NCBI GenBank assembly: GCA_018052945.1
Contig: JAGPMH010000007.1
Location: 1 to 53,357 of the forward strand
Direction: 5' to 3'
Length of the DNA: 53,357 nucleotides
Source: Negativicutes bacterium
GTDB taxonomy: Bacteria > Bacillota > Negativicutes > JAGPMH01
Part shown: positions 1 to 53,357 of the stretch, piece by piece
Layout of the letters: every line of letters begins with the position of its first letter
How positions within the stretch are numbered: the first letter of the stretch is position 1
Position numbers and translations under genes: made by a program
The notes under the pieces: generated by a model
The model's database searches: none
Seen by the model: only the letters and a program-made list of their open reading frames with translations
Told to the model about the DNA's origin: nothing

Positions 1-351
1 GTTTTATCTGCTATTGCAATTCCTAAATTTACTGATTCAACCGCAGCTGCTAATACTGCTAAAATTCAAGCTGACTTAAGAACTATTGATGCTGCTATTG
101 TAATGTATCAAGCACAAAGAGGTTCGGATCCTGCTGGTATAGGAGCTGCTGGTGACGCAGCAACAAGAGCTACATTGATGGGAGCTGGATTGCTAGTTGA
201 AACACCAACGCCACCAAGAGGGAAATGTTTTCTAGGTGGAGCAACTGCTGTAGCTGTTCCGGCTTCTGCTTATACTTTCGAAACAGTGAATGGAACTATG
301 AGAGCTGTATGTAAAACAGGTAACACATCAGATAAGTTTAAAAAATCTTAA
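1..351 (+). CDS. Major type IV pilin, C-terminal part (5' end outside window)
   Basis: The reading frame is open from the first base, so the start lies upstream. The first visible residues, VLSAIAIPKFTDS, are the end of the hydrophobic N-terminal helix typical of type IVa pilins and class I pseudopilins; the processing site and Glu5 are not in the window. The remaining ~100 residues are Ala/Thr/Gly-rich, and two cysteines (in GKCFLGG and RAVCKTG) could form the C-terminal disulfide loop seen in many pilins. It ends KFKKS and is followed by a strong terminator. That fits a highly expressed major subunit at the end of a transcription unit, with prepilin peptidase next. Family assignment is firm; calling it the major pilin is inference from position and terminator. 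Confidence 0.85.
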   Translation, partial: VLSAIAIPKFTDSTAAANTAKIQADLRTIDAAIVMYQAQRGSDPAGIGAAGDAATRATLMGAGLLVETPTPPRGKCFLGGATAVAVPASAYTFETVNGTMRAVCKTGNTSDKFKKS

Positions 352-358
352 TTTTTAA

Positions 359-400
359 GAATACTTTCTTGGCTATAGCCAAGAAAGTATTCTTCTTCTT
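359..400 (+). terminator. Rho-independent terminator after the pilin gene
   Basis: A perfect 15-bp stem (359-373 with 378-392) closes a TATA loop and is followed by a pyrimidine-rich TTCTTCTT tract. It separates the pilin from the prepilin peptidase operon, so the major subunit can accumulate independently. Confidence 0.85.
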
Positions 401-414
401 AAAGAGGAGGTAAC

Positions 415-1197
415 ATGCTGATAATTTTTATAGCGGGCTTAGTTATTGGTAGTTTTCTTAATGTTTGCATTTACCGCCTGCCTCTAGAGCAATCGCTGTC
501 ATTTCCGCCGTCGCATTGTCAACATTGCCAGAGTGCTGTGAAAAAGTATGATTTAATTCCGGTACTAAGTTGGTTGTTATTAGGCGGAAAATGTCGCCAG
601 TGCGGGATGAAAATATCTTATATTTATCCGTTGGTAGAATTATTAACTGCCTTAATGTTTGTCTGGGCTTATGTAGCAACTAATAGTAATTTAGAATTAA
701 TGCGAGCATTGAGCTTAGTCAGTTTTTTTATTGTAATAACTGTTATTGATTTTCAACACCAATTAATATTAGATAAGCTTTTAATACCAATGGCAATAGT
801 TGGTGTGGGGTTTAATGTGCTAATTAATGAGAATTTATTAGCAGGCTATAATTATGGTGCAGAGCTACTAACAGTCAGCTATGCTGAAATGGCGCTGGGT
901 AGTATCATCGGTGGCGGACTATTACTGATAATTGCGATTGTTAGCAATGGCGGTATGGGTGGTGGTGATGTTAAACTAGCAACAGTATTAGGGTTGTGGC
1001 TAGGGTGGCAGTATAATATTACATTATTACTATTATCTTTTATTTTAGGGGGCATTATTTGTAGTTTATTGTTACTGCTGAAAATTAGAAGTCGTAAGGA
1101 TTATATTCCCTTCGGCCCGTTTATTACCTTAGCAGGATGGCTGGTGTATTTATATGGCAAGGAAATTATCAATTGGTATTGGAGTTTGATGAGCTGA
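415..1197 (+). CDS. pilD: Prepilin peptidase / N-methyltransferase (A24 family)
   Basis: This integral membrane aspartyl protease cleaves the leader peptide of prepilins and methylates the new N-terminal Phe. At 260 residues it has the full bifunctional layout: an N-terminal domain with two CxxC pairs (Cys35/38 and Cys60/63), as in zinc-binding PilD/TapA proteins, followed by several membrane helices. The two catalytic aspartates are visible, Asp112 in VIDFQHQ and Asp185 in GGGDVK. The start is set by AGAGGAGG 7 bases upstream. Its stop overlaps the start of the next prepilin gene (ATGA), so it is translationally coupled to its own substrates. Confidence 0.95.
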   Translation: MLIIFIAGLVIGSFLNVCIYRLPLEQSLSFPPSHCQHCQSAVKKYDLIPVLSWLLLGGKCRQCGMKISYIYPLVELLTALMFVWAYVATNSNLELMRALSLVSFFIVITVIDFQHQLILDKLLIPMAIVGVGFNVLINENLLAGYNYGAELLTVSYAEMALGSIIGGGLLLIIAIVSNGGMGGGDVKLATVLGLWLGWQYNITLLLLSFILGGIICSLLLLLKIRSRKDYIPFGPFITLAGWLVYLYGKEIINWYWSLMS

Positions 1198-1640
1198 TGA
1201 ATAAAGGCTTTTTCCTGATAGAGTTGGTAGTGGCGGTAGCTGTGCTGAGTATTTTAAGCAGTATTGTTTTACCGCAACTGGTTAATACTGATAAGTTATT
1301 ATTAATGGCGGCAGCACAGCAAATAACTGCCGATTTACGCTATTTACAAGAGGTTAACAGCAATGTTAGTGTGGGTAGTAATGATTTTCCGGAAATTAAT
1401 ACTAATTTGGGGTTAGAGTTGGTGTTTTTTCATAAAGAGAATAATGGTTATTATCTGGTTAAAGGCAGTAATGTTGTCAAAACTATTGAGTTACCGAAAA
1501 ATGTTGCAGTAAACAGTTCTTATACAAAAGTGGCTTTTGATACTAATGGTTATACCAAACCTCAGCATATTAATTTAACTGTTAACAGGCAACTCTTGGC
1601 GGTAATTATAAATAGTGCCGGAAGAATTAGAATTCAATAA
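1197..1640 (+). CDS. Minor prepilin / pseudopilin (class III signal)
   Basis: The 147-residue protein begins MNKGFFLIELVVAVAVLSIL. This is a very short leader ending in Gly, a +1 Phe, Glu at +5 and a hydrophobic helix: a type IV prepilin signal to be cut by the upstream peptidase. The start at 1197 overlaps the pilD stop (ATGA); an in-frame start at 1137 would add about 20 residues lying inside pilD and is unlikely. The C-terminal ~110 residues resemble the small beta-sheet head of GspH/FimT-like minor pilins, but I cannot name the subtype. It is the first of four tandem small proteins of this kind, probably the priming complex of the pilus. Confidence 0.85.
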   Translation: MNKGFFLIELVVAVAVLSILSSIVLPQLVNTDKLLLMAAAQQITADLRYLQEVNSNVSVGSNDFPEINTNLGLELVFFHKENNGYYLVKGSNVVKTIELPKNVAVNSSYTKVAFDTNGYTKPQHINLTVNRQLLAVIINSAGRIRIQ

Positions 1641-1657
1641 TAGAATAGAGGTAGATA

Positions 1658-2035
1658 ATGAACAAGAACGGGTTTGTGATAATAGATTGCGTCCTTAGCG
1701 TTTTTATTATAACTACAACTATTTTACCGATATTACATTATATTACTATTTATACCAATAACAGCATTACTTCTTTCAATTATTATCAAGCTAGTATTTT
1801 AGCAGAAAATGAGCTCGAAACTTTGAAGGGTAAAATAAAGTTTGGAAGCAGTAATGGTGTTATTGAGAAAAAAAGTCTGAATAATTATCATTTTACAAAA
1901 AATATCAAAAAGCAAAATTATGAGGTCTATACCGATTTCTCCCAAGCAGAAGATAATCTGGTAAAAGTAAGCGTGAAAGTGCAGTGGCAAGAGGATACTA
2001 AGTATAAAGAGTTTGAACTGGAAAGCTTATTATGA
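1658..2035 (+). CDS. Minor prepilin-like protein with Asp at position +5
   Basis: The 125-residue protein starts MNKNGFVIIDCVLSVFIIT. The G|FVIID cleavage context and following hydrophobic stretch mark it as a prepilin, probably PilV/GspI-like by size and position. The normally invariant Glu5 is replaced by Asp, which keeps the negative charge used in subunit docking. The start is supported by AGAGGTAG upstream. The stop overlaps the next start (ATGA at 2032), indicating coupling. Apart from the N-terminus the sequence is too divergent to assign. Confidence 0.75.
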   Translation: MNKNGFVIIDCVLSVFIITTTILPILHYITIYTNNSITSFNYYQASILAENELETLKGKIKFGSSNGVIEKKSLNNYHFTKNIKKQNYEVYTDFSQAEDNLVKVSVKVQWQEDTKYKEFELESLL

Positions 2036-2526
2036 AGAAGTGCTATTATAATTTTGCTAATCAGGGTTTTATCTTGGTAGAATTAATACTATATTGTCTG
2101 TTGATAATGCTGATAACACAGGTTTTAGCTAATGTGATGGTTAGCACTTATAAAAATTATCAGTGTTGTCTGACTCAAATTGAACTACAACATAATATCA
2201 GATTTGCAGTAGAAAGCATTGAAAGAGATGCTTTCTTGGCAAAAAAAATAGAAGTTAATAATAATGTATTGTTGATTTTCAAAGGAACTGATACTACTAA
2301 TGAAGTAGTTCGTTATGAACTGAGCAGAAAATATCATCCGTATCGTTTAATGCGAGATGGCCAGCCGGTTACCGGTAACAGCATCAATAATGAGGTGGAA
2401 ATTTCAAGTTTTTCACTAATAAAAAAAGGAAATAATATTCTGGATGTGGAAATTATAGGAGTTGATAGTAATAGCTCCGAATATTTAGCCATAGATAAAG
2501 TCATAAATATCATGAATGAGACTTGA
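2032..2526 (+). CDS. Minor prepilin (PilW / ComGF-like)
   Basis: The 164-residue protein carries the prepilin motif NQGFILVELILYCLLIML (Gly, +1 Phe, Glu +5). A slightly longer, cysteine-containing leader (MKKCYYNFANQG) precedes it. Length, position as third in the cluster and a head ending in a hydrophobic beta-rich segment fit PilW/GspJ or ComGF-like minor pilins; the exact subtype is uncertain. It overlaps the previous gene by 4 bases, and its end runs to within 10 bases of the next start. Confidence 0.75.
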   Translation: MKKCYYNFANQGFILVELILYCLLIMLITQVLANVMVSTYKNYQCCLTQIELQHNIRFAVESIERDAFLAKKIEVNNNVLLIFKGTDTTNEVVRYELSRKYHPYRLMRDGQPVTGNSINNEVEISSFSLIKKGNNILDVEIIGVDSNSSEYLAIDKVINIMNET

Positions 2527-2536
2527 AGGTGTAGTG

Positions 2537-2953
2537 ATGAACAACCAAAAGGGCTTCATGACAGTTTTAGCAATGGTGATGATGGGGATAATGTTGTTAT
2601 TGCTATTTAGCTTAACAACGGTTAAAACGGCAGATAACCAAATGAAGTTAGTATACTATGACGGTATTAAAGCGCGGTATCTTGCTGAAGCCGGAGCTAA
2701 AAAAGCTTATATGAAAATTTCAAATGATGAATATTTTCGTCAGCAACTGAAAATTAATCATGCTGCCATAAATTTAAATTCCGCTAAGCAAGAATTTAAC
2801 AATGGCTTATATGAAGTTGCAGTGAAATATAACAATGAAAAATTTGAAATTTATGCCAAAGGTACATGCGAAACCGCTCAAAGGCAAATAATTTTATGGA
2901 TAGAAGAATTAGATAACAATGATTATAAAATTATTGCTTGGAAAAATTGTTAA
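2537..2953 (+). CDS. PilX-like pilus assembly protein lacking Glu5
   Basis: The 138-residue protein starts MNNQKGFMTVLAMVMMGIML. A short basic leader, Gly-Phe junction and hydrophobic helix resemble GspK/PilX proteins, which naturally lack Glu5 and sit at the fibre tip; here +5 is Leu. It continues with ARYLAEAGAKKAYM, similar to the helix after the membrane segment in PilX-type proteins. I chose ATG at 2537, preceded by GAAGGTG, over an in-frame ATG at 2516 lying inside the previous gene. By analogy it would complete a minor-pilin tip complex with the three genes before it. Confidence 0.7.
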   Translation: MNNQKGFMTVLAMVMMGIMLLLLFSLTTVKTADNQMKLVYYDGIKARYLAEAGAKKAYMKISNDEYFRQQLKINHAAINLNSAKQEFNNGLYEVAVKYNNEKFEIYAKGTCETAQRQIILWIEELDNNDYKIIAWKNC

Positions 2954-2984
2954 AAGCAATTATTGAAAAAAGAGGAAGAGATGA

Positions 2985-3275
2985 ATGGATAATAAAAAGT
3001 TTCAAATTGTTAACTGTATGGAAAAAGCAGTCTTTGATCACTTGGATAATATCATCAATGAAAATAAAACTATTTGTAAATGTGAAAAATGCCGAATGGA
3101 TGTTGCTGTGCTAGCCCTTAATACGTTAAAGCCACATTATGTTTTAACATTAAAGGGTGGAACTTTTACTAGATTAAAACTATACGAAACACAAAGTGAA
3201 GCTGATATTATTTTTGCGTTAACAAAAGCTATAGAAAAAGTCGAGGGTAATCCACAACATGAAGAGCTATTATAG
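2985..3275 (+). CDS. comFB: ComFB family protein (late competence; candidate cyclic-dinucleotide receptor)
   Basis: The 96-residue protein matches ComFB in layout: an N-terminal NCMEKAVFDHLDNII helix, a paired-cysteine motif CKCEKCRMDVAVLALN, then LKPHYVLTLKGG. ComFB was first known as a late competence gene product of Bacillus subtilis. The family has more recently been reported to bind cyclic dinucleotides and to affect motility, which I cite from memory. It lies within the pilus operon: 31 bases after the fourth prepilin gene and overlapping pilM by 17 bases. That supports a regulatory role in pilus function or DNA uptake. The ATG follows AGAGGAAGAG. Confidence 0.8.
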   Translation: MDNKKFQIVNCMEKAVFDHLDNIINENKTICKCEKCRMDVAVLALNTLKPHYVLTLKGGTFTRLKLYETQSEADIIFALTKAIEKVEGNPQHEELL

Positions 3276-4344
3276 TAAACTTGTTGGAAAAATAAAAAAT
3301 AGAATATTGCCATCAAAAGAAAGTGTATTGGGAATTGATGTTGGGCCAGGGTATTTGAAAGTAGTAGAATTGTCGTTAGTAGAAGAAAATACTATTAAGG
3401 CAGTGGCTATTAATTCGTTAGATAAAAGTATTTTTGACGAAGAGGGTATTGCTGATATAAATTTACTGAGTCAAATCCTAAGAAGAACCATCGAAGTTAA
3501 TGGTATTAGTGCAAAACACGCTGTTCTTTCCTTGGGCGGGAGAGCTTTGTTTGCCAGAGAAATTTTATTTCCCAAAATGACAGAAACAGAACTTACCGAG
3601 GCGATAAAATGGGAAATTGAAAAATATGTGCCATATGAGCCGGAAAAGTATTTTTATGATTACAATGTTATTGGTGAAGCGGAAAATGGCAAAGAAATCA
3701 GAGTGATGTTGGTAGCTGCACCAAAAGGTAATGTAGAAAACTTGGTTAGTTTGGTGAAAAGTGCAGGTTTAAAACCATTTATTATCGATGGTGAAACCTT
3801 TGCTTTGTCACGGACAATTGGCGTCGAAGATTATATTTGTGTTGATATTGGTAAAGTAAATACTCAAGTTATTATTTATCAAGATGGGGTGCCAATCACA
3901 AATCGTAATATTCCGTTATTCGGTGATAGTTTTACAAGAGCGATTGCACAGGTGCTAGACCTTGATTATGTTGAGGCGGAGTCTTTTAAACAACGTCAAA
4001 AAAACTTGGTAACTGTACTTGGACAAGTCGAAACAGTAACACCGGTTCAAGAGAAACTTAATGAAATGGTTGATGAATTAGGCAGGGAAATATTACGGAC
4101 GATAGAATATTTTCAAATTCAAAAGCGTGAAGCGGTTTTTGAAAAAATCATTATCAGTGGTGGCGGGGCTAGATTGGATGGTTTAGTAAACCGTTTAGCC
4201 ACTGAGATTAGAATACCGGTAGAAATGCATCAACCATTACAAAATTTGCAATGGATAAAATCGTTTGATAAACAATATTTACAAAGTGTTGCACCACAAT
4301 TGGCGATTGCAGTAGGGTTAGCGTTACGCGGAGGTGAAGAGTAA
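3259..4344 (+). CDS. pilM: Type IV pilus inner-membrane platform protein PilM
   Basis: PilM is an actin-like cytoplasmic ATP-binding protein that docks onto the N-terminus of PilN. The 361-residue protein shows the expected motifs: GIDVGPGYLKVVEL near residue 25, the central WEIEKYVPYEPEKYFYDY segment, YICVDIGKVNTQVIIY as the second phosphate-binding strand, and ISGGGARLDGL near residue 300. The length is normal for the family. It overlaps comFB by 17 bases and abuts pilN (the stop TAA overlaps the ATG), so the genes are translationally coupled. Confidence 0.93.
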   Translation: MKSYYSKLVGKIKNRILPSKESVLGIDVGPGYLKVVELSLVEENTIKAVAINSLDKSIFDEEGIADINLLSQILRRTIEVNGISAKHAVLSLGGRALFAREILFPKMTETELTEAIKWEIEKYVPYEPEKYFYDYNVIGEAENGKEIRVMLVAAPKGNVENLVSLVKSAGLKPFIIDGETFALSRTIGVEDYICVDIGKVNTQVIIYQDGVPITNRNIPLFGDSFTRAIAQVLDLDYVEAESFKQRQKNLVTVLGQVETVTPVQEKLNEMVDELGREILRTIEYFQIQKREAVFEKIIISGGGARLDGLVNRLATEIRIPVEMHQPLQNLQWIKSFDKQYLQSVAPQLAIAVGLALRGGEE

Positions 4345-4883
4345 TGATTAAAATTAACTTGTTACCACCGGAACAGCGTAAAGTTAAAATTCCGCTAAAA
4401 AAAGCCTTTCTGATAACCTCAGGGTTGGTACTAATGTTGTTGATTGCTGTTTATACAGGAGCCTTAGTGGAAGAATATTTTTTAAAACAAGAATTGGCAA
4501 AAGTTAATGAAACTTATCACCAAATGTCATATGTGATGGATACAAAGCAACAGTTTGATGTTAAGCAACAAGAAATTAATAAACGCAATGATATCTTGGT
4601 GAAGTTATCGAAAAATACAAAATCGTGGAACTCTTTATTAATTCACTTAGGAAGTATTATGACTAATGATGTTTGGTTGACTGATGTGAAGATGAATGAT
4701 AAACAAGTGTTAAGTATCAGAGGGATGGCGGCATCTTATCCGGCATTGGCAAAAACTTTAAAAAACTGTGAAAAAGATACTTACTTTAATAATGTAAACT
4801 TGGTTAATTCTGAAGCGGGTAAAGGTGAGCAAGACAAGATGTTAACCTCTTTTGAAATTCAAGCAAGCTTCAAGGAGTTGTAG
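4344..4883 (+). CDS. pilN: Type IV pilus assembly protein PilN
   Basis: The 179-residue bitopic protein starts MIKINLLPPEQRK, the conserved cytoplasmic INLLP motif that inserts into the groove of PilM. A single membrane helix follows at about residues 20-43, then a coiled coil and a small ferredoxin-like extracytoplasmic domain that pairs with PilO. The motif, topology and position between pilM and pilO make this assignment secure. Confidence 0.92.
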   Translation: MIKINLLPPEQRKVKIPLKKAFLITSGLVLMLLIAVYTGALVEEYFLKQELAKVNETYHQMSYVMDTKQQFDVKQQEINKRNDILVKLSKNTKSWNSLLIHLGSIMTNDVWLTDVKMNDKQVLSIRGMAASYPALAKTLKNCEKDTYFNNVNLVNSEAGKGEQDKMLTSFEIQASFKEL

Positions 4884-4886
4884 ATA

Positions 4887-5465
4887 TTGGAAAAGATAAC
4901 GGCTAAATTGGAGACAAGGCATAAAATATTTTTCTTTGTACTGGGTCTTGCTATTGTAGTGATGGTGTTTTATACTTATGTATATCAGTCGCAACAACAA
5001 TGTCTTGCACAGTTGAACACTGATTTACAAATGATAAAACAAAAAGTGCAAGTATTGGAAGGTTTTTTAGTGCAACATCCTGATTTAAAGCAATATGAGA
5101 AAGAATTGCAAGATAAAACAGATTTAGTTAATAGTAAATTACCGGCAGATAAAGATATTAGTTCTTTTATTATGCAAGTAGAAGACAGTGCGAAAAAAAC
5201 TAATGTAAAATTAAATAGAGTAAAGCCAATCGGCGAAGAAAATAAAGAGAATTATCGAGGCATTAAGGTCGAATTAGATATTACCGGAGATTATTTTCAA
5301 ACTTTGGAATTTCTAAAGAAATTAGAACAGTTGCAGCGTTTTAATACTGTGACAGATATGAGTGTTCAAGCGAAAGATGAAATTTTGAACAGTAAATTAT
5401 CGCTACTGGTATATTCTTATGGAGTAACACCGACTGAGGCTAATAAAACTCAAAATAATAATTAA
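4887..5465 (+). CDS. pilO: Type IV pilus assembly protein PilO
   Basis: The 192-residue protein has a short cytoplasmic tail, one membrane helix at about residues 13-33, a coiled coil (residues ~38-60) and a C-terminal domain with GIKVELDITGDYFQTLEFLKKLE, typical of PilO. It would form the PilN-PilO periplasmic ring that couples motor and fibre. It begins with TTG, preceded by AGGAG at 9 bases. No pilP or pilQ follows; the next gene is aroC after a terminator. Confidence 0.88.
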   Translation: MEKITAKLETRHKIFFFVLGLAIVVMVFYTYVYQSQQQCLAQLNTDLQMIKQKVQVLEGFLVQHPDLKQYEKELQDKTDLVNSKLPADKDISSFIMQVEDSAKKTNVKLNRVKPIGEENKENYRGIKVELDITGDYFQTLEFLKKLEQLQRFNTVTDMSVQAKDEILNSKLSLLVYSYGVTPTEANKTQNNN

Positions 5466-5474
5466 AAATTTGTT

Positions 5475-5507
5475 GCGTCTATCTCTTTATAAGGTAGACG
5501 CTTTTTT
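5475..5507 (+). terminator. Terminator ending the pilus operon
   Basis: The hairpin pairs GCGTCTATC (5475-5483) with GGTAGACGC (5493-5501), with one G-U pair, and is followed by TTTTTT. It ends the pilD-pilO unit just before aroC. Confidence 0.8.
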
Positions 5508-5528
5508 ATGATATGAAAGGATGATAAT

Positions 5529-6674
5529 ATGTTTCGTTTTTTAACATCAGGAGAGTCTCATGGACAAGCTTTGACAGCAATTGTCGAAGGAATTCCAGCA
5601 GGACTGAAAGTTGATCTGGATTTTATCAATAAAGATTTAGCTAGACGCCAACAAGGTTATGGTCGTGGTGGCAGAATGAAAATAGAAAAAGACCAAGTAG
5701 AGATTTTATCAGGAGTTCGTTTTGGTGAAACTATGGGTGATCCAATTACCTTGCTAATAAAAAATAAAGATTGGGCTAATTGGCAAGAAAAAATGTCGGT
5801 AGCCGGAGCTGAATTTGGTCCGAAGGTTACTGCTGCTCGTCCAGGACATGCCGATATTACGGGTGTTCAAAAATATAATCGCAAAGATATTCGCGATATT
5901 TTAGAACGGGCTAGTGCCAGAGAAACAGCCAGTCGAGTTGCGGTAGGCGGGTTTGCAAAAATATTATTAAAAGCTTGTGGTATTGAAGTTGTTTCTCATG
6001 TTACTAATATTGGTGGCGTAAAGATCACCAAAAAAGTAGCAACAGCAGAATTGTTTGATAACAGTAAATCCGAATTAAATTGTTATGATGAAGTTGCAGA
6101 ACAGCAAATGATGGAAGTTATTGATAATGCCAAAAAAGCCGGTGACACTTTAGGTGGTGTGTTTGAGGTTGTTGTGACCGGCGCGGTTAAAGGTCTTGGT
6201 AGCCATATTCAATGGGATACCAGATTAGATGCTAAAATTGCGGCGGCCTTAATGTCAATTCAAGCAATTAAAGGTGTTGAAGTTGGTGAAGGGTTTGAAT
6301 ATGCCAATTTACCGGGTAGTAAAGCTCATGATGAGATGTTTTTAACTGAAAATAAAAATTATATGCGTAAAACTAATCATGCCGGTGGCATTGAGGGTGG
6401 AATGAGTAATGGTGAAGAAATTGTTGTAAGAGCGGTTATGAAGCCGATTCCAACTTTGATGAGACCGTTAGCTTCAGTTGATATTGAAAGTAAAAATGAA
6501 GTTTCGGCCAATACAGAGCGTAGTGATGTTTGTGCTGTATCGGCAGCTTCTGTTGTTGGTGAAGCGATGGTGGCAATTGCTTTAGTCGAAGTATTGTTGG
6601 AAAAGTTTGCTAATGATAATATGGCAGATTTATTAGCGTCGATTAAACAATACCAAGAGCGAATTGGTTGGTGA
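5529..6674 (+). CDS. aroC: Chorismate synthase
   Basis: This enzyme converts 5-enolpyruvylshikimate-3-phosphate to chorismate using reduced FMN, the last step of the common aromatic pathway. The 381-residue protein has the family signatures: GESHGQALTAIVEGIPAGL at the N-terminus, RRQQGYGRGGRM (residues ~41-52), RPGHADITG, the RDILERASARETASRVA block and, late in the protein, NEVSANTERSDVCAV. The length is typical. AAAGGATG precedes the ATG. It overlaps the region before aroK and starts an aroC-aroK-aroB operon. Confidence 0.97.
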   Translation: MFRFLTSGESHGQALTAIVEGIPAGLKVDLDFINKDLARRQQGYGRGGRMKIEKDQVEILSGVRFGETMGDPITLLIKNKDWANWQEKMSVAGAEFGPKVTAARPGHADITGVQKYNRKDIRDILERASARETASRVAVGGFAKILLKACGIEVVSHVTNIGGVKITKKVATAELFDNSKSELNCYDEVAEQQMMEVIDNAKKAGDTLGGVFEVVVTGAVKGLGSHIQWDTRLDAKIAAALMSIQAIKGVEVGEGFEYANLPGSKAHDEMFLTENKNYMRKTNHAGGIEGGMSNGEEIVVRAVMKPIPTLMRPLASVDIESKNEVSANTERSDVCAVSAASVVGEAMVAIALVEVLLEKFANDNMADLLASIKQYQERIGW

Positions 6675-6678
6675 GACA

Positions 6679-7209
6679 GTGAATGTTGTATTAATTGGGT
6701 TTATGGGAACAGGTAAAAGTAGTATTGGTAAATTATTGTCAGCGAAACTTGGCTATAAATTTGTTGATAGTGATCAGCAGATTGAATATGATTTAAAAAT
6801 GTCGATTAGTGATATTTTTGCTAAACATGGTGAAAATTATTTTCGCCAAGCTGAACATAGAATTATAAAGAAAATTTCTCAGTATAATAAAGCTGTCATT
6901 TCTACCGGTGGCGGTGTAGTGTTAAATAAAGATAATATGGTAGAATTGCGAAAAAAAGGGATGGTTATTTCACTCAGTGCATCCATTGACACTATTTTGG
7001 AGCGGACTAATCGCCGTAATAATCGACCGCTCCTAGAACAAGAAGACCGTAAAGCAGCGATTACGGAGCTTTTGGCAAAAAGGGCCGAATTTTATGCTGA
7101 TGCTGATTTGGTGGTTGATACCGGTAAATATAATCCGCAAGAAGTGGTTCATATTATTTTAAACTTTCTAAAAGAAAAAGGAGCAGTCTATGCCAAAAGT
7201 AAAGGTTGA
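6679..7209 (+). CDS. aroK: Shikimate kinase
   Basis: The enzyme phosphorylates shikimate at the 3-hydroxyl with ATP. From GTG at 6679 the product has 176 residues and opens NVVLIGFMGTGKSSIGKLL, containing the P-loop GFMGTGKSS. It also has DSDQQIE (shikimate and Mg binding), FRQAEHRII, STGGGVV and the lid RTNRRNNRPLL. An in-frame TTG at 6664 would lie inside aroC and extend the protein beyond the usual N-terminus, so the GTG is preferred; its SD is weak, suggesting coupling to aroC termination at 6674. Confidence 0.93.
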   Translation: MNVVLIGFMGTGKSSIGKLLSAKLGYKFVDSDQQIEYDLKMSISDIFAKHGENYFRQAEHRIIKKISQYNKAVISTGGGVVLNKDNMVELRKKGMVISLSASIDTILERTNRRNNRPLLEQEDRKAAITELLAKRAEFYADADLVVDTGKYNPQEVVHIILNFLKEKGAVYAKSKG

Positions 7210-8275
7210 TTTACCTAATAATTCTTATATGATAGAGATTGGTTATGATATTTTAGGGCAGATTGGTCAAGAAATAGCGGAGTTTAATTTTTCAAAGCAA
7301 TTATTATTAATCACTGATGATAATGTAGAAAAGTTATATGCCGATACAGTACAAGTGTCATTAAAGCAACAGGGCTACTTTGTCGAGAAGTTTGTTATTC
7401 CGGCCGGAGAAAGTTCAAAATCTTTTGATATGGCTAAAGAAATTTATACTAAAGCGATAAAAATGGGGCTGGATCGTAAAGGCGCTATTATTGCTTTAGG
7501 GGGTGGCGTTGTTGGTGATTTGGCAGGATATATTGCCTCAACTTATTTGCGGGGGATTCCTTTTATCCAAGTGCCAACTAGTTTACTAGCACAAGTTGAC
7601 TCCAGTGTGGGCGGAAAAGTTGCGATAAATCATGAGTTAGGTAAAAATTTAATTGGTTCATTTTATCAACCCAAAAAAGTTTTGATTGATTTAAAATGCC
7701 TAGAAACGCTACCGAAACGCGAAATTATTTCGGGAATGGCGGAAATTATTAAGTATGGCTTTATTTATGACCAAGATTTATTTTCTTATCTTAGTGCAAA
7801 TAGTCAACAGCTAATGGCTTTAAATTTTGAATGTTTAGCAAAAGTAGTGTCTAGATCTTGTGAAATAAAAGCTGATGTAGTCAGACAAGATGAAAAAGAA
7901 GCAAACCTTAGAGCTATTTTAAATTTTGGACATACTATTGCCCATGCGATTGAAAGTAATACTAAATATAAGCTATATACTCATGGTGAAGCGGTGGGGA
8001 TTGGATTATATGGAGCAGTATTGTTAAGTCATTACCACGAAATGGTTGATGTCAATACTGTTAGAGTAACCAAAGAGCTTTTAGAAAAGTTTGAATTACC
8101 GTTACAAGCTAAGCAGTGTAATGTTGACACTTTGTTTGAGATTGTCGGTCGTGACAAGAAAGCTGTTAATGGTAAAGTTAAATGGATTTTATTAGCTGAG
8201 ATTGGGAAAGTTATAATTAGCGATCAAGTATCAACTGAGCAAATTAAGAAAGTCTTACATGAAATTGTAGTTTAA
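7190..8275 (+). CDS. aroB: 3-dehydroquinate synthase
   Basis: The enzyme cyclises 3-deoxy-D-arabino-heptulosonate 7-phosphate to 3-dehydroquinate using NAD+ and a divalent metal. The 361-residue protein has the NAD-binding segment IALGGGVVGDLAGYIAS, then PTSLLAQVDSSVGGKVAINH, MAEIIKYGF and the metal-binding NFGHTIAHAIE and HGEAVGIGL motifs. The ATG overlaps the end of aroK by 20 bases and is preceded by AAGGAG, indicating tight coupling. The order pil genes then aroK-aroB recalls the pilMNOPQ-aroKB arrangement of many Gammaproteobacteria. Confidence 0.97.
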   Translation: MPKVKVDLPNNSYMIEIGYDILGQIGQEIAEFNFSKQLLLITDDNVEKLYADTVQVSLKQQGYFVEKFVIPAGESSKSFDMAKEIYTKAIKMGLDRKGAIIALGGGVVGDLAGYIASTYLRGIPFIQVPTSLLAQVDSSVGGKVAINHELGKNLIGSFYQPKKVLIDLKCLETLPKREIISGMAEIIKYGFIYDQDLFSYLSANSQQLMALNFECLAKVVSRSCEIKADVVRQDEKEANLRAILNFGHTIAHAIESNTKYKLYTHGEAVGIGLYGAVLLSHYHEMVDVNTVRVTKELLEKFELPLQAKQCNVDTLFEIVGRDKKAVNGKVKWILLAEIGKVIISDQVSTEQIKKVLHEIVV

Positions 8276-8326
8276 GTTACAATAATAACTAAAATACTTG
8301 ATGTTTAACCTGTAAAGTGTTAATAT

Positions 8327-8332
8327 TATAAT
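8327..8332 (+). promoter_or_regulatory. Probable -10 box of the rib operon
   Basis: TATAAT lies about 20 bases ahead of the FMN riboswitch aptamer; the matching -35 (around 8304) is weak. It is the best promoter candidate in the 76 bases between aroB and the aptamer. Confidence 0.4.
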
Positions 8333-8351
8333 GTGTTAATTGATATTAACA

Positions 8352-8471
8352 GCCTTTGGGGCAAGGTGAAAAGTTTTTACTTTAATTCCTTACCGGCGGT
8401 AGAGCCCGCGAGCCGACAGGCAGATCCGGTTAGATTCCGGAGCCGACAGTATAGTCTGGATGAGAAAAGGC
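8352..8471 (+). promoter_or_regulatory. FMN riboswitch (RFN element) aptamer
   Basis: The conserved RFN blocks are visible in order: GGGGCAAGGTGAAA, TACCGGCGGT, AGCCCGCGAGC, a GATCCGGTTAGATTCCGG stem, AGCCGACAGT and ATAGTCTGGATGAGA. The outer P1 helix pairs GCCTTT (8352-8357) with AAAGGC (8466-8471). It precedes the riboflavin biosynthesis operon and a terminator hairpin, so FMN binding should shut off transcription of ribD-ribE-ribBA-ribH. Confidence 0.96.
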
Positions 8472-8521
8472 GCGATATAGAGTTTTTGGGCTATAGGTGT
8501 GTCTATTTCTAAGTTTTTAAG

Positions 8522-8560
8522 GGCTGTTAAAAAGATTTTTCTTTTTGACAGTCTTTTTTT
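8522..8560 (+). terminator. Expression-platform terminator of the FMN riboswitch
   Basis: The stem GGCTGTTAAAAA pairs with TTTTTGACAGTC (two G-U pairs) and is followed by seven T residues, 14 bases before the ribD ATG. With the aptamer upstream it forms a classical OFF switch acting by transcription termination. Confidence 0.85.
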
Positions 8561-8574
8561 GTTGAGGTGATTAA

Positions 8575-9675
8575 ATGGATGAATTTTATATGAGACAAGC
8601 ATTAGAAATAGCAAAATATGCTTACGGTCGAACCAGTCCTAACCCCTTAGTCGGAGCGGTAGTAGTAAAAGATGATAGAATTGTGGGACAGGGCTGGCAT
8701 CGCCAAGCTGGTACGGAGCATGCAGAAGTTCATGCTTTAAGACAAGCAGGTGCATTATGTAAAGGGGCGACGATTTATGTGACGTTAGAACCTTGTTCGC
8801 ATTATGGAAAAACCCCGCCTTGTGCAGATGCTATTATTTCGGCAGGCATTACAAAAGTTGTAATTGGAATGCTTGATCCAAACCCACTGGTAGCCGGTCG
8901 CGGTGTCAAAAAAATGCAAGAGGCTGGTATTGCGGTTGTAGTGGGTGTGTTAACAGCGGAAGCTCAAAGATTAAATGAAGTTTTTCTAAAATGGATTATA
9001 GATAAAAAACCGTTTATTGTTTTAAAAACAGCGATGACCTTAGATGGTAAAATATCAACCGTTACGGGTCATTCGCGCTGGATTACTAATTCGACCTCAC
9101 GACAAAGAGTTCATCAATTACGTGATATTTATGATGGAATTTTAGTAGGGGTGGGAACAGTCGTAGCGGATGATCCTGAATTGACTACTAGGTTAGCTGG
9201 AGTTGGAAAAAATCCAGTACGGATTATTGTTGATAGTTTGGCACGAACGCCGTTGACTGCAAAAGTTGTAAATGACAAAGCTGCTAGAACAATTATTGCC
9301 GTTACGGCACAAGCTAATGAACAAAAAGTTGCGGCGCTTAAAGCGGCGGGGGTAGAGGTTTTAGTAATTCCTGCAGATGAAAATAATCAAGTTGATTTAG
9401 TGCAATTAACAGCAAAATTAGGATTGAAAAATATCTGTAGTATTTTGGTAGAAGGTGGCGCAACTATTAATTTTTCTTTTATCAATAATAAATTAGTAGA
9501 TAAAGTATATTCTTTTATTGCACCTAAAATTATTGGTGGGAAAGAAGCTTTGACGCCGGTGGCGGGAACAGGACTATCTAATTTAGATAATGCATTATTG
9601 CTGGAAAATATCAGCACTGAAATATTAGCTGGTGATATTTTAATAACAGGGTATGTTAAACAGGAGGAACTCTAA
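8575..9675 (+). CDS. ribD: Bifunctional diaminohydroxyphosphoribosylaminopyrimidine deaminase / uracil reductase
   Basis: RibD carries out the second and third steps of riboflavin synthesis from GTP. The N-terminal deaminase domain (about residues 1-145) has the zinc site HAEVHAL plus EPCSHYGKTPPC; the C-terminal reductase domain begins around KPFIVLKTAMTLDGKIST and contains GVGTVVADDPELTTR and ILVEGGATINFSF. The length of 366 residues is normal. It is the first gene of the FMN-controlled operon, with SD TTGAGGTGATTAA ahead of the ATG. The last base of the stop codon overlaps the ribE ATG. Confidence 0.96.
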   Translation: MDEFYMRQALEIAKYAYGRTSPNPLVGAVVVKDDRIVGQGWHRQAGTEHAEVHALRQAGALCKGATIYVTLEPCSHYGKTPPCADAIISAGITKVVIGMLDPNPLVAGRGVKKMQEAGIAVVVGVLTAEAQRLNEVFLKWIIDKKPFIVLKTAMTLDGKISTVTGHSRWITNSTSRQRVHQLRDIYDGILVGVGTVVADDPELTTRLAGVGKNPVRIIVDSLARTPLTAKVVNDKAARTIIAVTAQANEQKVAALKAAGVEVLVIPADENNQVDLVQLTAKLGLKNICSILVEGGATINFSFINNKLVDKVYSFIAPKIIGGKEALTPVAGTGLSNLDNALLLENISTEILAGDILITGYVKQEEL

Positions 9676-10325
9676 TGTTTACCGGATTGATTGAAGAAAT
9701 TGGCAACATTAAAAATATTGCTCATGGTAGTAAGTCATGTAAAATAACCATTACAGCGAAAAAAGTTTTAGAAGATGTTAAATTGGGCGATAGCATTGCT
9801 GTAAATGGGACGTGCTTGACGGTAGTTGATTATGGAGTTGATTATTTTACAGCAGATGTGATGCCGGAGACTGTTAAACGGACTGTTTTGGCAAAACTTA
9901 ATAATGGCGATGTTGTTAACTTGGAACGAACAATGGCCTTGGGTGATAGATTTGGGGGACATATTGTTAGTGGTCATATTGACGGTTTAGGTGAAATTGT
10001 TAATATGAAGAAGGATGATAATGCCATTGTTATTACTATTAAAGCAAGTTCTAGTGTTATAAAATATATTATTGAAAAAGGCTCGGTAGCGATTGATGGG
10101 ATAAGTTTGACGGTTGTTAGTGTTGATGCTGAAAAATTTGCAGTGTCAATTATTCCACATACGGTAGCTATGACCAATTTACATTATAAAAACACTGGTG
10201 ATTATGTAAATATTGAGACTGATGTTATTGGCAAGTATGTAGAAAGATTAATGAATTTTGACAATCAGAAACCAACAAGTACTAGTAAGATAAATTTAGA
10301 ATTTTTAGCGAAAAATGGATTTTAA
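9675..10325 (+). CDS. ribE: Riboflavin synthase, alpha subunit
   Basis: The enzyme dismutates two 6,7-dimethyl-8-ribityllumazine molecules into riboflavin. The 216-residue protein has the two repeated lumazine-binding domains: the first opens MFTGLIEEIG with VNGTCLTVVDY and the second has FGGHIVSGHIDGLGEI and IDGISLTVVSV. SD AGGAGGAACTCTA precedes the ATG inside the end of ribD, and ribBA follows closely. Confidence 0.96.
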   Translation: MFTGLIEEIGNIKNIAHGSKSCKITITAKKVLEDVKLGDSIAVNGTCLTVVDYGVDYFTADVMPETVKRTVLAKLNNGDVVNLERTMALGDRFGGHIVSGHIDGLGEIVNMKKDDNAIVITIKASSSVIKYIIEKGSVAIDGISLTVVSVDAEKFAVSIIPHTVAMTNLHYKNTGDYVNIETDVIGKYVERLMNFDNQKPTSTSKINLEFLAKNGF

Positions 10326-10337
10326 GAGGTGAAGATA

Positions 10338-11549
10338 ATGAAATTTAATACTATTGAAGAAGCAATTGAAGATATTAAGCAAGGTAAAATAATTGTAGTG
10401 GTGGATGATGAAGACCGCGAAAATGAAGGCGACTTATTAATGGCAGCTGAATTGGTCACACCGGAGTCGATTAATTTTATGGCAACTTATGGGCGGGGGC
10501 TGATTTGTATGCCGATTAGTGGACATAGATTAGATGAGCTAGGCCTTGATGCGATGGTTGTACATAATACGGACGCACATTGTACAGCTTTTACGGTTTC
10601 AGTAGATGCTTTTGATACGACTACTGGAATTTCTGCTTATGAAAGAGCTCATACTGTAAAAACTATTTTAGATCCGGCTGCAAAACCGCAAAGTTTACGT
10701 CGTCCTGGTCATATTTTCCCGTTAAGAGCAGTGGATGGTGGGGTTTTAAGAAGATGTGGTCATACTGAAGCGGCAGTAGACTTAGCAAAGATGGCAGGCC
10801 TTTATCCGGCTGGCGTTATTTGTGAGATTATGAATGAAGACGGCACTATGGCTAGAGTTGATGACTTACAAGATTTTGTTAAGAAACATGATTTAAAAAT
10901 TATTACAATTGAAAGCCTAATCAAGTATCGTAAAGCTAATGAAACTTTCGTTAAACGGGCGGCTGAAACCAAATTACCTACAAAATTTGGTGAGTTTAAA
11001 TTAGTGGCTTATGATAATACTTTAGATGATAAATGTCATGTGGCCTTGGTTAAAGGTGATGTGGATAAGCTTGATAGTGTTTTAGTGAGAGTTCATTCTG
11101 AATGTTTAACCGGGGATGTTTTTGGCTCATTACGTTGCGATTGTGGAGATCAATTAGCGATTGCTTTAGAACGCATTAATAAAGAAGGGGCCGGAGTACT
11201 ACTATATATGCGTCAAGAAGGTCGTGGCATTGGTTTAGCTAATAAAGTTAGAGCTTATGCATTGCAAGATGAAGGGAAAGATACAGTTGAGGCTAATGAG
11301 TTGCTAGGTTTTGCTCCGGACTTACGAGATTATGGAATTGGCGCGCAGATTTTAGCAGATTTAGGTTTGAATAAAATTCGCTTGTTAACCAATAATCCAA
11401 GGAAAAGAATTGGGTTAGAGGGGTATGGTCTTAATATTGTGGAAAGAGTTCCATTAGAAATTAAGGCTAATAAATTTAATAAAAGATATTTAAGTGTCAA
11501 GAAATCAAAATTAGGGCATATGCTGAAACAAAATGAGGAGGAAATTTAA
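10338..11549 (+). CDS. ribBA: Bifunctional 3,4-dihydroxy-2-butanone-4-phosphate synthase / GTP cyclohydrolase II
   Basis: The fusion supplies both riboflavin precursors. The N-terminal RibB domain (~residues 1-200) has [29 protein letters not shown] and the RRPGHIFPL motif. The C-terminal RibA domain has [24 protein letters not shown] with three zinc-binding cysteines, RQEGRGIGL and TNNPRKR. The ATG at 10338 follows AAGAGGTGAAGATA with ideal spacing; a GTG at 10329 is part of that SD and was rejected. The length of 403 residues is typical of the fused form. Confidence 0.96.
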
Positions 11550-11550
11550 A

Positions 11551-12015
11551 ATGGCAAAAACTATTGAAGGTAAATTGACAGCACAAGGGTTGAAATTTGG
11601 GATTGTGGTATCAAGATTTAATGAATTTATTAATGCTAAATTATTAGGGGGCGCGATGGATGCTTTAATTAGACATGGTGCTGCTGATGATGATATTGAA
11701 GTTGTTTGGGTTCCGGGAGCTTATGAAATACCACTGATTGCACAAAAAATGGCAAACAGTAAAAAATATGATGCAATTATTTGTCTAGGAACGGTTATTC
11801 GTGGTAGTACCACTCATTATGATTATGTTTGCAATGAAGTTGCTAAAGGTGTTGCCCATGTTGGTTTAAATACGGGAGTACCAACGATGTTTGGCGTTGT
11901 TACTACTGAAAATATTGAACAAGCAATTGAGAGAGCGGGAACTAAAGCCGGTAACAAAGGTTTTGATGCAGCCGTAGGCGCGATTGAAATGGCTAATTTA
12001 TTAAAAGAAATTTAA
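11551..12015 (+). CDS. ribH: 6,7-dimethyl-8-ribityllumazine synthase
   Basis: The 154-residue protein condenses the pyrimidine and butanone phosphate precursors to lumazine and forms icosahedral or pentameric shells. Visible motifs are [38 protein letters not shown] and [20 protein letters not shown] at 11551 follows GAGGAGGAAATTTAAA; an in-frame ATG at 11533 lies upstream of this SD and inside ribBA. It is the last gene of the operon and is followed by a terminator. Confidence 0.97.
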
Positions 12016-12023
12016 TTTAGCAG

Positions 12024-12073
12024 AAAAAGGCTACCTCAAAGCATTTGCAATAATCTTTGGAGGTAGCCTTTTT
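12024..12073 (+). terminator. Terminator of the rib operon
   Basis: An 18-bp stem with one bulge pairs AAAAAGGCTACCTC with GAGGTAGCCTTTTT, extended by CAAAG/CTTTG pairing, and runs into a T stretch. It ends only 14 bases before the hslO start codon. Confidence 0.85.
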
Positions 12074-12086
12074 ATTAGGAGGATTT

Positions 12087-12950
12087 ATGAAAGATCATAT
12101 TATTAAAGCAACCGCAAATGGCATTAGAGTTTTTGCCACTGTTACTACAGATTTAGTAGAAGAAGCAAGAACTCGTCATAATTGCTCACCACTGGCTATT
12201 GCTGCTTTAGGGCGGACGATGACTGGAGCGTTGTTATTAGCTGCTAATTTAAAAACGGATGAAAGTTTAACGATTAGAGTTTCCGGTAATGGTCCGTTAA
12301 AGGAAATTGTGGCAGATGCTTTGGCTAATGGTGAGGTTAGAGGGTATGTGAAAAACCCTTATATTGATTTACCATTAAACAATGGCAAATTAGCTGTTGG
12401 TGATGGTGTTGGTGCTGGACATATTTATGTAACTAGATTTACTAATTTAAAGCAGCCTTTCACTGGTAGTACTGAGCTTGTAACTGGTGAAATTGCCGAA
12501 GATTTGACTAATTATTTAATGACATCAGAACAAACTCCGTCCAGTGTGGGGTTAGGAGTATTGGTAGGCACTGATTTAAAAATTATGGCGGCTGGTGGAT
12601 TTTTAATTCAAGCTTTACCTGATGTTGAAGAAAGTGCGATTGATATGCTAGAAGAAAATCTAAAGTCATTAGCACCAATTTCACAATTAATAAGTGAAGG
12701 TAAAGATGGCGCCGGCATTATTGCGGAAATTTTTAAAGGAATGGCTGTAAATTACTATGATACCACTGCTGTTAGTTTTAAATGCCAATGCAATAAAGAA
12801 AAAATTGAGAAGGTTTTAATTAGTTTAGGTGAGGCTGAATTAAATCACCTAATAGCGGAAGGGAAAGCAGAAGTTAAATGTCACTTCTGTAGTCAGGCTT
12901 ATGACTTAAATAAGGAAGAATTAGAAAAGTTATTGTGTGAAGCGCAGTAA
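12087..12950 (+). CDS. hslO: Redox-regulated holdase chaperone Hsp33
   Basis: Hsp33 is activated by oxidation of a C-terminal zinc centre and protects proteins from aggregation under oxidative stress. The 287-residue protein shows the family start (KATANGIRVFATVTTDLVEEAR), GPLKEIVADA and, at the C-terminus, the four zinc cysteines as CQC and CHFC about 30 residues apart. TAGGAGGATTT precedes ATG 12087; an in-frame start at 12057 overlaps the rib terminator and was rejected. I see no room for its own promoter between the rib terminator and the SD. Confidence 0.95.
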   Translation: MKDHIIKATANGIRVFATVTTDLVEEARTRHNCSPLAIAALGRTMTGALLLAANLKTDESLTIRVSGNGPLKEIVADALANGEVRGYVKNPYIDLPLNNGKLAVGDGVGAGHIYVTRFTNLKQPFTGSTELVTGEIAEDLTNYLMTSEQTPSSVGLGVLVGTDLKIMAAGGFLIQALPDVEESAIDMLEENLKSLAPISQLISEGKDGAGIIAEIFKGMAVNYYDTTAVSFKCQCNKEKIEKVLISLGEAELNHLIAEGKAEVKCHFCSQAYDLNKEELEKLLCEAQ

Positions 12951-12952
12951 CG

Positions 12953-12996
12953 AAATAAAAGCAAATCCTTTGGTGTAAGGATTTGCTTTTATTTTA
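12953..12996 (+). terminator. Terminator after hslO
   Basis: An 18-bp stem pairs 12953-12970 (AAATAAAAGCAAATCCTT) with 12977-12994 and ends in a T-rich tract. Because of its A and T flanks it may also work for minus-strand transcription arriving from rpmB. Confidence 0.85.
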
Positions 12997-13026
12997 TGAT
13001 TGCTTATTATATAATAAAAAAATATA

Positions 13027-13054
13027 GAAAAAAAGAGCTGATTATCAGCTCTTT
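13027..13054 (-). terminator. Terminator of rpmB (minus strand)
   Basis: Read on the minus strand, AAAGAGCTGA, a short loop and its complement are followed by TTTTTTT, just downstream of the rpmB stop codon. Confidence 0.85.
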
Positions 13055-13068
13055 GACTCGTATTTTAA

Positions 13069-13260
13069 TTAAACTGCACGTTGAACTTTACCGGAACGCA
13101 GGCAACGAGTACAAACGTTAACTCTTTTTACCTCACCATTTACTAGTGCGCGAACACGTTGGATGTTTGGTTTCCAAGTACGTTTAGTTTTTAAATGAGA
13201 GTGACTCACGTTGAAACCACTAGTTATACCTTTTGCACAAACTTCACAAATATTTGCCAT
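13069..13260 (-). CDS. rpmB: 50S ribosomal protein L28 (bL28)
   Basis: The 63-residue basic protein is a component of the large ribosomal subunit. It has the family landmarks CEVCAKG near the N-terminus, SHLKTKRTWKPNIQRVRA in the middle and NVCTRCLRSGKV at the end. The CxxC pairs show it is the zinc-binding (C+) form. AAAGGAGGTGGAATAA precedes the ATG on the minus strand. It is a single-gene unit with its own promoter and terminator, divergent from recG. Confidence 0.97.
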   Translation of the reverse strand: MANICEVCAKGITSGFNVSHSHLKTKRTWKPNIQRVRALVNGEVKRVNVCTRCLRSGKVQRAV

Positions 13261-13312
13261 TTATTCCACCTCCTTTAACGAAGGACAACATATCCTCATA
13301 CATAATGACTAT

Positions 13313-13342
13313 ATTCTATCACAAGGGAATAATAAAATGCAA
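13313..13342 (-). promoter_or_regulatory. Sigma-A promoter of rpmB
   Basis: On the minus strand TTGCAT (13337-13342) and TAGAAT (13313-13318) are separated by 18 bases. The promoter is almost the same as that of rpsT, sharing TTGCATTTTATT and GTGATAGAAT. Confidence 0.75.
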
Positions 13343-13473
13343 ATTCTTTTTTAAAAAATAAGAAAATTTATGTATTATTTTAAATATAATTACTATTTTA
13401 TCCAAAAATATTCTTGCTTTAAATTTTGGGATTGAAATGCTATCCTTAAAAGATAGTGATGGTGGAGGATACT

Positions 13474-15519
13474 ATGTTATTAGATAAAGATATTTTAGAA
13501 CTTAAAGGTGTGGGAAAAATCAAAGCGCAAGGATTGAATAAGTTAGGGCTCTATAAAATTAGTGATTTATTAACTTATTATCCGCGAAGATATGAAGATC
13601 AAACTACTTTAACAGAACTAGCAAAGTTGAAAGATGGTATGATCTCAACTGTATTTGGTAAGGTTGTTGATATTGTTGAGTCTAAAGTTAGAAAAGGCTT
13701 AACATTAACAAAAATCCAAATAATTGATGAAAATGTTAAGGCAGAGTTAATTTATTTTAATCAACCTTTTGTAAAAAGTAAATTTTTTACAGGTTTAAAT
13801 ATTGTCGCTAGTGGTAAGGTTAGTGTGAAATTTCGAAACATTACTATTAGTAACCCGCAGATTGTGATTTTAAAAGATAAAAATTTATATAATGGGAGAA
13901 TTTTACCAGTATATAATATTAATAATATAGTAAATCAAAAATTATTGCATAATATTATAGCAACAGTGTTAAAAGATTTAGTAGTAAAAGATTTCATACC
14001 CGTAAAAATTAGCAAATCTTTAAATTTAATAGATCGTGCCAGTGCACTAAAAAATATTCATTTCCCTAAAGATGAAAAAATGTTAATGGCAGCAAAAAAC
14101 AGACTTATTTTTGAAGAGTTGTTTTTATTACAATGCGGAATGATGTTACTAAAAAAAATCACACAGCAACAACATTGTGGGATTGAGCATAGTGCTGATG
14201 GGTCTTTAGTGAAACAGCTTAAGGCAAAACTGCCGTTTGCTTTAACCAATGATCAGAAAAAAGTCTTGAGGGAGATTAAAGCTGATATGGAAACCGAAAT
14301 GCCAATGCAAAGATTATTGCAGGGTGATGTTGGTTCGGGAAAAACTATTATTGCAATGTTGTTGCTGGTGAAAACTGTGGAAAATGGTTACCAAGGAGCG
14401 TTAATGGTGCCAACAGAAATTTTGGCGCAACAGCATTATAATGTGTTTTGTGAATATTTAGAGCCGTTGAAGATGAAAATTGGATTGCTAAGTAGCAAAT
14501 TGACGAAAAAAGAACGACAGGAGATATTAATTAAGCTAAACGAAGGAACCATTGATATTGTCATTGGTACGCATGCCTTGATTCAAAAGGATGTTGAATT
14601 TTTCAAGTTAGGATTAGCAATAACGGATGAACAGCATCGTTTTGGTGTTAGACAAAGAGCTGATTTAAAGGCTAAAGGAAAGTTGCCGGATGTGCTTGTT
14701 ATGACGGCAACGCCAATTCCGCGGACGATGTCGTTGACGGTTTATGGTGATCTAGATGTATCAACCATTAGAGAATTACCGCCGGGGCGAAAGCTTATTA
14801 GAACTTTTGTTAGAAATAGTGTTAAGCGAGAATTAATTTATGATTTTGTGTTAAAGGAACTACTAAAAGGACGACAAGCTTATGTTGTTTGTCCATTAAT
14901 TGAAGAATCGGAAAATATTGATGCAGTAGCAGTAGTTGCTGTTTATGATGAACTGAGAAAAAGTGTGTTTAAAGATGTAAAATGCGCCTTACTACATGGT
15001 GGTCTTAATAAAAAAGAGAAAGAATCAGTAATGGCGGAGTTTGTAGATGGTAAGATTAAAGTTTTATTTGCAACAACAGTGATAGAAGTTGGTGTTAATG
15101 TTCCTAATGCTAGTGTGATGGTGGTAGAAGGTGCAGAAAGATTTGGATTGGCGCAGTTGCATCAATTAAGAGGGCGAATTGGTCGAGGTGAATACCAATC
15201 ATATTGTATTTTGATTACCGATGGCAAAAGTACCAAGACTAAGGAACGACTAGGAATAATGGAGAAAACTAATGATGGGTTTGTGTTGGCAGAAGAGGAT
15301 TTAAAAATTAGAGGCCCCGGTCACTTCTTGGGGACAAAACAACATGGCTTGCCTAACTTAAAGATAGCCGATTTAACAATGGACTTAGAAACTTTATTTT
15401 CTGCCAGAGATTATGCGATGCAAGCACTGGTAGAACCTGAAAACATACCGTTAATTATTGAGGGGTTAAGAGTTTATTTTGGGGAATGTTTTAGTGAGAT
15501 TACCGGAACAATTTTATAA
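13474..15519 (+). CDS. recG: ATP-dependent DNA helicase RecG
   Basis: RecG is a double-strand DNA translocase that remodels stalled replication forks and Holliday junctions. The 681-residue protein has an N-terminal HhH-like LKGVGKIKAQGLNKLG and a wedge/OB domain (~60-160). The helicase motor has Walker A GDVGSGKT (~residue 284) and DEQH (~385), followed by MTATPIPRT, TTVIEVGVNVPNA and QLHQLRGRIGRG. ATG 13474 follows GGTGGAGGATACT; an earlier in-frame ATG at 13456 has no SD. Its divergent neighbour is rpmB, as in many Bacillota. Confidence 0.96.
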   Translation: MLLDKDILELKGVGKIKAQGLNKLGLYKISDLLTYYPRRYEDQTTLTELAKLKDGMISTVFGKVVDIVESKVRKGLTLTKIQIIDENVKAELIYFNQPFVKSKFFTGLNIVASGKVSVKFRNITISNPQIVILKDKNLYNGRILPVYNINNIVNQKLLHNIIATVLKDLVVKDFIPVKISKSLNLIDRASALKNIHFPKDEKMLMAAKNRLIFEELFLLQCGMMLLKKITQQQHCGIEHSADGSLVKQLKAKLPFALTNDQKKVLREIKADMETEMPMQRLLQGDVGSGKTIIAMLLLVKTVENGYQGALMVPTEILAQQHYNVFCEYLEPLKMKIGLLSSKLTKKERQEILIKLNEGTIDIVIGTHALIQKDVEFFKLGLAITDEQHRFGVRQRADLKAKGKLPDVLVMTATPIPRTMSLTVYGDLDVSTIRELPPGRKLIRTFVRNSVKRELIYDFVLKELLKGRQAYVVCPLIEESENIDAVAVVAVYDELRKSVFKDVKCALLHGGLNKKEKESVMAEFVDGKIKVLFATTVIEVGVNVPNASVMVVEGAERFGLAQLHQLRGRIGRGEYQSYCILITDGKSTKTKERLGIMEKTNDGFVLAEEDLKIRGPGHFLGTKQHGLPNLKIADLTMDLETLFSARDYAMQALVEPENIPLIIEGLRVYFGECFSEITGTIL

Positions 15520-15594
15520 CAAAGGCTTTATTTTAATAGTGAAAAGTTGTAAAATTAATTAATGTGCAAAAAAAGAGTTAAAGGAAAGAATTAT

Positions 15595-16263
15595 ATGAAA
15601 AAATTGATGGGCTGGGTTGTAATTATTGTAGCAATAACAGTTTTATATGCATTGTTTCCGGAATTTTTTAGGCACGCTTATGGAATTATTGAGCATGGTG
15701 ATATTGGAGCTTTGGCTGATTATTTAAGAGGCTTTGGCTGGGTCGGCATTTTGGTGACAATTGCGTTGTTTATAGTGATGACTTTTACGATAGTATTTCC
15801 CTTTATGATTTTGTCGGGAGCGGCCGGAATAGTTTATGGTTTGTGGTCCGGTATTTTTATTTCTTGGTTTGGTGAAGTTATCGGTGCAGTGGTGATGTTT
15901 GTTTTTGCCAGATTTTTTTTCCGTGAAATGCTTGAAGGCCTAATAAGTAAAAGTGTTTACTTAAAAAAAGTTGATGACTATAGTGCGGAAAATGGTTTTA
16001 AAGCGTTGTTAATTGCGAGATTGTTGCCGTTAGCGCCATCAGGGATTATTACCGCGGTTGCGGCTATCAGTAAAATGAACTTTAAAGATTTTATGTTAGC
16101 AACTGTTATTGGGAAATTACCACCAGTTGTTTTGAAAGTGCTCATTGGTCATGATTTGGCGTTTGCCAATGAAAATATGACTAGATTGATTTTATTATGC
16201 TTATTAGTGGTGGTTGTTTATGCCGGATTATGGTGGCAAAAAAAAAATAGTGTTGAAACCTGA
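15595..16263 (+). CDS. TVP38/TMEM64 (VTT domain, DedA-like) membrane protein
   Basis: The 222-residue protein is strongly hydrophobic, with about five or six membrane segments. The VTT/SNARE-associated core is seen as FMILSGAAGIVYGLWSGIFISWFGEVIGAVVMFVFARFF, with the conserved ARLLPLAPSGIITAVAAISKM further on. Relatives include DedA-type proteins, some acting as lipid scramblases or flippases; the substrate here cannot be told. ATG 15595 is chosen because AAAGGAAAG precedes it; an earlier ATG at 15562 would add a basic tail without an SD. Confidence 0.85.
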   Translation: MKKLMGWVVIIVAITVLYALFPEFFRHAYGIIEHGDIGALADYLRGFGWVGILVTIALFIVMTFTIVFPFMILSGAAGIVYGLWSGIFISWFGEVIGAVVMFVFARFFFREMLEGLISKSVYLKKVDDYSAENGFKALLIARLLPLAPSGIITAVAAISKMNFKDFMLATVIGKLPPVVLKVLIGHDLAFANENMTRLILLCLLVVVVYAGLWWQKKNSVET

Positions 16264-16287
16264 GTGAATTTTAGAGGAGGGCTTATT

Positions 16288-16473
16288 ATGCCAATAGTAC
16301 AAATTGATATGTTAGAAGGACGTACCGTAGAACAAAAAAGAGAATTAGTGCGTAAGGTTACGGCGGCGATTTGTGAAACTGCTAGTTGTTCACCGGAAGC
16401 GGTAAAAATTGTGATTAGAGATATGAGTAAAGATAATTATGGTGATGGCGGAAAATTGCGTTCTGATTTTTAA
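16288..16473 (+). CDS. 4-oxalocrotonate tautomerase family protein
   Basis: The 61-residue protein begins MPIVQIDMLEGRTVEQKRELV, so after Met removal the catalytic N-terminal Pro1 is exposed. It also has the conserved VTAAICETASCSPEAVKIVIRDM. Such small homohexameric tautomerases have diverse substrates; the natural one is unknown. GAGGAGGGCTTATT sets the start at 16288 and excludes an in-frame GTG at 16264. It follows the VTT gene closely. Confidence 0.88.
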   Translation: MPIVQIDMLEGRTVEQKRELVRKVTAAICETASCSPEAVKIVIRDMSKDNYGDGGKLRSDF

Positions 16474-16482
16474 GTTATTACC

Positions 16483-16512
16483 TTGACATTGTGTGGTTTT
16501 TTAAGATAAAAT
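16483..16512 (+). promoter_or_regulatory. Sigma-A promoter upstream of the lysine riboswitch
   Basis: TTGACA (16483-16488) and TAAAAT (16507-16512) are separated by 18 bases. The predicted start lies just before the lysine aptamer, so this promoter should drive the riboswitch and dapB-asd. Confidence 0.75.
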
Positions 16513-16524
16513 AATATCCAAGTT

Positions 16525-16697
16525 GTAAGTAGAGTAGAGGTGCAGTAAACATAAGTACTTTTGGGGAGAATGGCAACAATGAACTGAGAGGAAAGGGAAT
16601 ACTGCCGAAGCTTTGATAAAAGCCTTGTTATCATTGCTGGTCTTACATTGAAAAAGTGTAAGATTGTCACCAATTGTTGGTGGAGTGCTATCTCATC
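16525..16697 (+). promoter_or_regulatory. Lysine riboswitch (L-box) aptamer
   Basis: Conserved L-box blocks are present in order: GTAGAGGTGC, a GTAAACATAAGTA internal loop, AAAGGGAATACTGCCGAAGC, GCTGGTCTTACATTGAA with its pairing partner GTAAGATTGTCACC, and GGTGGAGTGCTATCTC closing the junction. It is placed ahead of two genes of the diaminopimelate/lysine branch, which is the expected target. Confidence 0.95.
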
Positions 16698-16737
16698 CAG
16701 AATAAAATTTTTATTTTATTCATAAAGCTGTTTTTTG

Positions 16738-16769
16738 TAGCTGGTGAGAAATCTCATCAGCTATTTTTT
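16738..16769 (+). terminator. Expression-platform terminator of the lysine riboswitch
   Basis: TAGCTGGTGAG pairs with CTCATCAGCTA (one G-U pair) across an AAAT loop and runs into TTTTTT. It lies about 80 bases before dapB and would be favoured when lysine is bound. No other feature is seen between here and dapB except the SD. Confidence 0.88.
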
Positions 16770-16850
16770 ATAATGTAAAACTTTAACAAATGCTAATATG
16801 GAAACAGAATTTTAAGCTACAAAGCTTTTAATAATAGATGGAGGTGTAAT

Positions 16851-17642
16851 ATGGTAAAAGTAATGGTTTGTGGAGCTTATGGTAAAATGGGACGTGAAGT
16901 GTTAAAAGCTGTGCATAATGATACTGAATTATCGTTAGTAGGAGCAGTCGATTTAATGTCAGAGGGTGCTGATGCCGGAGACTTGATTGGCGTTGGTAAA
17001 CTAGGAATCACAGTCGAAAACAATTTGGAAGTTGCAATTAGTAAAACCAATCCGGATGTTGTAGTTGAGTTTACAAATCCGGCAGTGGTGATGCAAAACA
17101 TAAGAATAGCAATGAAAAATGGTGTTTCACCGGTAGTGGGGACAACTGGTTTATCAGAAGCAGACTTAGCCGAAATAAAAAGTATGTGCAATGATAAAGT
17201 TAAAGCTTTTATTGCACCGAATTTTGCAATCGGTGCGGTGCTAATGATGAAACTATCACAACAAGTTGCAAAACATTTGCCACATGTGGAAATTATTGAA
17301 TTGCATCATGATAATAAGTTAGATGCTCCTTCCGGAACTGCGTTAAGAACAGCGCAACTTATTACTGAAAGTCGTGAAAGTATTAAGCAGGGCAATCCGA
17401 AAGAAGAAGAGTTGATTAAGGGCGCACGGGGAGCTGAATATGACGGAATGCGGATTCATAGTGTTCGCTTGCCAGGGTATGTCGCTCATCAAGAAGTTAT
17501 TTTTGGTGGCTTAGGACAAACTTTAAGTATTAGACATGATTCCATTTCTCGAGAATCTTTTATGCCAGGCGTAGTGCTTGCTTGCAAAAAAGTTCAACAA
17601 TTAGAGGGATTGGTGTGCGGTTTAGAAAATATATTGGATTAA
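16851..17642 (+). CDS. dapB: 4-hydroxy-tetrahydrodipicolinate reductase
   Basis: The enzyme reduces 4-hydroxy-tetrahydrodipicolinate to tetrahydrodipicolinate with NAD(P)H, feeding lysine and meso-diaminopimelate synthesis for the cell wall. The 263-residue protein has the Rossmann motif VCGAYGKMGREV, VVGTTGLSEADL, NFAIGAVLMMKL and the catalytic ELHHDNKLDAPSGTA loop. GGAGGTGTAAT precedes the ATG. It is the first gene behind the lysine riboswitch and lies 16 bases before asd. Confidence 0.97.
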   Translation: MVKVMVCGAYGKMGREVLKAVHNDTELSLVGAVDLMSEGADAGDLIGVGKLGITVENNLEVAISKTNPDVVVEFTNPAVVMQNIRIAMKNGVSPVVGTTGLSEADLAEIKSMCNDKVKAFIAPNFAIGAVLMMKLSQQVAKHLPHVEIIELHHDNKLDAPSGTALRTAQLITESRESIKQGNPKEEELIKGARGAEYDGMRIHSVRLPGYVAHQEVIFGGLGQTLSIRHDSISRESFMPGVVLACKKVQQLEGLVCGLENILD

Positions 17643-17658
17643 TAAGGAGATAAAATCA

Positions 17659-18696
17659 ATGAAAAAATATAATATTGCTATTCTTGGGGCAACAGGCGCG
17701 GTTGGTCAAGAATTTTTAACTTTAATAGAAGAAAGAAAATTCCCTTTTGCTAATTTGAAACTATTAGCATCAAAGAGATCAGCCGGTAAGGTTATAACTT
17801 TTATGGGCAAAGAATATGTGGTAGAAGAAGCTAGTAATGATTCTTTTAAAGATATTGATATTGCCTTGTTTGCTGGCGGCTCGGCAAGTACTGTTTTTGC
17901 TGAGGCTGCGGTAAAAAGTGGTGCAGTTGTTATTGATAATTCCAGTGCATTTAGAATGGACCCTAACGTTCCGTTAGTAGTGCCGGAAGTTAATCCAGAA
18001 GCAATTAGTAGTCATAAGGGTATTATTGCTAACCCTAATTGTTCTACTATTATTATGACAATGGCTCTTAAGCCGATTTATGATAAAGCGAAAATTAAAA
18101 GAATTATTGTTTCTACCTATCAAGCGGTTTCTGGAGCAGGAAAAGAAGCTATTGATGAACTTGATAATCAAGTGAAAGCGATTGCTGAAGGTCGAGATGT
18201 TGAGGCGAAAGTTTTACCGAGCGCTAGTTTACCAAAACATTATCAAATTGCTTTTAACTTGATACCGCAAATTGATGTGTTCACCGATAGTGGTTACACT
18301 AAAGAAGAAATTAAAATGATTAAAGAAACACATAAAATTTTGCAAGATGACAATATTGGTATTACCGCTACAACTATTAGGGTTCCGGTATATCGTAGTC
18401 ATGCTGAATCAATCAATATTGAGTTGGAAGATGAGGTTACGGTAGCTGAGGCGAAAGCTTTGCTAAATGCCTTCCCGGGGGTAATTGTACAAGATGAACC
18501 GGAGAATATGGTTTATCCAATGCCACTATATACATCGATGCAAGATGAAGTTTTTGTTGGACGGATTAGAAAAGATAATTCGATTAAACATGGTTTGAAC
18601 TTATGGGTTGTTGGTGATCAAATTCGTAAGGGTGCAGCATTAAATGCTTTACAAATTGCTGAATACATGATTAATAATAATTTATTAAGTAAATAA
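17659..18696 (+). CDS. asd: Aspartate-semialdehyde dehydrogenase
   Basis: The enzyme makes aspartate 4-semialdehyde from aspartyl phosphate, the branch point to lysine, threonine and methionine. The 345-residue protein has GATGAVGQEFL for NADP binding, FAGGSAST, the catalytic Cys128 in IIANPNCSTI and VSGAGKEAIDEL. AAGGAGATAAAATCA precedes the ATG. Co-transcription with dapB under lysine control is inferred from spacing and the shared terminator downstream. Confidence 0.97.
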   Translation: MKKYNIAILGATGAVGQEFLTLIEERKFPFANLKLLASKRSAGKVITFMGKEYVVEEASNDSFKDIDIALFAGGSASTVFAEAAVKSGAVVIDNSSAFRMDPNVPLVVPEVNPEAISSHKGIIANPNCSTIIMTMALKPIYDKAKIKRIIVSTYQAVSGAGKEAIDELDNQVKAIAEGRDVEAKVLPSASLPKHYQIAFNLIPQIDVFTDSGYTKEEIKMIKETHKILQDDNIGITATTIRVPVYRSHAESINIELEDEVTVAEAKALLNAFPGVIVQDEPENMVYPMPLYTSMQDEVFVGRIRKDNSIKHGLNLWVVGDQIRKGAALNALQIAEYMINNNLLSK

Positions 18697-18703
18697 TTAG
18701 TTT

Positions 18704-18733
18704 AAAAAGTCCATTTTTTAATGGACTTTTTTT
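18704..18733 (+). terminator. Terminator after asd
   Basis: AAAAAGTCCATT pairs with AATGGACTTTTT and is followed by further T residues. It ends the lysine-regulated dapB-asd unit. Confidence 0.85.
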
Positions 18734-18775
18734 AAGGTGATTAGTCTGAAAGCCTGATGTATTCTAAGATAAAGC

Positions 18776-18804
18776 TTGTTGTTTCGATAATCATAAGGTA
18801 TAAT
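18776..18804 (+). promoter_or_regulatory. Candidate promoter for rnj with a long leader
   Basis: TTGTTG (18776-18781) and TATAAT (18799-18804) are 17 bases apart, predicting a start near 18811 and an untranslated leader of about 135 bases before rnj. The rest of the 251-base gap holds the asd terminator and no recognisable gene. Confidence 0.5.
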
Positions 18805-18947
18805 GATAATTGAGTTAGCGAACGGATGATTTTGGGATAACGTAATTTTGGGTAACTTTAATTGTGCGGAAAGAACGAAATATTGAATTAAGTTGGTAAT
18901 GAAAACCAAAAATGTTAATATAATAAAATGTGGAGGTGTGAAATTTT

Positions 18948-20612
18948 TTGACACAAGTAGAACAAAAACTTCAAATTATCCCCCTAGGTGGGTTAGGGGA
19001 GATTGGGAAAAATTTAACGGTAGTAAGATGTGGTGATGAAATTATTGTCATTGACTGCGGGTTAATGTTCCCTGACGATGAAATGTTAGGAATTGATTTA
19101 GTTATTCCTGATATAACATATTTACTAGAAAACATTGATTTAGTAAAAGCGATTGTTTTAACGCATGGTCATGAGGATCATATTGGAGCGTTACCATATG
19201 TATTGAGAAATTTAAATGTTCCGGTATATGGTACTAAATTGACTTTAGGAATTTTAGAAGGTCGCTTAAGAGAAAACAATGTTGACTCCAGTAGCTTAGT
19301 ACCGGTAAAACCTGGTGATTTAATCCATATTGGCTGTTTTAAAGTGGGCTTTGTTAATGTTAGTCATAGCATTGCTGATGCTGTAGCATTATACATTAAA
19401 ACACCGCTTGGAACTATTGTTCATACTGGAGACTTTAAACTTGATCAAACACCGGTTGATGGAAAAGTAACTGATTTTCATAAATTTGCTGAGCTGGGCG
19501 ATCAAGGAGTATTGGTAATGTTAGCAGATAGCACTAATGCTGAACGACCTGGCCATACTTTAAGTGAAAAAACAGTTGGTGTAGCCTTTGATGAGGCTTT
19601 CCGAAATATTAAAGACCGCATTATTATTGCTACTTTTTCCTCTAATGTACATCGAATTCAACAAGTTATTGATACTGCCCATAAATATAATCGCAAAGTA
19701 GCAGTATTAGGTCGCAGTATGGTGAATGTAAGTAATATTTCAGCCGAACTTGGCTATCTTAATATTCCGGATGGAGTTTTAATTGATATTGATGAGATTA
19801 ATAATTATCCGCCATCTAATATTGTTATTATTACTACCGGTAGTCAGGGTGAGCCGATGTCTGCGTTGACAAGAATGTCGACCTCAGATCATCGTAAAGT
19901 AGGAATTGTTCCGGGAGATACAGTTATTATTTCCGCAACACCAATTCCGGGCAATGAAAAACTTGTTTCAAGAACAATTGATAATTTATTGAAACAAGGG
20001 GCAAATGTTATTTATGAAAAAACTTCGGGTATTCATGTTTCCGGACATGCTAGTCAAGAAGAGTTAAAACTAATTCACAATTTAGTTAGACCCAAATTCT
20101 TTATTCCTGTTCATGGTGAGTATCGTCATTTAAGAAAGCATGCTATGCTAGCTCAAGATTTAGGCATGCCGAAAGAAAATGTATTTGTTGCTGAAAATGG
20201 TAACATTATTGAGTTCACCAAAGAAAAAGGTGGAATTGTTGGTAAAGTTCCTTCGGGAATTGTACTGGTTGATGGTTTAGGCGTAGGTGATGTTGGTAAT
20301 ATCGTTCTTCGTGATCGTCGTCAATTATCACAAGATGGTATTTTAATTATCGTAGTGACAATGGACAAAGAAATGGGTGCTGTTGTTGCTGGACCTGATA
20401 TTGTTTCACGGGGCTTTGTGTATGTCCGTGAATCGGAAGAGTTAATGGAAGAAGCAAAAGAAAAAGTAAAAATGGCATTAGAAAAATGCGAAGACAATAA
20501 TATAACAGAATGGGCAGTTATTAAATCAAATGTGAGAGATGCGCTAGGTAGATACTTGTATGAGCGCACTCGCAGACGTCCAATGATTTTGCCTATAATA
20601 ATGGAAATTTAA
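18948..20612 (+). CDS. rnj: Ribonuclease J
   Basis: RNase J is a metallo-beta-lactamase/beta-CASP nuclease with 5'-3' exonuclease and endonuclease activity, central to mRNA turnover and rRNA maturation in Bacillota. The 554-residue length is typical. Seen are PLGGLGEIGKN, the zinc motif THGHEDHIGALPYV (~residue 72), HTGDFKLD, STNAERPG, the beta-CASP block and HVSGHASQEEL. The start is TTG, preceded by GGAGGTG at about 11 bases. Whether a second paralogue exists cannot be seen here. Confidence 0.95.
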   Translation: MTQVEQKLQIIPLGGLGEIGKNLTVVRCGDEIIVIDCGLMFPDDEMLGIDLVIPDITYLLENIDLVKAIVLTHGHEDHIGALPYVLRNLNVPVYGTKLTLGILEGRLRENNVDSSSLVPVKPGDLIHIGCFKVGFVNVSHSIADAVALYIKTPLGTIVHTGDFKLDQTPVDGKVTDFHKFAELGDQGVLVMLADSTNAERPGHTLSEKTVGVAFDEAFRNIKDRIIIATFSSNVHRIQQVIDTAHKYNRKVAVLGRSMVNVSNISAELGYLNIPDGVLIDIDEINNYPPSNIVIITTGSQGEPMSALTRMSTSDHRKVGIVPGDTVIISATPIPGNEKLVSRTIDNLLKQGANVIYEKTSGIHVSGHASQEELKLIHNLVRPKFFIPVHGEYRHLRKHAMLAQDLGMPKENVFVAENGNIIEFTKEKGGIVGKVPSGIVLVDGLGVGDVGNIVLRDRRQLSQDGILIIVVTMDKEMGAVVAGPDIVSRGFVYVRESEELMEEAKEKVKMALEKCEDNNITEWAVIKSNVRDALGRYLYERTRRRPMILPIIMEI

Positions 20613-20616
20613 CAAC

Positions 20617-20654
20617 AACCCCGATCTCCGCACAGGATTTCGGGGTTCTTTTCC
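20617..20654 (+). terminator. Terminator after rnj
   Basis: AACCCCGA (20617-20624) pairs with TCGGGGTT (20640-20647), followed by CTTTT. It separates rnj from polA. Confidence 0.75.
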
Positions 20655-20693
20655 GATAAATAGGGATTGTAATGTATAAATGAGGTGAAGGTA

Positions 20694-23300
20694 TTGAAAG
20701 AAAAATTTATTATTATTGATGGTAGTAGCTTGATGTATAGAGCATTTTATGCCCTACCTTTATTAGAAACGAAAAAAGGCCAATATACAAATGCGGTCTA
20801 TGGCTTTGCAACAATGCTGTTTAAATTATTAGAAAATTTTAGTCCTGAATATATTGTTGTGGCATTTGATAAAGGAAAAATAACTTTTCGTAATGAAATT
20901 TTTGATCAATATAAAGCTCATCGTAAAGAAACACCGTCGGAATTGTCAATGCAAATACCTCTTATTCATGAATTTTTAGTGGCAATGAATATAACATTGA
21001 TAGAAGAAAGTGGTTTTGAGGCGGATGATATTATTGGCACTTTAGCCAATAAAGCCGCAGCAAACAATAAAAAAGTACTGATTGTAACCGGTGATAAGGA
21101 TGCGTTGCAATTAATTAATGATGATATTTCGGTATTGTTAACGAAAAAAGGCATTTCGGAAATGTTGGAATTTAACAAAAAGCTGTTTAAAGAAACTTAT
21201 GGCTTAGAATGTAATCAACTAATTGACTTAAAAGCGTTAATGGGTGATAGTTCAGATAATATTCCGGGAGTACCGGGCGTTGGCGAAAAAACTGCGACAA
21301 AATTATTAGCGGAATATAATACCTTGCAAAATATATATGAAAATATTGATAATGTGAGTGGCAAAAAACTTCAAGAAAAGCTTAAGGATAATAAAGACTT
21401 GGCTTTTATTTCGCAACAATTAGCAAAAATAAATAATAATGTACCGCTTAATTATGCAGAAGAACAATACAAACTCAATTTAGCTGAAAATAAATTAGAA
21501 GAATTTTGCTTAAAGTATGAATTTAAAAGTATTTTAGCGCGAGCTAATTTTTTAGAGTCTAAATCACCAGAGCAAATTGCTATAACACCAGTAGAATTTT
21601 GCAATATAAATAATAGTGATGAGTTTAAAATATTAGTAGATAAAATTATACAAGAGAAAAAAATGGTGTTTTATCCTGTCTTAGAATCTAGTGCTTTTGA
21701 CCTTAAACATATTTTCATAGCTAATAGTAATCAAAGTTATTGCATTAGTAATAACTCTGAAATTGAAAATATCTTTGTTACATTATTAGAAAATCCTGAA
21801 GTTGAGAAAATTACTTATGATGTAAAAAAATTATATAAATTCTGCTTTCAGCAACATAAGATGATTCAAGGCACTGTGTTTGATATTATGCTGGCAGCAT
21901 ATTTATTGGAGCCAATGGCCAATAACTATTCAATAGAAAGCTTACATAATTTTTATGTAGGAGAAAATTATCATTTAAATGAGAAAAATATTGAAATCAT
22001 TCAACTTCAAGCGTTTTATGTTGAAACAATTGAAAAAATATATCAGAGCTTAAAAAGTAAGCTAAAGCAGGCTGATTTGTTTGAGTTATACCAAACTGTT
22101 GAAATGCCACTAATAAAGGTATTAGCGAAGATGGAACTTTATGGTATAAAAGTTGATGCGGAACAATTGAAAATAATGTCTGCTGAAATGGATATTAAAA
22201 TAAAGCAACTATTAGAAGATATTTATGAAATGGCAGCAGAACCGTTCAATGTAAATTCGCCAAAACAATTAGGTGTTATTTTATTTGAAAAATTAAATTT
22301 ACCAATTATTAAGAAAAATAAAACTGGCTATTCTACCGATGCGGAAGTGTTGGAACAATTGAGAGACCAACATCAAATCATTAGCAAAATTTTAGAATAT
22401 CGACTATTAACTAAATTGAAATCAACATATTTAGAAGGCTTAGGAAACTTATTATCGCCAACGGAAATGCGAATTCATACCAGCTTTAATCAAATGGTTA
22501 CGGCAACAGGGCGCTTGAGTAGTTCAGAACCTAACTTGCAAAATATTCCGACCAGAAGTGAAGAAGGAAAAAAAATTAGAGAGCTATTTGTGCCGGGACT
22601 AGGATTTGACTATTTACTATCAGCTGATTATTCGCAGATTGAATTGAGAATTTTAGCACATATGGCAAATGACCCTAATTTAATCAGTGCATTTAATGAT
22701 AATCAGGATGTTCATGCTAGAACGGCCGCTGAAGTTTTTTCTGTTGATTTGTCAGCAGTAACTCCTGAAATGAGATCTAGGGCAAAAGCTGTTAACTTTG
22801 GAATTGTATATGGTATTAGCGATTATGGTTTAGCGAAGGATATTAATGTTAGCCGCAAAGAAGCTGGAGAATATATTAGCAATTATTTTTCTAAATATCA
22901 CGGCGTTAAAAATTTTATTGATAATATTATTGCTGATGCTAAGAAAAATGGCTATGTCATAACGATGTTTGGGCGTAGACGTTATTTAAAAGACATTAAT
23001 AGTAGTAACTATAATATTAGATCCTTTGCTGAAAGAATGGCAATGAATACTCCAATTCAGGGGACTGCTGCTGATATTATAAAATTGGCGATGATAAAAG
23101 TAGATTATGATTTGCAAAAAAATAATTTAAAAAGTAGAATATTGTTACAAGTTCATGATGAGTTGTTATTAGAAGTTGTTGAGGCTGAAGTCGAAATTGT
23201 TTCAGAAATAGTAACAACAGCGATGCAAAATGTCGTTTCGTTAGCAGTGCCGTTAACGGTAGATGTTAAGGTTGGGAAAAGTTGGGCTGAAACAAAATAG
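20694..23300 (+). CDS. polA: DNA polymerase I
   Basis: Pol I fills gaps and removes RNA primers in replication and repair. The 868-residue protein has an N-terminal 5'-nuclease domain (IIDGSSLMYRAFYALP, VAFDKGKITFR, SGFEADDIIG, GDSSDNIPGVPGVGEKTA), a central exonuclease-like domain and a C-terminal polymerase with ADYSQIELRILAH, RAKAVNFGIVYG and LQVHDELLLEV. In the central domain the metal-binding DxE is replaced (FYPVLES), so proofreading is probably absent, as in other Bacillota. TTG 20694 is chosen because GAGGTGAAG lies just ahead; a GTG at 20685 is inside that SD. Confidence 0.95.
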   Translation: MKEKFIIIDGSSLMYRAFYALPLLETKKGQYTNAVYGFATMLFKLLENFSPEYIVVAFDKGKITFRNEIFDQYKAHRKETPSELSMQIPLIHEFLVAMNITLIEESGFEADDIIGTLANKAAANNKKVLIVTGDKDALQLINDDISVLLTKKGISEMLEFNKKLFKETYGLECNQLIDLKALMGDSSDNIPGVPGVGEKTATKLLAEYNTLQNIYENIDNVSGKKLQEKLKDNKDLAFISQQLAKINNNVPLNYAEEQYKLNLAENKLEEFCLKYEFKSILARANFLESKSPEQIAITPVEFCNINNSDEFKILVDKIIQEKKMVFYPVLESSAFDLKHIFIANSNQSYCISNNSEIENIFVTLLENPEVEKITYDVKKLYKFCFQQHKMIQGTVFDIMLAAYLLEPMANNYSIESLHNFYVGENYHLNEKNIEIIQLQAFYVETIEKIYQSLKSKLKQADLFELYQTVEMPLIKVLAKMELYGIKVDAEQLKIMSAEMDIKIKQLLEDIYEMAAEPFNVNSPKQLGVILFEKLNLPIIKKNKTGYSTDAEVLEQLRDQHQIISKILEYRLLTKLKSTYLEGLGNLLSPTEMRIHTSFNQMVTATGRLSSSEPNLQNIPTRSEEGKKIRELFVPGLGFDYLLSADYSQIELRILAHMANDPNLISAFNDNQDVHARTAAEVFSVDLSAVTPEMRSRAKAVNFGIVYGISDYGLAKDINVSRKEAGEYISNYFSKYHGVKNFIDNIIADAKKNGYVITMFGRRRYLKDINSSNYNIRSFAERMAMNTPIQGTAADIIKLAMIKVDYDLQKNNLKSRILLQVHDELLLEVVEAEVEIVSEIVTTAMQNVVSLAVPLTVDVKVGKSWAETK

Positions 23301-23317
23301 AAAGTGGGGTGAAAATT

Positions 23318-24142
23318 TTGCCGGAAATGCCAGAGGTTGAAATAATTAGAAAATCATTAGTAGGATTTTTAAAAACCAGAAGAATTAAAAATGTTGAAAT
23401 TGGCTTAAGTCGATTGATTAAATGGCCTTCACCAACTGAATTTAGTGGGTTAGTAATCGGTAAAAAAATTTTGGATGTTAAAAGAAGAGGTAAATATTTA
23501 TTAGTAGAGTTAGAAAATGAGTATTATATTATTGTACATTTGAGAATGACCGGTAAACTATTATATGTGAAGAAAGGTGAAAAAAAAGATTCTCACAGTC
23601 GGATTGTTTTTTATTTAGATAATGATGATTTATTGGTCTATGCTGATACTAGAACTCTTGGCACAATTCATGTTATTAATAAGACTGAAATATGGAGAAT
23701 TTCCGGGCTAGCTAATTTAGGACCGGAGCCTTTGAGTAAAGAATTTACTGTAGAGTACTTAGAATTAATATTAGCCAATAATAAGGGGAAAATTAAAACA
23801 TTATTGTTAAATCAAAAATACATTTCGGGACTAGGTAATATTTATGTTGATGAAGCGTTATTTTTAGCAGGGATTCACCCTGAGCGAATTGCCGGAAAAA
23901 TAGAATCAGCAGAAATAAAAAAGCTGTATACGGCAATAAATAAAGTTATTAAAGATGGACTAGCACATGGTGGAACTACCTTCCGTGATTACCGTAATGC
24001 GGAAGGGGAAAAAGGGCAACATCAAAACCATCTTTATGTTTATGGTCGAAAAGATAAACCTTGTTTAAATTGCCATACTTTTATTAATAAAATTGAAGTT
24101 GGTAGTAGAGGTACACATTTTTGTCCTAAATGCCAAAAATAG
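23318..24142 (+). CDS. mutM: Formamidopyrimidine-DNA glycosylase (Fpg)
   Basis: The enzyme removes 8-oxoguanine and formamidopyrimidines and nicks the abasic site. Started from TTG at 23318 the protein reads MPEMPEVEIIRKSL, giving the required N-terminal Pro as catalytic nucleophile and Glu3; starting at the in-frame GTG 23309 would bury it. Other features are LRMTGKL, GLGNIYVDEAL and a C-terminal zinc finger with CLNC and CPKC. It has 274 residues. It follows polA by 17 bases and overlaps the in-frame region before coaE, forming a polA-mutM-coaE repair cluster common in Bacillota. Confidence 0.95.
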   Translation: MPEMPEVEIIRKSLVGFLKTRRIKNVEIGLSRLIKWPSPTEFSGLVIGKKILDVKRRGKYLLVELENEYYIIVHLRMTGKLLYVKKGEKKDSHSRIVFYLDNDDLLVYADTRTLGTIHVINKTEIWRISGLANLGPEPLSKEFTVEYLELILANNKGKIKTLLLNQKYISGLGNIYVDEALFLAGIHPERIAGKIESAEIKKLYTAINKVIKDGLAHGGTTFRDYRNAEGEKGQHQNHLYVYGRKDKPCLNCHTFINKIEVGSRGTHFCPKCQK

Positions 24143-24153
24143 GGGGAAGAAGT

Positions 24154-24771
24154 TTGTACTTGATAGGATTGACCGGAGGAATTGGTAGTGGAAAAAGCAC
24201 TGTTAGCAATTATTTAAAAGAATTAGGTGCGAAAATTATTGATGGTGATATTATTGCTAGAGCTGTTGTTGTACCAGAGCAACCTGCCTGGAAAGCAATT
24301 GTAGAGACTTTTGGTAATGAAATTTTATTGGCTGATTTATCTTTAAATCGCTTAAAGTTAGGTGAAATTGTTTTTAACAATAAAAAAGCGAAAGAGTTAT
24401 TGGAGAATATAATTAGTCCATATATTGCTGCAGAAATTAATAAGCAGCTAAATTCCTTTAAAAAGGTAAAAAATATAATAGTAGTGCTAGATTTACCGTT
24501 GTTATATGAAAATAATTGGGATAAAATAACTGATGAAAATTGGGTTGTCTTTGTTGAACAAGACATTCAGATAAAGCGATTGTGTGATCGCAATAATTTT
24601 ACGATAGAACAGGCTTTAAGCCGAATAAATAATCAACTACCGTTATTTGAAAAAGCTGGCAAAGCAAATGTTGTTATTAATAATAATTTTGATATTGAAA
24701 ATACCAAGCAACAAGTTCTTGCTAATTGGCAGGAAGTTAAAAAAAGAATAAAGACTAATGAGCGTGAATAA
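24154..24771 (+). CDS. coaE: Dephospho-CoA kinase
   Basis: The enzyme phosphorylates dephospho-CoA in the last step of CoA synthesis. From TTG 24154 the 205-residue protein starts MYLIGLTGGIGSGKSTVSN with a P-loop, then ELGAKIIDGDIIAR and VVLDLPLLYEN, all typical. TAGGGGGAAGAAG immediately precedes the TTG. A longer form from ATG 24130 would overlap mutM by 13 bases and add eight atypical residues. Confidence 0.93.
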   Translation: MYLIGLTGGIGSGKSTVSNYLKELGAKIIDGDIIARAVVVPEQPAWKAIVETFGNEILLADLSLNRLKLGEIVFNNKKAKELLENIISPYIAAEINKQLNSFKKVKNIIVVLDLPLLYENNWDKITDENWVVFVEQDIQIKRLCDRNNFTIEQALSRINNQLPLFEKAGKANVVINNNFDIENTKQQVLANWQEVKKRIKTNERE

Positions 24772-24773
24772 TT

Positions 24774-25379
24774 ATGTTTAAGAAGTTAAGTAGATGCAGG
24801 TTGCATATTGTATTTTTTAGTGTAATTTTTGCAATTATGAGCTTGTTTTATTTAAATAAAGATATTATAAAAGATGATATTTATTTGTATCCTTATAAAG
24901 ATATTATCATAAAATATGCTAAGCAGAATGAACTGGAAGTTTCGTTGCTAGCAGCGGTTATTTTAAGTGAAAGTAAATTTTACTATTCTGCAGAATCACA
25001 TCGTGGCGCAAAAGGGTTAATGCAATTAATGCCGGAAACAGCAAGGTGGGTTGCTGGTGAAATTGGATTAAACAATTATGCTGAAGACCAATTATTAGAG
25101 CCGGAAATAAATATAATGTTGGGCTCATGGTATTTAGCGTCATTGAAGCGCGAATTTAATAATAATGAGGTGCTTATGTTAGCGGCATATAATGCTGGCA
25201 GAGGCAATGTTAATGAATGGATGAAACAATATGATTGGCACGGTGATTTTGCTAAAATTGAAGAAATTCCTTTTCCAGAGACAAAAAATTATGTTGAAAA
25301 AGTTTTAATGCGGAAAAAAGTATATGAAGATCTCTGTGTTTACAAAAAAAGAATGTTGAACTTACAATTTAATAATTAA
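24774..25379 (+). CDS. Lytic murein transglycosylase (Slt-type, GEWL fold)
   Basis: The 201-residue protein has one N-terminal membrane or signal segment (HIVFFSVIFAIMSLFYL) and an extracytoplasmic lysozyme-like domain. The catalytic Glu lies in AAVILSESKFYYSAES, followed by GAKGLMQLMPETARWVA and LAAYNAGRGNVNEWM, the standard Slt motifs. It would cleave peptidoglycan between MurNAc and GlcNAc, leaving anhydro ends. It starts 3 bases after coaE and ends the unit at a terminator. Confidence 0.92.
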   Translation: MFKKLSRCRLHIVFFSVIFAIMSLFYLNKDIIKDDIYLYPYKDIIIKYAKQNELEVSLLAAVILSESKFYYSAESHRGAKGLMQLMPETARWVAGEIGLNNYAEDQLLEPEINIMLGSWYLASLKREFNNNEVLMLAAYNAGRGNVNEWMKQYDWHGDFAKIEEIPFPETKNYVEKVLMRKKVYEDLCVYKKRMLNLQFNN

Positions 25380-25381
25380 TT

Positions 25382-25419
25382 AAAATGGTTATACAATGAA
25401 AAATGTATAACCATTTTTT
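25382..25419 (+). terminator. Terminator after the transglycosylase
   Basis: AAAATGGTTATACA (25382-25395) pairs perfectly with 25404-25417 and ends in TTTTTT. Confidence 0.88.
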
Positions 25420-25473
25420 GTAGATAATAATAAATTTTACAAAATAAGATAGTTTTTAATAATATTCTCATGG

Positions 25474-25479
25474 TATAAT
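25474..25479 (+). promoter_or_regulatory. Extended -10 promoter of the chemoreceptor gene
   Basis: TGGTATAAT is a TGn-extended -10 element with no good -35 partner. It lies about 33 bases before the GTG start. Confidence 0.6.
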
Positions 25480-25512
25480 TTAACTAAGTATGATTAATAA
25501 TGAGGAAAGTGT

Positions 25513-26346
25513 GTGTTAGAGGGAAATATAACTATGTTCGACTCTTTGGTCAAATCAGCAGAGGTTATTCAAAAAATTATCCCACTGGATTGTTGTATTA
25601 TGATTTGTAATAAAGAGGGGTTAATTGTAAAATTTGTTGGTGCTGAAAGTTTTGATATGAATGTTAGAGAGGGGAGTGGTGTTGCTAAAGGTGGCTCACT
25701 TGGTGAATGTATAGCGACAGCCAAAATTGTTCATAAAGCAATACCTAAAGAAGCTTATAATGTACCAATTAAGGCCATTGCAGTGCCGATTTTTGATAAT
25801 AATAATGTATTAATCGGTGGCATTGCCACAGGTATAAGCTTAGCGAATCAAGAGGCACTGCTAGATTCGGCACAAATTATTGCAGCAACCTCAGAAGAAA
25901 TGACAGCCACAACTCAAGAATTAGCAGCTACTGCAACGCATTTATCAAGTGGTCTGGATGATATTCAGTCAATTGGTAATTCTGTTATTAATGAAGTTAA
26001 AAAGACAGATGATATTTTACGCTTTGTTAGTGATGTTGCAGCAAATTCAAACTTATTGGGGTTAAATGCCGCAATTGAAGCGGCAAGAGCTGGTGAACAT
26101 GGTCGAGGGTTTGCAGTAGTTGCTGAAGAAATCAGAAAAATGGCAGTTAATAGTGCTGAAGCTGTTAATGATATAAAGGATATTTTAAATAATATAAGAA
26201 AAGAAGTCGAAATTTTAAAAAATAAAGTTGAAGAAAACTCATCCATGGCAGAGCGCCAAGCAACCGCTACGCAAGAAATTGCAAAAGATATGGAATCATT
26301 GGCGGCATCCGCAATCGAAATCGAAAAAGTTGCTCAAATAATTTAA
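25513..26346 (+). CDS. Soluble methyl-accepting chemotaxis protein
   Basis: The 277-residue protein has no membrane segment. The first ~110 residues form a small sensory domain with [20 protein letters not shown] and [19 protein letters not shown]. The rest is a short chemoreceptor coiled-coil hairpin whose tip [20 protein letters not shown] (~residues 179-198) is the highly conserved CheA/CheW contact. Layout and size resemble YfmS-like soluble receptors of Bacillus. The ligand is unknown. Either GTG 25513 (GAGGAAAG upstream) or ATG 25534 could be the start. It is monocistronic, between two terminators. Confidence 0.9.
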
Positions 26347-26350
26347 TGTT

Positions 26351-26391
26351 AAAATAGCAATAAGAATTAAAATTCTTGTTGCTATTTTTTT
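26351..26391 (+). terminator. Terminator after the chemoreceptor gene
   Basis: An 18-bp stem, AAAATAGCAATAAGAATT (26351-26368) with one G-U pair, is followed by TTTTTTT. Confidence 0.85.
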
Positions 26392-26423
26392 GCAAATTGA
26401 TAATTTTTTTTATAAACTATTAA

Positions 26424-26452
26424 TTACAAAAAACTTTATTATAAGATATAAT
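26424..26452 (+). promoter_or_regulatory. Promoter of the EAL-HDOD gene
   Basis: TTACAA (26424-26429) and TATAAT (26447-26452) are 17 bases apart, about 30 bases before the start codon. Confidence 0.6.
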
Positions 26453-26480
26453 ATAAATAGTTGATTTTTAGGAGGTAGCC

Positions 26481-27692
26481 ATGGATATTTTTTTAGCAAG
26501 ACAACCTATCTTTAATAAGAATATGGACGTTTATGGTTACGAACTACTTTATCGTAATAACAATGTGAAAAATCTTTGTCAATTTTTCAATGCCAAAGAA
26601 GCGTCGCTGGAAGTTATTGCTGCCAGCTTTGTAGTAATTGGGTTGACAAAATTAACCGGTGGAAAAAAAGCCTTTATAAATTTTACGGAAGATTTATTAC
26701 AAGAAGAATTTGCCACGATTTTACCTAAAGAAGATTTGATAATAGAAGTATTAGAAGATGTTGAGCCAACAAAAGAAAATGTGGAAGCTTGTCATAACTT
26801 GGTTAAGGCAGGCTATAAAATTGCTTTAGATGATTTTGAATATAAAGCAGCGTATAATGATTTAATTAATATTTCGTCAATAATTAAAGTTGATTTTATT
26901 AATAGCAGTAGAGCTGCTTGTAAAGAACTTATTAATAAGTATAAAAATAGCAAGATTTTATTTCTTGCTGAAAAAATTGAAACACAAGAAGATTTTGAAT
27001 GTGCCCTAGCTATGGGTTATTCCTTGTTCCAAGGTTATCATTTTTGTAAGCCGGTTATTTTATCAGCGAAAAAGGTGGAGCCGTTTAAAATAAATGCCAT
27101 TGAGCTGATAAAATTGGTAAATGAGGATGTTCCTAATTTTAAAGAAATTGCTAAGGTTATAGAAAATGATGTATCATTATCATTTAATTTATTAAAACTG
27201 GTTAATTCCTTAGCTTTTAGTCGCGGGACAAAAATAAAATCAATTTTACAGGCGATATCGTTATTAGGGGAAAAAGAAATTCGTAAATGGATTACATTAG
27301 TGGCCATTGAAAAAATTTCTTCAGACAAGACTAAAGAGCTGTTGCGACTTAGTATTATAAGAGCTAAGTTTTGCGAAGTGCTTTGTCATAAATTTTCTTT
27401 AGGTAATAGAAAGACAGAACTATTTTTATTAGGTTTGTTTTCGTTAATGGATGCAATGATGGATGTTCCGAAAGAAGATGTTTTTTTAGAATTACCAATT
27501 TCCGAAGAATTGAAAGAAGCTTTAATTAAGCAAACCGGTATTTTTGCTGATTGCTATGAAATAATGATTGCTTATGAGCGGGCAAACTGGGGCTTGGTAG
27601 CACAAATTGCTGTAAAATATAAATTAGCAGAAGCCGAGATTGCGACAGCATATTATGAGGCAGTGAAATGGTTAAATAACAATATTGAATAG
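26481..27692 (+). CDS. EAL-HDOD signalling protein, EAL domain degenerate
   Basis: The 403-residue protein joins an EAL-like domain (~1-195) to an HDOD domain (~200-385), the layout of B. subtilis YuxH and Vibrio cholerae CdgJ. It opens MDIFLARQPIFNKNMDVYGYELLYR, where the catalytic EAL/LLR motif has become ELLYR. The usual DDFGxGxSSL is DDFEYKAAYNDL, and QGYHFCKP survives. Loss of metal ligands implies no c-di-GMP hydrolysis; a binding or scaffold role is more likely. Relatives influence motility and biofilm. AGGAGGTAGCC precedes the ATG. Confidence 0.88.
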   Translation: MDIFLARQPIFNKNMDVYGYELLYRNNNVKNLCQFFNAKEASLEVIAASFVVIGLTKLTGGKKAFINFTEDLLQEEFATILPKEDLIIEVLEDVEPTKENVEACHNLVKAGYKIALDDFEYKAAYNDLINISSIIKVDFINSSRAACKELINKYKNSKILFLAEKIETQEDFECALAMGYSLFQGYHFCKPVILSAKKVEPFKINAIELIKLVNEDVPNFKEIAKVIENDVSLSFNLLKLVNSLAFSRGTKIKSILQAISLLGEKEIRKWITLVAIEKISSDKTKELLRLSIIRAKFCEVLCHKFSLGNRKTELFLLGLFSLMDAMMDVPKEDVFLELPISEELKEALIKQTGIFADCYEIMIAYERANWGLVAQIAVKYKLAEAEIATAYYEAVKWLNNNIE

Positions 27693-27694
27693 CC

Positions 27695-27724
27695 TTGACG
27701 AAAATTAGATACCTAACATATAAT
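27695..27724 (+). promoter_or_regulatory. Promoter of the marR gene with embedded operator
   Basis: TTGACG (27695-27700) and TATAAT (27719-27724) are 18 bases apart. The spacer holds the inverted repeat TTAG-N4-CTAA (27705-27716), which would block polymerase if bound by the regulator. The predicted transcription start falls on the A of the ATG at 27731. Confidence 0.75.
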
Positions 27725-27730
27725 CTTAAT

Positions 27731-28162
27731 ATGAGGAAAAATAATGCAGTTGCCTTAATGAGTAGAATCAGAGCTAAGGCTAATCGTTTTATAATTGAAT
27801 CATTGGTGGCGGAAGGGATTGAAGGGATAGTGCCATCGCATGGTGAAATAATGATTCATCTTTTTGCGGAAAAAGATTATACAATGCAAGAACTAGCTCA
27901 AAAAATTAATAGAACAAAGCCGACTGTAACAATTCTAGTAAGTAAATTAGTTAATTACGGTTATGTTTACAAAGAAAAAAGTATTACTGATAACAGAGTT
28001 ACTTATATAAAATTGACGCCGTTAGGTATAGCCTTAAAACCTGTTTTTGAAAATATCTCAAAAGATTTAAATAAAATAATTTATAAGGGTTTAAGTGATA
28101 CTGATGCTGAAAAATTAGAAATATTACTGAATAATATTTCTGAAAATTTTACTGAACAATGA
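27731..28162 (+). CDS. MarR family transcriptional regulator
   Basis: The 143-residue protein is a winged-helix dimer of MarR type. It has GIVPSHGEIMIHLFAEKDYTM, the recognition-helix region ELAQKINRTKPTVTILVSKLV, and the wing in KEKSITDNRVTYIKLTPLG. I chose ATG 27731; an upstream in-frame TTG at 27695 is the -35 box of its promoter. No SD fits ATG 27731, and the predicted transcript starts there, so it may be leaderless; ATG 27758 is an alternative. The inverted repeat in the promoter suggests autorepression. Target genes and ligand are unknown. Confidence 0.85.
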   Translation: MRKNNAVALMSRIRAKANRFIIESLVAEGIEGIVPSHGEIMIHLFAEKDYTMQELAQKINRTKPTVTILVSKLVNYGYVYKEKSITDNRVTYIKLTPLGIALKPVFENISKDLNKIIYKGLSDTDAEKLEILLNNISENFTEQ

Positions 28163-28169
28163 ATTAGTG

Positions 28170-28195
28170 GCAAATACTGTTGTATTTGCTTTTTT
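28170..28195 (+). terminator. Terminator after marR
   Basis: GCAAATAC (28170-28177) pairs with GTATTTGC (28182-28189) over a TGTT loop and is followed by TTTTTT. Confidence 0.85.
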
Positions 28196-28207
28196 AACAA
28201 CAAAATA

Positions 28208-28221
28208 GTTAGAAATCTAAC
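28208..28221. promoter_or_regulatory. Second candidate MarR operator
   Basis: GTTAGAAATCTAAC is an inverted repeat with the same TTAG-N4-CTAA core as the site in the marR promoter. It lies after the marR terminator and before another terminator, with no gene between. Confidence 0.5.
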
Positions 28222-28266
28222 ATAAAAAGAATTAATGGAATTGTTAACGTGAAAATTTCTACAAGT

Positions 28267-28297
28267 AAAACCATAGCAAAATATTGCTATGGTTTTT
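28267..28297 (+). terminator. Second terminator between marR and comEA
   Basis: AAAACCATAGCAA pairs with TTGCTATGGTTTT over a short loop, followed by T residues. No gene is seen between the marR terminator and this one. Confidence 0.8.
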
Positions 28298-28312
28298 AAT
28301 TTATTTGCAAAA

Positions 28313-28342
28313 TTTACAGGATTTGTTTGTGATTTATAGAAT
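28313..28342 (+). promoter_or_regulatory. Candidate promoter of comEA-comEC
   Basis: TTTACA (28313-28318) and TAGAAT (28337-28342) are 18 bases apart, each one mismatch from consensus. It lies about 35 bases before the comEA start. Confidence 0.5.
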
Positions 28343-28377
28343 ATCTTTTTAAACTAAAAAATAGTGGAGGTGAAGTT

Positions 28378-28938
28378 GTGAAGAATAAAATTATTATTTC
28401 CTTAATACTACTAAGTTTGTTTTTAATTAGTGGAGCAGTAAATGTATTTAAGGAGAATAATGTTATTACAGAAGAGGTAAAACAAGAAATTACAGAAAAT
28501 GGACAGAAACTAGAGAGTGACATTACTGTTTATGTATCAGGAGCGATTAATCATCCTGGCACTGTAAAGTTAGCAGAAGGTAGCAGTGTTGCTGATGCTA
28601 TTGCCCACAGTGGAGGAGCTTTATTGACGGCGGACTTAAGTAAGCTGAATTTAAGTGAAGCGCTAAAGGATGGGCAACAATTAAATGTTCCTGAAAAGCC
28701 ATTGAAAATTATTAATGGTGAGGCGATGGTTGGTGATGCTAAACATAGTAAAGTTAATATTAACACTGCTGATGAAAAAGAACTTGATACTTTACCGGGA
28801 ATTGGCCCGGCCATGGCAAAGGCTATTATATATTATCGAAACAATAATGGCGGTTTTAAAAATATTGAAGAATTGAAGAACGTAAAAGGAATTGGTGATA
28901 GTAAATATAAGAAAATAGAAGACTGTATTGAGTTGTAA
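28378..28938 (+). CDS. comEA: Competence DNA receptor ComEA
   Basis: The 186-residue protein has an N-terminal membrane anchor (IIISLILLSLFLISGAV), a SLBB-like domain (DITVYVSGAINHPGTVKLAEG, ~residues 50-110) and a C-terminal helix-hairpin-helix DNA-binding domain (VNINTADEKELDTLPGIGPAMAKAII). ComEA binds incoming double-stranded DNA outside the cytoplasmic membrane for ComEC. The start is GTG with TGGAGGTGAAG ahead. It overlaps or abuts comEC, forming a comEA-comEC operon. Confidence 0.94.
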   Translation: MKNKIIISLILLSLFLISGAVNVFKENNVITEEVKQEITENGQKLESDITVYVSGAINHPGTVKLAEGSSVADAIAHSGGALLTADLSKLNLSEALKDGQQLNVPEKPLKIINGEAMVGDAKHSKVNINTADEKELDTLPGIGPAMAKAIIYYRNNNGGFKNIEELKNVKGIGDSKYKKIEDCIEL

Positions 28939-28939
28939 A

Positions 28940-31264
28940 ATGGATTCTTACATTTTACGACTCAATATTTTACTAATAACCTTTGTTAGCTTTTTGTTGT
29001 TAATTCATCAGCAATATAATATTTACTTTATCCTAAGTTTGCTCTTTGCTTTGTTGTTAATTTTATATTATAGAACAAAAAACTTAACATTATTGATCTT
29101 AGTGATGCTTTTTTCGCTAATTGGTGTTACAAGAGGTTTAACTACTGATTTTGCTATGAAATCAGAATTTATTGAAAATGAAGTCGTTGAAATTACCGGA
29201 GTCGTGGTGGCGGTGCCGAAGGTTACAGAAAAAGATAATGGTGATATTAGTATTAAATATGTTATTGACTTTTCTAATAAAGATCATACTAAGAAAAAAA
29301 TCTTAGCATATGTAAAATATAAGAAAAACACAGTGAGAACTGAAGCTAAGGTTAATGATATCGTGAAGCTACGAGGACAGTTTACAGCACAACAAAACTA
29401 TAATAATCCTGGAGCTTTTAATTATAAGATAAAACTGCTGAATGAAGGTATTGTTGGTAATGTCTTTGTTAAGAATAATGATTTTAGTATAACCAGAGAA
29501 GTAAGAAGTGGCTTTAAATATTATATCTATAAGATAAAAGATAAAATTTTAGAAAATTTAAAAAATGTAATGTCTCCTAATGATGCGGCGATACTTTTTG
29601 ATATGGTTTTTGGGGGCTATGATGGGATTAATCCTGAAGTATTAAAAGCTTTTTCTAGTACTGGTATTGTTCATTTATTATCAGTATCTGGCTCTCATAT
29701 TGCCTTAATAGTTGCATTTATAACTTGGAGTGGAAAACTATTAAAGCTTAGCAATAAAATTAATGCGGTTTTGGGAATAGTAATAATTATAATGTATGCA
29801 GCGTTAGCGGGTTTTGTACCGCCGGTAATTAGATCTGTGCTAATGGGTGGGTTGAGCTTAATTGCTGTAATTTTAGAAAAAGAGGTTTTTGCCAAAAACT
29901 CTCTTAGCATAATAGCATTAGGAATGTTGTTCGTTAATCCATTATTACTATATGATATAAGTTTTCAGTTGTCGTTTATGGCAACGGCAGGATTATTGTA
30001 TTTAGCACCAATAATTAGTGCTAAACTTTATTTCTTGCCTCAAAGTATTAGACAAAATTTAGCAATAACGATAGCAGCGCAATTAGCAACGTTACCTTTT
30101 TTAGCATGGTATTTTAATACTGTCTCTCTCAGCAGTATTTTTAGTAATTTATTAGCAGTACCAATCCTTGAGTTTATGATAATATTAACTATCCTTGGAG
30201 TCTTACTAAGTTTAATGGTACCGCTTGTTGCTAAAGTGTTGTTGGTAAGTTGTAGCTTGTTATTGGGGGCTGTATATGATTTTATAGTTTTACTAAGTAA
30301 ATTTTCTTATGGTAGTGTATATTTGCCATCAGGTAATATTTACTATGGCATCGGCTATTATATTATGTTAGTAGGTGTTTTTAATGATGCTTATTACAGT
30401 GCAATTAAAAAATATGATAAAAAACTATGGTTGATTAATTTTGTAGTAGTGGCAATGATTTTAACGGTAATTGCTTACCAAAATAAGTATAGCTTAAAAA
30501 TGGAAGTGCATTTTATTGATGTTGGTCAAGGCGATTGCTGTTTAGTGATAACGCCACATCGAAAAGCGATATTAATTGATACCGGGGGCAATATTAATGA
30601 TAATTTTAATATTGGTGAAAAGGTTGTTGTACCGTATTTGAGGCATATTGGAATTACTAGTTTAGAATATATAATTTTAACACATTGTCACATTGATCAT
30701 GCCGGAGGAGCCGGTGCAGTTGTTGACAATATCAATACTAAATATGTTTTGATTGGTAAAGAAAATCGTGATTTATATGCTAAGGCAATGAAAAGAAGTG
30801 TTGAAAAGTGTGATAATTTAATTCCGGTGCTAGAGCTAGAGCAATTTAAAATTGATGATGTTATGTTTGAAATTATACCAAGTGAGAATATTATTAGTAA
30901 TAATATTAATGAATATTCTAATGTTGTTAAAGTTAGCTATGGGAAAAATGATTTTATGATTACTGGTGATTTGGAAGTTGAAGGTGAAAATGCTATACTT
31001 AATAAAAACATTAATATTGCCAGTGAAGTTTTAAAGGTAGGACATCATGGGTCTAACACTTCTAGCTCGGAAAAGTTCTTAAAACAGGTACAGCCATTGT
31101 ATGGAGTGATTTCAGTAGGCTACAATAATCGGTTTGGGCATCCTGATAGTGCTGTGCTTGAAAGAATGGAGAAACTAGGAATTAAGATTTATCGTACTGA
31201 TCTTAATGGGGCAATTGTGTTTCAAGCAACTAAAGATAATTTGAAAGTCCAGGCTTTCCGTTAA
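28940..31264 (+). CDS. comEC: DNA uptake channel ComEC/Rec2
   Basis: The protein (774 residues) forms the membrane channel for single-stranded DNA in transformation. It has N-terminal membrane helices and an OB-like region (DUF4131), then the competence domain with LLSVSGSHIALIVAFI and GFVPPVIRSVLMGGL. A C-terminal metallo-beta-lactamase domain follows from ~residue 520 with HFIDVGQGDCCLV and the metal motif THCHIDHAGG, and KVGHHGSNTS further on. All three parts are present, so the gene looks intact. The ATG at 28940 directly follows the comEA stop; an in-frame TTG at 28928 is also possible. Confidence 0.94.
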   Translation: MDSYILRLNILLITFVSFLLLIHQQYNIYFILSLLFALLLILYYRTKNLTLLILVMLFSLIGVTRGLTTDFAMKSEFIENEVVEITGVVVAVPKVTEKDNGDISIKYVIDFSNKDHTKKKILAYVKYKKNTVRTEAKVNDIVKLRGQFTAQQNYNNPGAFNYKIKLLNEGIVGNVFVKNNDFSITREVRSGFKYYIYKIKDKILENLKNVMSPNDAAILFDMVFGGYDGINPEVLKAFSSTGIVHLLSVSGSHIALIVAFITWSGKLLKLSNKINAVLGIVIIIMYAALAGFVPPVIRSVLMGGLSLIAVILEKEVFAKNSLSIIALGMLFVNPLLLYDISFQLSFMATAGLLYLAPIISAKLYFLPQSIRQNLAITIAAQLATLPFLAWYFNTVSLSSIFSNLLAVPILEFMIILTILGVLLSLMVPLVAKVLLVSCSLLLGAVYDFIVLLSKFSYGSVYLPSGNIYYGIGYYIMLVGVFNDAYYSAIKKYDKKLWLINFVVVAMILTVIAYQNKYSLKMEVHFIDVGQGDCCLVITPHRKAILIDTGGNINDNFNIGEKVVVPYLRHIGITSLEYIILTHCHIDHAGGAGAVVDNINTKYVLIGKENRDLYAKAMKRSVEKCDNLIPVLELEQFKIDDVMFEIIPSENIISNNINEYSNVVKVSYGKNDFMITGDLEVEGENAILNKNINIASEVLKVGHHGSNTSSSEKFLKQVQPLYGVISVGYNNRFGHPDSAVLERMEKLGIKIYRTDLNGAIVFQATKDNLKVQAFR

Positions 31265-31274
31265 AGGTGAATAA

Positions 31275-32288
31275 ATGAATTATAATGATTTTTTAAAAAA
31301 GAAAAGTTTAACCGACAACTTATATTTAATAGTTGGTGAAGAAAAATATTTAGCTGATAAAGTTGAAAGTTTTATCAAAAAAGAATTTTTAGCAGATAAT
31401 TTGGATGGGGTCATAGCTGTTAATGGTGCTGCTGAAATAAAAGAGTTAAGCAATACTGTTAATAGCGTGCCTTTTTTCGCGCCGTATAATTTAGTCGTTG
31501 TTAAAGAGTTTAAGTTATTAAGGGACAGTAAAAAGAATGCTGAGAAAAGTAAGGAAAAAGATGAAGAAGATTTTTTGACACTAATAAATTTATTACCACA
31601 GTTTTCTATCCTAGTATTAATTGCAGATAAAGTTGATAAGAGAAGAAGAATTTACAAAGCCATTGACAAAAATGGCACGATTATTGAAGTGAATAGACTC
31701 AAGGTGAAAGAAGTAAGAGAATGGTTGGAAATAAAATTAAGAGAGCTTGGTAAAAGTTTTGATAGTGAAGCTAACCAATATTTTTTAGAAGTGGTTAGCA
31801 GAATGAGCAATATTTCGCTGGGCTTGTTGGATCAAGAAATAAATAAAATCGGTTTATATAATGAGGAAAAAATTATTACTAAAAAAGATTTAGTAAATGT
31901 TTTTGCGGGAATTCCGGAGGCATCAATTTTTGCTTTAACAGATGCTATTGGTGAAAGAAAACTTGTTAAAGCGTTAAATTTATTAAAAGAACAAATCGCC
32001 AATGGAGAACATTTTTTGAAGATATTAACGATGCTCATTCGAGAAGTAAGATTGTTATTGAGAGCTAAGCAGTTAAAAGAATTAGGTTATAGCCATGATA
32101 ATATTGCCACTAAGCTTGAACTGTTAAGTTTTATAGCAGATAAGGTTATAGAAAAAAGTCGAAATTTCACCGAAAAAAAACTGGAGCAAGCATTGATTAA
32201 CCTGGCGCAATTAGATGGTGACTTCAAAACCGGGCAAGCTGATAATGTAGCGATGGAAAAAATTATTATTGATTTGATAAAAAAATAA
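31275..32288 (+). CDS. holA: DNA polymerase III delta subunit
   Basis: The 337-residue protein is the clamp-loader subunit that opens the beta clamp. It has LIVGEEKYLADKVESFIKKEFL at the N-terminus, the VVVKEFKLLRDSK region with an acidic and lysine-rich loop, ALTDAIGERKLVKALNLL and the C-terminal collar domain. This is the usual divergent HolA pattern. AAAGGTGAATAA precedes the ATG, 10 bases after comEC. The order comEC-holA-rpsT(minus)-lepA-hemW-hrcA is conserved in Bacillota, which supports the call. Confidence 0.92.
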   Translation: MNYNDFLKKKSLTDNLYLIVGEEKYLADKVESFIKKEFLADNLDGVIAVNGAAEIKELSNTVNSVPFFAPYNLVVVKEFKLLRDSKKNAEKSKEKDEEDFLTLINLLPQFSILVLIADKVDKRRRIYKAIDKNGTIIEVNRLKVKEVREWLEIKLRELGKSFDSEANQYFLEVVSRMSNISLGLLDQEINKIGLYNEEKIITKKDLVNVFAGIPEASIFALTDAIGERKLVKALNLLKEQIANGEHFLKILTMLIREVRLLLRAKQLKELGYSHDNIATKLELLSFIADKVIEKSRNFTEKKLEQALINLAQLDGDFKTGQADNVAMEKIIIDLIKK

Positions 32289-32327
32289 GGCAAAGGTACA
32301 ACTTGTATTGCAAGTTGTACCTTTGCC
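32289..32327. terminator. Perfect 17-bp hairpin between holA and rpsT
   Basis: GGCAAAGGTACAACTTG pairs without mismatch over a TATTG loop. On the minus strand it is followed by TTATTTTTTT, so it is a second stop for rpsT transcription; on the plus strand it lacks a T tract and may protect the holA mRNA end. Confidence 0.7.
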
Positions 32328-32330
32328 AAA

Positions 32331-32357
32331 TAAAAAAACCTGTCAAAGACAGGTTTT
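32331..32357 (-). terminator. Terminator of rpsT (minus strand)
   Basis: AAAACCTGTC and GACAGGTTTT pair over a 3-base loop, and on the minus strand the stem runs into TTTTTTT just after the rpsT stop. On the plus strand four T residues follow, so it may act in both directions. Confidence 0.85.
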
Positions 32358-32367
32358 AAAAATGCTA

Positions 32368-32634
32368 TTATTCGTTGATAGCATTAATTTTGCGAGCTAA
32401 ACGAGATTTTCTACGAGCAGCTGCGTTTTTATGAATAACGCCTTTTGCCGCCGCTTTATCAATAACTTTGCTAGCATTTGTAAGGAGAGCTTTTGCATCG
32501 TCAGCTTGACCTGCAACAGTTGCTTCAACTACTTTACGAGTAGCAGTTCTAATTGTTGATCTTACAGCAAAGTTTTTTGCGCGACGCTCAGCGTCAGTTT
32601 TCACACTACGTTCTGATGACTTAATATTAGGCAA
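32368..32634 (-). CDS. rpsT: 30S ribosomal protein S20 (bS20)
   Basis: The 88-residue basic helical protein binds 16S rRNA. It reads MPNIKSSERSVKTDAERRAKNFAVRS with the later GVIHKNAAARRKSRLARK signature. The start is TTG at 32634 with GGAGG 7 bases upstream; an upstream in-frame ATG would add 15 unconserved residues and place the SD inside the gene. It is a single-gene unit on the minus strand with promoter and terminators. Confidence 0.97.
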   Translation of the reverse strand: MPNIKSSERSVKTDAERRAKNFAVRSTIRTATRKVVEATVAGQADDAKALLTNASKVIDKAAAKGVIHKNAAARRKSRLARKINAINE

Positions 32635-32669
32635 ATCATTCACCTCCTTACAATTTTGGTTACTAAAAC

Positions 32670-32698
32670 ATTCTATCACGAGTGTAAATAAAATGCAA
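32670..32698 (-). promoter_or_regulatory. Sigma-A promoter of rpsT
   Basis: On the minus strand TTGCAT (32693-32698) and TAGAAT (32670-32675) are 17 bases apart. It shares TTGCATTTTATT and GTGATAGAAT with the rpmB promoter. Confidence 0.75.
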
Positions 32699-32765
32699 GT
32701 AAAGAATAAATAGAAGTATTAAATGTTCTTTAGATAAAGTTTATTATAACTCATCTTGATAAATC

Positions 32766-32795
32766 TTGCTAGTACCTATTAAGAGATGCTATAAT
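32766..32795 (+). promoter_or_regulatory. Promoter of lepA
   Basis: TTGCTA (32766-32771) and a perfect TATAAT (32790-32795) are 18 bases apart, about 38 bases before the lepA start. Confidence 0.65.
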
Positions 32796-32832
32796 TTAAA
32801 GAACTGTTTTTAATGATAGATAGGAGAAGCTT

Positions 32833-34629
32833 ATGCAAACAAAAAATATTCGTAATTTTTCAATTATTGCACATATAGATCATGGTAAATCAACAATAGC
32901 AGATAGATTGATTGAATATACGGGAGCTTTAACATCACGTGAGATGGAAGCGCAAGTGCTGGATTCGATGGATTTAGAACGTGAAAGAGGTATAACCATT
33001 AAGGCTCAAGCCGTAAGACTGGAATATGTCGGCAAAGATGGCGAAAAGTATATGATTAACTTGATTGATACTCCGGGACATGTTGATTTTACTTATGAAG
33101 TATCAAGAAGCTTAGCTGCTTGTGAAGGAGCATTATTAGTAGTTGATGCGGCACAAGGAATTGAAGCGCAAACTTTAGCTAATGTTTATTTAGCCCTGGA
33201 AAATAATTTAGAAATTATCCCCGTTATTAACAAAATAGATTTACCTAGTGCTGATCCGGAGAAGGTGAAACATGAAATTGAAGATGTTATCGGGTTAGAT
33301 GCTTCGGAAGCGGTGTTAGCTAGTGCAAAAACTGGGATTGGAATTGAAGAAATCCTTGATGCTATCATTGACAAAGTTCCGGCACCAAGTGGCGATGTTA
33401 ATGCACCACTACAAGCATTAATATTTGATTCATATTTTGATGCCTATAAAGGTGTTATTGCTTATGTTAGAGTTATGGATGGTAACATTAAACCGGGGAT
33501 GAAATTGAAAATGATGGCAACAGATAAAACTTTTGAAGTGACTGATGTCGGAATTTTTAAACCATCGTTAATAAATATCGATGAACTTGGTCCGGGGCAA
33601 GTTGGATTTGTTGCCGGTAGCATTAAAAATGTTAAAGATGTAAGAGTTGGTGATACTATTACTAGTCTTCATAATCCAGCCCAAAATCAATTGCCGGGTT
33701 ATCGAAAAATGAATCCAATGGTTTATTGTGGTCTGTATCCGGTTGATAGTGCTGATTATGATGCGCTAAAAGATGCGCTAGAAAAGTTACAATTAAATGA
33801 CGCCTCATTATTGTTTGAGCCAGAAACATCGATTGCTTTAGGGTTTGGGTTTCGCTGTGGTTTCTTAGGGTTATTACATATGGATGTTATCCAAGAGCGG
33901 TTAGAACGTGAATATAATTTAACGCTAATTACAACGGCACCAAGTGTTATTTATAAAGTATACAAAACAGATGGTGAAGTGCTAGATATTGATAATCCTT
34001 CGAAGTTACCGACACCACAGGAAATTGATCATATTGATGAGCCATATGTAAAAGCTACAGTTATTGTTCCTAAAGACTATGTTGGAGCAGTGATGGAACT
34101 TTCACAGGAAAAGCGTGGCGAATATCAGGATATGAAGTACCTTGATGAAAATCGTGTAATGATTACTTATAATATTCCGCTTAGTGAAATAATTTATGAT
34201 TATTTTGACAGGCTTAAATCTTCTACTAGAGGGTATGCTTCGCTTGATTATGAGTTGATCGGTTATCATACATCAATTTTGGTTAAGTTGGATATTTTAT
34301 TAAATGGTGAAGCAGTCGATGCATTATCGATTATTGTTCATCGTGATAAAGCAGCACAACGTGGTAGACTGTTAGCTGAAAAATTAAAAGCAATTATTCC
34401 AAAACAAATGTTTGAAATACCAATTCAAGCAGCGATAGGGAATAAAGTAATTGCCAGAGAAACAGTAAGAGCGATGCGTAAAGATGTATTGGCGAAATGT
34501 TATGGTGGGGATATTTCTCGTAAACGCAAACTTCTTGAAAAACAAAAAGAAGGTAAAAAGCGTATGAAACAAGTTGGTAGTGTTGAAATTCCTCAAGAAG
34601 CTTTTATGGCAATACTGAAAATTGATTAA
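32833..34629 (+). CDS. lepA: Elongation factor 4 (LepA)
   Basis: LepA is a translational GTPase related to EF-G that acts on stalled or assembling ribosomes. The 598-residue protein has G1 AHIDHGKST, a G2 region in [11 protein letters not shown]3 DTPGHVDF and G4 NKIDLP, then domain II, the EF-G-like [13 protein letters not shown] segment and the LepA-specific C-terminus ending [32 protein letters not shown] precedes the ATG. Confidence 0.97.
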
Positions 34630-34644
34630 GGTGGTATTAGTATA

Positions 34645-35775
34645 ATGAATATAGGCTTATATGTTCATATACCTTTTTGCCAACAAAAATGTTTTTATTG
34701 TGATTTTCCGTCCTTTGCCGGTCAGGAAAATTTGCAAGGTGCTTATATGGCCGCTTTGAATAAAGAAATTTTTATTCAAAGCGGCTACAATTATAATGCT
34801 ATTGACAGTATTTTTATTGGCGGTGGTACTCCGACAATGTTATCTGAATATATGTTAAGTTCTTTATTAGAACATATTTACAAAAATTTCAATGTAACTA
34901 AAGATGCAGAAGTAAGTATTGAAGCTAATCCGGGAACTGTAGATGAAAATAAATTAAAAGTTCTGTTTGATGGTGGTGTTAATCGTATTAGTTTTGGGGT
35001 GCAAAGCTTTAACGATGATGTCTTAATAAAATGTGGAAGAATACATACTGCGCTTCAAGCACAAGAGAGTGTATATCAAGCACAAGCAGTGGGCTTTAAT
35101 AATATTAATATTGATTTGATGTATGGTTTACCAGAACAATCAGTGGAAATTTTCCAACAAACATTACAGCAAGCCTTTACCCTTAAAGTTCAACATTTGT
35201 CAATTTATGGCTTAAAAATAGAAGAAGGTACTCCGTTTTACCAATGGGAAGCAGAGGGTAAGTTGAAATTACCGGATGAACAGACTGAAGATGAAATGGA
35301 TGCTTTAATTAATAAATTATTATTGAAGAATGATTATATAAGATATGAAATTTCTAATTATGCTAAAGGCGGTTATGAATGTAAGCATAATTTAAAGTAT
35401 TGGCATTATCAAAATTATTTAGGCTTAGGTGCTGGTGCTCATTCATTACTATATCCACAACGAACTTCTAATGTCAGAGATATTACAACATATATTGAAA
35501 AAATAAATAATAACGAATTGCCGATAGCAACTAATACCATGCTTGATAAAAATGCGGCCATGGAGGAATTTTCTTTTTTAGCATTAAGAACGGCAAAAGG
35601 AATGAACATTAAAAAGTTCACTGAGTTTTTTGCCACTGACTTTAATGGCTTGTATGGTGGCAAAGTGAAAGCTTTGATTGAAAAAGGGTTATTGCAGCAA
35701 CACGGAGAGTTTATTTCCTTAACGGCTGGCGGACAAAAATATGGCAATTTTGTTTTTGCAGAATTTTTATTATAA
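34645..35775 (+). CDS. hemW: Radical SAM protein HemW (heme chaperone)
   Basis: The 376-residue protein resembles oxygen-independent coproporphyrinogen oxidase but has the HemW form of the cluster motif, HIPFCQQKCFYCDF (CxxxCxxC). It also has GGGTPTML, SIEANPGTV and RISFGVQSF. HemW proteins bind heme and deliver it to targets; they are usually not oxidases. Without a HemN comparison, the enzyme role cannot be fully excluded. AAGGTGG precedes the ATG, 15 bases after lepA. Confidence 0.9.
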   Translation: MNIGLYVHIPFCQQKCFYCDFPSFAGQENLQGAYMAALNKEIFIQSGYNYNAIDSIFIGGGTPTMLSEYMLSSLLEHIYKNFNVTKDAEVSIEANPGTVDENKLKVLFDGGVNRISFGVQSFNDDVLIKCGRIHTALQAQESVYQAQAVGFNNINIDLMYGLPEQSVEIFQQTLQQAFTLKVQHLSIYGLKIEEGTPFYQWEAEGKLKLPDEQTEDEMDALINKLLLKNDYIRYEISNYAKGGYECKHNLKYWHYQNYLGLGAGAHSLLYPQRTSNVRDITTYIEKINNNELPIATNTMLDKNAAMEEFSFLALRTAKGMNIKKFTEFFATDFNGLYGGKVKALIEKGLLQQHGEFISLTAGGQKYGNFVFAEFLL

Positions 35776-35789
35776 ACTGACTTAAATTC

Positions 35790-35818
35790 TTGACAATTTA
35801 TAAGACAAGTGGTATTTT
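35790..35818 (+). promoter_or_regulatory. Sigma-A promoter of the heat-shock operon
   Basis: TTGACA (35790-35795) is a perfect -35 box, 17 bases before TATTTT (35813-35818). The predicted start falls close to the CIRCE operator. Confidence 0.85.
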
Positions 35819-35829
35819 TTTATTAGGCA

Positions 35830-35856
35830 TTAGCACTCTCTTGCGATGAGTGCTAA
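35830..35856 (+). promoter_or_regulatory. CIRCE operator (HrcA binding site)
   Basis: TTAGCACTC, nine bases and GAGTGCTAA form a perfect copy of the CIRCE consensus. It lies 18 bases before the hrcA start and overlaps the expected transcription start. HrcA bound here represses the operon; heat shock relieves it. Confidence 0.97.
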
Positions 35857-35873
35857 CAATAGGAGGTGGGATT

Positions 35874-36896
35874 GTGCTGGATGAACGAAAACAAAAGATT
35901 CTCCAAGCGATTATTGATGATTATATTTCCACCGCAGAGCCTATTGGTTCAAGGACAATTGCCCGAAAATATAATTTAGGTGTCAGTTCTGCTACTATTA
36001 GAAATGAGATGGCTGATTTGGAGCTGTTAGGTTATTTAGAACAGCTACATACTTCTTCTGGTCGTGTGCCGTCCGGAAAAGGTTATCGCTTATATGTAGA
36101 TGATTTATTAGCGCCAAGTAAAATCTCTGAAAAAGAAATTAATTTAATAGCAAGTTGGTATAACTCCAGAACAAAGTCGATTGAAGAGGTTTTTCAGGAA
36201 ACTGCTAAGATTATTTCTCGATTGACTAAAAATGTTTCTTTGGTTATGGCGCCTCAATTGTCACAATCTACCTTTAGGTGTTTGCAATTTGTCGCATTAG
36301 ATAAAAATCAAGCTATTGTGATTGTTATGACCGATGCCGGTTTCATTGAGAATAAAATTATAGATATTCCTCATGGAACAAGTATTGAAGATTTACAAAA
36401 GATAGCTACAATCATTAATGGACATTTATCAGGATTGATGTTAGATGAAATAAAGACATCCTTGATAAAAAAAATAAAAAATGAAGTTAATTTGGACTTG
36501 TTTGAAGCAACTTTTGACTCGATTTTAAAGGCTTTAGCAATTGAAAAAAAAGAACGACTTTACCTTGGTGGGACAACGCAATTGTTAAGTCAGCCTGAAT
36601 TTCGTAATGTTGAAAAAGTCAAAGATATTTTAACAATGTTAGAAGAAGAACAACTGTTATGTGATTTGCTTAATTCACAAAATGGTGATGGTGTTACAGT
36701 TACTATTGGACAAGAAAATAAATATAGTGGAATAAAAGATTGTAGCATTATAAAAGCTACTTATCATATTAAAGGTAAAGTCATTGGAACTGTGGCTGTT
36801 CTAGGTCCGACCAGGATGGAATATGGTAAAATTATAACATTGCTGGAGTTTATGCATGGTAATTTAGGACAAATATTGAAGAAATATATTTTCTAA
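35874..36896 (+). CDS. hrcA: Heat-inducible transcription repressor HrcA
   Basis: The 340-residue repressor binds CIRCE and needs a chaperonin for folding in model species. It has an N-terminal winged helix (ILQAIIDDYISTAEPIGSRT, LGVSSATIRNEMADLE, SGRVPSGKGYR) and a C-terminal GAF-like effector domain ending around ILGPTRMEYGKII-type sequence (here AVLGPTRMEYGKII). GTG 35874 follows AGGAGGTGGGATT; an earlier in-frame start at 35850 is inside the CIRCE element. It is the first gene of the operon. Confidence 0.97.
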   Translation: MLDERKQKILQAIIDDYISTAEPIGSRTIARKYNLGVSSATIRNEMADLELLGYLEQLHTSSGRVPSGKGYRLYVDDLLAPSKISEKEINLIASWYNSRTKSIEEVFQETAKIISRLTKNVSLVMAPQLSQSTFRCLQFVALDKNQAIVIVMTDAGFIENKIIDIPHGTSIEDLQKIATIINGHLSGLMLDEIKTSLIKKIKNEVNLDLFEATFDSILKALAIEKKERLYLGGTTQLLSQPEFRNVEKVKDILTMLEEEQLLCDLLNSQNGDGVTVTIGQENKYSGIKDCSIIKATYHIKGKVIGTVAVLGPTRMEYGKIITLLEFMHGNLGQILKKYIF

Positions 36897-36917
36897 GTTG
36901 CATTGGAGGAAAATAAA

Positions 36918-38462
36918 TTGAAACAAACTGATAGTAATGCAGAAATACAGGATACAGCGACAGCCTTAAGTACCAATGTAAATGCCGTTAGAGCTGTTGC
37001 AAGAGCAGTTGAAGGAACGATTGGTCCGAAGGGGCTTGATACAATGCTGGTTGATAATTATGGTGATGTTATTGTCACCAATGATGGTGTTACCATTTTG
37101 GAAAAAATGGAAGTTAATCATCCGGCGGCCAAGATGCTTATTAACATTGCGAAAGCTCAACAAGAAGCAGTGGGTGATGGTACGACAACTGCGACAATTA
37201 TGGCCGGTAGCATGGTTTCGGAAGGGTTGTTTCAAGTTATCAAAGGTGTTCCCGTAGCTAGAGTAATCGAAGGAATTAAATATTCTCTAGAGCAGGCACT
37301 GCTTTTCATTAAGAACAGTGCAATTAAAATTGAGTTATTGGATGATGAAAATCTTTATAACATTGCGATGGTATCTGGTCGTGAACATAGTGACATTGCT
37401 AAGTTAGTAGTTGAAGCAGCCAAATTAATTGGTAGGGAAAAATTGTGTGACAATAATTTTAAATTGGCAGAAACCATTATTGCTAAAGAAAGTGCAGATA
37501 ATGAAGTTTTTATGGGAGTTGTTGTTACCAAAGAGCGAATGAGTAAGGAAATGCCGGATAGTATTGAAAATGTTGGGATTTTACTTATTGATGATGCTCT
37601 GGAACCGGAAGAAATGACAAGTGAAGCACTAAGAACAGATGCTGGATTTCAGCGCTATTTATTGTTGCAAGAAGAATTTAAGAACAATATACATAAAATC
37701 ATTGATACTGGAGTAAAACTTATTTTAGTGGATCGCGGTGTTAATGAAGTGGCTGAAGAAATGTTAACTGATGCCGGTGTAATGGTGTTACGCCGCGTTG
37801 AACATGCTGAAATGGAAAAAGTAGCAGAACATATCGGTGCAAGAATGATTAAGCGGAATGGCCTTAAAAAATCATTAGAAGAGTTAACAAGATATATTGG
37901 TTTTGCCCAAAAAGTTTATGAAGATAATAAGCTTGAGCAAGTGAGAATTTTGGGTGGTAAAGGAAAACCTATGGCAACCGTTTTGGTAGGAGCTGCAACG
38001 CAAGAGGTTGTTGGTGAAAGAGCCAGAATCGCTAAAGATGCTGCTTCCAGTGTTCAAGCTACCGTTAAAGAAGGTTATATTGCCGGTGGTGGAGCACTTG
38101 AAATTGCGACTGCACAAAAAATCGAAGGGTTGCGAGAGAATATCGGTGGAATGTCGGCTTATGGTGTTGATTGTGTTGTCAATGCTTTAAAGAGGCCACT
38201 AACCCAAATTATTAATAATGCCGGCTATAATCCACTGGAAAAGTTGGAAGAAGTAATAGCAACCCAAAAAAAATTAAATAATACTAATTTAGCGATTGAT
38301 TGCAATACCGGAAATGTTGCTGATATGTTATCATTAGGTGTCATTGATCCCATGTTGGTAAAATATCATGCTGTTAAAGCTGCCGGTGAAGTAGCAATAG
38401 CTATTTTAAGAATAGATACTATCATCCGTAAAAAAGATGAGTCTAATATTGAAGAAAACTAA
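36918..38462 (+). CDS. Group III chaperonin (thermosome/TCP-1-like)
   Basis: The 514-residue protein is not a GroEL. Its motifs are thermosome-type: KGLDTMLVDNYGDVIVTNDG, VNHPAAKMLINIAKAQ and VGDGTTTATIMAG for ATP binding and hydrolysis, with GGGALEIATAQ late in the chain. There is no GGM-rich tail. Group III chaperonins are known from a limited set of bacteria, e.g. Carboxydothermus, where they lie in the dnaK operon and need no GroES. Here it lies between hrcA and grpE behind CIRCE. The TTG at 36918, eight bases after GGAGG, is preferred to a TTG at 36903 inside the SD. Confidence 0.93.
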   Translation: MKQTDSNAEIQDTATALSTNVNAVRAVARAVEGTIGPKGLDTMLVDNYGDVIVTNDGVTILEKMEVNHPAAKMLINIAKAQQEAVGDGTTTATIMAGSMVSEGLFQVIKGVPVARVIEGIKYSLEQALLFIKNSAIKIELLDDENLYNIAMVSGREHSDIAKLVVEAAKLIGREKLCDNNFKLAETIIAKESADNEVFMGVVVTKERMSKEMPDSIENVGILLIDDALEPEEMTSEALRTDAGFQRYLLLQEEFKNNIHKIIDTGVKLILVDRGVNEVAEEMLTDAGVMVLRRVEHAEMEKVAEHIGARMIKRNGLKKSLEELTRYIGFAQKVYEDNKLEQVRILGGKGKPMATVLVGAATQEVVGERARIAKDAASSVQATVKEGYIAGGGALEIATAQKIEGLRENIGGMSAYGVDCVVNALKRPLTQIINNAGYNPLEKLEEVIATQKKLNNTNLAIDCNTGNVADMLSLGVIDPMLVKYHAVKAAGEVAIAILRIDTIIRKKDESNIEEN

Positions 38463-38490
38463 AGTTTAAGAAAGAATAAGAGGTGGGGTT

Positions 38491-39057
38491 GTGACAATGA
38501 CCAAAAAAGAACAAGAACAGTTAGCTGATGAAGTGCAGACAGAAACAGAAGTTGAGGTAGAGGTTGCGACAAATGTTGCACCGGAAAACGATGAGATAGC
38601 GGAGCTGAAAGCTCAGTTAGCACAAAAAGAGGAACAAATTCAAGAAAATATAGATCGCTTAAAGCGATTGCAGGCTGACTTTGACAACTTTCGTCGCCGT
38701 AGTCGCCAAGAAAAAGAAGAACTGTCAGCTCATGTTACACAAAATATTATTAGAGAATTATTACCGCTAGTAGATAATTTTGAAAGAGCTTTAAATGCGG
38801 ATAATAGTCAGGAAATAACATCCTTTAAAGAAGGAATTGATATGATTAATAAGCAATTTATCAATATTTTAGAGAAAAATGGCTTAGAAAAAATCAATTG
38901 TGTAGGTGAGCAATTTGATCCTAACTTTCACGAAGCTATTATGCGTGTGGAAGATGCTGATAAAGAAGATGGCACAATTGCTGATGAGTTGCAAAAAGGT
39001 TATATGGTTCAAGGAAAAGTAATTAGACCAAGTATGGTCAAAGTTGTAGGTAACTAA
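38491..39057 (+). CDS. grpE: DnaK nucleotide exchange factor GrpE
   Basis: The 188-residue protein has an acidic, disordered N-terminus, a long coiled coil (NDEIAELKAQLAQKEEQIQENIDRLKRLQADFDNFRRR) and a C-terminal beta domain with ILEKNGLEKINCVGEQFDPNFHEAIMRVE. GrpE releases ADP from DnaK and may act as a thermosensor. GTG 38491 or ATG 38497 could be the start; AAGAGGTGGGG lies just ahead. It is co-transcribed with the chaperonin and dnaK. Confidence 0.96.
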   Translation: MTMTKKEQEQLADEVQTETEVEVEVATNVAPENDEIAELKAQLAQKEEQIQENIDRLKRLQADFDNFRRRSRQEKEELSAHVTQNIIRELLPLVDNFERALNADNSQEITSFKEGIDMINKQFINILEKNGLEKINCVGEQFDPNFHEAIMRVEDADKEDGTIADELQKGYMVQGKVIRPSMVKVVGN

Positions 39058-39091
39058 AATTTATATATATTTTCAAGGGGGATTTTAAATT

Positions 39092-40918
39092 ATGGCAAAA
39101 GTAATAGGTATTGATTTGGGTACTACTAACTCCGTAGTAGCTGTTATGGAAGGGGGCGAACCTACTGTTATAGCAAATGCAGAAGGTAGCCGCATTACTC
39201 CTTCGGTTGTCGGGTTTTCCAAAAATGGTGAAAGATTAGTTGGTCAATTAGCAAAGCGTCAAGCGGTTTCTAATCCTGATCATACTTTTAGTTCTATTAA
39301 ACGTTATATGGGAACAGACCATAAAGTTAATGTTGATGGTAAAGAATATTCACCACAAGAGATTTCTGCAATGATTTTGCAAAAACTAAAAGCGGATGCT
39401 GAAAGTTATTTAGGTGAAACTGTTACTCAAGCGGTAATTACAGTGCCTGCATATTTCAGTGATAGTCAGCGTCAAGCGACTAAAGATGCTGGAACAATTG
39501 CCGGATTAGAAGTGTTGCGTATTATTAATGAGCCAACAGCAGCATCGTTAGCTTATGGTATGGATAAAGGTGAAGAACATACTATCTTAGTATTTGACTT
39601 AGGTGGCGGTACTTTTGACGTTTCTATCTTAGAATTAGGTGATGGTGTTTTTGAAGTAAAAGCAACTAATGGTAACAACCGCCTTGGTGGTGATGATTTT
39701 GATGCTCGTGTTATGAAGTGGATGGTTGAAGAGTTTAAAAAAGAAAGTGGCATTGATTTATCTCAAGATAAAATGGCGGCTCAACGCTTATTGGAAGCAG
39801 CTGAAAAAGCAAAAATTGAATTATCAGGGGTGCTTTCCACTAATATCAATCTTCCGTTTATTACCGCTGATGCTAGTGGTCCAAAACATTTAGATTTAAA
39901 TTTAACACGTGCTAAATTTGATGAATTAACAGCTGATTTAGTTGAAGCAACAATGGGGCCAACTAGACAAGCACTTGCAGATTCAGGTTTATCACAACAA
40001 GATATTGATAAAGTAATTTTAGTCGGTGGATCAACGAGAATTCCAGCAGTACAAGAAGCTATTAAGAAATATTTAGGACAAGAACCTCATCGTGGGGTTA
40101 ATCCTGATGAATGTGTGGCGGTTGGAGCTGCTATTCAAGCCGGTGTATTAGTCGGTGACGTAAAAGATGTATTATTATTAGATGTAACTCCATTATCTTT
40201 AGGTATCGAGACAATGGGTCGAGTTTGTACGAAAATCATTGAAAGAAATACAACTATTCCAACGGAAAAAAGCCAAATTTTCTCTACTGCTGCTGATAAT
40301 CAACCATCAGTTGATATTCATGTATTACAAGGTGAAAGAGAAATGGCTGATGGCAATAAAACATTAGGCAGATTTGAGTTGTCGGGTATTCCACCAGCTC
40401 CACGCGGTGTACCACGCATTGAAGTTACATTTAAAATTGATGCTAATGGTATTGTTCATGTTTCTGCTAAAGATTTAGGTACCGGTAAGGAACAAAAAAT
40501 TACAATTACTTCTTCTGGTGGAATGAGCAATGAAGAAATTGATAGAATGGTTAAAGAAGCTGAAACTCATGCCGCTGAAGATAAAAAACGTAAAGAAGAA
40601 GTTGAAGTGAGAAATAACGCTGATTCTTTAGTATATCAAGCTGAAAAAGCAATTAAAGAGGTTGGAGAAAAAGCTGACAAAGCATTAGTGGAAAAAGTTC
40701 AAAAAGCAGCTGACCAGTTAAAAGAAAGCTTAAAAGGAACAGATATTGAAAAAATTAAAGCTGATACGGAAGAGTTAACAAAACCATTATATGAAATGAG
40801 TGCAGCAGCATATCAAGAAGCTGAAGGTGCGCAAGGTGCTCCGCAAGAGCAAACAGAAGCAAAAGATGACAATGTTGTTGATGCAGAATATAAAGTGGTA
40901 GATGACGAAAAGAAATAA
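39092..40918 (+). CDS. dnaK: Molecular chaperone DnaK (Hsp70)
   Basis: The 608-residue ATP-driven chaperone opens [22 protein letters not shown] and has [29 protein letters not shown] and an [19 protein letters not shown]-like linker region (here [17 protein letters not shown]) leading into the substrate-binding domain. It ends in the charged [14 protein letters not shown] tail. It lies 34 bases after grpE, behind CAAGGGGG. Confidence 0.98.
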
Positions 40919-40928
40919 GATTTAGGTT

Positions 40929-40959
40929 TTTTGACTCCGGCTATTAGTCGGAGTCAAAA
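40929..40959 (+). terminator. Intercistronic hairpin between dnaK and dnaJ
   Basis: TTTTGACTCCG pairs with CGGAGTCAAAA (11 bp, 9-base loop) but no T tract follows. It is therefore unlikely to be a full terminator; it may act as a partial terminator or protect the dnaK mRNA end, lowering dnaJ relative to dnaK. Confidence 0.6.
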
Positions 40960-40994
40960 GTGTGCTTGAAATATGTTAATGAGGGTGGTGTAGA

Positions 40995-42146
40995 GTGAGT
41001 AAACGCGATTATTATGAAGTGCTGGGCGTTAGTAAAAATGCTACTGACGATGAAATAAAAAAGGCTTTTAGAAAGTTAGCAAAAAAATATCATCCTGATG
41101 TTAATCGAGATAATTCTAAAGAGGCTGAAACGAAGTTTAAAGAAGCTAATGAAGCCTATGAAGTCTTATCGAATACTGAGCGTAGAGCTCAGTACGATCA
41201 GTTTGGTCATGCTGCATTTGATGGTTCTGCTGGTGGAGCCGGTGGTTTCGGTGGCGGTTTTGGTGGATCCGGCGGTTTTGGTGATATTTTTGATATGTTC
41301 TTTGGTGGTGGCAGTCAAGGGGGATTTGGTTTTGGTGGCGGTGGTCGCCGACAAAATGGTCCGGAGCGTGGTGCTGACTTACGCTATGATTTAGAAATTG
41401 AATTTAGTGAAGCTGCTTTTGGTAAAGATTTAGAAATAACAATCCCGAGAACGGAAAAATGTTCAACTTGCAAAGGTAGTGGGGCAGCGGAAGGCTCTCA
41501 CCCGGAGACTTGTCCACAATGTAATGGTTCTGGTCAAGTTCAATTTACACAAAATACGCCATTTGGCAGAATGGTAAATGTCAAAACTTGTGAGCGTTGT
41601 AATGGCGAAGGAAAAATTATTCATAATCCTTGTAAAACTTGTGGTGGTAAAGGAACTACTAAAGTTAAACGAAAAATTGATATTAAAATACCGGCAGGGG
41701 TTGATGATGGAGCTAGATTAAGAGTCTCTGGCGAAGGTGAAGCTGGTAAACGCGGTGGTCCGGCTGGTGATTTATATGTTTATATTTATGTAAAGCCACA
41801 TAAATTATTTATACGTGATAATTTTGACGTTATTTGCGAAGTGCCAATTAATTTTGTCCAAGCATCTTTAGGCGATGAAATTGAAGTGCCTACTTTGGAC
41901 GGTAATGTAAAAATGAAAATTCCGGAAGGTACACAATCTGGAACGATATTAAGACTAAAACACAAAGGTATTCCTCATTTACGCGGACAAGGACGCGGTG
42001 ATCAACATGTTAAAATTAAAGTTTTAACACCGCAAAAATTAAATGCTAAACAGAAAGATATTTTGCGGGAATTTGCCAAAGAAAGTGGCGAAAATATTAA
42101 TCCGGAGCAAGAAAGTTTTTTTAAAAAATTCTTTAAAAATTCTTAA
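40995..42146 (+). CDS. dnaJ: Co-chaperone DnaJ (Hsp40)
   Basis: The 383-residue protein has a J domain ([21 protein letters not shown] with HPD at residues 33-35) that stimulates DnaK ATPase. A Gly/Phe-rich linker follows (~70-120), then four CxxCxGxG zinc repeats ([32 protein letters not shown]) and the C-terminal client-binding domains. The start is GTG behind GAGGGTGGTGTA. It ends the heat-shock gene group. Confidence 0.98.
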
Positions 42147-42169
42147 AGCTTTGGAACAACCAATTAAGC

Positions 42170-42204
42170 TTAGGCCGAGGGTAAACTCTCGGTCTAAATT
42201 TTTC
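42170..42204 (+). terminator. Terminator after dnaJ
   Basis: TTAGGCCGAGGG pairs with CTCTCGGTCTAA over TAAA (two G-U pairs) and is followed by a T-rich tract. It separates the heat-shock genes from prmA, 17 bases before its start. Confidence 0.75.
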
Positions 42205-42221
42205 TTAAAGAGGTGAGCTAG

Positions 42222-43160
42222 ATGAATTGGCAAGAAATTAGTATTCAGACTAATCACGAAGCAGTCGAAGCTATTTCGAATATTTTTCAGGAAATTGGGG
42301 CAACTGGCGTTATTATTGAAGATCCACTGTTGGTTAATCAATATCTGGACTCAGGGTTATGGGATTATACCGATATTGAAAAAAGTGAAAATACAGAGGT
42401 TGTTATTATCAAAGCATATTTGCCGGTAGATGCTTACTTAGAAGATAGAATATTAAAATTTCAAGCACAAGTTGAGGCATTAGAGAGTTTTGGGATTAAT
42501 AAGGGCTTAGGGATAATTTCATATCAAGATGTAGCTGAAGAAGATTGGGCTACTTCTTGGAAACAATATTTTCATCCCGTGAAAATTGGACAAAGGATAG
42601 TTATTAAGCCATCTTGGGAAGACTATCAAGCAAGTTCTGAGGAAATTATTATAGAATTAGACCCAGGCATGGCATTTGGAACAGGGACTCATCATACTAC
42701 GGCAATGTGTTTAAAAGCACTAGAAAAATTAGTTGTGCCTGGTACAGAAGTTTTTGATGTGGGTACAGGCTCAGGAATATTAGCGATTGCAGCAGCAAAA
42801 TTAGGGGCGAAAAGTATTAGAGCCGTAGATTTAGATGCTGTTGCGACAAAAGTTGCCAAAGAAAATATTAGACTTAATAATGAACACAATAATATCGAAG
42901 TTGCTGAAGGTGATTTGTTGAGTGGTTTTACCGGAAAAGCTGATATTGTTATTGCTAATATAATAGCTGATGTTATTAAACGATTGTTAGAAGATATTAG
43001 CTTACGCTTAAAGCCTAATGGTATTTTATTAGCTAGCGGAATTATTAAAGAACGAGCAGCTGAAATTATAACAGTTGCTCAAGGTAAGGGACTGATTGTT
43101 GAAGAAGTTATGGAAGAAGGCGGATGGGTGGCAATGATCATTCGCAATGGTGTCGAGTAA
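42222..43160 (+). CDS. prmA: Ribosomal protein L11 methyltransferase
   Basis: The 312-residue SAM-dependent enzyme trimethylates ribosomal protein L11. It has the N-terminal substrate domain (MNWQEISIQTNHEAVEAISNIF) and a Rossmann domain with VFDVGTGSGILAIAAAKLGA, the preceding LDPGMAFGTGTHHTT and DIVIANIIADVI. AGAGGTGAGCTAG precedes the ATG. The last base of its stop overlaps the rsmE start. Confidence 0.96.
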   Translation: MNWQEISIQTNHEAVEAISNIFQEIGATGVIIEDPLLVNQYLDSGLWDYTDIEKSENTEVVIIKAYLPVDAYLEDRILKFQAQVEALESFGINKGLGIISYQDVAEEDWATSWKQYFHPVKIGQRIVIKPSWEDYQASSEEIIIELDPGMAFGTGTHHTTAMCLKALEKLVVPGTEVFDVGTGSGILAIAAAKLGAKSIRAVDLDAVATKVAKENIRLNNEHNNIEVAEGDLLSGFTGKADIVIANIIADVIKRLLEDISLRLKPNGILLASGIIKERAAEIITVAQGKGLIVEEVMEEGGWVAMIIRNGVE

Positions 43161-43897
43161 TGCGAAGATTTTTCATTCATGAAAAAATATCACCTATTTT
43201 TAATCTTTCACCAGAAGACTCTTATCATATTGCAAAAGTGTTAAGGATGAAAGTTGGTACTGAGCTGGTAGTTGTTGATAAGGATGAGGCAATTGCTGTC
43301 GTAAAGATTATTGCCATTGAAAATAATCTTGTAACAGTAGCTTTCCAAGGTTATCTAGAAGATAACACCGAAGCACCGATTAACTTGATTTTAGCGCAGG
43401 GATTACCCAAAGCTGATAAAATGGATTTTATTGTGCAAAAAGCTGTTGAACTTGGTGTTACCGAAATACAACCGTTAATTATGGAAAATTGTGTAGTCAA
43501 ATATGATGAGGCTAAAAAAAGTCAACGTCAAACTAAGTGGCAAAAAATTGCTAATGAAGCAGCAAAGCAATGTGGTAGAACGGTTATCCCTGAAATAAAA
43601 CCGATAATAACACTAGGGGAGTTTCTGAAAAGTTTGCCGAAAAGTTGCAACAAAATAGTCTGTTATGAAGCTGAGAATAATAATGGCATAAAAAAATTAT
43701 TAGATAATACTAATAGTGTTGATTATTGTGTATTTGTGGGCCCGGAAGGTGGCTTTAGTAATAATGAAATAAAGATCTGTAATGAAAATTCTTGTCAACC
43801 AGTTACCTTAGGCCCACGTATTTTAAGAACCGAAACAGCTTCTTTAGCAGCAATTTCAATAATCTTGTATCATAAAGGTGATTTAGGGGGTTTTTAA
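43160..43897 (+). CDS. rsmE: 16S rRNA (uracil-1498-N3)-methyltransferase
   Basis: The 245-residue SPOUT enzyme methylates U1498 of 16S rRNA. It has an N-terminal PUA-like part (MRRFFIHEKISP, HIAKVLRMKVG) and the knot motif VFVGPEGGFSNNEI near residue 195 with LGPRILRTETASLAA. ATG 43160 overlaps the prmA stop (TAATG); an in-frame start at 43124 is within prmA. The prmA-rsmE-mtaB order is conserved in Bacillota. Confidence 0.95.
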   Translation: MRRFFIHEKISPIFNLSPEDSYHIAKVLRMKVGTELVVVDKDEAIAVVKIIAIENNLVTVAFQGYLEDNTEAPINLILAQGLPKADKMDFIVQKAVELGVTEIQPLIMENCVVKYDEAKKSQRQTKWQKIANEAAKQCGRTVIPEIKPIITLGEFLKSLPKSCNKIVCYEAENNNGIKKLLDNTNSVDYCVFVGPEGGFSNNEIKICNENSCQPVTLGPRILRTETASLAAISIILYHKGDLGGF

Positions 43898-43901
43898 CTT
43901 G

Positions 43902-45194
43902 ATGAAAGTTGCCTTTACAACGCTAGGCTGTAAGGTTAATCAATTTGAAACTGAAGTTATGGAAGGTCTATTTAAAGAAAAAAAATATGAAATTGTCAAT
44001 TTTGAAGAGGTAGCAAATGTTTATGTTATTAATACCTGTTCTGTAACTCATTTAGGTGAAAAAAAATCAAGACAATTAATTAGGCGAGCGATAAAAAATA
44101 ATAATAAAGCGATTGTAGCGGTGGTTGGTTGTTATTCACAAGTAGCGGCGGATGAAATAGCAAAAATCGAAGGCGTTAGCTTGATTGTGGGCACTAAGGA
44201 ACGCAAAAATATTGTAACTTTAGTTGAAACAGTATTAAAAGAGCATCAACCATTACAAGTTGTTGAAGATGTTATGGACTATCATGAATTTGAAGATATT
44301 CCTTTATTGAATAATCCTGATCGAACTAGGGCTTTTTTAAAAATTCAGGATGGTTGCTCTAATTTTTGTACTTACTGTATCATTCCTTATACTAGAGGGC
44401 CTTTAAAATCAAGAAAGCTTGATAGTATTTTAAGTGAAGCGGAAAAATTATTAGAAAGCGGATTTAAGGAAATTGTTTTAACTGGTATACATTTAGGGGC
44501 ATATGGAAAAGATTTAGCGGATGAAATTGCCTTAGTTGATGTTGTAAAAGCGTTGCTAGACAATGAAAAATTAACAAGACTCAGATTAGGTTCGCTAGAA
44601 TCTATTGAACTGGATCAAGAAATTCTAGAAATTATGAATCAAGATCAGCGGCTTTGTCGCCAACTTCATCTGCCACTACAGTCCGGTAGTGATAAAATTT
44701 TAAAAAAGATGAATAGAAATTATACCACTGCAGAATTTAAAGCATTGATAGATAATATTTATGCTAAAGTTCCTGGCGTTGCTATTACTACTGATGTTAT
44801 TGTCGGATTTCCCGGGGAGAATTCAACAGATTTTAATGAGGCGGTTGAATTTATAAAAAATATGAATTTTTCAAAAATTCATATTTTCCCTTATTCGAAA
44901 AGAAAAAATACTCCGGCAGCTAATTATGCCGAACAAGTTAGTGAAGAGGAAAAAAAGAAACGCAGTGTTTATTTAAAAGAAATTAGTGATATGGCAAGTG
45001 CTAAATATCGTAATAAGATGTTAAATACTACCGTTGAGATTCTAGTAGAAAATATTACTCCTGATTATGCTGAAGGTCTGGCGAGTAATTATGTTAAAGT
45101 ATATTGCGAAAATAATAATTTTCAAAAAGATAATTTTTATAAGCTGAAAATTATAAAATTGTATAAAGATGGGGTCTGGGCTGAGAAAATTTAA
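43902..45194 (+). CDS. mtaB: tRNA (N6-threonylcarbamoyladenosine-37) methylthiotransferase MtaB
   Basis: The radical-SAM enzyme adds a methylthio group to t6A37 in tRNA. The ~430-residue protein has the N-terminal UPF0004 domain (FTTLGCKVNQFETEVM, INTCSVTHLGEKKSRQ, VVGCYSQVA) that carries one iron-sulfur cluster. The radical SAM motif is CSNFCTYCIIPYTRGP (CxxxCxxC), and a C-terminal TRAM domain follows. Either TTG 43899 or ATG 43902 could start; TAGGGGG lies upstream. Confidence 0.94.
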   Translation: MKVAFTTLGCKVNQFETEVMEGLFKEKKYEIVNFEEVANVYVINTCSVTHLGEKKSRQLIRRAIKNNNKAIVAVVGCYSQVAADEIAKIEGVSLIVGTKERKNIVTLVETVLKEHQPLQVVEDVMDYHEFEDIPLLNNPDRTRAFLKIQDGCSNFCTYCIIPYTRGPLKSRKLDSILSEAEKLLESGFKEIVLTGIHLGAYGKDLADEIALVDVVKALLDNEKLTRLRLGSLESIELDQEILEIMNQDQRLCRQLHLPLQSGSDKILKKMNRNYTTAEFKALIDNIYAKVPGVAITTDVIVGFPGENSTDFNEAVEFIKNMNFSKIHIFPYSKRKNTPAANYAEQVSEEEKKKRSVYLKEISDMASAKYRNKMLNTTVEILVENITPDYAEGLASNYVKVYCENNNFQKDNFYKLKIIKLYKDGVWAEKI

Positions 45195-45261
45195 TTTTAT
45201 AGCAGGGATAAATAGTTAGAAAACGAATATTAATAATGCTGTAAATTAGAGGAGGGGTTTT

Positions 45262-45609
45262 ATGATTAAAGATTGTATTTTTTGTAAGATTGTAAATAAA
45301 GAAATTCCGGCACAAATAATTTATGAAGATGAATTGATAATAGCCTTTAATGATATTAGTCCTGTTGCCCCAGTACATATTCTGGTTATTCCTAAAAAAC
45401 ATATACCGAATTTACTAGAATTGGCTCCGGGTGACAGTATGTTGTTGAGTCATATTCATTTAAAAATTGCGGAAATTGCCAAACAACAAAATATTGCCGA
45501 TAGTGGCTTTAGAGTTGTTACCAACATCAATGATGAAGGTGGGCAAACTGTAAAACATCTTCATTGGCACATCTTAGGAAAACGTTTTATGCAATGGCCA
45601 CCGGGGTAA
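45262..45609 (+). CDS. hinT: HIT family nucleotide hydrolase (HinT-like)
   Basis: The 115-residue protein begins CIFCKIVNKEIPAQIIYEDE and ends with the histidine triad HLHWHIL, typical of HinT purine phosphoramidases. A VAPVHILVIPKKHI segment is in place. Its role in the cell is unclear in the family as a whole. GAGGAGGGGTTTT precedes the ATG. No promoter is obvious in the 67 bases after mtaB. Confidence 0.95.
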   Translation: MIKDCIFCKIVNKEIPAQIIYEDELIIAFNDISPVAPVHILVIPKKHIPNLLELAPGDSMLLSHIHLKIAEIAKQQNIADSGFRVVTNINDEGGQTVKHLHWHILGKRFMQWPPG

Positions 45610-45611
45610 TA

Positions 45612-45640
45612 TTGACAATGCATGATAAGTGAAGTATAAT
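45612..45640 (+). promoter_or_regulatory. Consensus sigma-A promoter of rpsU
   Basis: TTGACA (45612-45617) and TATAAT (45635-45640) are exactly 17 bases apart: a full-consensus promoter, directly after the hinT stop. The leader before rpsU is about 55 bases and can form a GTGTAT/ATACAC hairpin. Confidence 0.88.
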
Positions 45641-45701
45641 GTTTAGGTGTATGAAAGCAATACACTCCCGTGACGGACTTAGTGGAGGGGAGGGAAAATA
45701 G

Positions 45702-45881
45702 ATGTCAGAGGTTAAAGTTGGAAAAAATGAAACTATCGATAGTGCACTTCGTAGATTTAAGCGTACATGCCAAAAGGCTGGAACCCTTGCTGAGGTTAGA
45801 AAACGTGAGCATTACGAAAAACCAAGCGTAAAGCGTAAGAAAAAATCAGAAGCTGCACGTAAACGTAAATTCAAAGCGTAA
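45702..45881 (+). CDS. rpsU: 30S ribosomal protein S21 (bS21)
   Basis: The 59-residue basic protein reads [21 protein letters not shown], then [21 protein letters not shown], and ends RKRKFKA, the standard bS21 pattern. It contacts the platform near the anti-SD of 16S rRNA. The ATG follows a very purine-rich SD (GGAGGGGAGGG). It is followed by yqeY after 18 bases, the usual neighbour. Confidence 0.97.
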
Positions 45882-45899
45882 TTTTGCGGAGGTAGCAAA

Positions 45900-46352
45900 A
45901 TGTCTCTTAAAGACAAGTTGACTGAAGATATGAAGCAAGCCATGAAGGATAAAGAGGCTGGTAAATTACGATTGTCTGTTATTCGTATGGTAAGGGCTGC
46001 GATAAAAAATGTTGAAATTGACACTAAAGCAGAGTTAGCCGAAGAGGATGTAATCGCAATAGTGGCAAAAGAAGTTAAAATGCGTAGAGATTCAATGGAA
46101 GAGTTCAAAAAAGGGCAACGTGATGATTTAGTGGCTCAACTTGAACAAGAAATTGAAGTTTTATTGCCTTATCTTCCACAACAATTAACTGAAGCTGAAG
46201 TTCGTGAAATTGTAACTGAAGCCGTAGCAATCGCAGGTGCAACATCTTCTAAAGATATGGGTAAAGTTATGGCGGTATTGATGCCGAAAGTAAAAGGACG
46301 TGCCGATGGTAAGTTGGTTAACAACATCGTGCGTGAATTATTAAATCAATAA
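45900..46352 (+). CDS. yqeY: GatB/YqeY domain protein
   Basis: The 150-residue protein consists of the YqeY domain found at the C-terminus of the GatB amidotransferase subunit. Recognisable parts are MSLKDKLTEDMKQAMKDKEAGKLRLSVIRMV, LLPYLPQQLTEAEV and SKDMGKVMAVLMPKVKGRADG. It probably binds tRNA; its function is unsettled. GCGGAGGTAGCAAA precedes the ATG. It ends at a terminator with rpsU as the first gene of the unit. Confidence 0.94.
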   Translation: MSLKDKLTEDMKQAMKDKEAGKLRLSVIRMVRAAIKNVEIDTKAELAEEDVIAIVAKEVKMRRDSMEEFKKGQRDDLVAQLEQEIEVLLPYLPQQLTEAEVREIVTEAVAIAGATSSKDMGKVMAVLMPKVKGRADGKLVNNIVRELLNQ

Positions 46353-46356
46353 AATT

Positions 46357-46394
46357 AATCCGACACAATATTATTGTGTCGGATTTTATTTTTT
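46357..46394 (+). terminator. Terminator after rpsU-yqeY
   Basis: AATCCGACACAATA pairs perfectly with 46372-46385 and is followed by a T-rich tract. Confidence 0.85.
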
Positions 46395-46421
46395 ATGTAG
46401 AAAAATAGGTCAAAATAGATA

Positions 46422-46449
46422 TTGACTTTAATGTTAAATATCGGATAAT
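46422..46449 (+). promoter_or_regulatory. Candidate promoter of the nitroreductase gene with inverted repeat
   Basis: TTGACT (46422-46427) and GATAAT (46444-46449) are 16 bases apart. The -35 overlaps the right half of GTCAA-N8-TTGAC (46409-46426), and a third GTCAA lies at 46458-46462, suggesting regulator binding. Confidence 0.5.
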
Positions 46450-46484
46450 TAAAGTAGGTCAATATTTAGGGTGAGGTGTTGATT

Positions 46485-46985
46485 GTGGAGACTATTTTCA
46501 AGAGTGTTAATGTTAAAAGTTTTAAAGATACACAAATTGAAGACTCTAAGATTGAAAAAATTTTATGTGCAGGAATGCAAGCTCCATTAACAAATCATCA
46601 ACATGATTGGGAATTCGTAGTTACCCAAGGTAAGAAACAAATCACTGAATTAGCTGAAATGAGTCCTTACTCCGGACCGATTCAACGTGCACCGATGGCG
46701 ATTACGATTGTTTCTAATAAAGAAAAATTAACTTTTGCCGATGCTTGGGAACAAGATTTAGCATCAGCAACCCAGAATATCTTAGCAGAAGCACTGGAAC
46801 TGGAATTAGGGGGAATGTGGATTGGCGTTGCTCCGTCTTTAGTGCGAATGAAATATTTAAAACATATTTTGAAATTACCAGAGCATATTTTGCCATTTTC
46901 CATTATTGCGTTAGGATATCCGATTGAAGAAATTAAACAGATGTCCAACTTTGATTTTAGTAAAATTCATTTTGAAAAGTATTAA
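46485..46985 (+). CDS. Nitroreductase family flavoprotein
   Basis: The 166-residue protein matches small FMN-dependent nitroreductases: an N-terminal VNVKSFKDTQIEDSKIEKILCAGMQAPLTNHQHDWEFVV segment and ATQNILAEALELELGGMWIGVAP, with LPFSIIALGYPIEE near the end. These reduce quinones, nitro compounds or flavin analogues with NAD(P)H; the substrate is unknown. GTG 46485 has GAGGTG ahead; an in-frame GTG at 46476 lies within that SD. It is a single gene. Confidence 0.85.
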   Translation: METIFKSVNVKSFKDTQIEDSKIEKILCAGMQAPLTNHQHDWEFVVTQGKKQITELAEMSPYSGPIQRAPMAITIVSNKEKLTFADAWEQDLASATQNILAEALELELGGMWIGVAPSLVRMKYLKHILKLPEHILPFSIIALGYPIEEIKQMSNFDFSKIHFEKY

Positions 46986-47070
46986 TTTTTAAAGAGTTTA
47001 TATTAAAAATAGTATATTGCAGGAATTAATCCTTCTTTGCTGAATAAATAAAGTGAGAGGAGTTTTTATT

Positions 47071-47706
47071 ATGCAATCAGAACTTTTACTGTTGCCAGTC
47101 GTTAAAATTTTATTGATAGCAGTATTTTTTTTAGCAGTGTTAATTGAAATAAAAACGGCAGGGACAGGCATTGGTGCTTTATTAGGAATTATTGCGGCTG
47201 GTGCTTTGTTTTTTAGTGAATATATGGCAGGTAGTGTATCTTTTTGGGAAATAATAATTTTTTTAATTGGAGTAATTTTTATTACCATTGAGATTATTCT
47301 TCCGGGAATTGGTTTATTTGCTATTATAGGAATGCTGGCTATTTTTTATAGCTTTATTATGGCACTAGGAGGCAATATGGCGGCATTTTATGCTTTGTTG
47401 CTTAGTTTATTGATTGCCATAATATTTTTTGCTTTAATATTAAAAAAAATACCATCTAGTAAGCTTTGGAATAATGTTGTTTTGAAAGATTCTGAAAGTA
47501 GTATTGAGGGCTTTTCTAGTAGTCTTGATTATAGTTCGTTACTAGGAAAGAAGGGTGTTGTAATAGCAAAATTAAGACCGGCAGGAAGTATTGAAATAGC
47601 TGAGCAAAAAATTGATGTGATTTCACAAGGTGAATTTATTGATATTGGAGTTATGGTGGAGATAGTTGAAATAATAGGCAATAAGATAATTGTCAAGAAA
47701 ATTTAA
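47071..47706 (+). CDS. NfeD family membrane protein
   Basis: The 211-residue protein has four or five membrane helices in the first ~140 residues (including GALLGIIAAGALFF and LPGIGLFAIIGMLAIFYSF) and a C-terminal OB-like domain (SLLGKKGVVIAKLRPAGSIEI). It lacks the N-terminal ClpP-like protease part of long NfeD. Such proteins are encoded next to flotillin-like FloA and probably assist it, as here. ATG 47071 follows GAGAGGAGTTTTTATT; an in-frame ATG at 47053 is upstream of that SD. Confidence 0.88.
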   Translation: MQSELLLLPVVKILLIAVFFLAVLIEIKTAGTGIGALLGIIAAGALFFSEYMAGSVSFWEIIIFLIGVIFITIEIILPGIGLFAIIGMLAIFYSFIMALGGNMAAFYALLLSLLIAIIFFALILKKIPSSKLWNNVVLKDSESSIEGFSSSLDYSSLLGKKGVVIAKLRPAGSIEIAEQKIDVISQGEFIDIGVMVEIVEIIGNKIIVKKI

Positions 47707-47724
47707 AAAAAGGAAGTGACTGTA

Positions 47725-48705
47725 ATGAGTGAGTTTTTAGGCTTTGCGGCGATTATTATTTTATTTTTAATAGCAATTATGACGTTTTTGCATTTTATTC
47801 CACTAGGGTTATGGATTTCAGCGTTAGCAGCTAGTGTTGATGTAGGAATTTTTACTTTGGTAGGAATGAGACTACGCCGAGTTACACCGGCTTATATTGT
47901 AATGCCTTTAATAAAAGCTAATAAGGCAGGGATTGATGTTAGTGTTAATCAATTAGAAGCTCATTATTTAGCTGGTGGGAATGTAGACCGAGTTATTGAT
48001 GCATTAATTGCAGCTCATCGTGCGCAAATTCCTTTACCGTTTGAGCGTTCAGCAGCAATTGACTTAGCAGGTCGTGATGTGCTGGAGGCAGTACAAATGA
48101 GTGTTAATCCAAAAGTGATTGAAACACCGACAGTATCAGCTGTTGCGCAAAATGGGATAGAATTAAAAATTAAAGCAAGAGTTACAGTAAGAGCAAATAT
48201 TGATAGACTTGTAGGGGGAGCTGGTGAAGCTACTATTCTGGCAAGAGTTGGCGAAGGAATAGTAACAACAGTTGGTTCATCTAATGATCATAAAGATGTT
48301 TTAGCAAATCCAGATCACATTTCTAGAACAGTTTTATCAAAAGGATTGGATGCTGGTACTGCCTTTGAAATCTTATCGATTGATATTGCCGATGTTGATG
48401 TTGGTCGAAATATTGGTGCGGAATTAATGACTGATCAAGCTGAAGCAGATAAGCGAATTGCACAAGCTAAAGCTGAAGAACGTCGAGCAATGGCAGTTGC
48501 TCATGAGCAGGAAATGAAAGCATATACTCAGGAAATGAGCGCAAAAGTAGTAGAGGCTCAAGCGGAAGTTCCTCGTGCGATGGCGATAGCTTTAAAAGAA
48601 GGACGCATTGGTGTTATGGACTATTATAATATGAATAATATAACAGCTGATACCAAAATGCGTGAGGCTATTGGTCAAATTAATCCGCTAGAAGATGGTA
48701 AATAG
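47725..48705 (+). CDS. floA: Flotillin-like protein FloA
   Basis: The 326-residue protein has an N-terminal membrane hairpin ([25 protein letters not shown]), an SPFH domain with [22 protein letters not shown] and [16 protein letters not shown], and a C-terminal helical region rich in Ala/Glu ([23 protein letters not shown]). FloA organises functional membrane microdomains in Bacillota. It follows the NfeD gene by about 18 bases, the conserved pair. ATG 47725 is chosen over an in-frame GTG at 47716. Confidence 0.95.
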
Positions 48706-48707
48706 TG

Positions 48708-49064
48708 ATGGATATTATCAGTATTTTAATCTTTTTTATAATTATTACAATAATTAGTAATTTTATTGAGAAAATTAAAAACAAAAGTGAAAATGAGCCT
48801 AATAGTAATGAAAAGTTTGAAATACCGACTTTAAAACATAAAAAACCACCAATAAGACTTCCTAATGAAGAAGTGAAAAGTTATAAGGCGGTAATTGAGG
48901 GAAAAATAACTGCTGAAGAAGCAAGAGAAAACTTATTTCAGCATCAAAAAGAAAAACAGCAACATAGTTTAAATAAAAAAAACATTCTCAATGGTATTGT
49001 TTTTGCTCAAATTTTACAGCCACCAAAAGCGTATCAAAATTTAAATAATCAAAGAAAAGAATAA
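48708..49064 (+). CDS. Hypothetical small membrane-anchored protein downstream of floA
   Basis: The 118-residue protein is not recognised. It has one N-terminal membrane helix (ISILIFFIIITIISNFI) and then a hydrophilic, Lys/Asn/Glu-rich tail with PTLKHKKPPIRLPNEEVKS, VIEGKITAEEARENLF and a C-terminal GIVFAQILQPPKAYQ. The ATG lies 2 bases after the floA stop, so it belongs to the nfeD-floA unit. A link to membrane microdomains is inferred from context only. Confidence 0.7.
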   Translation: MDIISILIFFIIITIISNFIEKIKNKSENEPNSNEKFEIPTLKHKKPPIRLPNEEVKSYKAVIEGKITAEEARENLFQHQKEKQQHSLNKKNILNGIVFAQILQPPKAYQNLNNQRKE

Positions 49065-49067
49065 AAG

Positions 49068-49113
49068 AAAAGCAATGATATTTTTTTAGACTATATCATT
49101 GCTTTTTATTTTT
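49068..49113 (+). terminator. Terminator after the nfeD-floA unit
   Basis: AAAAGCAATGATAT pairs with ATATCATTGCTTTT across an 11-base loop, followed by TATTTTTT. Confidence 0.85.
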
Positions 49114-49157
49114 TGTTAAAATAAATTTAGTGTATTGAAAGCTATGAGGAGATTGTT

Positions 49158-50072
49158 TTGAAAAAAATAAATTTTAATTTTAATTATCGTATTATAATAA
49201 AGTTTAGTTTGCTATTATTGCTAATAAGCATTAGTGCGGTTTATATTATATCAACAATGGTAGTTTGGAATTTATCGCATCCAAGTCGAGAAAGAGTATA
49301 TTATAATATTAGAAAAGATTTTATAGAGGCCGAAGATATAGGGTTTTATAGCAGGAAAAATGATGTGTTTTTAAAAGGCTGGTTAATAAAAGCACCGGAC
49401 AATAAGAAAACAGTTATTTTTGCGCATGGTTATGGTAAAAATAGATTACAAGATGATGTGCCATTAATCGATCTCGTAACAGAACTACATAAGCAAGGTA
49501 TCAATGTTGTAATGTTTGATATGCGTAATTCTGGCGAATCTCAAAAAGCGTTGACAACGATTGGCTACAACGAAGCCTATGATTTGTTGGGAGCGTATGA
49601 TTATATTTTAAATAGAAATGATGTTAATAATGATGTTGTGTTACATGGTTTTTCGATGGGGGCAGTTGCTACTATTTTAGCGGCGGAAAAAGAACCGAGG
49701 GTTAAAAAAATAATAGCTGATTCACCGTTTGCTGATTTAAAAATGTATATGGAAGATAAATTATCCATATGGTCAAATTTGCCGCCATTTCCGTTTAATT
49801 TTACTTGTATTCAAATGACTCCGCTAATTAGTGAATTAAGTATTGAAGAAGTAAGTCCGCTTCATAAAGTTAAGAATTTGAAAAATACGAAGATGCTATT
49901 AATTCATGGATTAAATGACAACGATATTGATGTGAAAAACAGTGAAATTATTGCCAATAATTATAGTGATGCTAAGCTAATAACGTTTCCTAAGGCGGAA
50001 CATGTAAAGTCATATTCAGTTGATAAAGATAAATATGTGAGAAATATTACAGAATTCATTTTGCAAGAATAA
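49158..50072 (+). CDS. Membrane-anchored alpha/beta hydrolase
   Basis: The 304-residue protein has one N-terminal membrane helix (~12-36) and a serine hydrolase domain. It has FAHGYGKNR (oxyanion), MFDMRNSGES, the nucleophile elbow GFSMG with Ser166, LLIHGLNDNDIDV (likely acid) and AEHVKSY (His). It resembles YqkD-type proteins and serine aminopeptidase S33 relatives; the substrate is unknown. The start is TTG with GAGGAGATTGTT ahead. It stands alone. Confidence 0.85.
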   Translation: MKKINFNFNYRIIIKFSLLLLLISISAVYIISTMVVWNLSHPSRERVYYNIRKDFIEAEDIGFYSRKNDVFLKGWLIKAPDNKKTVIFAHGYGKNRLQDDVPLIDLVTELHKQGINVVMFDMRNSGESQKALTTIGYNEAYDLLGAYDYILNRNDVNNDVVLHGFSMGAVATILAAEKEPRVKKIIADSPFADLKMYMEDKLSIWSNLPPFPFNFTCIQMTPLISELSIEEVSPLHKVKNLKNTKMLLIHGLNDNDIDVKNSEIIANNYSDAKLITFPKAEHVKSYSVDKDKYVRNITEFILQE

Positions 50073-50162
50073 GCCTTTTGACAGTAGCTTCATTGTATAA
50101 TTAATATAAAAGTGGTATAGTTAAGAGTAGAGCTTTTTTATTATAAAAATAGGAGGAAAAAG

Positions 50163-50795
50163 ATGTTTAATTTTAGTTTTAAAAATAAGGACAATGAGTT
50201 CTTTGAATTATTTGCTAAAAGTGCTGACTTATTTCATGAAGGTGCATTAGTATTACATGATGGTGCTGAAGATAATGCTAAGTTAAAGCAAAAAATGGAA
50301 GAGATTGCAACGCTTGAACATGCGGCAGATGATATTAATGATGAAATCATCGACAAACTTAACCAAACTTTTATTACACCTATTGATCGCGAAGATATTT
50401 ATGCATTGGCAACAAGACTGGATGATGGTGTTGACTATATTCAAGAAACTGTTCAAAGAATGGTGTTATATCGTACAGGCGAAGCTAGTGTTGGTTCGAT
50501 TGACTTAACAAGAATTTTAGTTGATTGTACGGCTGAATTAGTTAAAGCATTTAATCTAATTAAAAATATTAAAGGAAATCAACAAAAGATTTTAGAATTC
50601 ACTCAAAAAATTAAAGTGTTGGAAAGTGAAGGCGATAAAATTTATCGCAAAGAAGTAGCTTGTTTGTTTGAAACATGTAATGATCCAATTGAGATTATTA
50701 AGTGGAAAGAAATATTAGAACATTTTGAAGAGTGTATTGATCATTGTGAAGATATTGCAGACTTACTAAGAGGCGTGGTAATGAAATATGCTTGA
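50163..50795 (+). CDS. DUF47 (PhoU-like) phosphate transport regulator
   Basis: The 210-residue all-helical protein has the DUF47 pattern: FFELFAKSADLFHEGALVL, LEHAADDINDEIIDKLNQTFITPIDREDIYALATRLDDGVDYI and HFEECIDHCEDIADLLRGVVMKYA. These proteins are usually encoded next to PiT transporters and control them. AGGAGGAAAAAG precedes the ATG. It overlaps pit by 8 bases, so the pair is translationally coupled. Confidence 0.93.
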   Translation: MFNFSFKNKDNEFFELFAKSADLFHEGALVLHDGAEDNAKLKQKMEEIATLEHAADDINDEIIDKLNQTFITPIDREDIYALATRLDDGVDYIQETVQRMVLYRTGEASVGSIDLTRILVDCTAELVKAFNLIKNIKGNQQKILEFTQKIKVLESEGDKIYRKEVACLFETCNDPIEIIKWKEILEHFEECIDHCEDIADLLRGVVMKYA

Positions 50796-51777
50796 GTATT
50801 TAATTTTTACAGTAGTCATCTTAGCATTGCTATTTGACTATATTAATGGTTTTCATGATACTGCTAATGCTATTGCAACATCTGTTTCGACCAGAGCAAT
50901 TCCCCCTAAAGTTGCGGTTTTGTTTGCCGCTGTGCTAAATTTTGCTGGAGCAATGTTTAGTACCGGAGTAGCAAAAACTATTGGTGGCGATATTGTTAGT
51001 TCTGCTAAAATGGTTGATCAACATATCATTATTGCAGCATTGGTTGGTGCAATTTTTTGGAATTTACTAACATGGTGGAAGGCAATTCCTAGCAGTTCTT
51101 CACATGCTTTAGTTGGTGGTATTATGGGAGCGGTATTAATTTCAACCGGTACAACCGGGTTAAATTGGTTTGGCATTATGAAAATTGTTGCATCATTAAT
51201 TTTATCGCCACTACTTGCTCTAGGAATTGGCTTTTTAATAATGAAAACATTAGGTTTTATTTTTTGTAATTTTGCTCCGGCCAAATTAAATCATAAGTTC
51301 AAAAAAATGCAAATCTTATCAGCTGGTTTAATGGCATTTTCTCATGGATCTAATGATGCACAAAAGGCAATGGGTATTATAACACTAGCACTGTTAAGTG
51401 GTGGCTATATTAATACATTGGAAGTTCCTACTTGGGTTAAATTAGCTGCTGCTACAGCAATGGGTCTTGGTACCGCGGCCGGTGGTTGGAAAATAATCAA
51501 AACAATGGGTGGGAAAATTTTTAAACTTGAGCCAATAAGCGGTTTTGCGGCAGATTTAAACTCATCAATGGTTGTTTTCGGAGCAACACTATTACATTTA
51601 CCAGTTAGTACTACTCATGTTGTATCTGGCTCTATTATGGGGGTTGGTACAGCGAAGAGACTTAGCGCAGTAAGATGGGGCGTGGCTCAGCAAATGTTGA
51701 TGGCGTGGGTATTAACTATTCCTTGCACGGCTTTGGTTAGTGCGATCACTTATAAAATTGTCATGTTATTATTTTAA
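50788..51777 (+). CDS. pit: Low-affinity inorganic phosphate transporter (PiT family)
   Basis: The 329-residue integral membrane protein carries the PiT signatures in two halves: GFHDTANAIATSVSTRAI near the N-terminus and SHGSNDAQKAMG near residue 185. SSSHALVGG and STTHVVSGSIMGVG also mark the inverted repeats. It imports phosphate (often as a metal-phosphate complex) with protons or sodium. Its partner is the DUF47 protein just upstream. A terminator is not obvious in the 25 bases before the next gene. Confidence 0.94.
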   Translation: MLEYLIFTVVILALLFDYINGFHDTANAIATSVSTRAIPPKVAVLFAAVLNFAGAMFSTGVAKTIGGDIVSSAKMVDQHIIIAALVGAIFWNLLTWWKAIPSSSSHALVGGIMGAVLISTGTTGLNWFGIMKIVASLILSPLLALGIGFLIMKTLGFIFCNFAPAKLNHKFKKMQILSAGLMAFSHGSNDAQKAMGIITLALLSGGYINTLEVPTWVKLAAATAMGLGTAAGGWKIIKTMGGKIFKLEPISGFAADLNSSMVVFGATLLHLPVSTTHVVSGSIMGVGTAKRLSAVRWGVAQQMLMAWVLTIPCTALVSAITYKIVMLLF

Positions 51778-51802
51778 AAATAACAGCCTATGAGGTGTAA
51801 TT

Positions 51803-53357
51803 ATGGAAAAGAATGAAGTACTTATTAATATTAATGATAAAGATTTTAGCTTTACAAAAGGCATAACAATAGGCGGAATTTTAGAAAAAGAAAATTTTAG
51901 TACAGATGCAGCAATTATTGCTGCATCTGTTAATAATAAGGTTAAAACATTAAATTATAAAATTGAGCAAGATTGTAAAATTAATTTTATTGATTTATCC
52001 TCAGAGCTAGGCAATAAGATTTATCAACAATCAATATCCTTTGTTTTATTAACAGCTACAAAAGAGTTGTATCCTAAAGCACAAATTAAAATTCAACATT
52101 CCTTAGCAGATGCACTTTATGGAAAAATTTATCTCGACAATCCATTAACTGATGATGATGTTTGGGAAATAAAACAAAGAATGCAAGAAATTATAACTGA
52201 AAATAGACCAATTATTAGAAAAGTATTTTCTAAAGATGAAGCAATTCAAAAAATTGAAAAATTATGGGGTTGCGAAAAAGTCACGTTGATTAATCAATTG
52301 GAACAAGAGGAAATTCCATTATATTATTGTGGGGAAATATATGATTATTTATATAGTTATGTTGTTGATTGTACTGGAGTTTTATCGTTATTTGATTTAA
52401 AGCGTTATCGCGATGGCTTTTTGCTAAGTTCACCTAATAAAAATAATCCTAAAAAAATTAAATTTAAAGATTTGCCACGATTAGCTAATGTTTTTGAAGA
52501 AGCAGAAGAATGGGGCAATATTCTAAAATGTGGTTATGTCAGTAATTTAAACAAAGCTATTCTTTCTGGTGACTTTAAAGATGTTATAAGAATATCAGAA
52601 GCATTGCACGAAAAGAAAATAGCACAAATCGCTGATTACATAAAGAATAATATTGAACAGATAAAAATCATTTTAATTGCGGGACCATCATCTTCGGGGA
52701 AAACTACCTTCGCTAGGCGGCTAGGGATTCAACTAAGAGTTAATGGTATTGAACCATCTGCCATTTCTTTAGATGATTATTTTTTAAATCACACCGAAAC
52801 ACCGCTGGACGAATTCGGTAAAATGGATTTTGAATCAATCGAAGCTTTAGACTTAGAACTATTCAACAAACATTTAATTCAACTCTTAAACGGTGAAGAG
52901 GTTGAAATTCCAAGATATAATTTTGTAACTGGTAGTAGAGAAGCAAGCGGTCATAAAATGAAGATTAATCCTAAGCAACCGATTATTATCGAAGGAATTC
53001 ATGGTTTGAATGAAAGGTTAACCAAAGATTTACCGCGTGAAAGTAAGTTTAAAATCTATATTAGTGCTTTAACGCAGTTAGCCTTAGATAGTCATAATAG
53101 AATTTCGACAACTGATGCTAGATTATTAAGAAGAATGGTTAGGGATCATAATTTCCGTGGCAATAGTGCACTTGGTACGTTGCAACAATGGGCATCGGTT
53201 AGACGTGGCGAAGAAAAAAATATTTTTCCGTATCAAGAAGATGCTGATATTATGTTTAACTCTGCGCTGATTTATGAACTAGCTGTGTTGAAAAAATATG
53301 CCGAAGAATTATTAATTGAAATTCATGAAGATATGCCTGAATATGTTGAAGCGAAAC
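51803..53357 (+). CDS. TGS-domain nucleoside (uridine) kinase-like protein, 3' end outside window
   Basis: The frame is open from ATG 51803 (TGAGGTGTAATT ahead) to the window end, 518 codons so far of an expected ~550. The N-terminus resembles the TGS and ThrRS second-additional domains, with QHSLADALYGKIY where synthetases have HxxxH. A uridine kinase/phosphoribulokinase domain follows from ~residue 285, with P-loop AGPSSSGKTTFARR and SLDDYFLNHTETPLDEFGKMDFE. Such two-domain kinases are common in Bacillota but their nucleoside substrate is poorly defined. Intact as far as seen. Confidence 0.88.
   Translation, partial: MEKNEVLININDKDFSFTKGITIGGILEKENFSTDAAIIAASVNNKVKTLNYKIEQDCKINFIDLSSELGNKIYQQSISFVLLTATKELYPKAQIKIQHSLADALYGKIYLDNPLTDDDVWEIKQRMQEIITENRPIIRKVFSKDEAIQKIEKLWGCEKVTLINQLEQEEIPLYYCGEIYDYLYSYVVDCTGVLSLFDLKRYRDGFLLSSPNKNNPKKIKFKDLPRLANVFEEAEEWGNILKCGYVSNLNKAILSGDFKDVIRISEALHEKKIAQIADYIKNNIEQIKIILIAGPSSSGKTTFARRLGIQLRVNGIEPSAISLDDYFLNHTETPLDEFGKMDFESIEALDLELFNKHLIQLLNGEEVEIPRYNFVTGSREASGHKMKINPKQPIIIEGIHGLNERLTKDLPRESKFKIYISALTQLALDSHNRISTTDARLLRRMVRDHNFRGNSALGTLQQWASVRRGEEKNIFPYQEDADIMFNSALIYELAVLKKYAEELLIEIHEDMPEYVEAK

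Follow-up and report, generated by a model that had tools for sequence, protein, structure and literature searches.

Does a ComFB-family gene that sits in the middle of a type IV pilus operon encode a part of the pilus machine, or does it encode a regulator that is expressed along with it? The question is raised by a Negativicutes bacterium (assembly GCA_018052945.1) whose contig JAGPMH010000007.1 was analysed over positions 1 to 53,357, a stretch of 53,357 nucleotides that is referred to below as the window. An earlier note on this DNA had read the position of comFB, which overlaps pilM, as the sign of a direct, stoichiometric link between the level of a second messenger and pilus assembly or DNA uptake.

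The features of the locus are collected in Table 1. The comFB reading frame lies, as the note had it, inside a type IV pilus operon with minor pilins before it and pilMNO after it, the full order being pilA-pilD-four minor pilins-comFB-pilM-pilN-pilO, then a hairpin, then aroC-aroK-aroB. Intergenic spacing within the operon lies between -17 and +31 bases. The hairpin, just 3′ of pilO, is the only strong terminator-like structure. The note's description of PilM, PilN and PilO as platform proteins has to be corrected, however: these three make up the alignment subcomplex, and the platform is PilC. The genes directly upstream of comFB are called minor-pilin-like on the basis of an N-methyl motif in the first, slightly under the cut-off, and a weak ComGF match in the third, and the block is conserved in relatives. 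Because the window starts at a contig edge, pilA is cut; the upstream part of the cluster is found on contig C36, where aroE is followed by a pilB that runs off the contig end. With aroE-pilB on that contig and aroC-aroK-aroB in the window, the pilus operon is thus set within a shikimate cluster, as in relatives. The contig of the pilus operon also carries the DNA-uptake channel genes comEA and comEC (window 28378-31264), which overlap by 11 bases. Elsewhere in the window, between hrcA and grpE-dnaK-dnaJ, the gene at 36903-38462 encodes a chaperonin whose match to archaeal thermosome models (E 1e-96) is far closer than that to GroEL (E 8e-52) and which is probably of the bacterial group III type.

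Table 1. Features of the pilus operon and its flank, in window coordinates
Feature	Position	Strand	Basis
pilA, major pilin, truncated 5′ by the contig edge	1..351	+	Reading frame open from position 1; both position and phmmer match pilA of relatives
pilD, prepilin peptidase	415..1197	+	PF06750 and PF01478
Four minor-pilin-like genes, directly upstream of comFB	1200-1640, 1658-2035, 2032-2526, 2534-2953 (span 1200..2953)	+	
comFB (96-aa ComFB-family protein)	2985..3275	+	PF10719 82 bits; 4WAI alignment; 42-sequence conservation; AF2/Foldseek
pilM, actin-like cytoplasmic type IV pilus alignment protein	3259..4344	+	PF11104 158 bits; TIGR01175 199 bits
pilN	4344..4883	+	PF05137 47 bits; N-terminal INLLP sequence
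pilO (TTG start)	4887..5465	+	PF04350 52 bits
Intrinsic-terminator-like hairpin closing the pilus operon, before aroC	5475..5501	+	10-bp stem, 7-nt loop, T-run; pattern match alone
aroC-aroK-aroB, shikimate genes next to the pilus operon	5529..8275	+	Sequence identification; recurrent neighbours

The protein belongs to the ComFB family by profile score, zinc-site residues, dimer residues and fold alike. Its PF10719 match, the only one in the genome, covers the entire profile (1-83 of 83) at 82 bits (E 3.2e-23), well above the cut-off of 25 bits. Alignment to B. subtilis ComFB (4WAI) predicts C31, C33 and C36 as zinc ligands and H92 as a probable fourth, a position that is known to tolerate His (PMC4381287), and all five residues of the dimer interface defined in that study are present (N10, E13, D39, N46 and Y52). 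Across 42 aligned sequences, N10, E13, C31, C33, C36, N46, L48, Y52, G58 and H92 are invariant. With the AlphaFold model (AF2, pLDDT 86.7), Foldseek returned convincing matches only to 4WAI (TM 0.70-0.72) and then to 8HJA (TM 0.58-0.59). The stretch shared with the cyanobacterial receptor CdgR, N-ME...D-A-ALN-L-P-Y...G...R, is retained, including the G and R that B. subtilis ComFB lacks. Against NF052654, the NCBIfam equivalog model for the Bacillus late-competence ComFB, the protein scores 49 bits, below the cut-off of 120, and the Bacillus comF arrangement, in which comFB lies between comFA and comFC, does not occur in the window, where the neighbours are minor pilins and pilM. Kinship of ComFB with the eukaryotic calcium-channel beta subunit was also considered and rejected, the weak matches that suggested it being gone with profile and with fold search.

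It is clear from genome surveys that the linkage of comFB with pilus genes is real and wide, and not a matter of chance. Among 380 Negativicutes genomes, with PilM counted at E <= 1e-12, ComFB was found in 146 and PilM in 67 (about 63 once partial actin-like matches are set aside), and 44 genomes, representing 24 genera and 17 families, have comFB immediately 5′ of pilM in the same orientation, with an HMM-to-HMM distance of 71-90 bases. Reading of individual loci adds four genomes with the linkage (G064, G065, G071 and G096). At the level of the phylum, ComFB occurs in 226 of 398 Bacillota genomes, and in a sample of 60 loci from Bacillota outside the class, mostly one per family, comFB lies inside a pilus cluster in 23 and directly before pilM in 12. 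Sporomusa ovata, Pelosinus propionicus, Thermoanaerobacter wiegelii (a complete genome), Caldanaerobacter subterraneus and Thermosediminibacter are named examples. The survey of other genomes that the earlier note had called for, with a lack of recurring linkage as the outcome that would count against it, therefore did show such linkage. The linkage suggests that the bond between comFB and the pilus is old; the ComFB tree (112 rows), poorly resolved for gain versus loss of linkage, requires at least 15 changes as compared with 37 in shuffles. In the open-access literature searched we found no paper that treats the linkage systematically; a single genome had drawn a remark of one line (PMC4374699). 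A candidate comFB-pilM pair outside Bacillota did not hold up: in two Omnitrophota MAGs (L231 4229-8153 and L232 4229-11266) the supposed pilM encodes a 712-aa FtsA/MreB-like protein within a chemotaxis cluster, in which a CheC-like gene, the FtsA/MreB-like gene and comFB are followed by CheR and more Che-like genes.

The genome (1.64 Mb) encodes synthase families of both messengers: its GGDEF proteins number about 20, and it has a single diadenylate cyclase (DAC). This number of GGDEF-domain proteins (G000, e.g., L032-L051) is a high density for a genome of that size. In a sample of 80 hand-picked class genomes, GGDEF was present in all 40 ComFB-positive members (median 16.5) versus 28 of the 40 ComFB-negative ones (median 7.5; Fisher p = 2e-4, ignoring phylogeny and genome size, from which the association might stem). 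A PilC-type protein was about equally frequent in the two groups (38/40 and 36/40, respectively). The pilus has a second potential point of entry for c-di-GMP, in that the genome's own PilB (L263 6-1088, minus strand; G000:C36, beside aroE) carries a near-perfect 53-residue tandem of the 24-residue MshEN c-di-GMP motif, in the form RLG...Q-5-RLG...Q, with Tyr at one aliphatic position as the sole deviation. Motifs of this type recognise c-di-GMP but not c-di-AMP (PMC5013675), so that c-di-GMP probably acts on this pilus without ComFB. At 25513-27692 of the window, the gene for a soluble MCP-signalling protein adjoins that for an HDOD protein whose EAL domain is partial and which may be a degenerate c-di-GMP effector. 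In one Bacillota genome (L172 5563-7216, minus strand), a GGDEF diguanylate cyclase gene is followed, after about 24 bases, by an orphan comFB.

The linkage is far from universal. In 37 of the 60 non-class loci comFB lies away from pilus genes, and in the sampled Selenomonadaceae the pilus operon is still found between aroE and aroC, with comFB outside the operon, elsewhere in the genome, so a pilus role need not be the only role of ComFB. This is the starting point for the alternative that survives best, according to which ComFB is a general cyclic-dinucleotide adaptor with a non-pilus target, and its presence in the aro-pil cluster is that of a long-standing neighbour. Such an adaptor would fit with two genomes (G289 and G290; L078 and L079) in which the site holds no pilus gene, the order being aroE-comFB-aroC-aroK-aroB with pilM elsewhere, and with G061, where comFB follows aroE in a genome lacking any T2SSF protein (L082, L120). 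It would also fit with the frequency of orphan comFB genes in Selenomonadaceae and Clostridia, with a GGDEF gene no more than 2.5 kb away in three orphan loci (the closest being that of L172), with the chemotaxis cluster of the two Omnitrophota MAGs, and with the finding that Anabaena CdgR governs cell size, partly through the transcription factor DevH (PMC13075795). Set against this, 23 of 60 loci falling in a pilus cluster of about 15 kb in genomes of 2-5 Mb is hard to get by chance, and the pilus-cluster position has been kept in many lineages. Overall, we consider a general adaptor unlikely, if worth keeping in mind.

The Selenomonadaceae themselves had at first appeared to lack pilM, there being no convincing PF11104 match, but their loci contain a divergent PilM fused to PilN (L118, PilM-like 90 bits), and "comFB without pilus" therefore does not hold for this family. 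The apparent fusion to PilN (GspL-like; L118 13354-14598, also in L114, L117 and L119) occurs in an otherwise conserved aro-flanked operon, and PilB of the Selenomonadaceae lacks the MshEN region.

A second alternative, along the lines of the earlier note, is that ComFB physically belongs to the pilus base, where it binds PilM (or PilB) in a fixed ratio and so makes assembly messenger-gated. It draws on the adjacency and near-constant spacing of comFB and pilM in the 44 genomes and on the overlap, which is as described: the last 17 bases of comFB are the first 17 of pilM, an arrangement shared with the relative G081 and compatible with translational coupling. The ATG of pilM at 3259 has a plausible Shine-Dalgarno sequence (GAGGG) inside comFB; the next start in frame, a TTG at 3307, would abolish the overlap but lacks such a sequence. 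Yet the overlap is ordinary operon packing, several other junctions of the same operon lying between -4 and +7 bases, and translational coupling alone would set no stoichiometry. Nor is the overlap itself conserved, since the spacing varies from -17 here and in G081 to between about 0 and +14 in many other genomes, and beyond, and some of the larger apparent overlaps are artefacts of start choice. The two genes are also readily separated. In three loci (L124, L125 and L138) comFB comes after pilO and before aroK; in G088 and G063 it keeps company with minor pilins but not with pilM; in G315 a comFB-aroC-aroK-aroB group is separate from pilMNO; in G289, G290 and the Selenomonadaceae comFB is off the operon, as noted above; 11 genomes of the class survey have pilM without ComFB; and G061 (95% complete) and G089 (84%), alone among the 40 sampled ComFB-positive genomes, lack any T2SSF protein. 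Rather than an obligate pair, then, comFB and pilM are genes each of which occurs in many genomes without the other or without it as a neighbour, and a constitutive partner of PilM would not be expected to be so separable. In addition, B. subtilis ComFB-GFP at native level is soluble and shows a diffuse distribution (PMC4381287), a c-di-GMP motif is already present in the genome's own PilB, and the best-studied ComFB affects the levels of pilus genes and proteins and is not a known machine part (PMC12313861). The direct, stoichiometric link to PilM is for these reasons decidedly improbable.

Finally, a competence-system sensor of zinc or redox state that does not bind nucleotides, as proposed for B. 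subtilis, would account for the invariance of three clustered Cys and a C-terminal His in 42 sequences and for the presence of comEA and comEC on the same contig, but it is highly improbable given that the cyanobacterial relatives bind dinucleotides, that the stretch shared with CdgR is retained, that the presence of ComFB tracks GGDEF, and that the score against the Bacillus equivalog model falls short.

The reading that we favour, with a probability of about 0.55, is that ComFB is a receptor for cyclic dinucleotides, dimeric and zinc-binding, by which the output of the pilus is regulated, and not a fixed subunit attached to PilM. The small cytoplasmic protein would form a zinc-binding dimer that binds c-di-GMP and/or c-di-AMP, and the ligand-loaded and free forms would differ in their effect on the output of the type IV pilus or DNA-uptake apparatus, the ligand and the direction of the effect being inferred. 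The effect would most likely be exerted via a partner protein with control over the dynamics of the pilus or the expression of its genes, as in cyanobacteria, and the position of comFB between minor pilins and pilMNO would allow its co-expression with the target system. Cyanobacterial ComFB and Anabaena CdgR both point to a titratable soluble receptor with partners, which favours a co-expressed regulator over a structural subunit, and the cyanobacterial receptor precedent, the presence of both messenger synthases and the GGDEF association together make a regulatory role plausible. It can further be envisioned that the pilus operon of diderm and monoderm Bacillota takes two messenger inputs, with c-di-GMP acting through the MshEN domain of PilB and c-di-AMP, or both messengers, acting on PilMNO through ComFB, such that the pilus integrates the two; we think this quite unlikely. 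Whether ComFB signalling reaches beyond cyanobacteria is a question raised by Samir et al. (PMC12313861). It becomes directly testable through the retention of comFB in the pilus operon throughout Negativicutes and in many Clostridia, since Sporomusa, Pelosinus and Thermoanaerobacter, which can be cultured, are among the bacteria concerned.

How does the locus compare with known systems? The MshEN domain of the PilB/MshE ATPases (PMC5013675) is a c-di-GMP sensor placed in a pilus operon, but its fold and gene are unrelated to those of ComFB. In Tepidanaerobacter acetatoxydans, a "late competence development protein", presumably ComFB to judge by its name, was mentioned as belonging to the second pilus operon (TepiRe1_1523-1531) in a passing remark in 2015 that concerned this one genome and came without analysis (PMC4374699). 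A literature search found no report of ligand binding by any zinc-type ComFB of Bacillota. B. subtilis ComFB (4WAI, PMC4381287) is the best fold match and has the zinc ligands and dimer-interface residues in common with the window protein, and its gene, too, overlaps the next, comFC, by 4 bases. It differs in belonging to a comFA-comFB-comFC operon and in lacking the G and R that are conserved beyond the core, and its deletion gives no transformation phenotype (PMC4381287).

CdgR (Alr3277) of Anabaena/Nostoc, with the Synechocystis c-di-GMP complex 8HJA, shares fold and core motif but lacks the three clustered zinc cysteines; it controls cell size and viability via its ligand-free form (PMC13075795), and no pilus link has been reported for it. 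The closest functional parallel is offered by cyanobacterial ComFB itself (Slr1970 of Synechocystis and Synpcc7942_1924 of S. elongatus), a member of the same family with links to type IV pili, to the levels of pilMNO and to the uptake of DNA. The Synechocystis protein binds c-di-AMP and c-di-GMP with low-micromolar affinity (PMC12313861, 2025), and the earlier note's statement that the family senses cyclic dinucleotides is thus true of cyanobacterial ComFB (PMC12313861; structure 8HJA). Its loss raises PilA1 and causes hyperpiliation, while pilM mRNA, PilN, and transformation and DNA uptake all go down (PMC12313861). The cyanobacterial proteins are longer (20 kDa), the one that was crystallised has no Cys cluster, and their gene adjoins hfq, whereas comFB of the window lies in the pilMNO operon (PMC12313861). 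Overall, the linkage described here extends a known receptor family to the pili of Bacillota and does not amount to a new kind of system.
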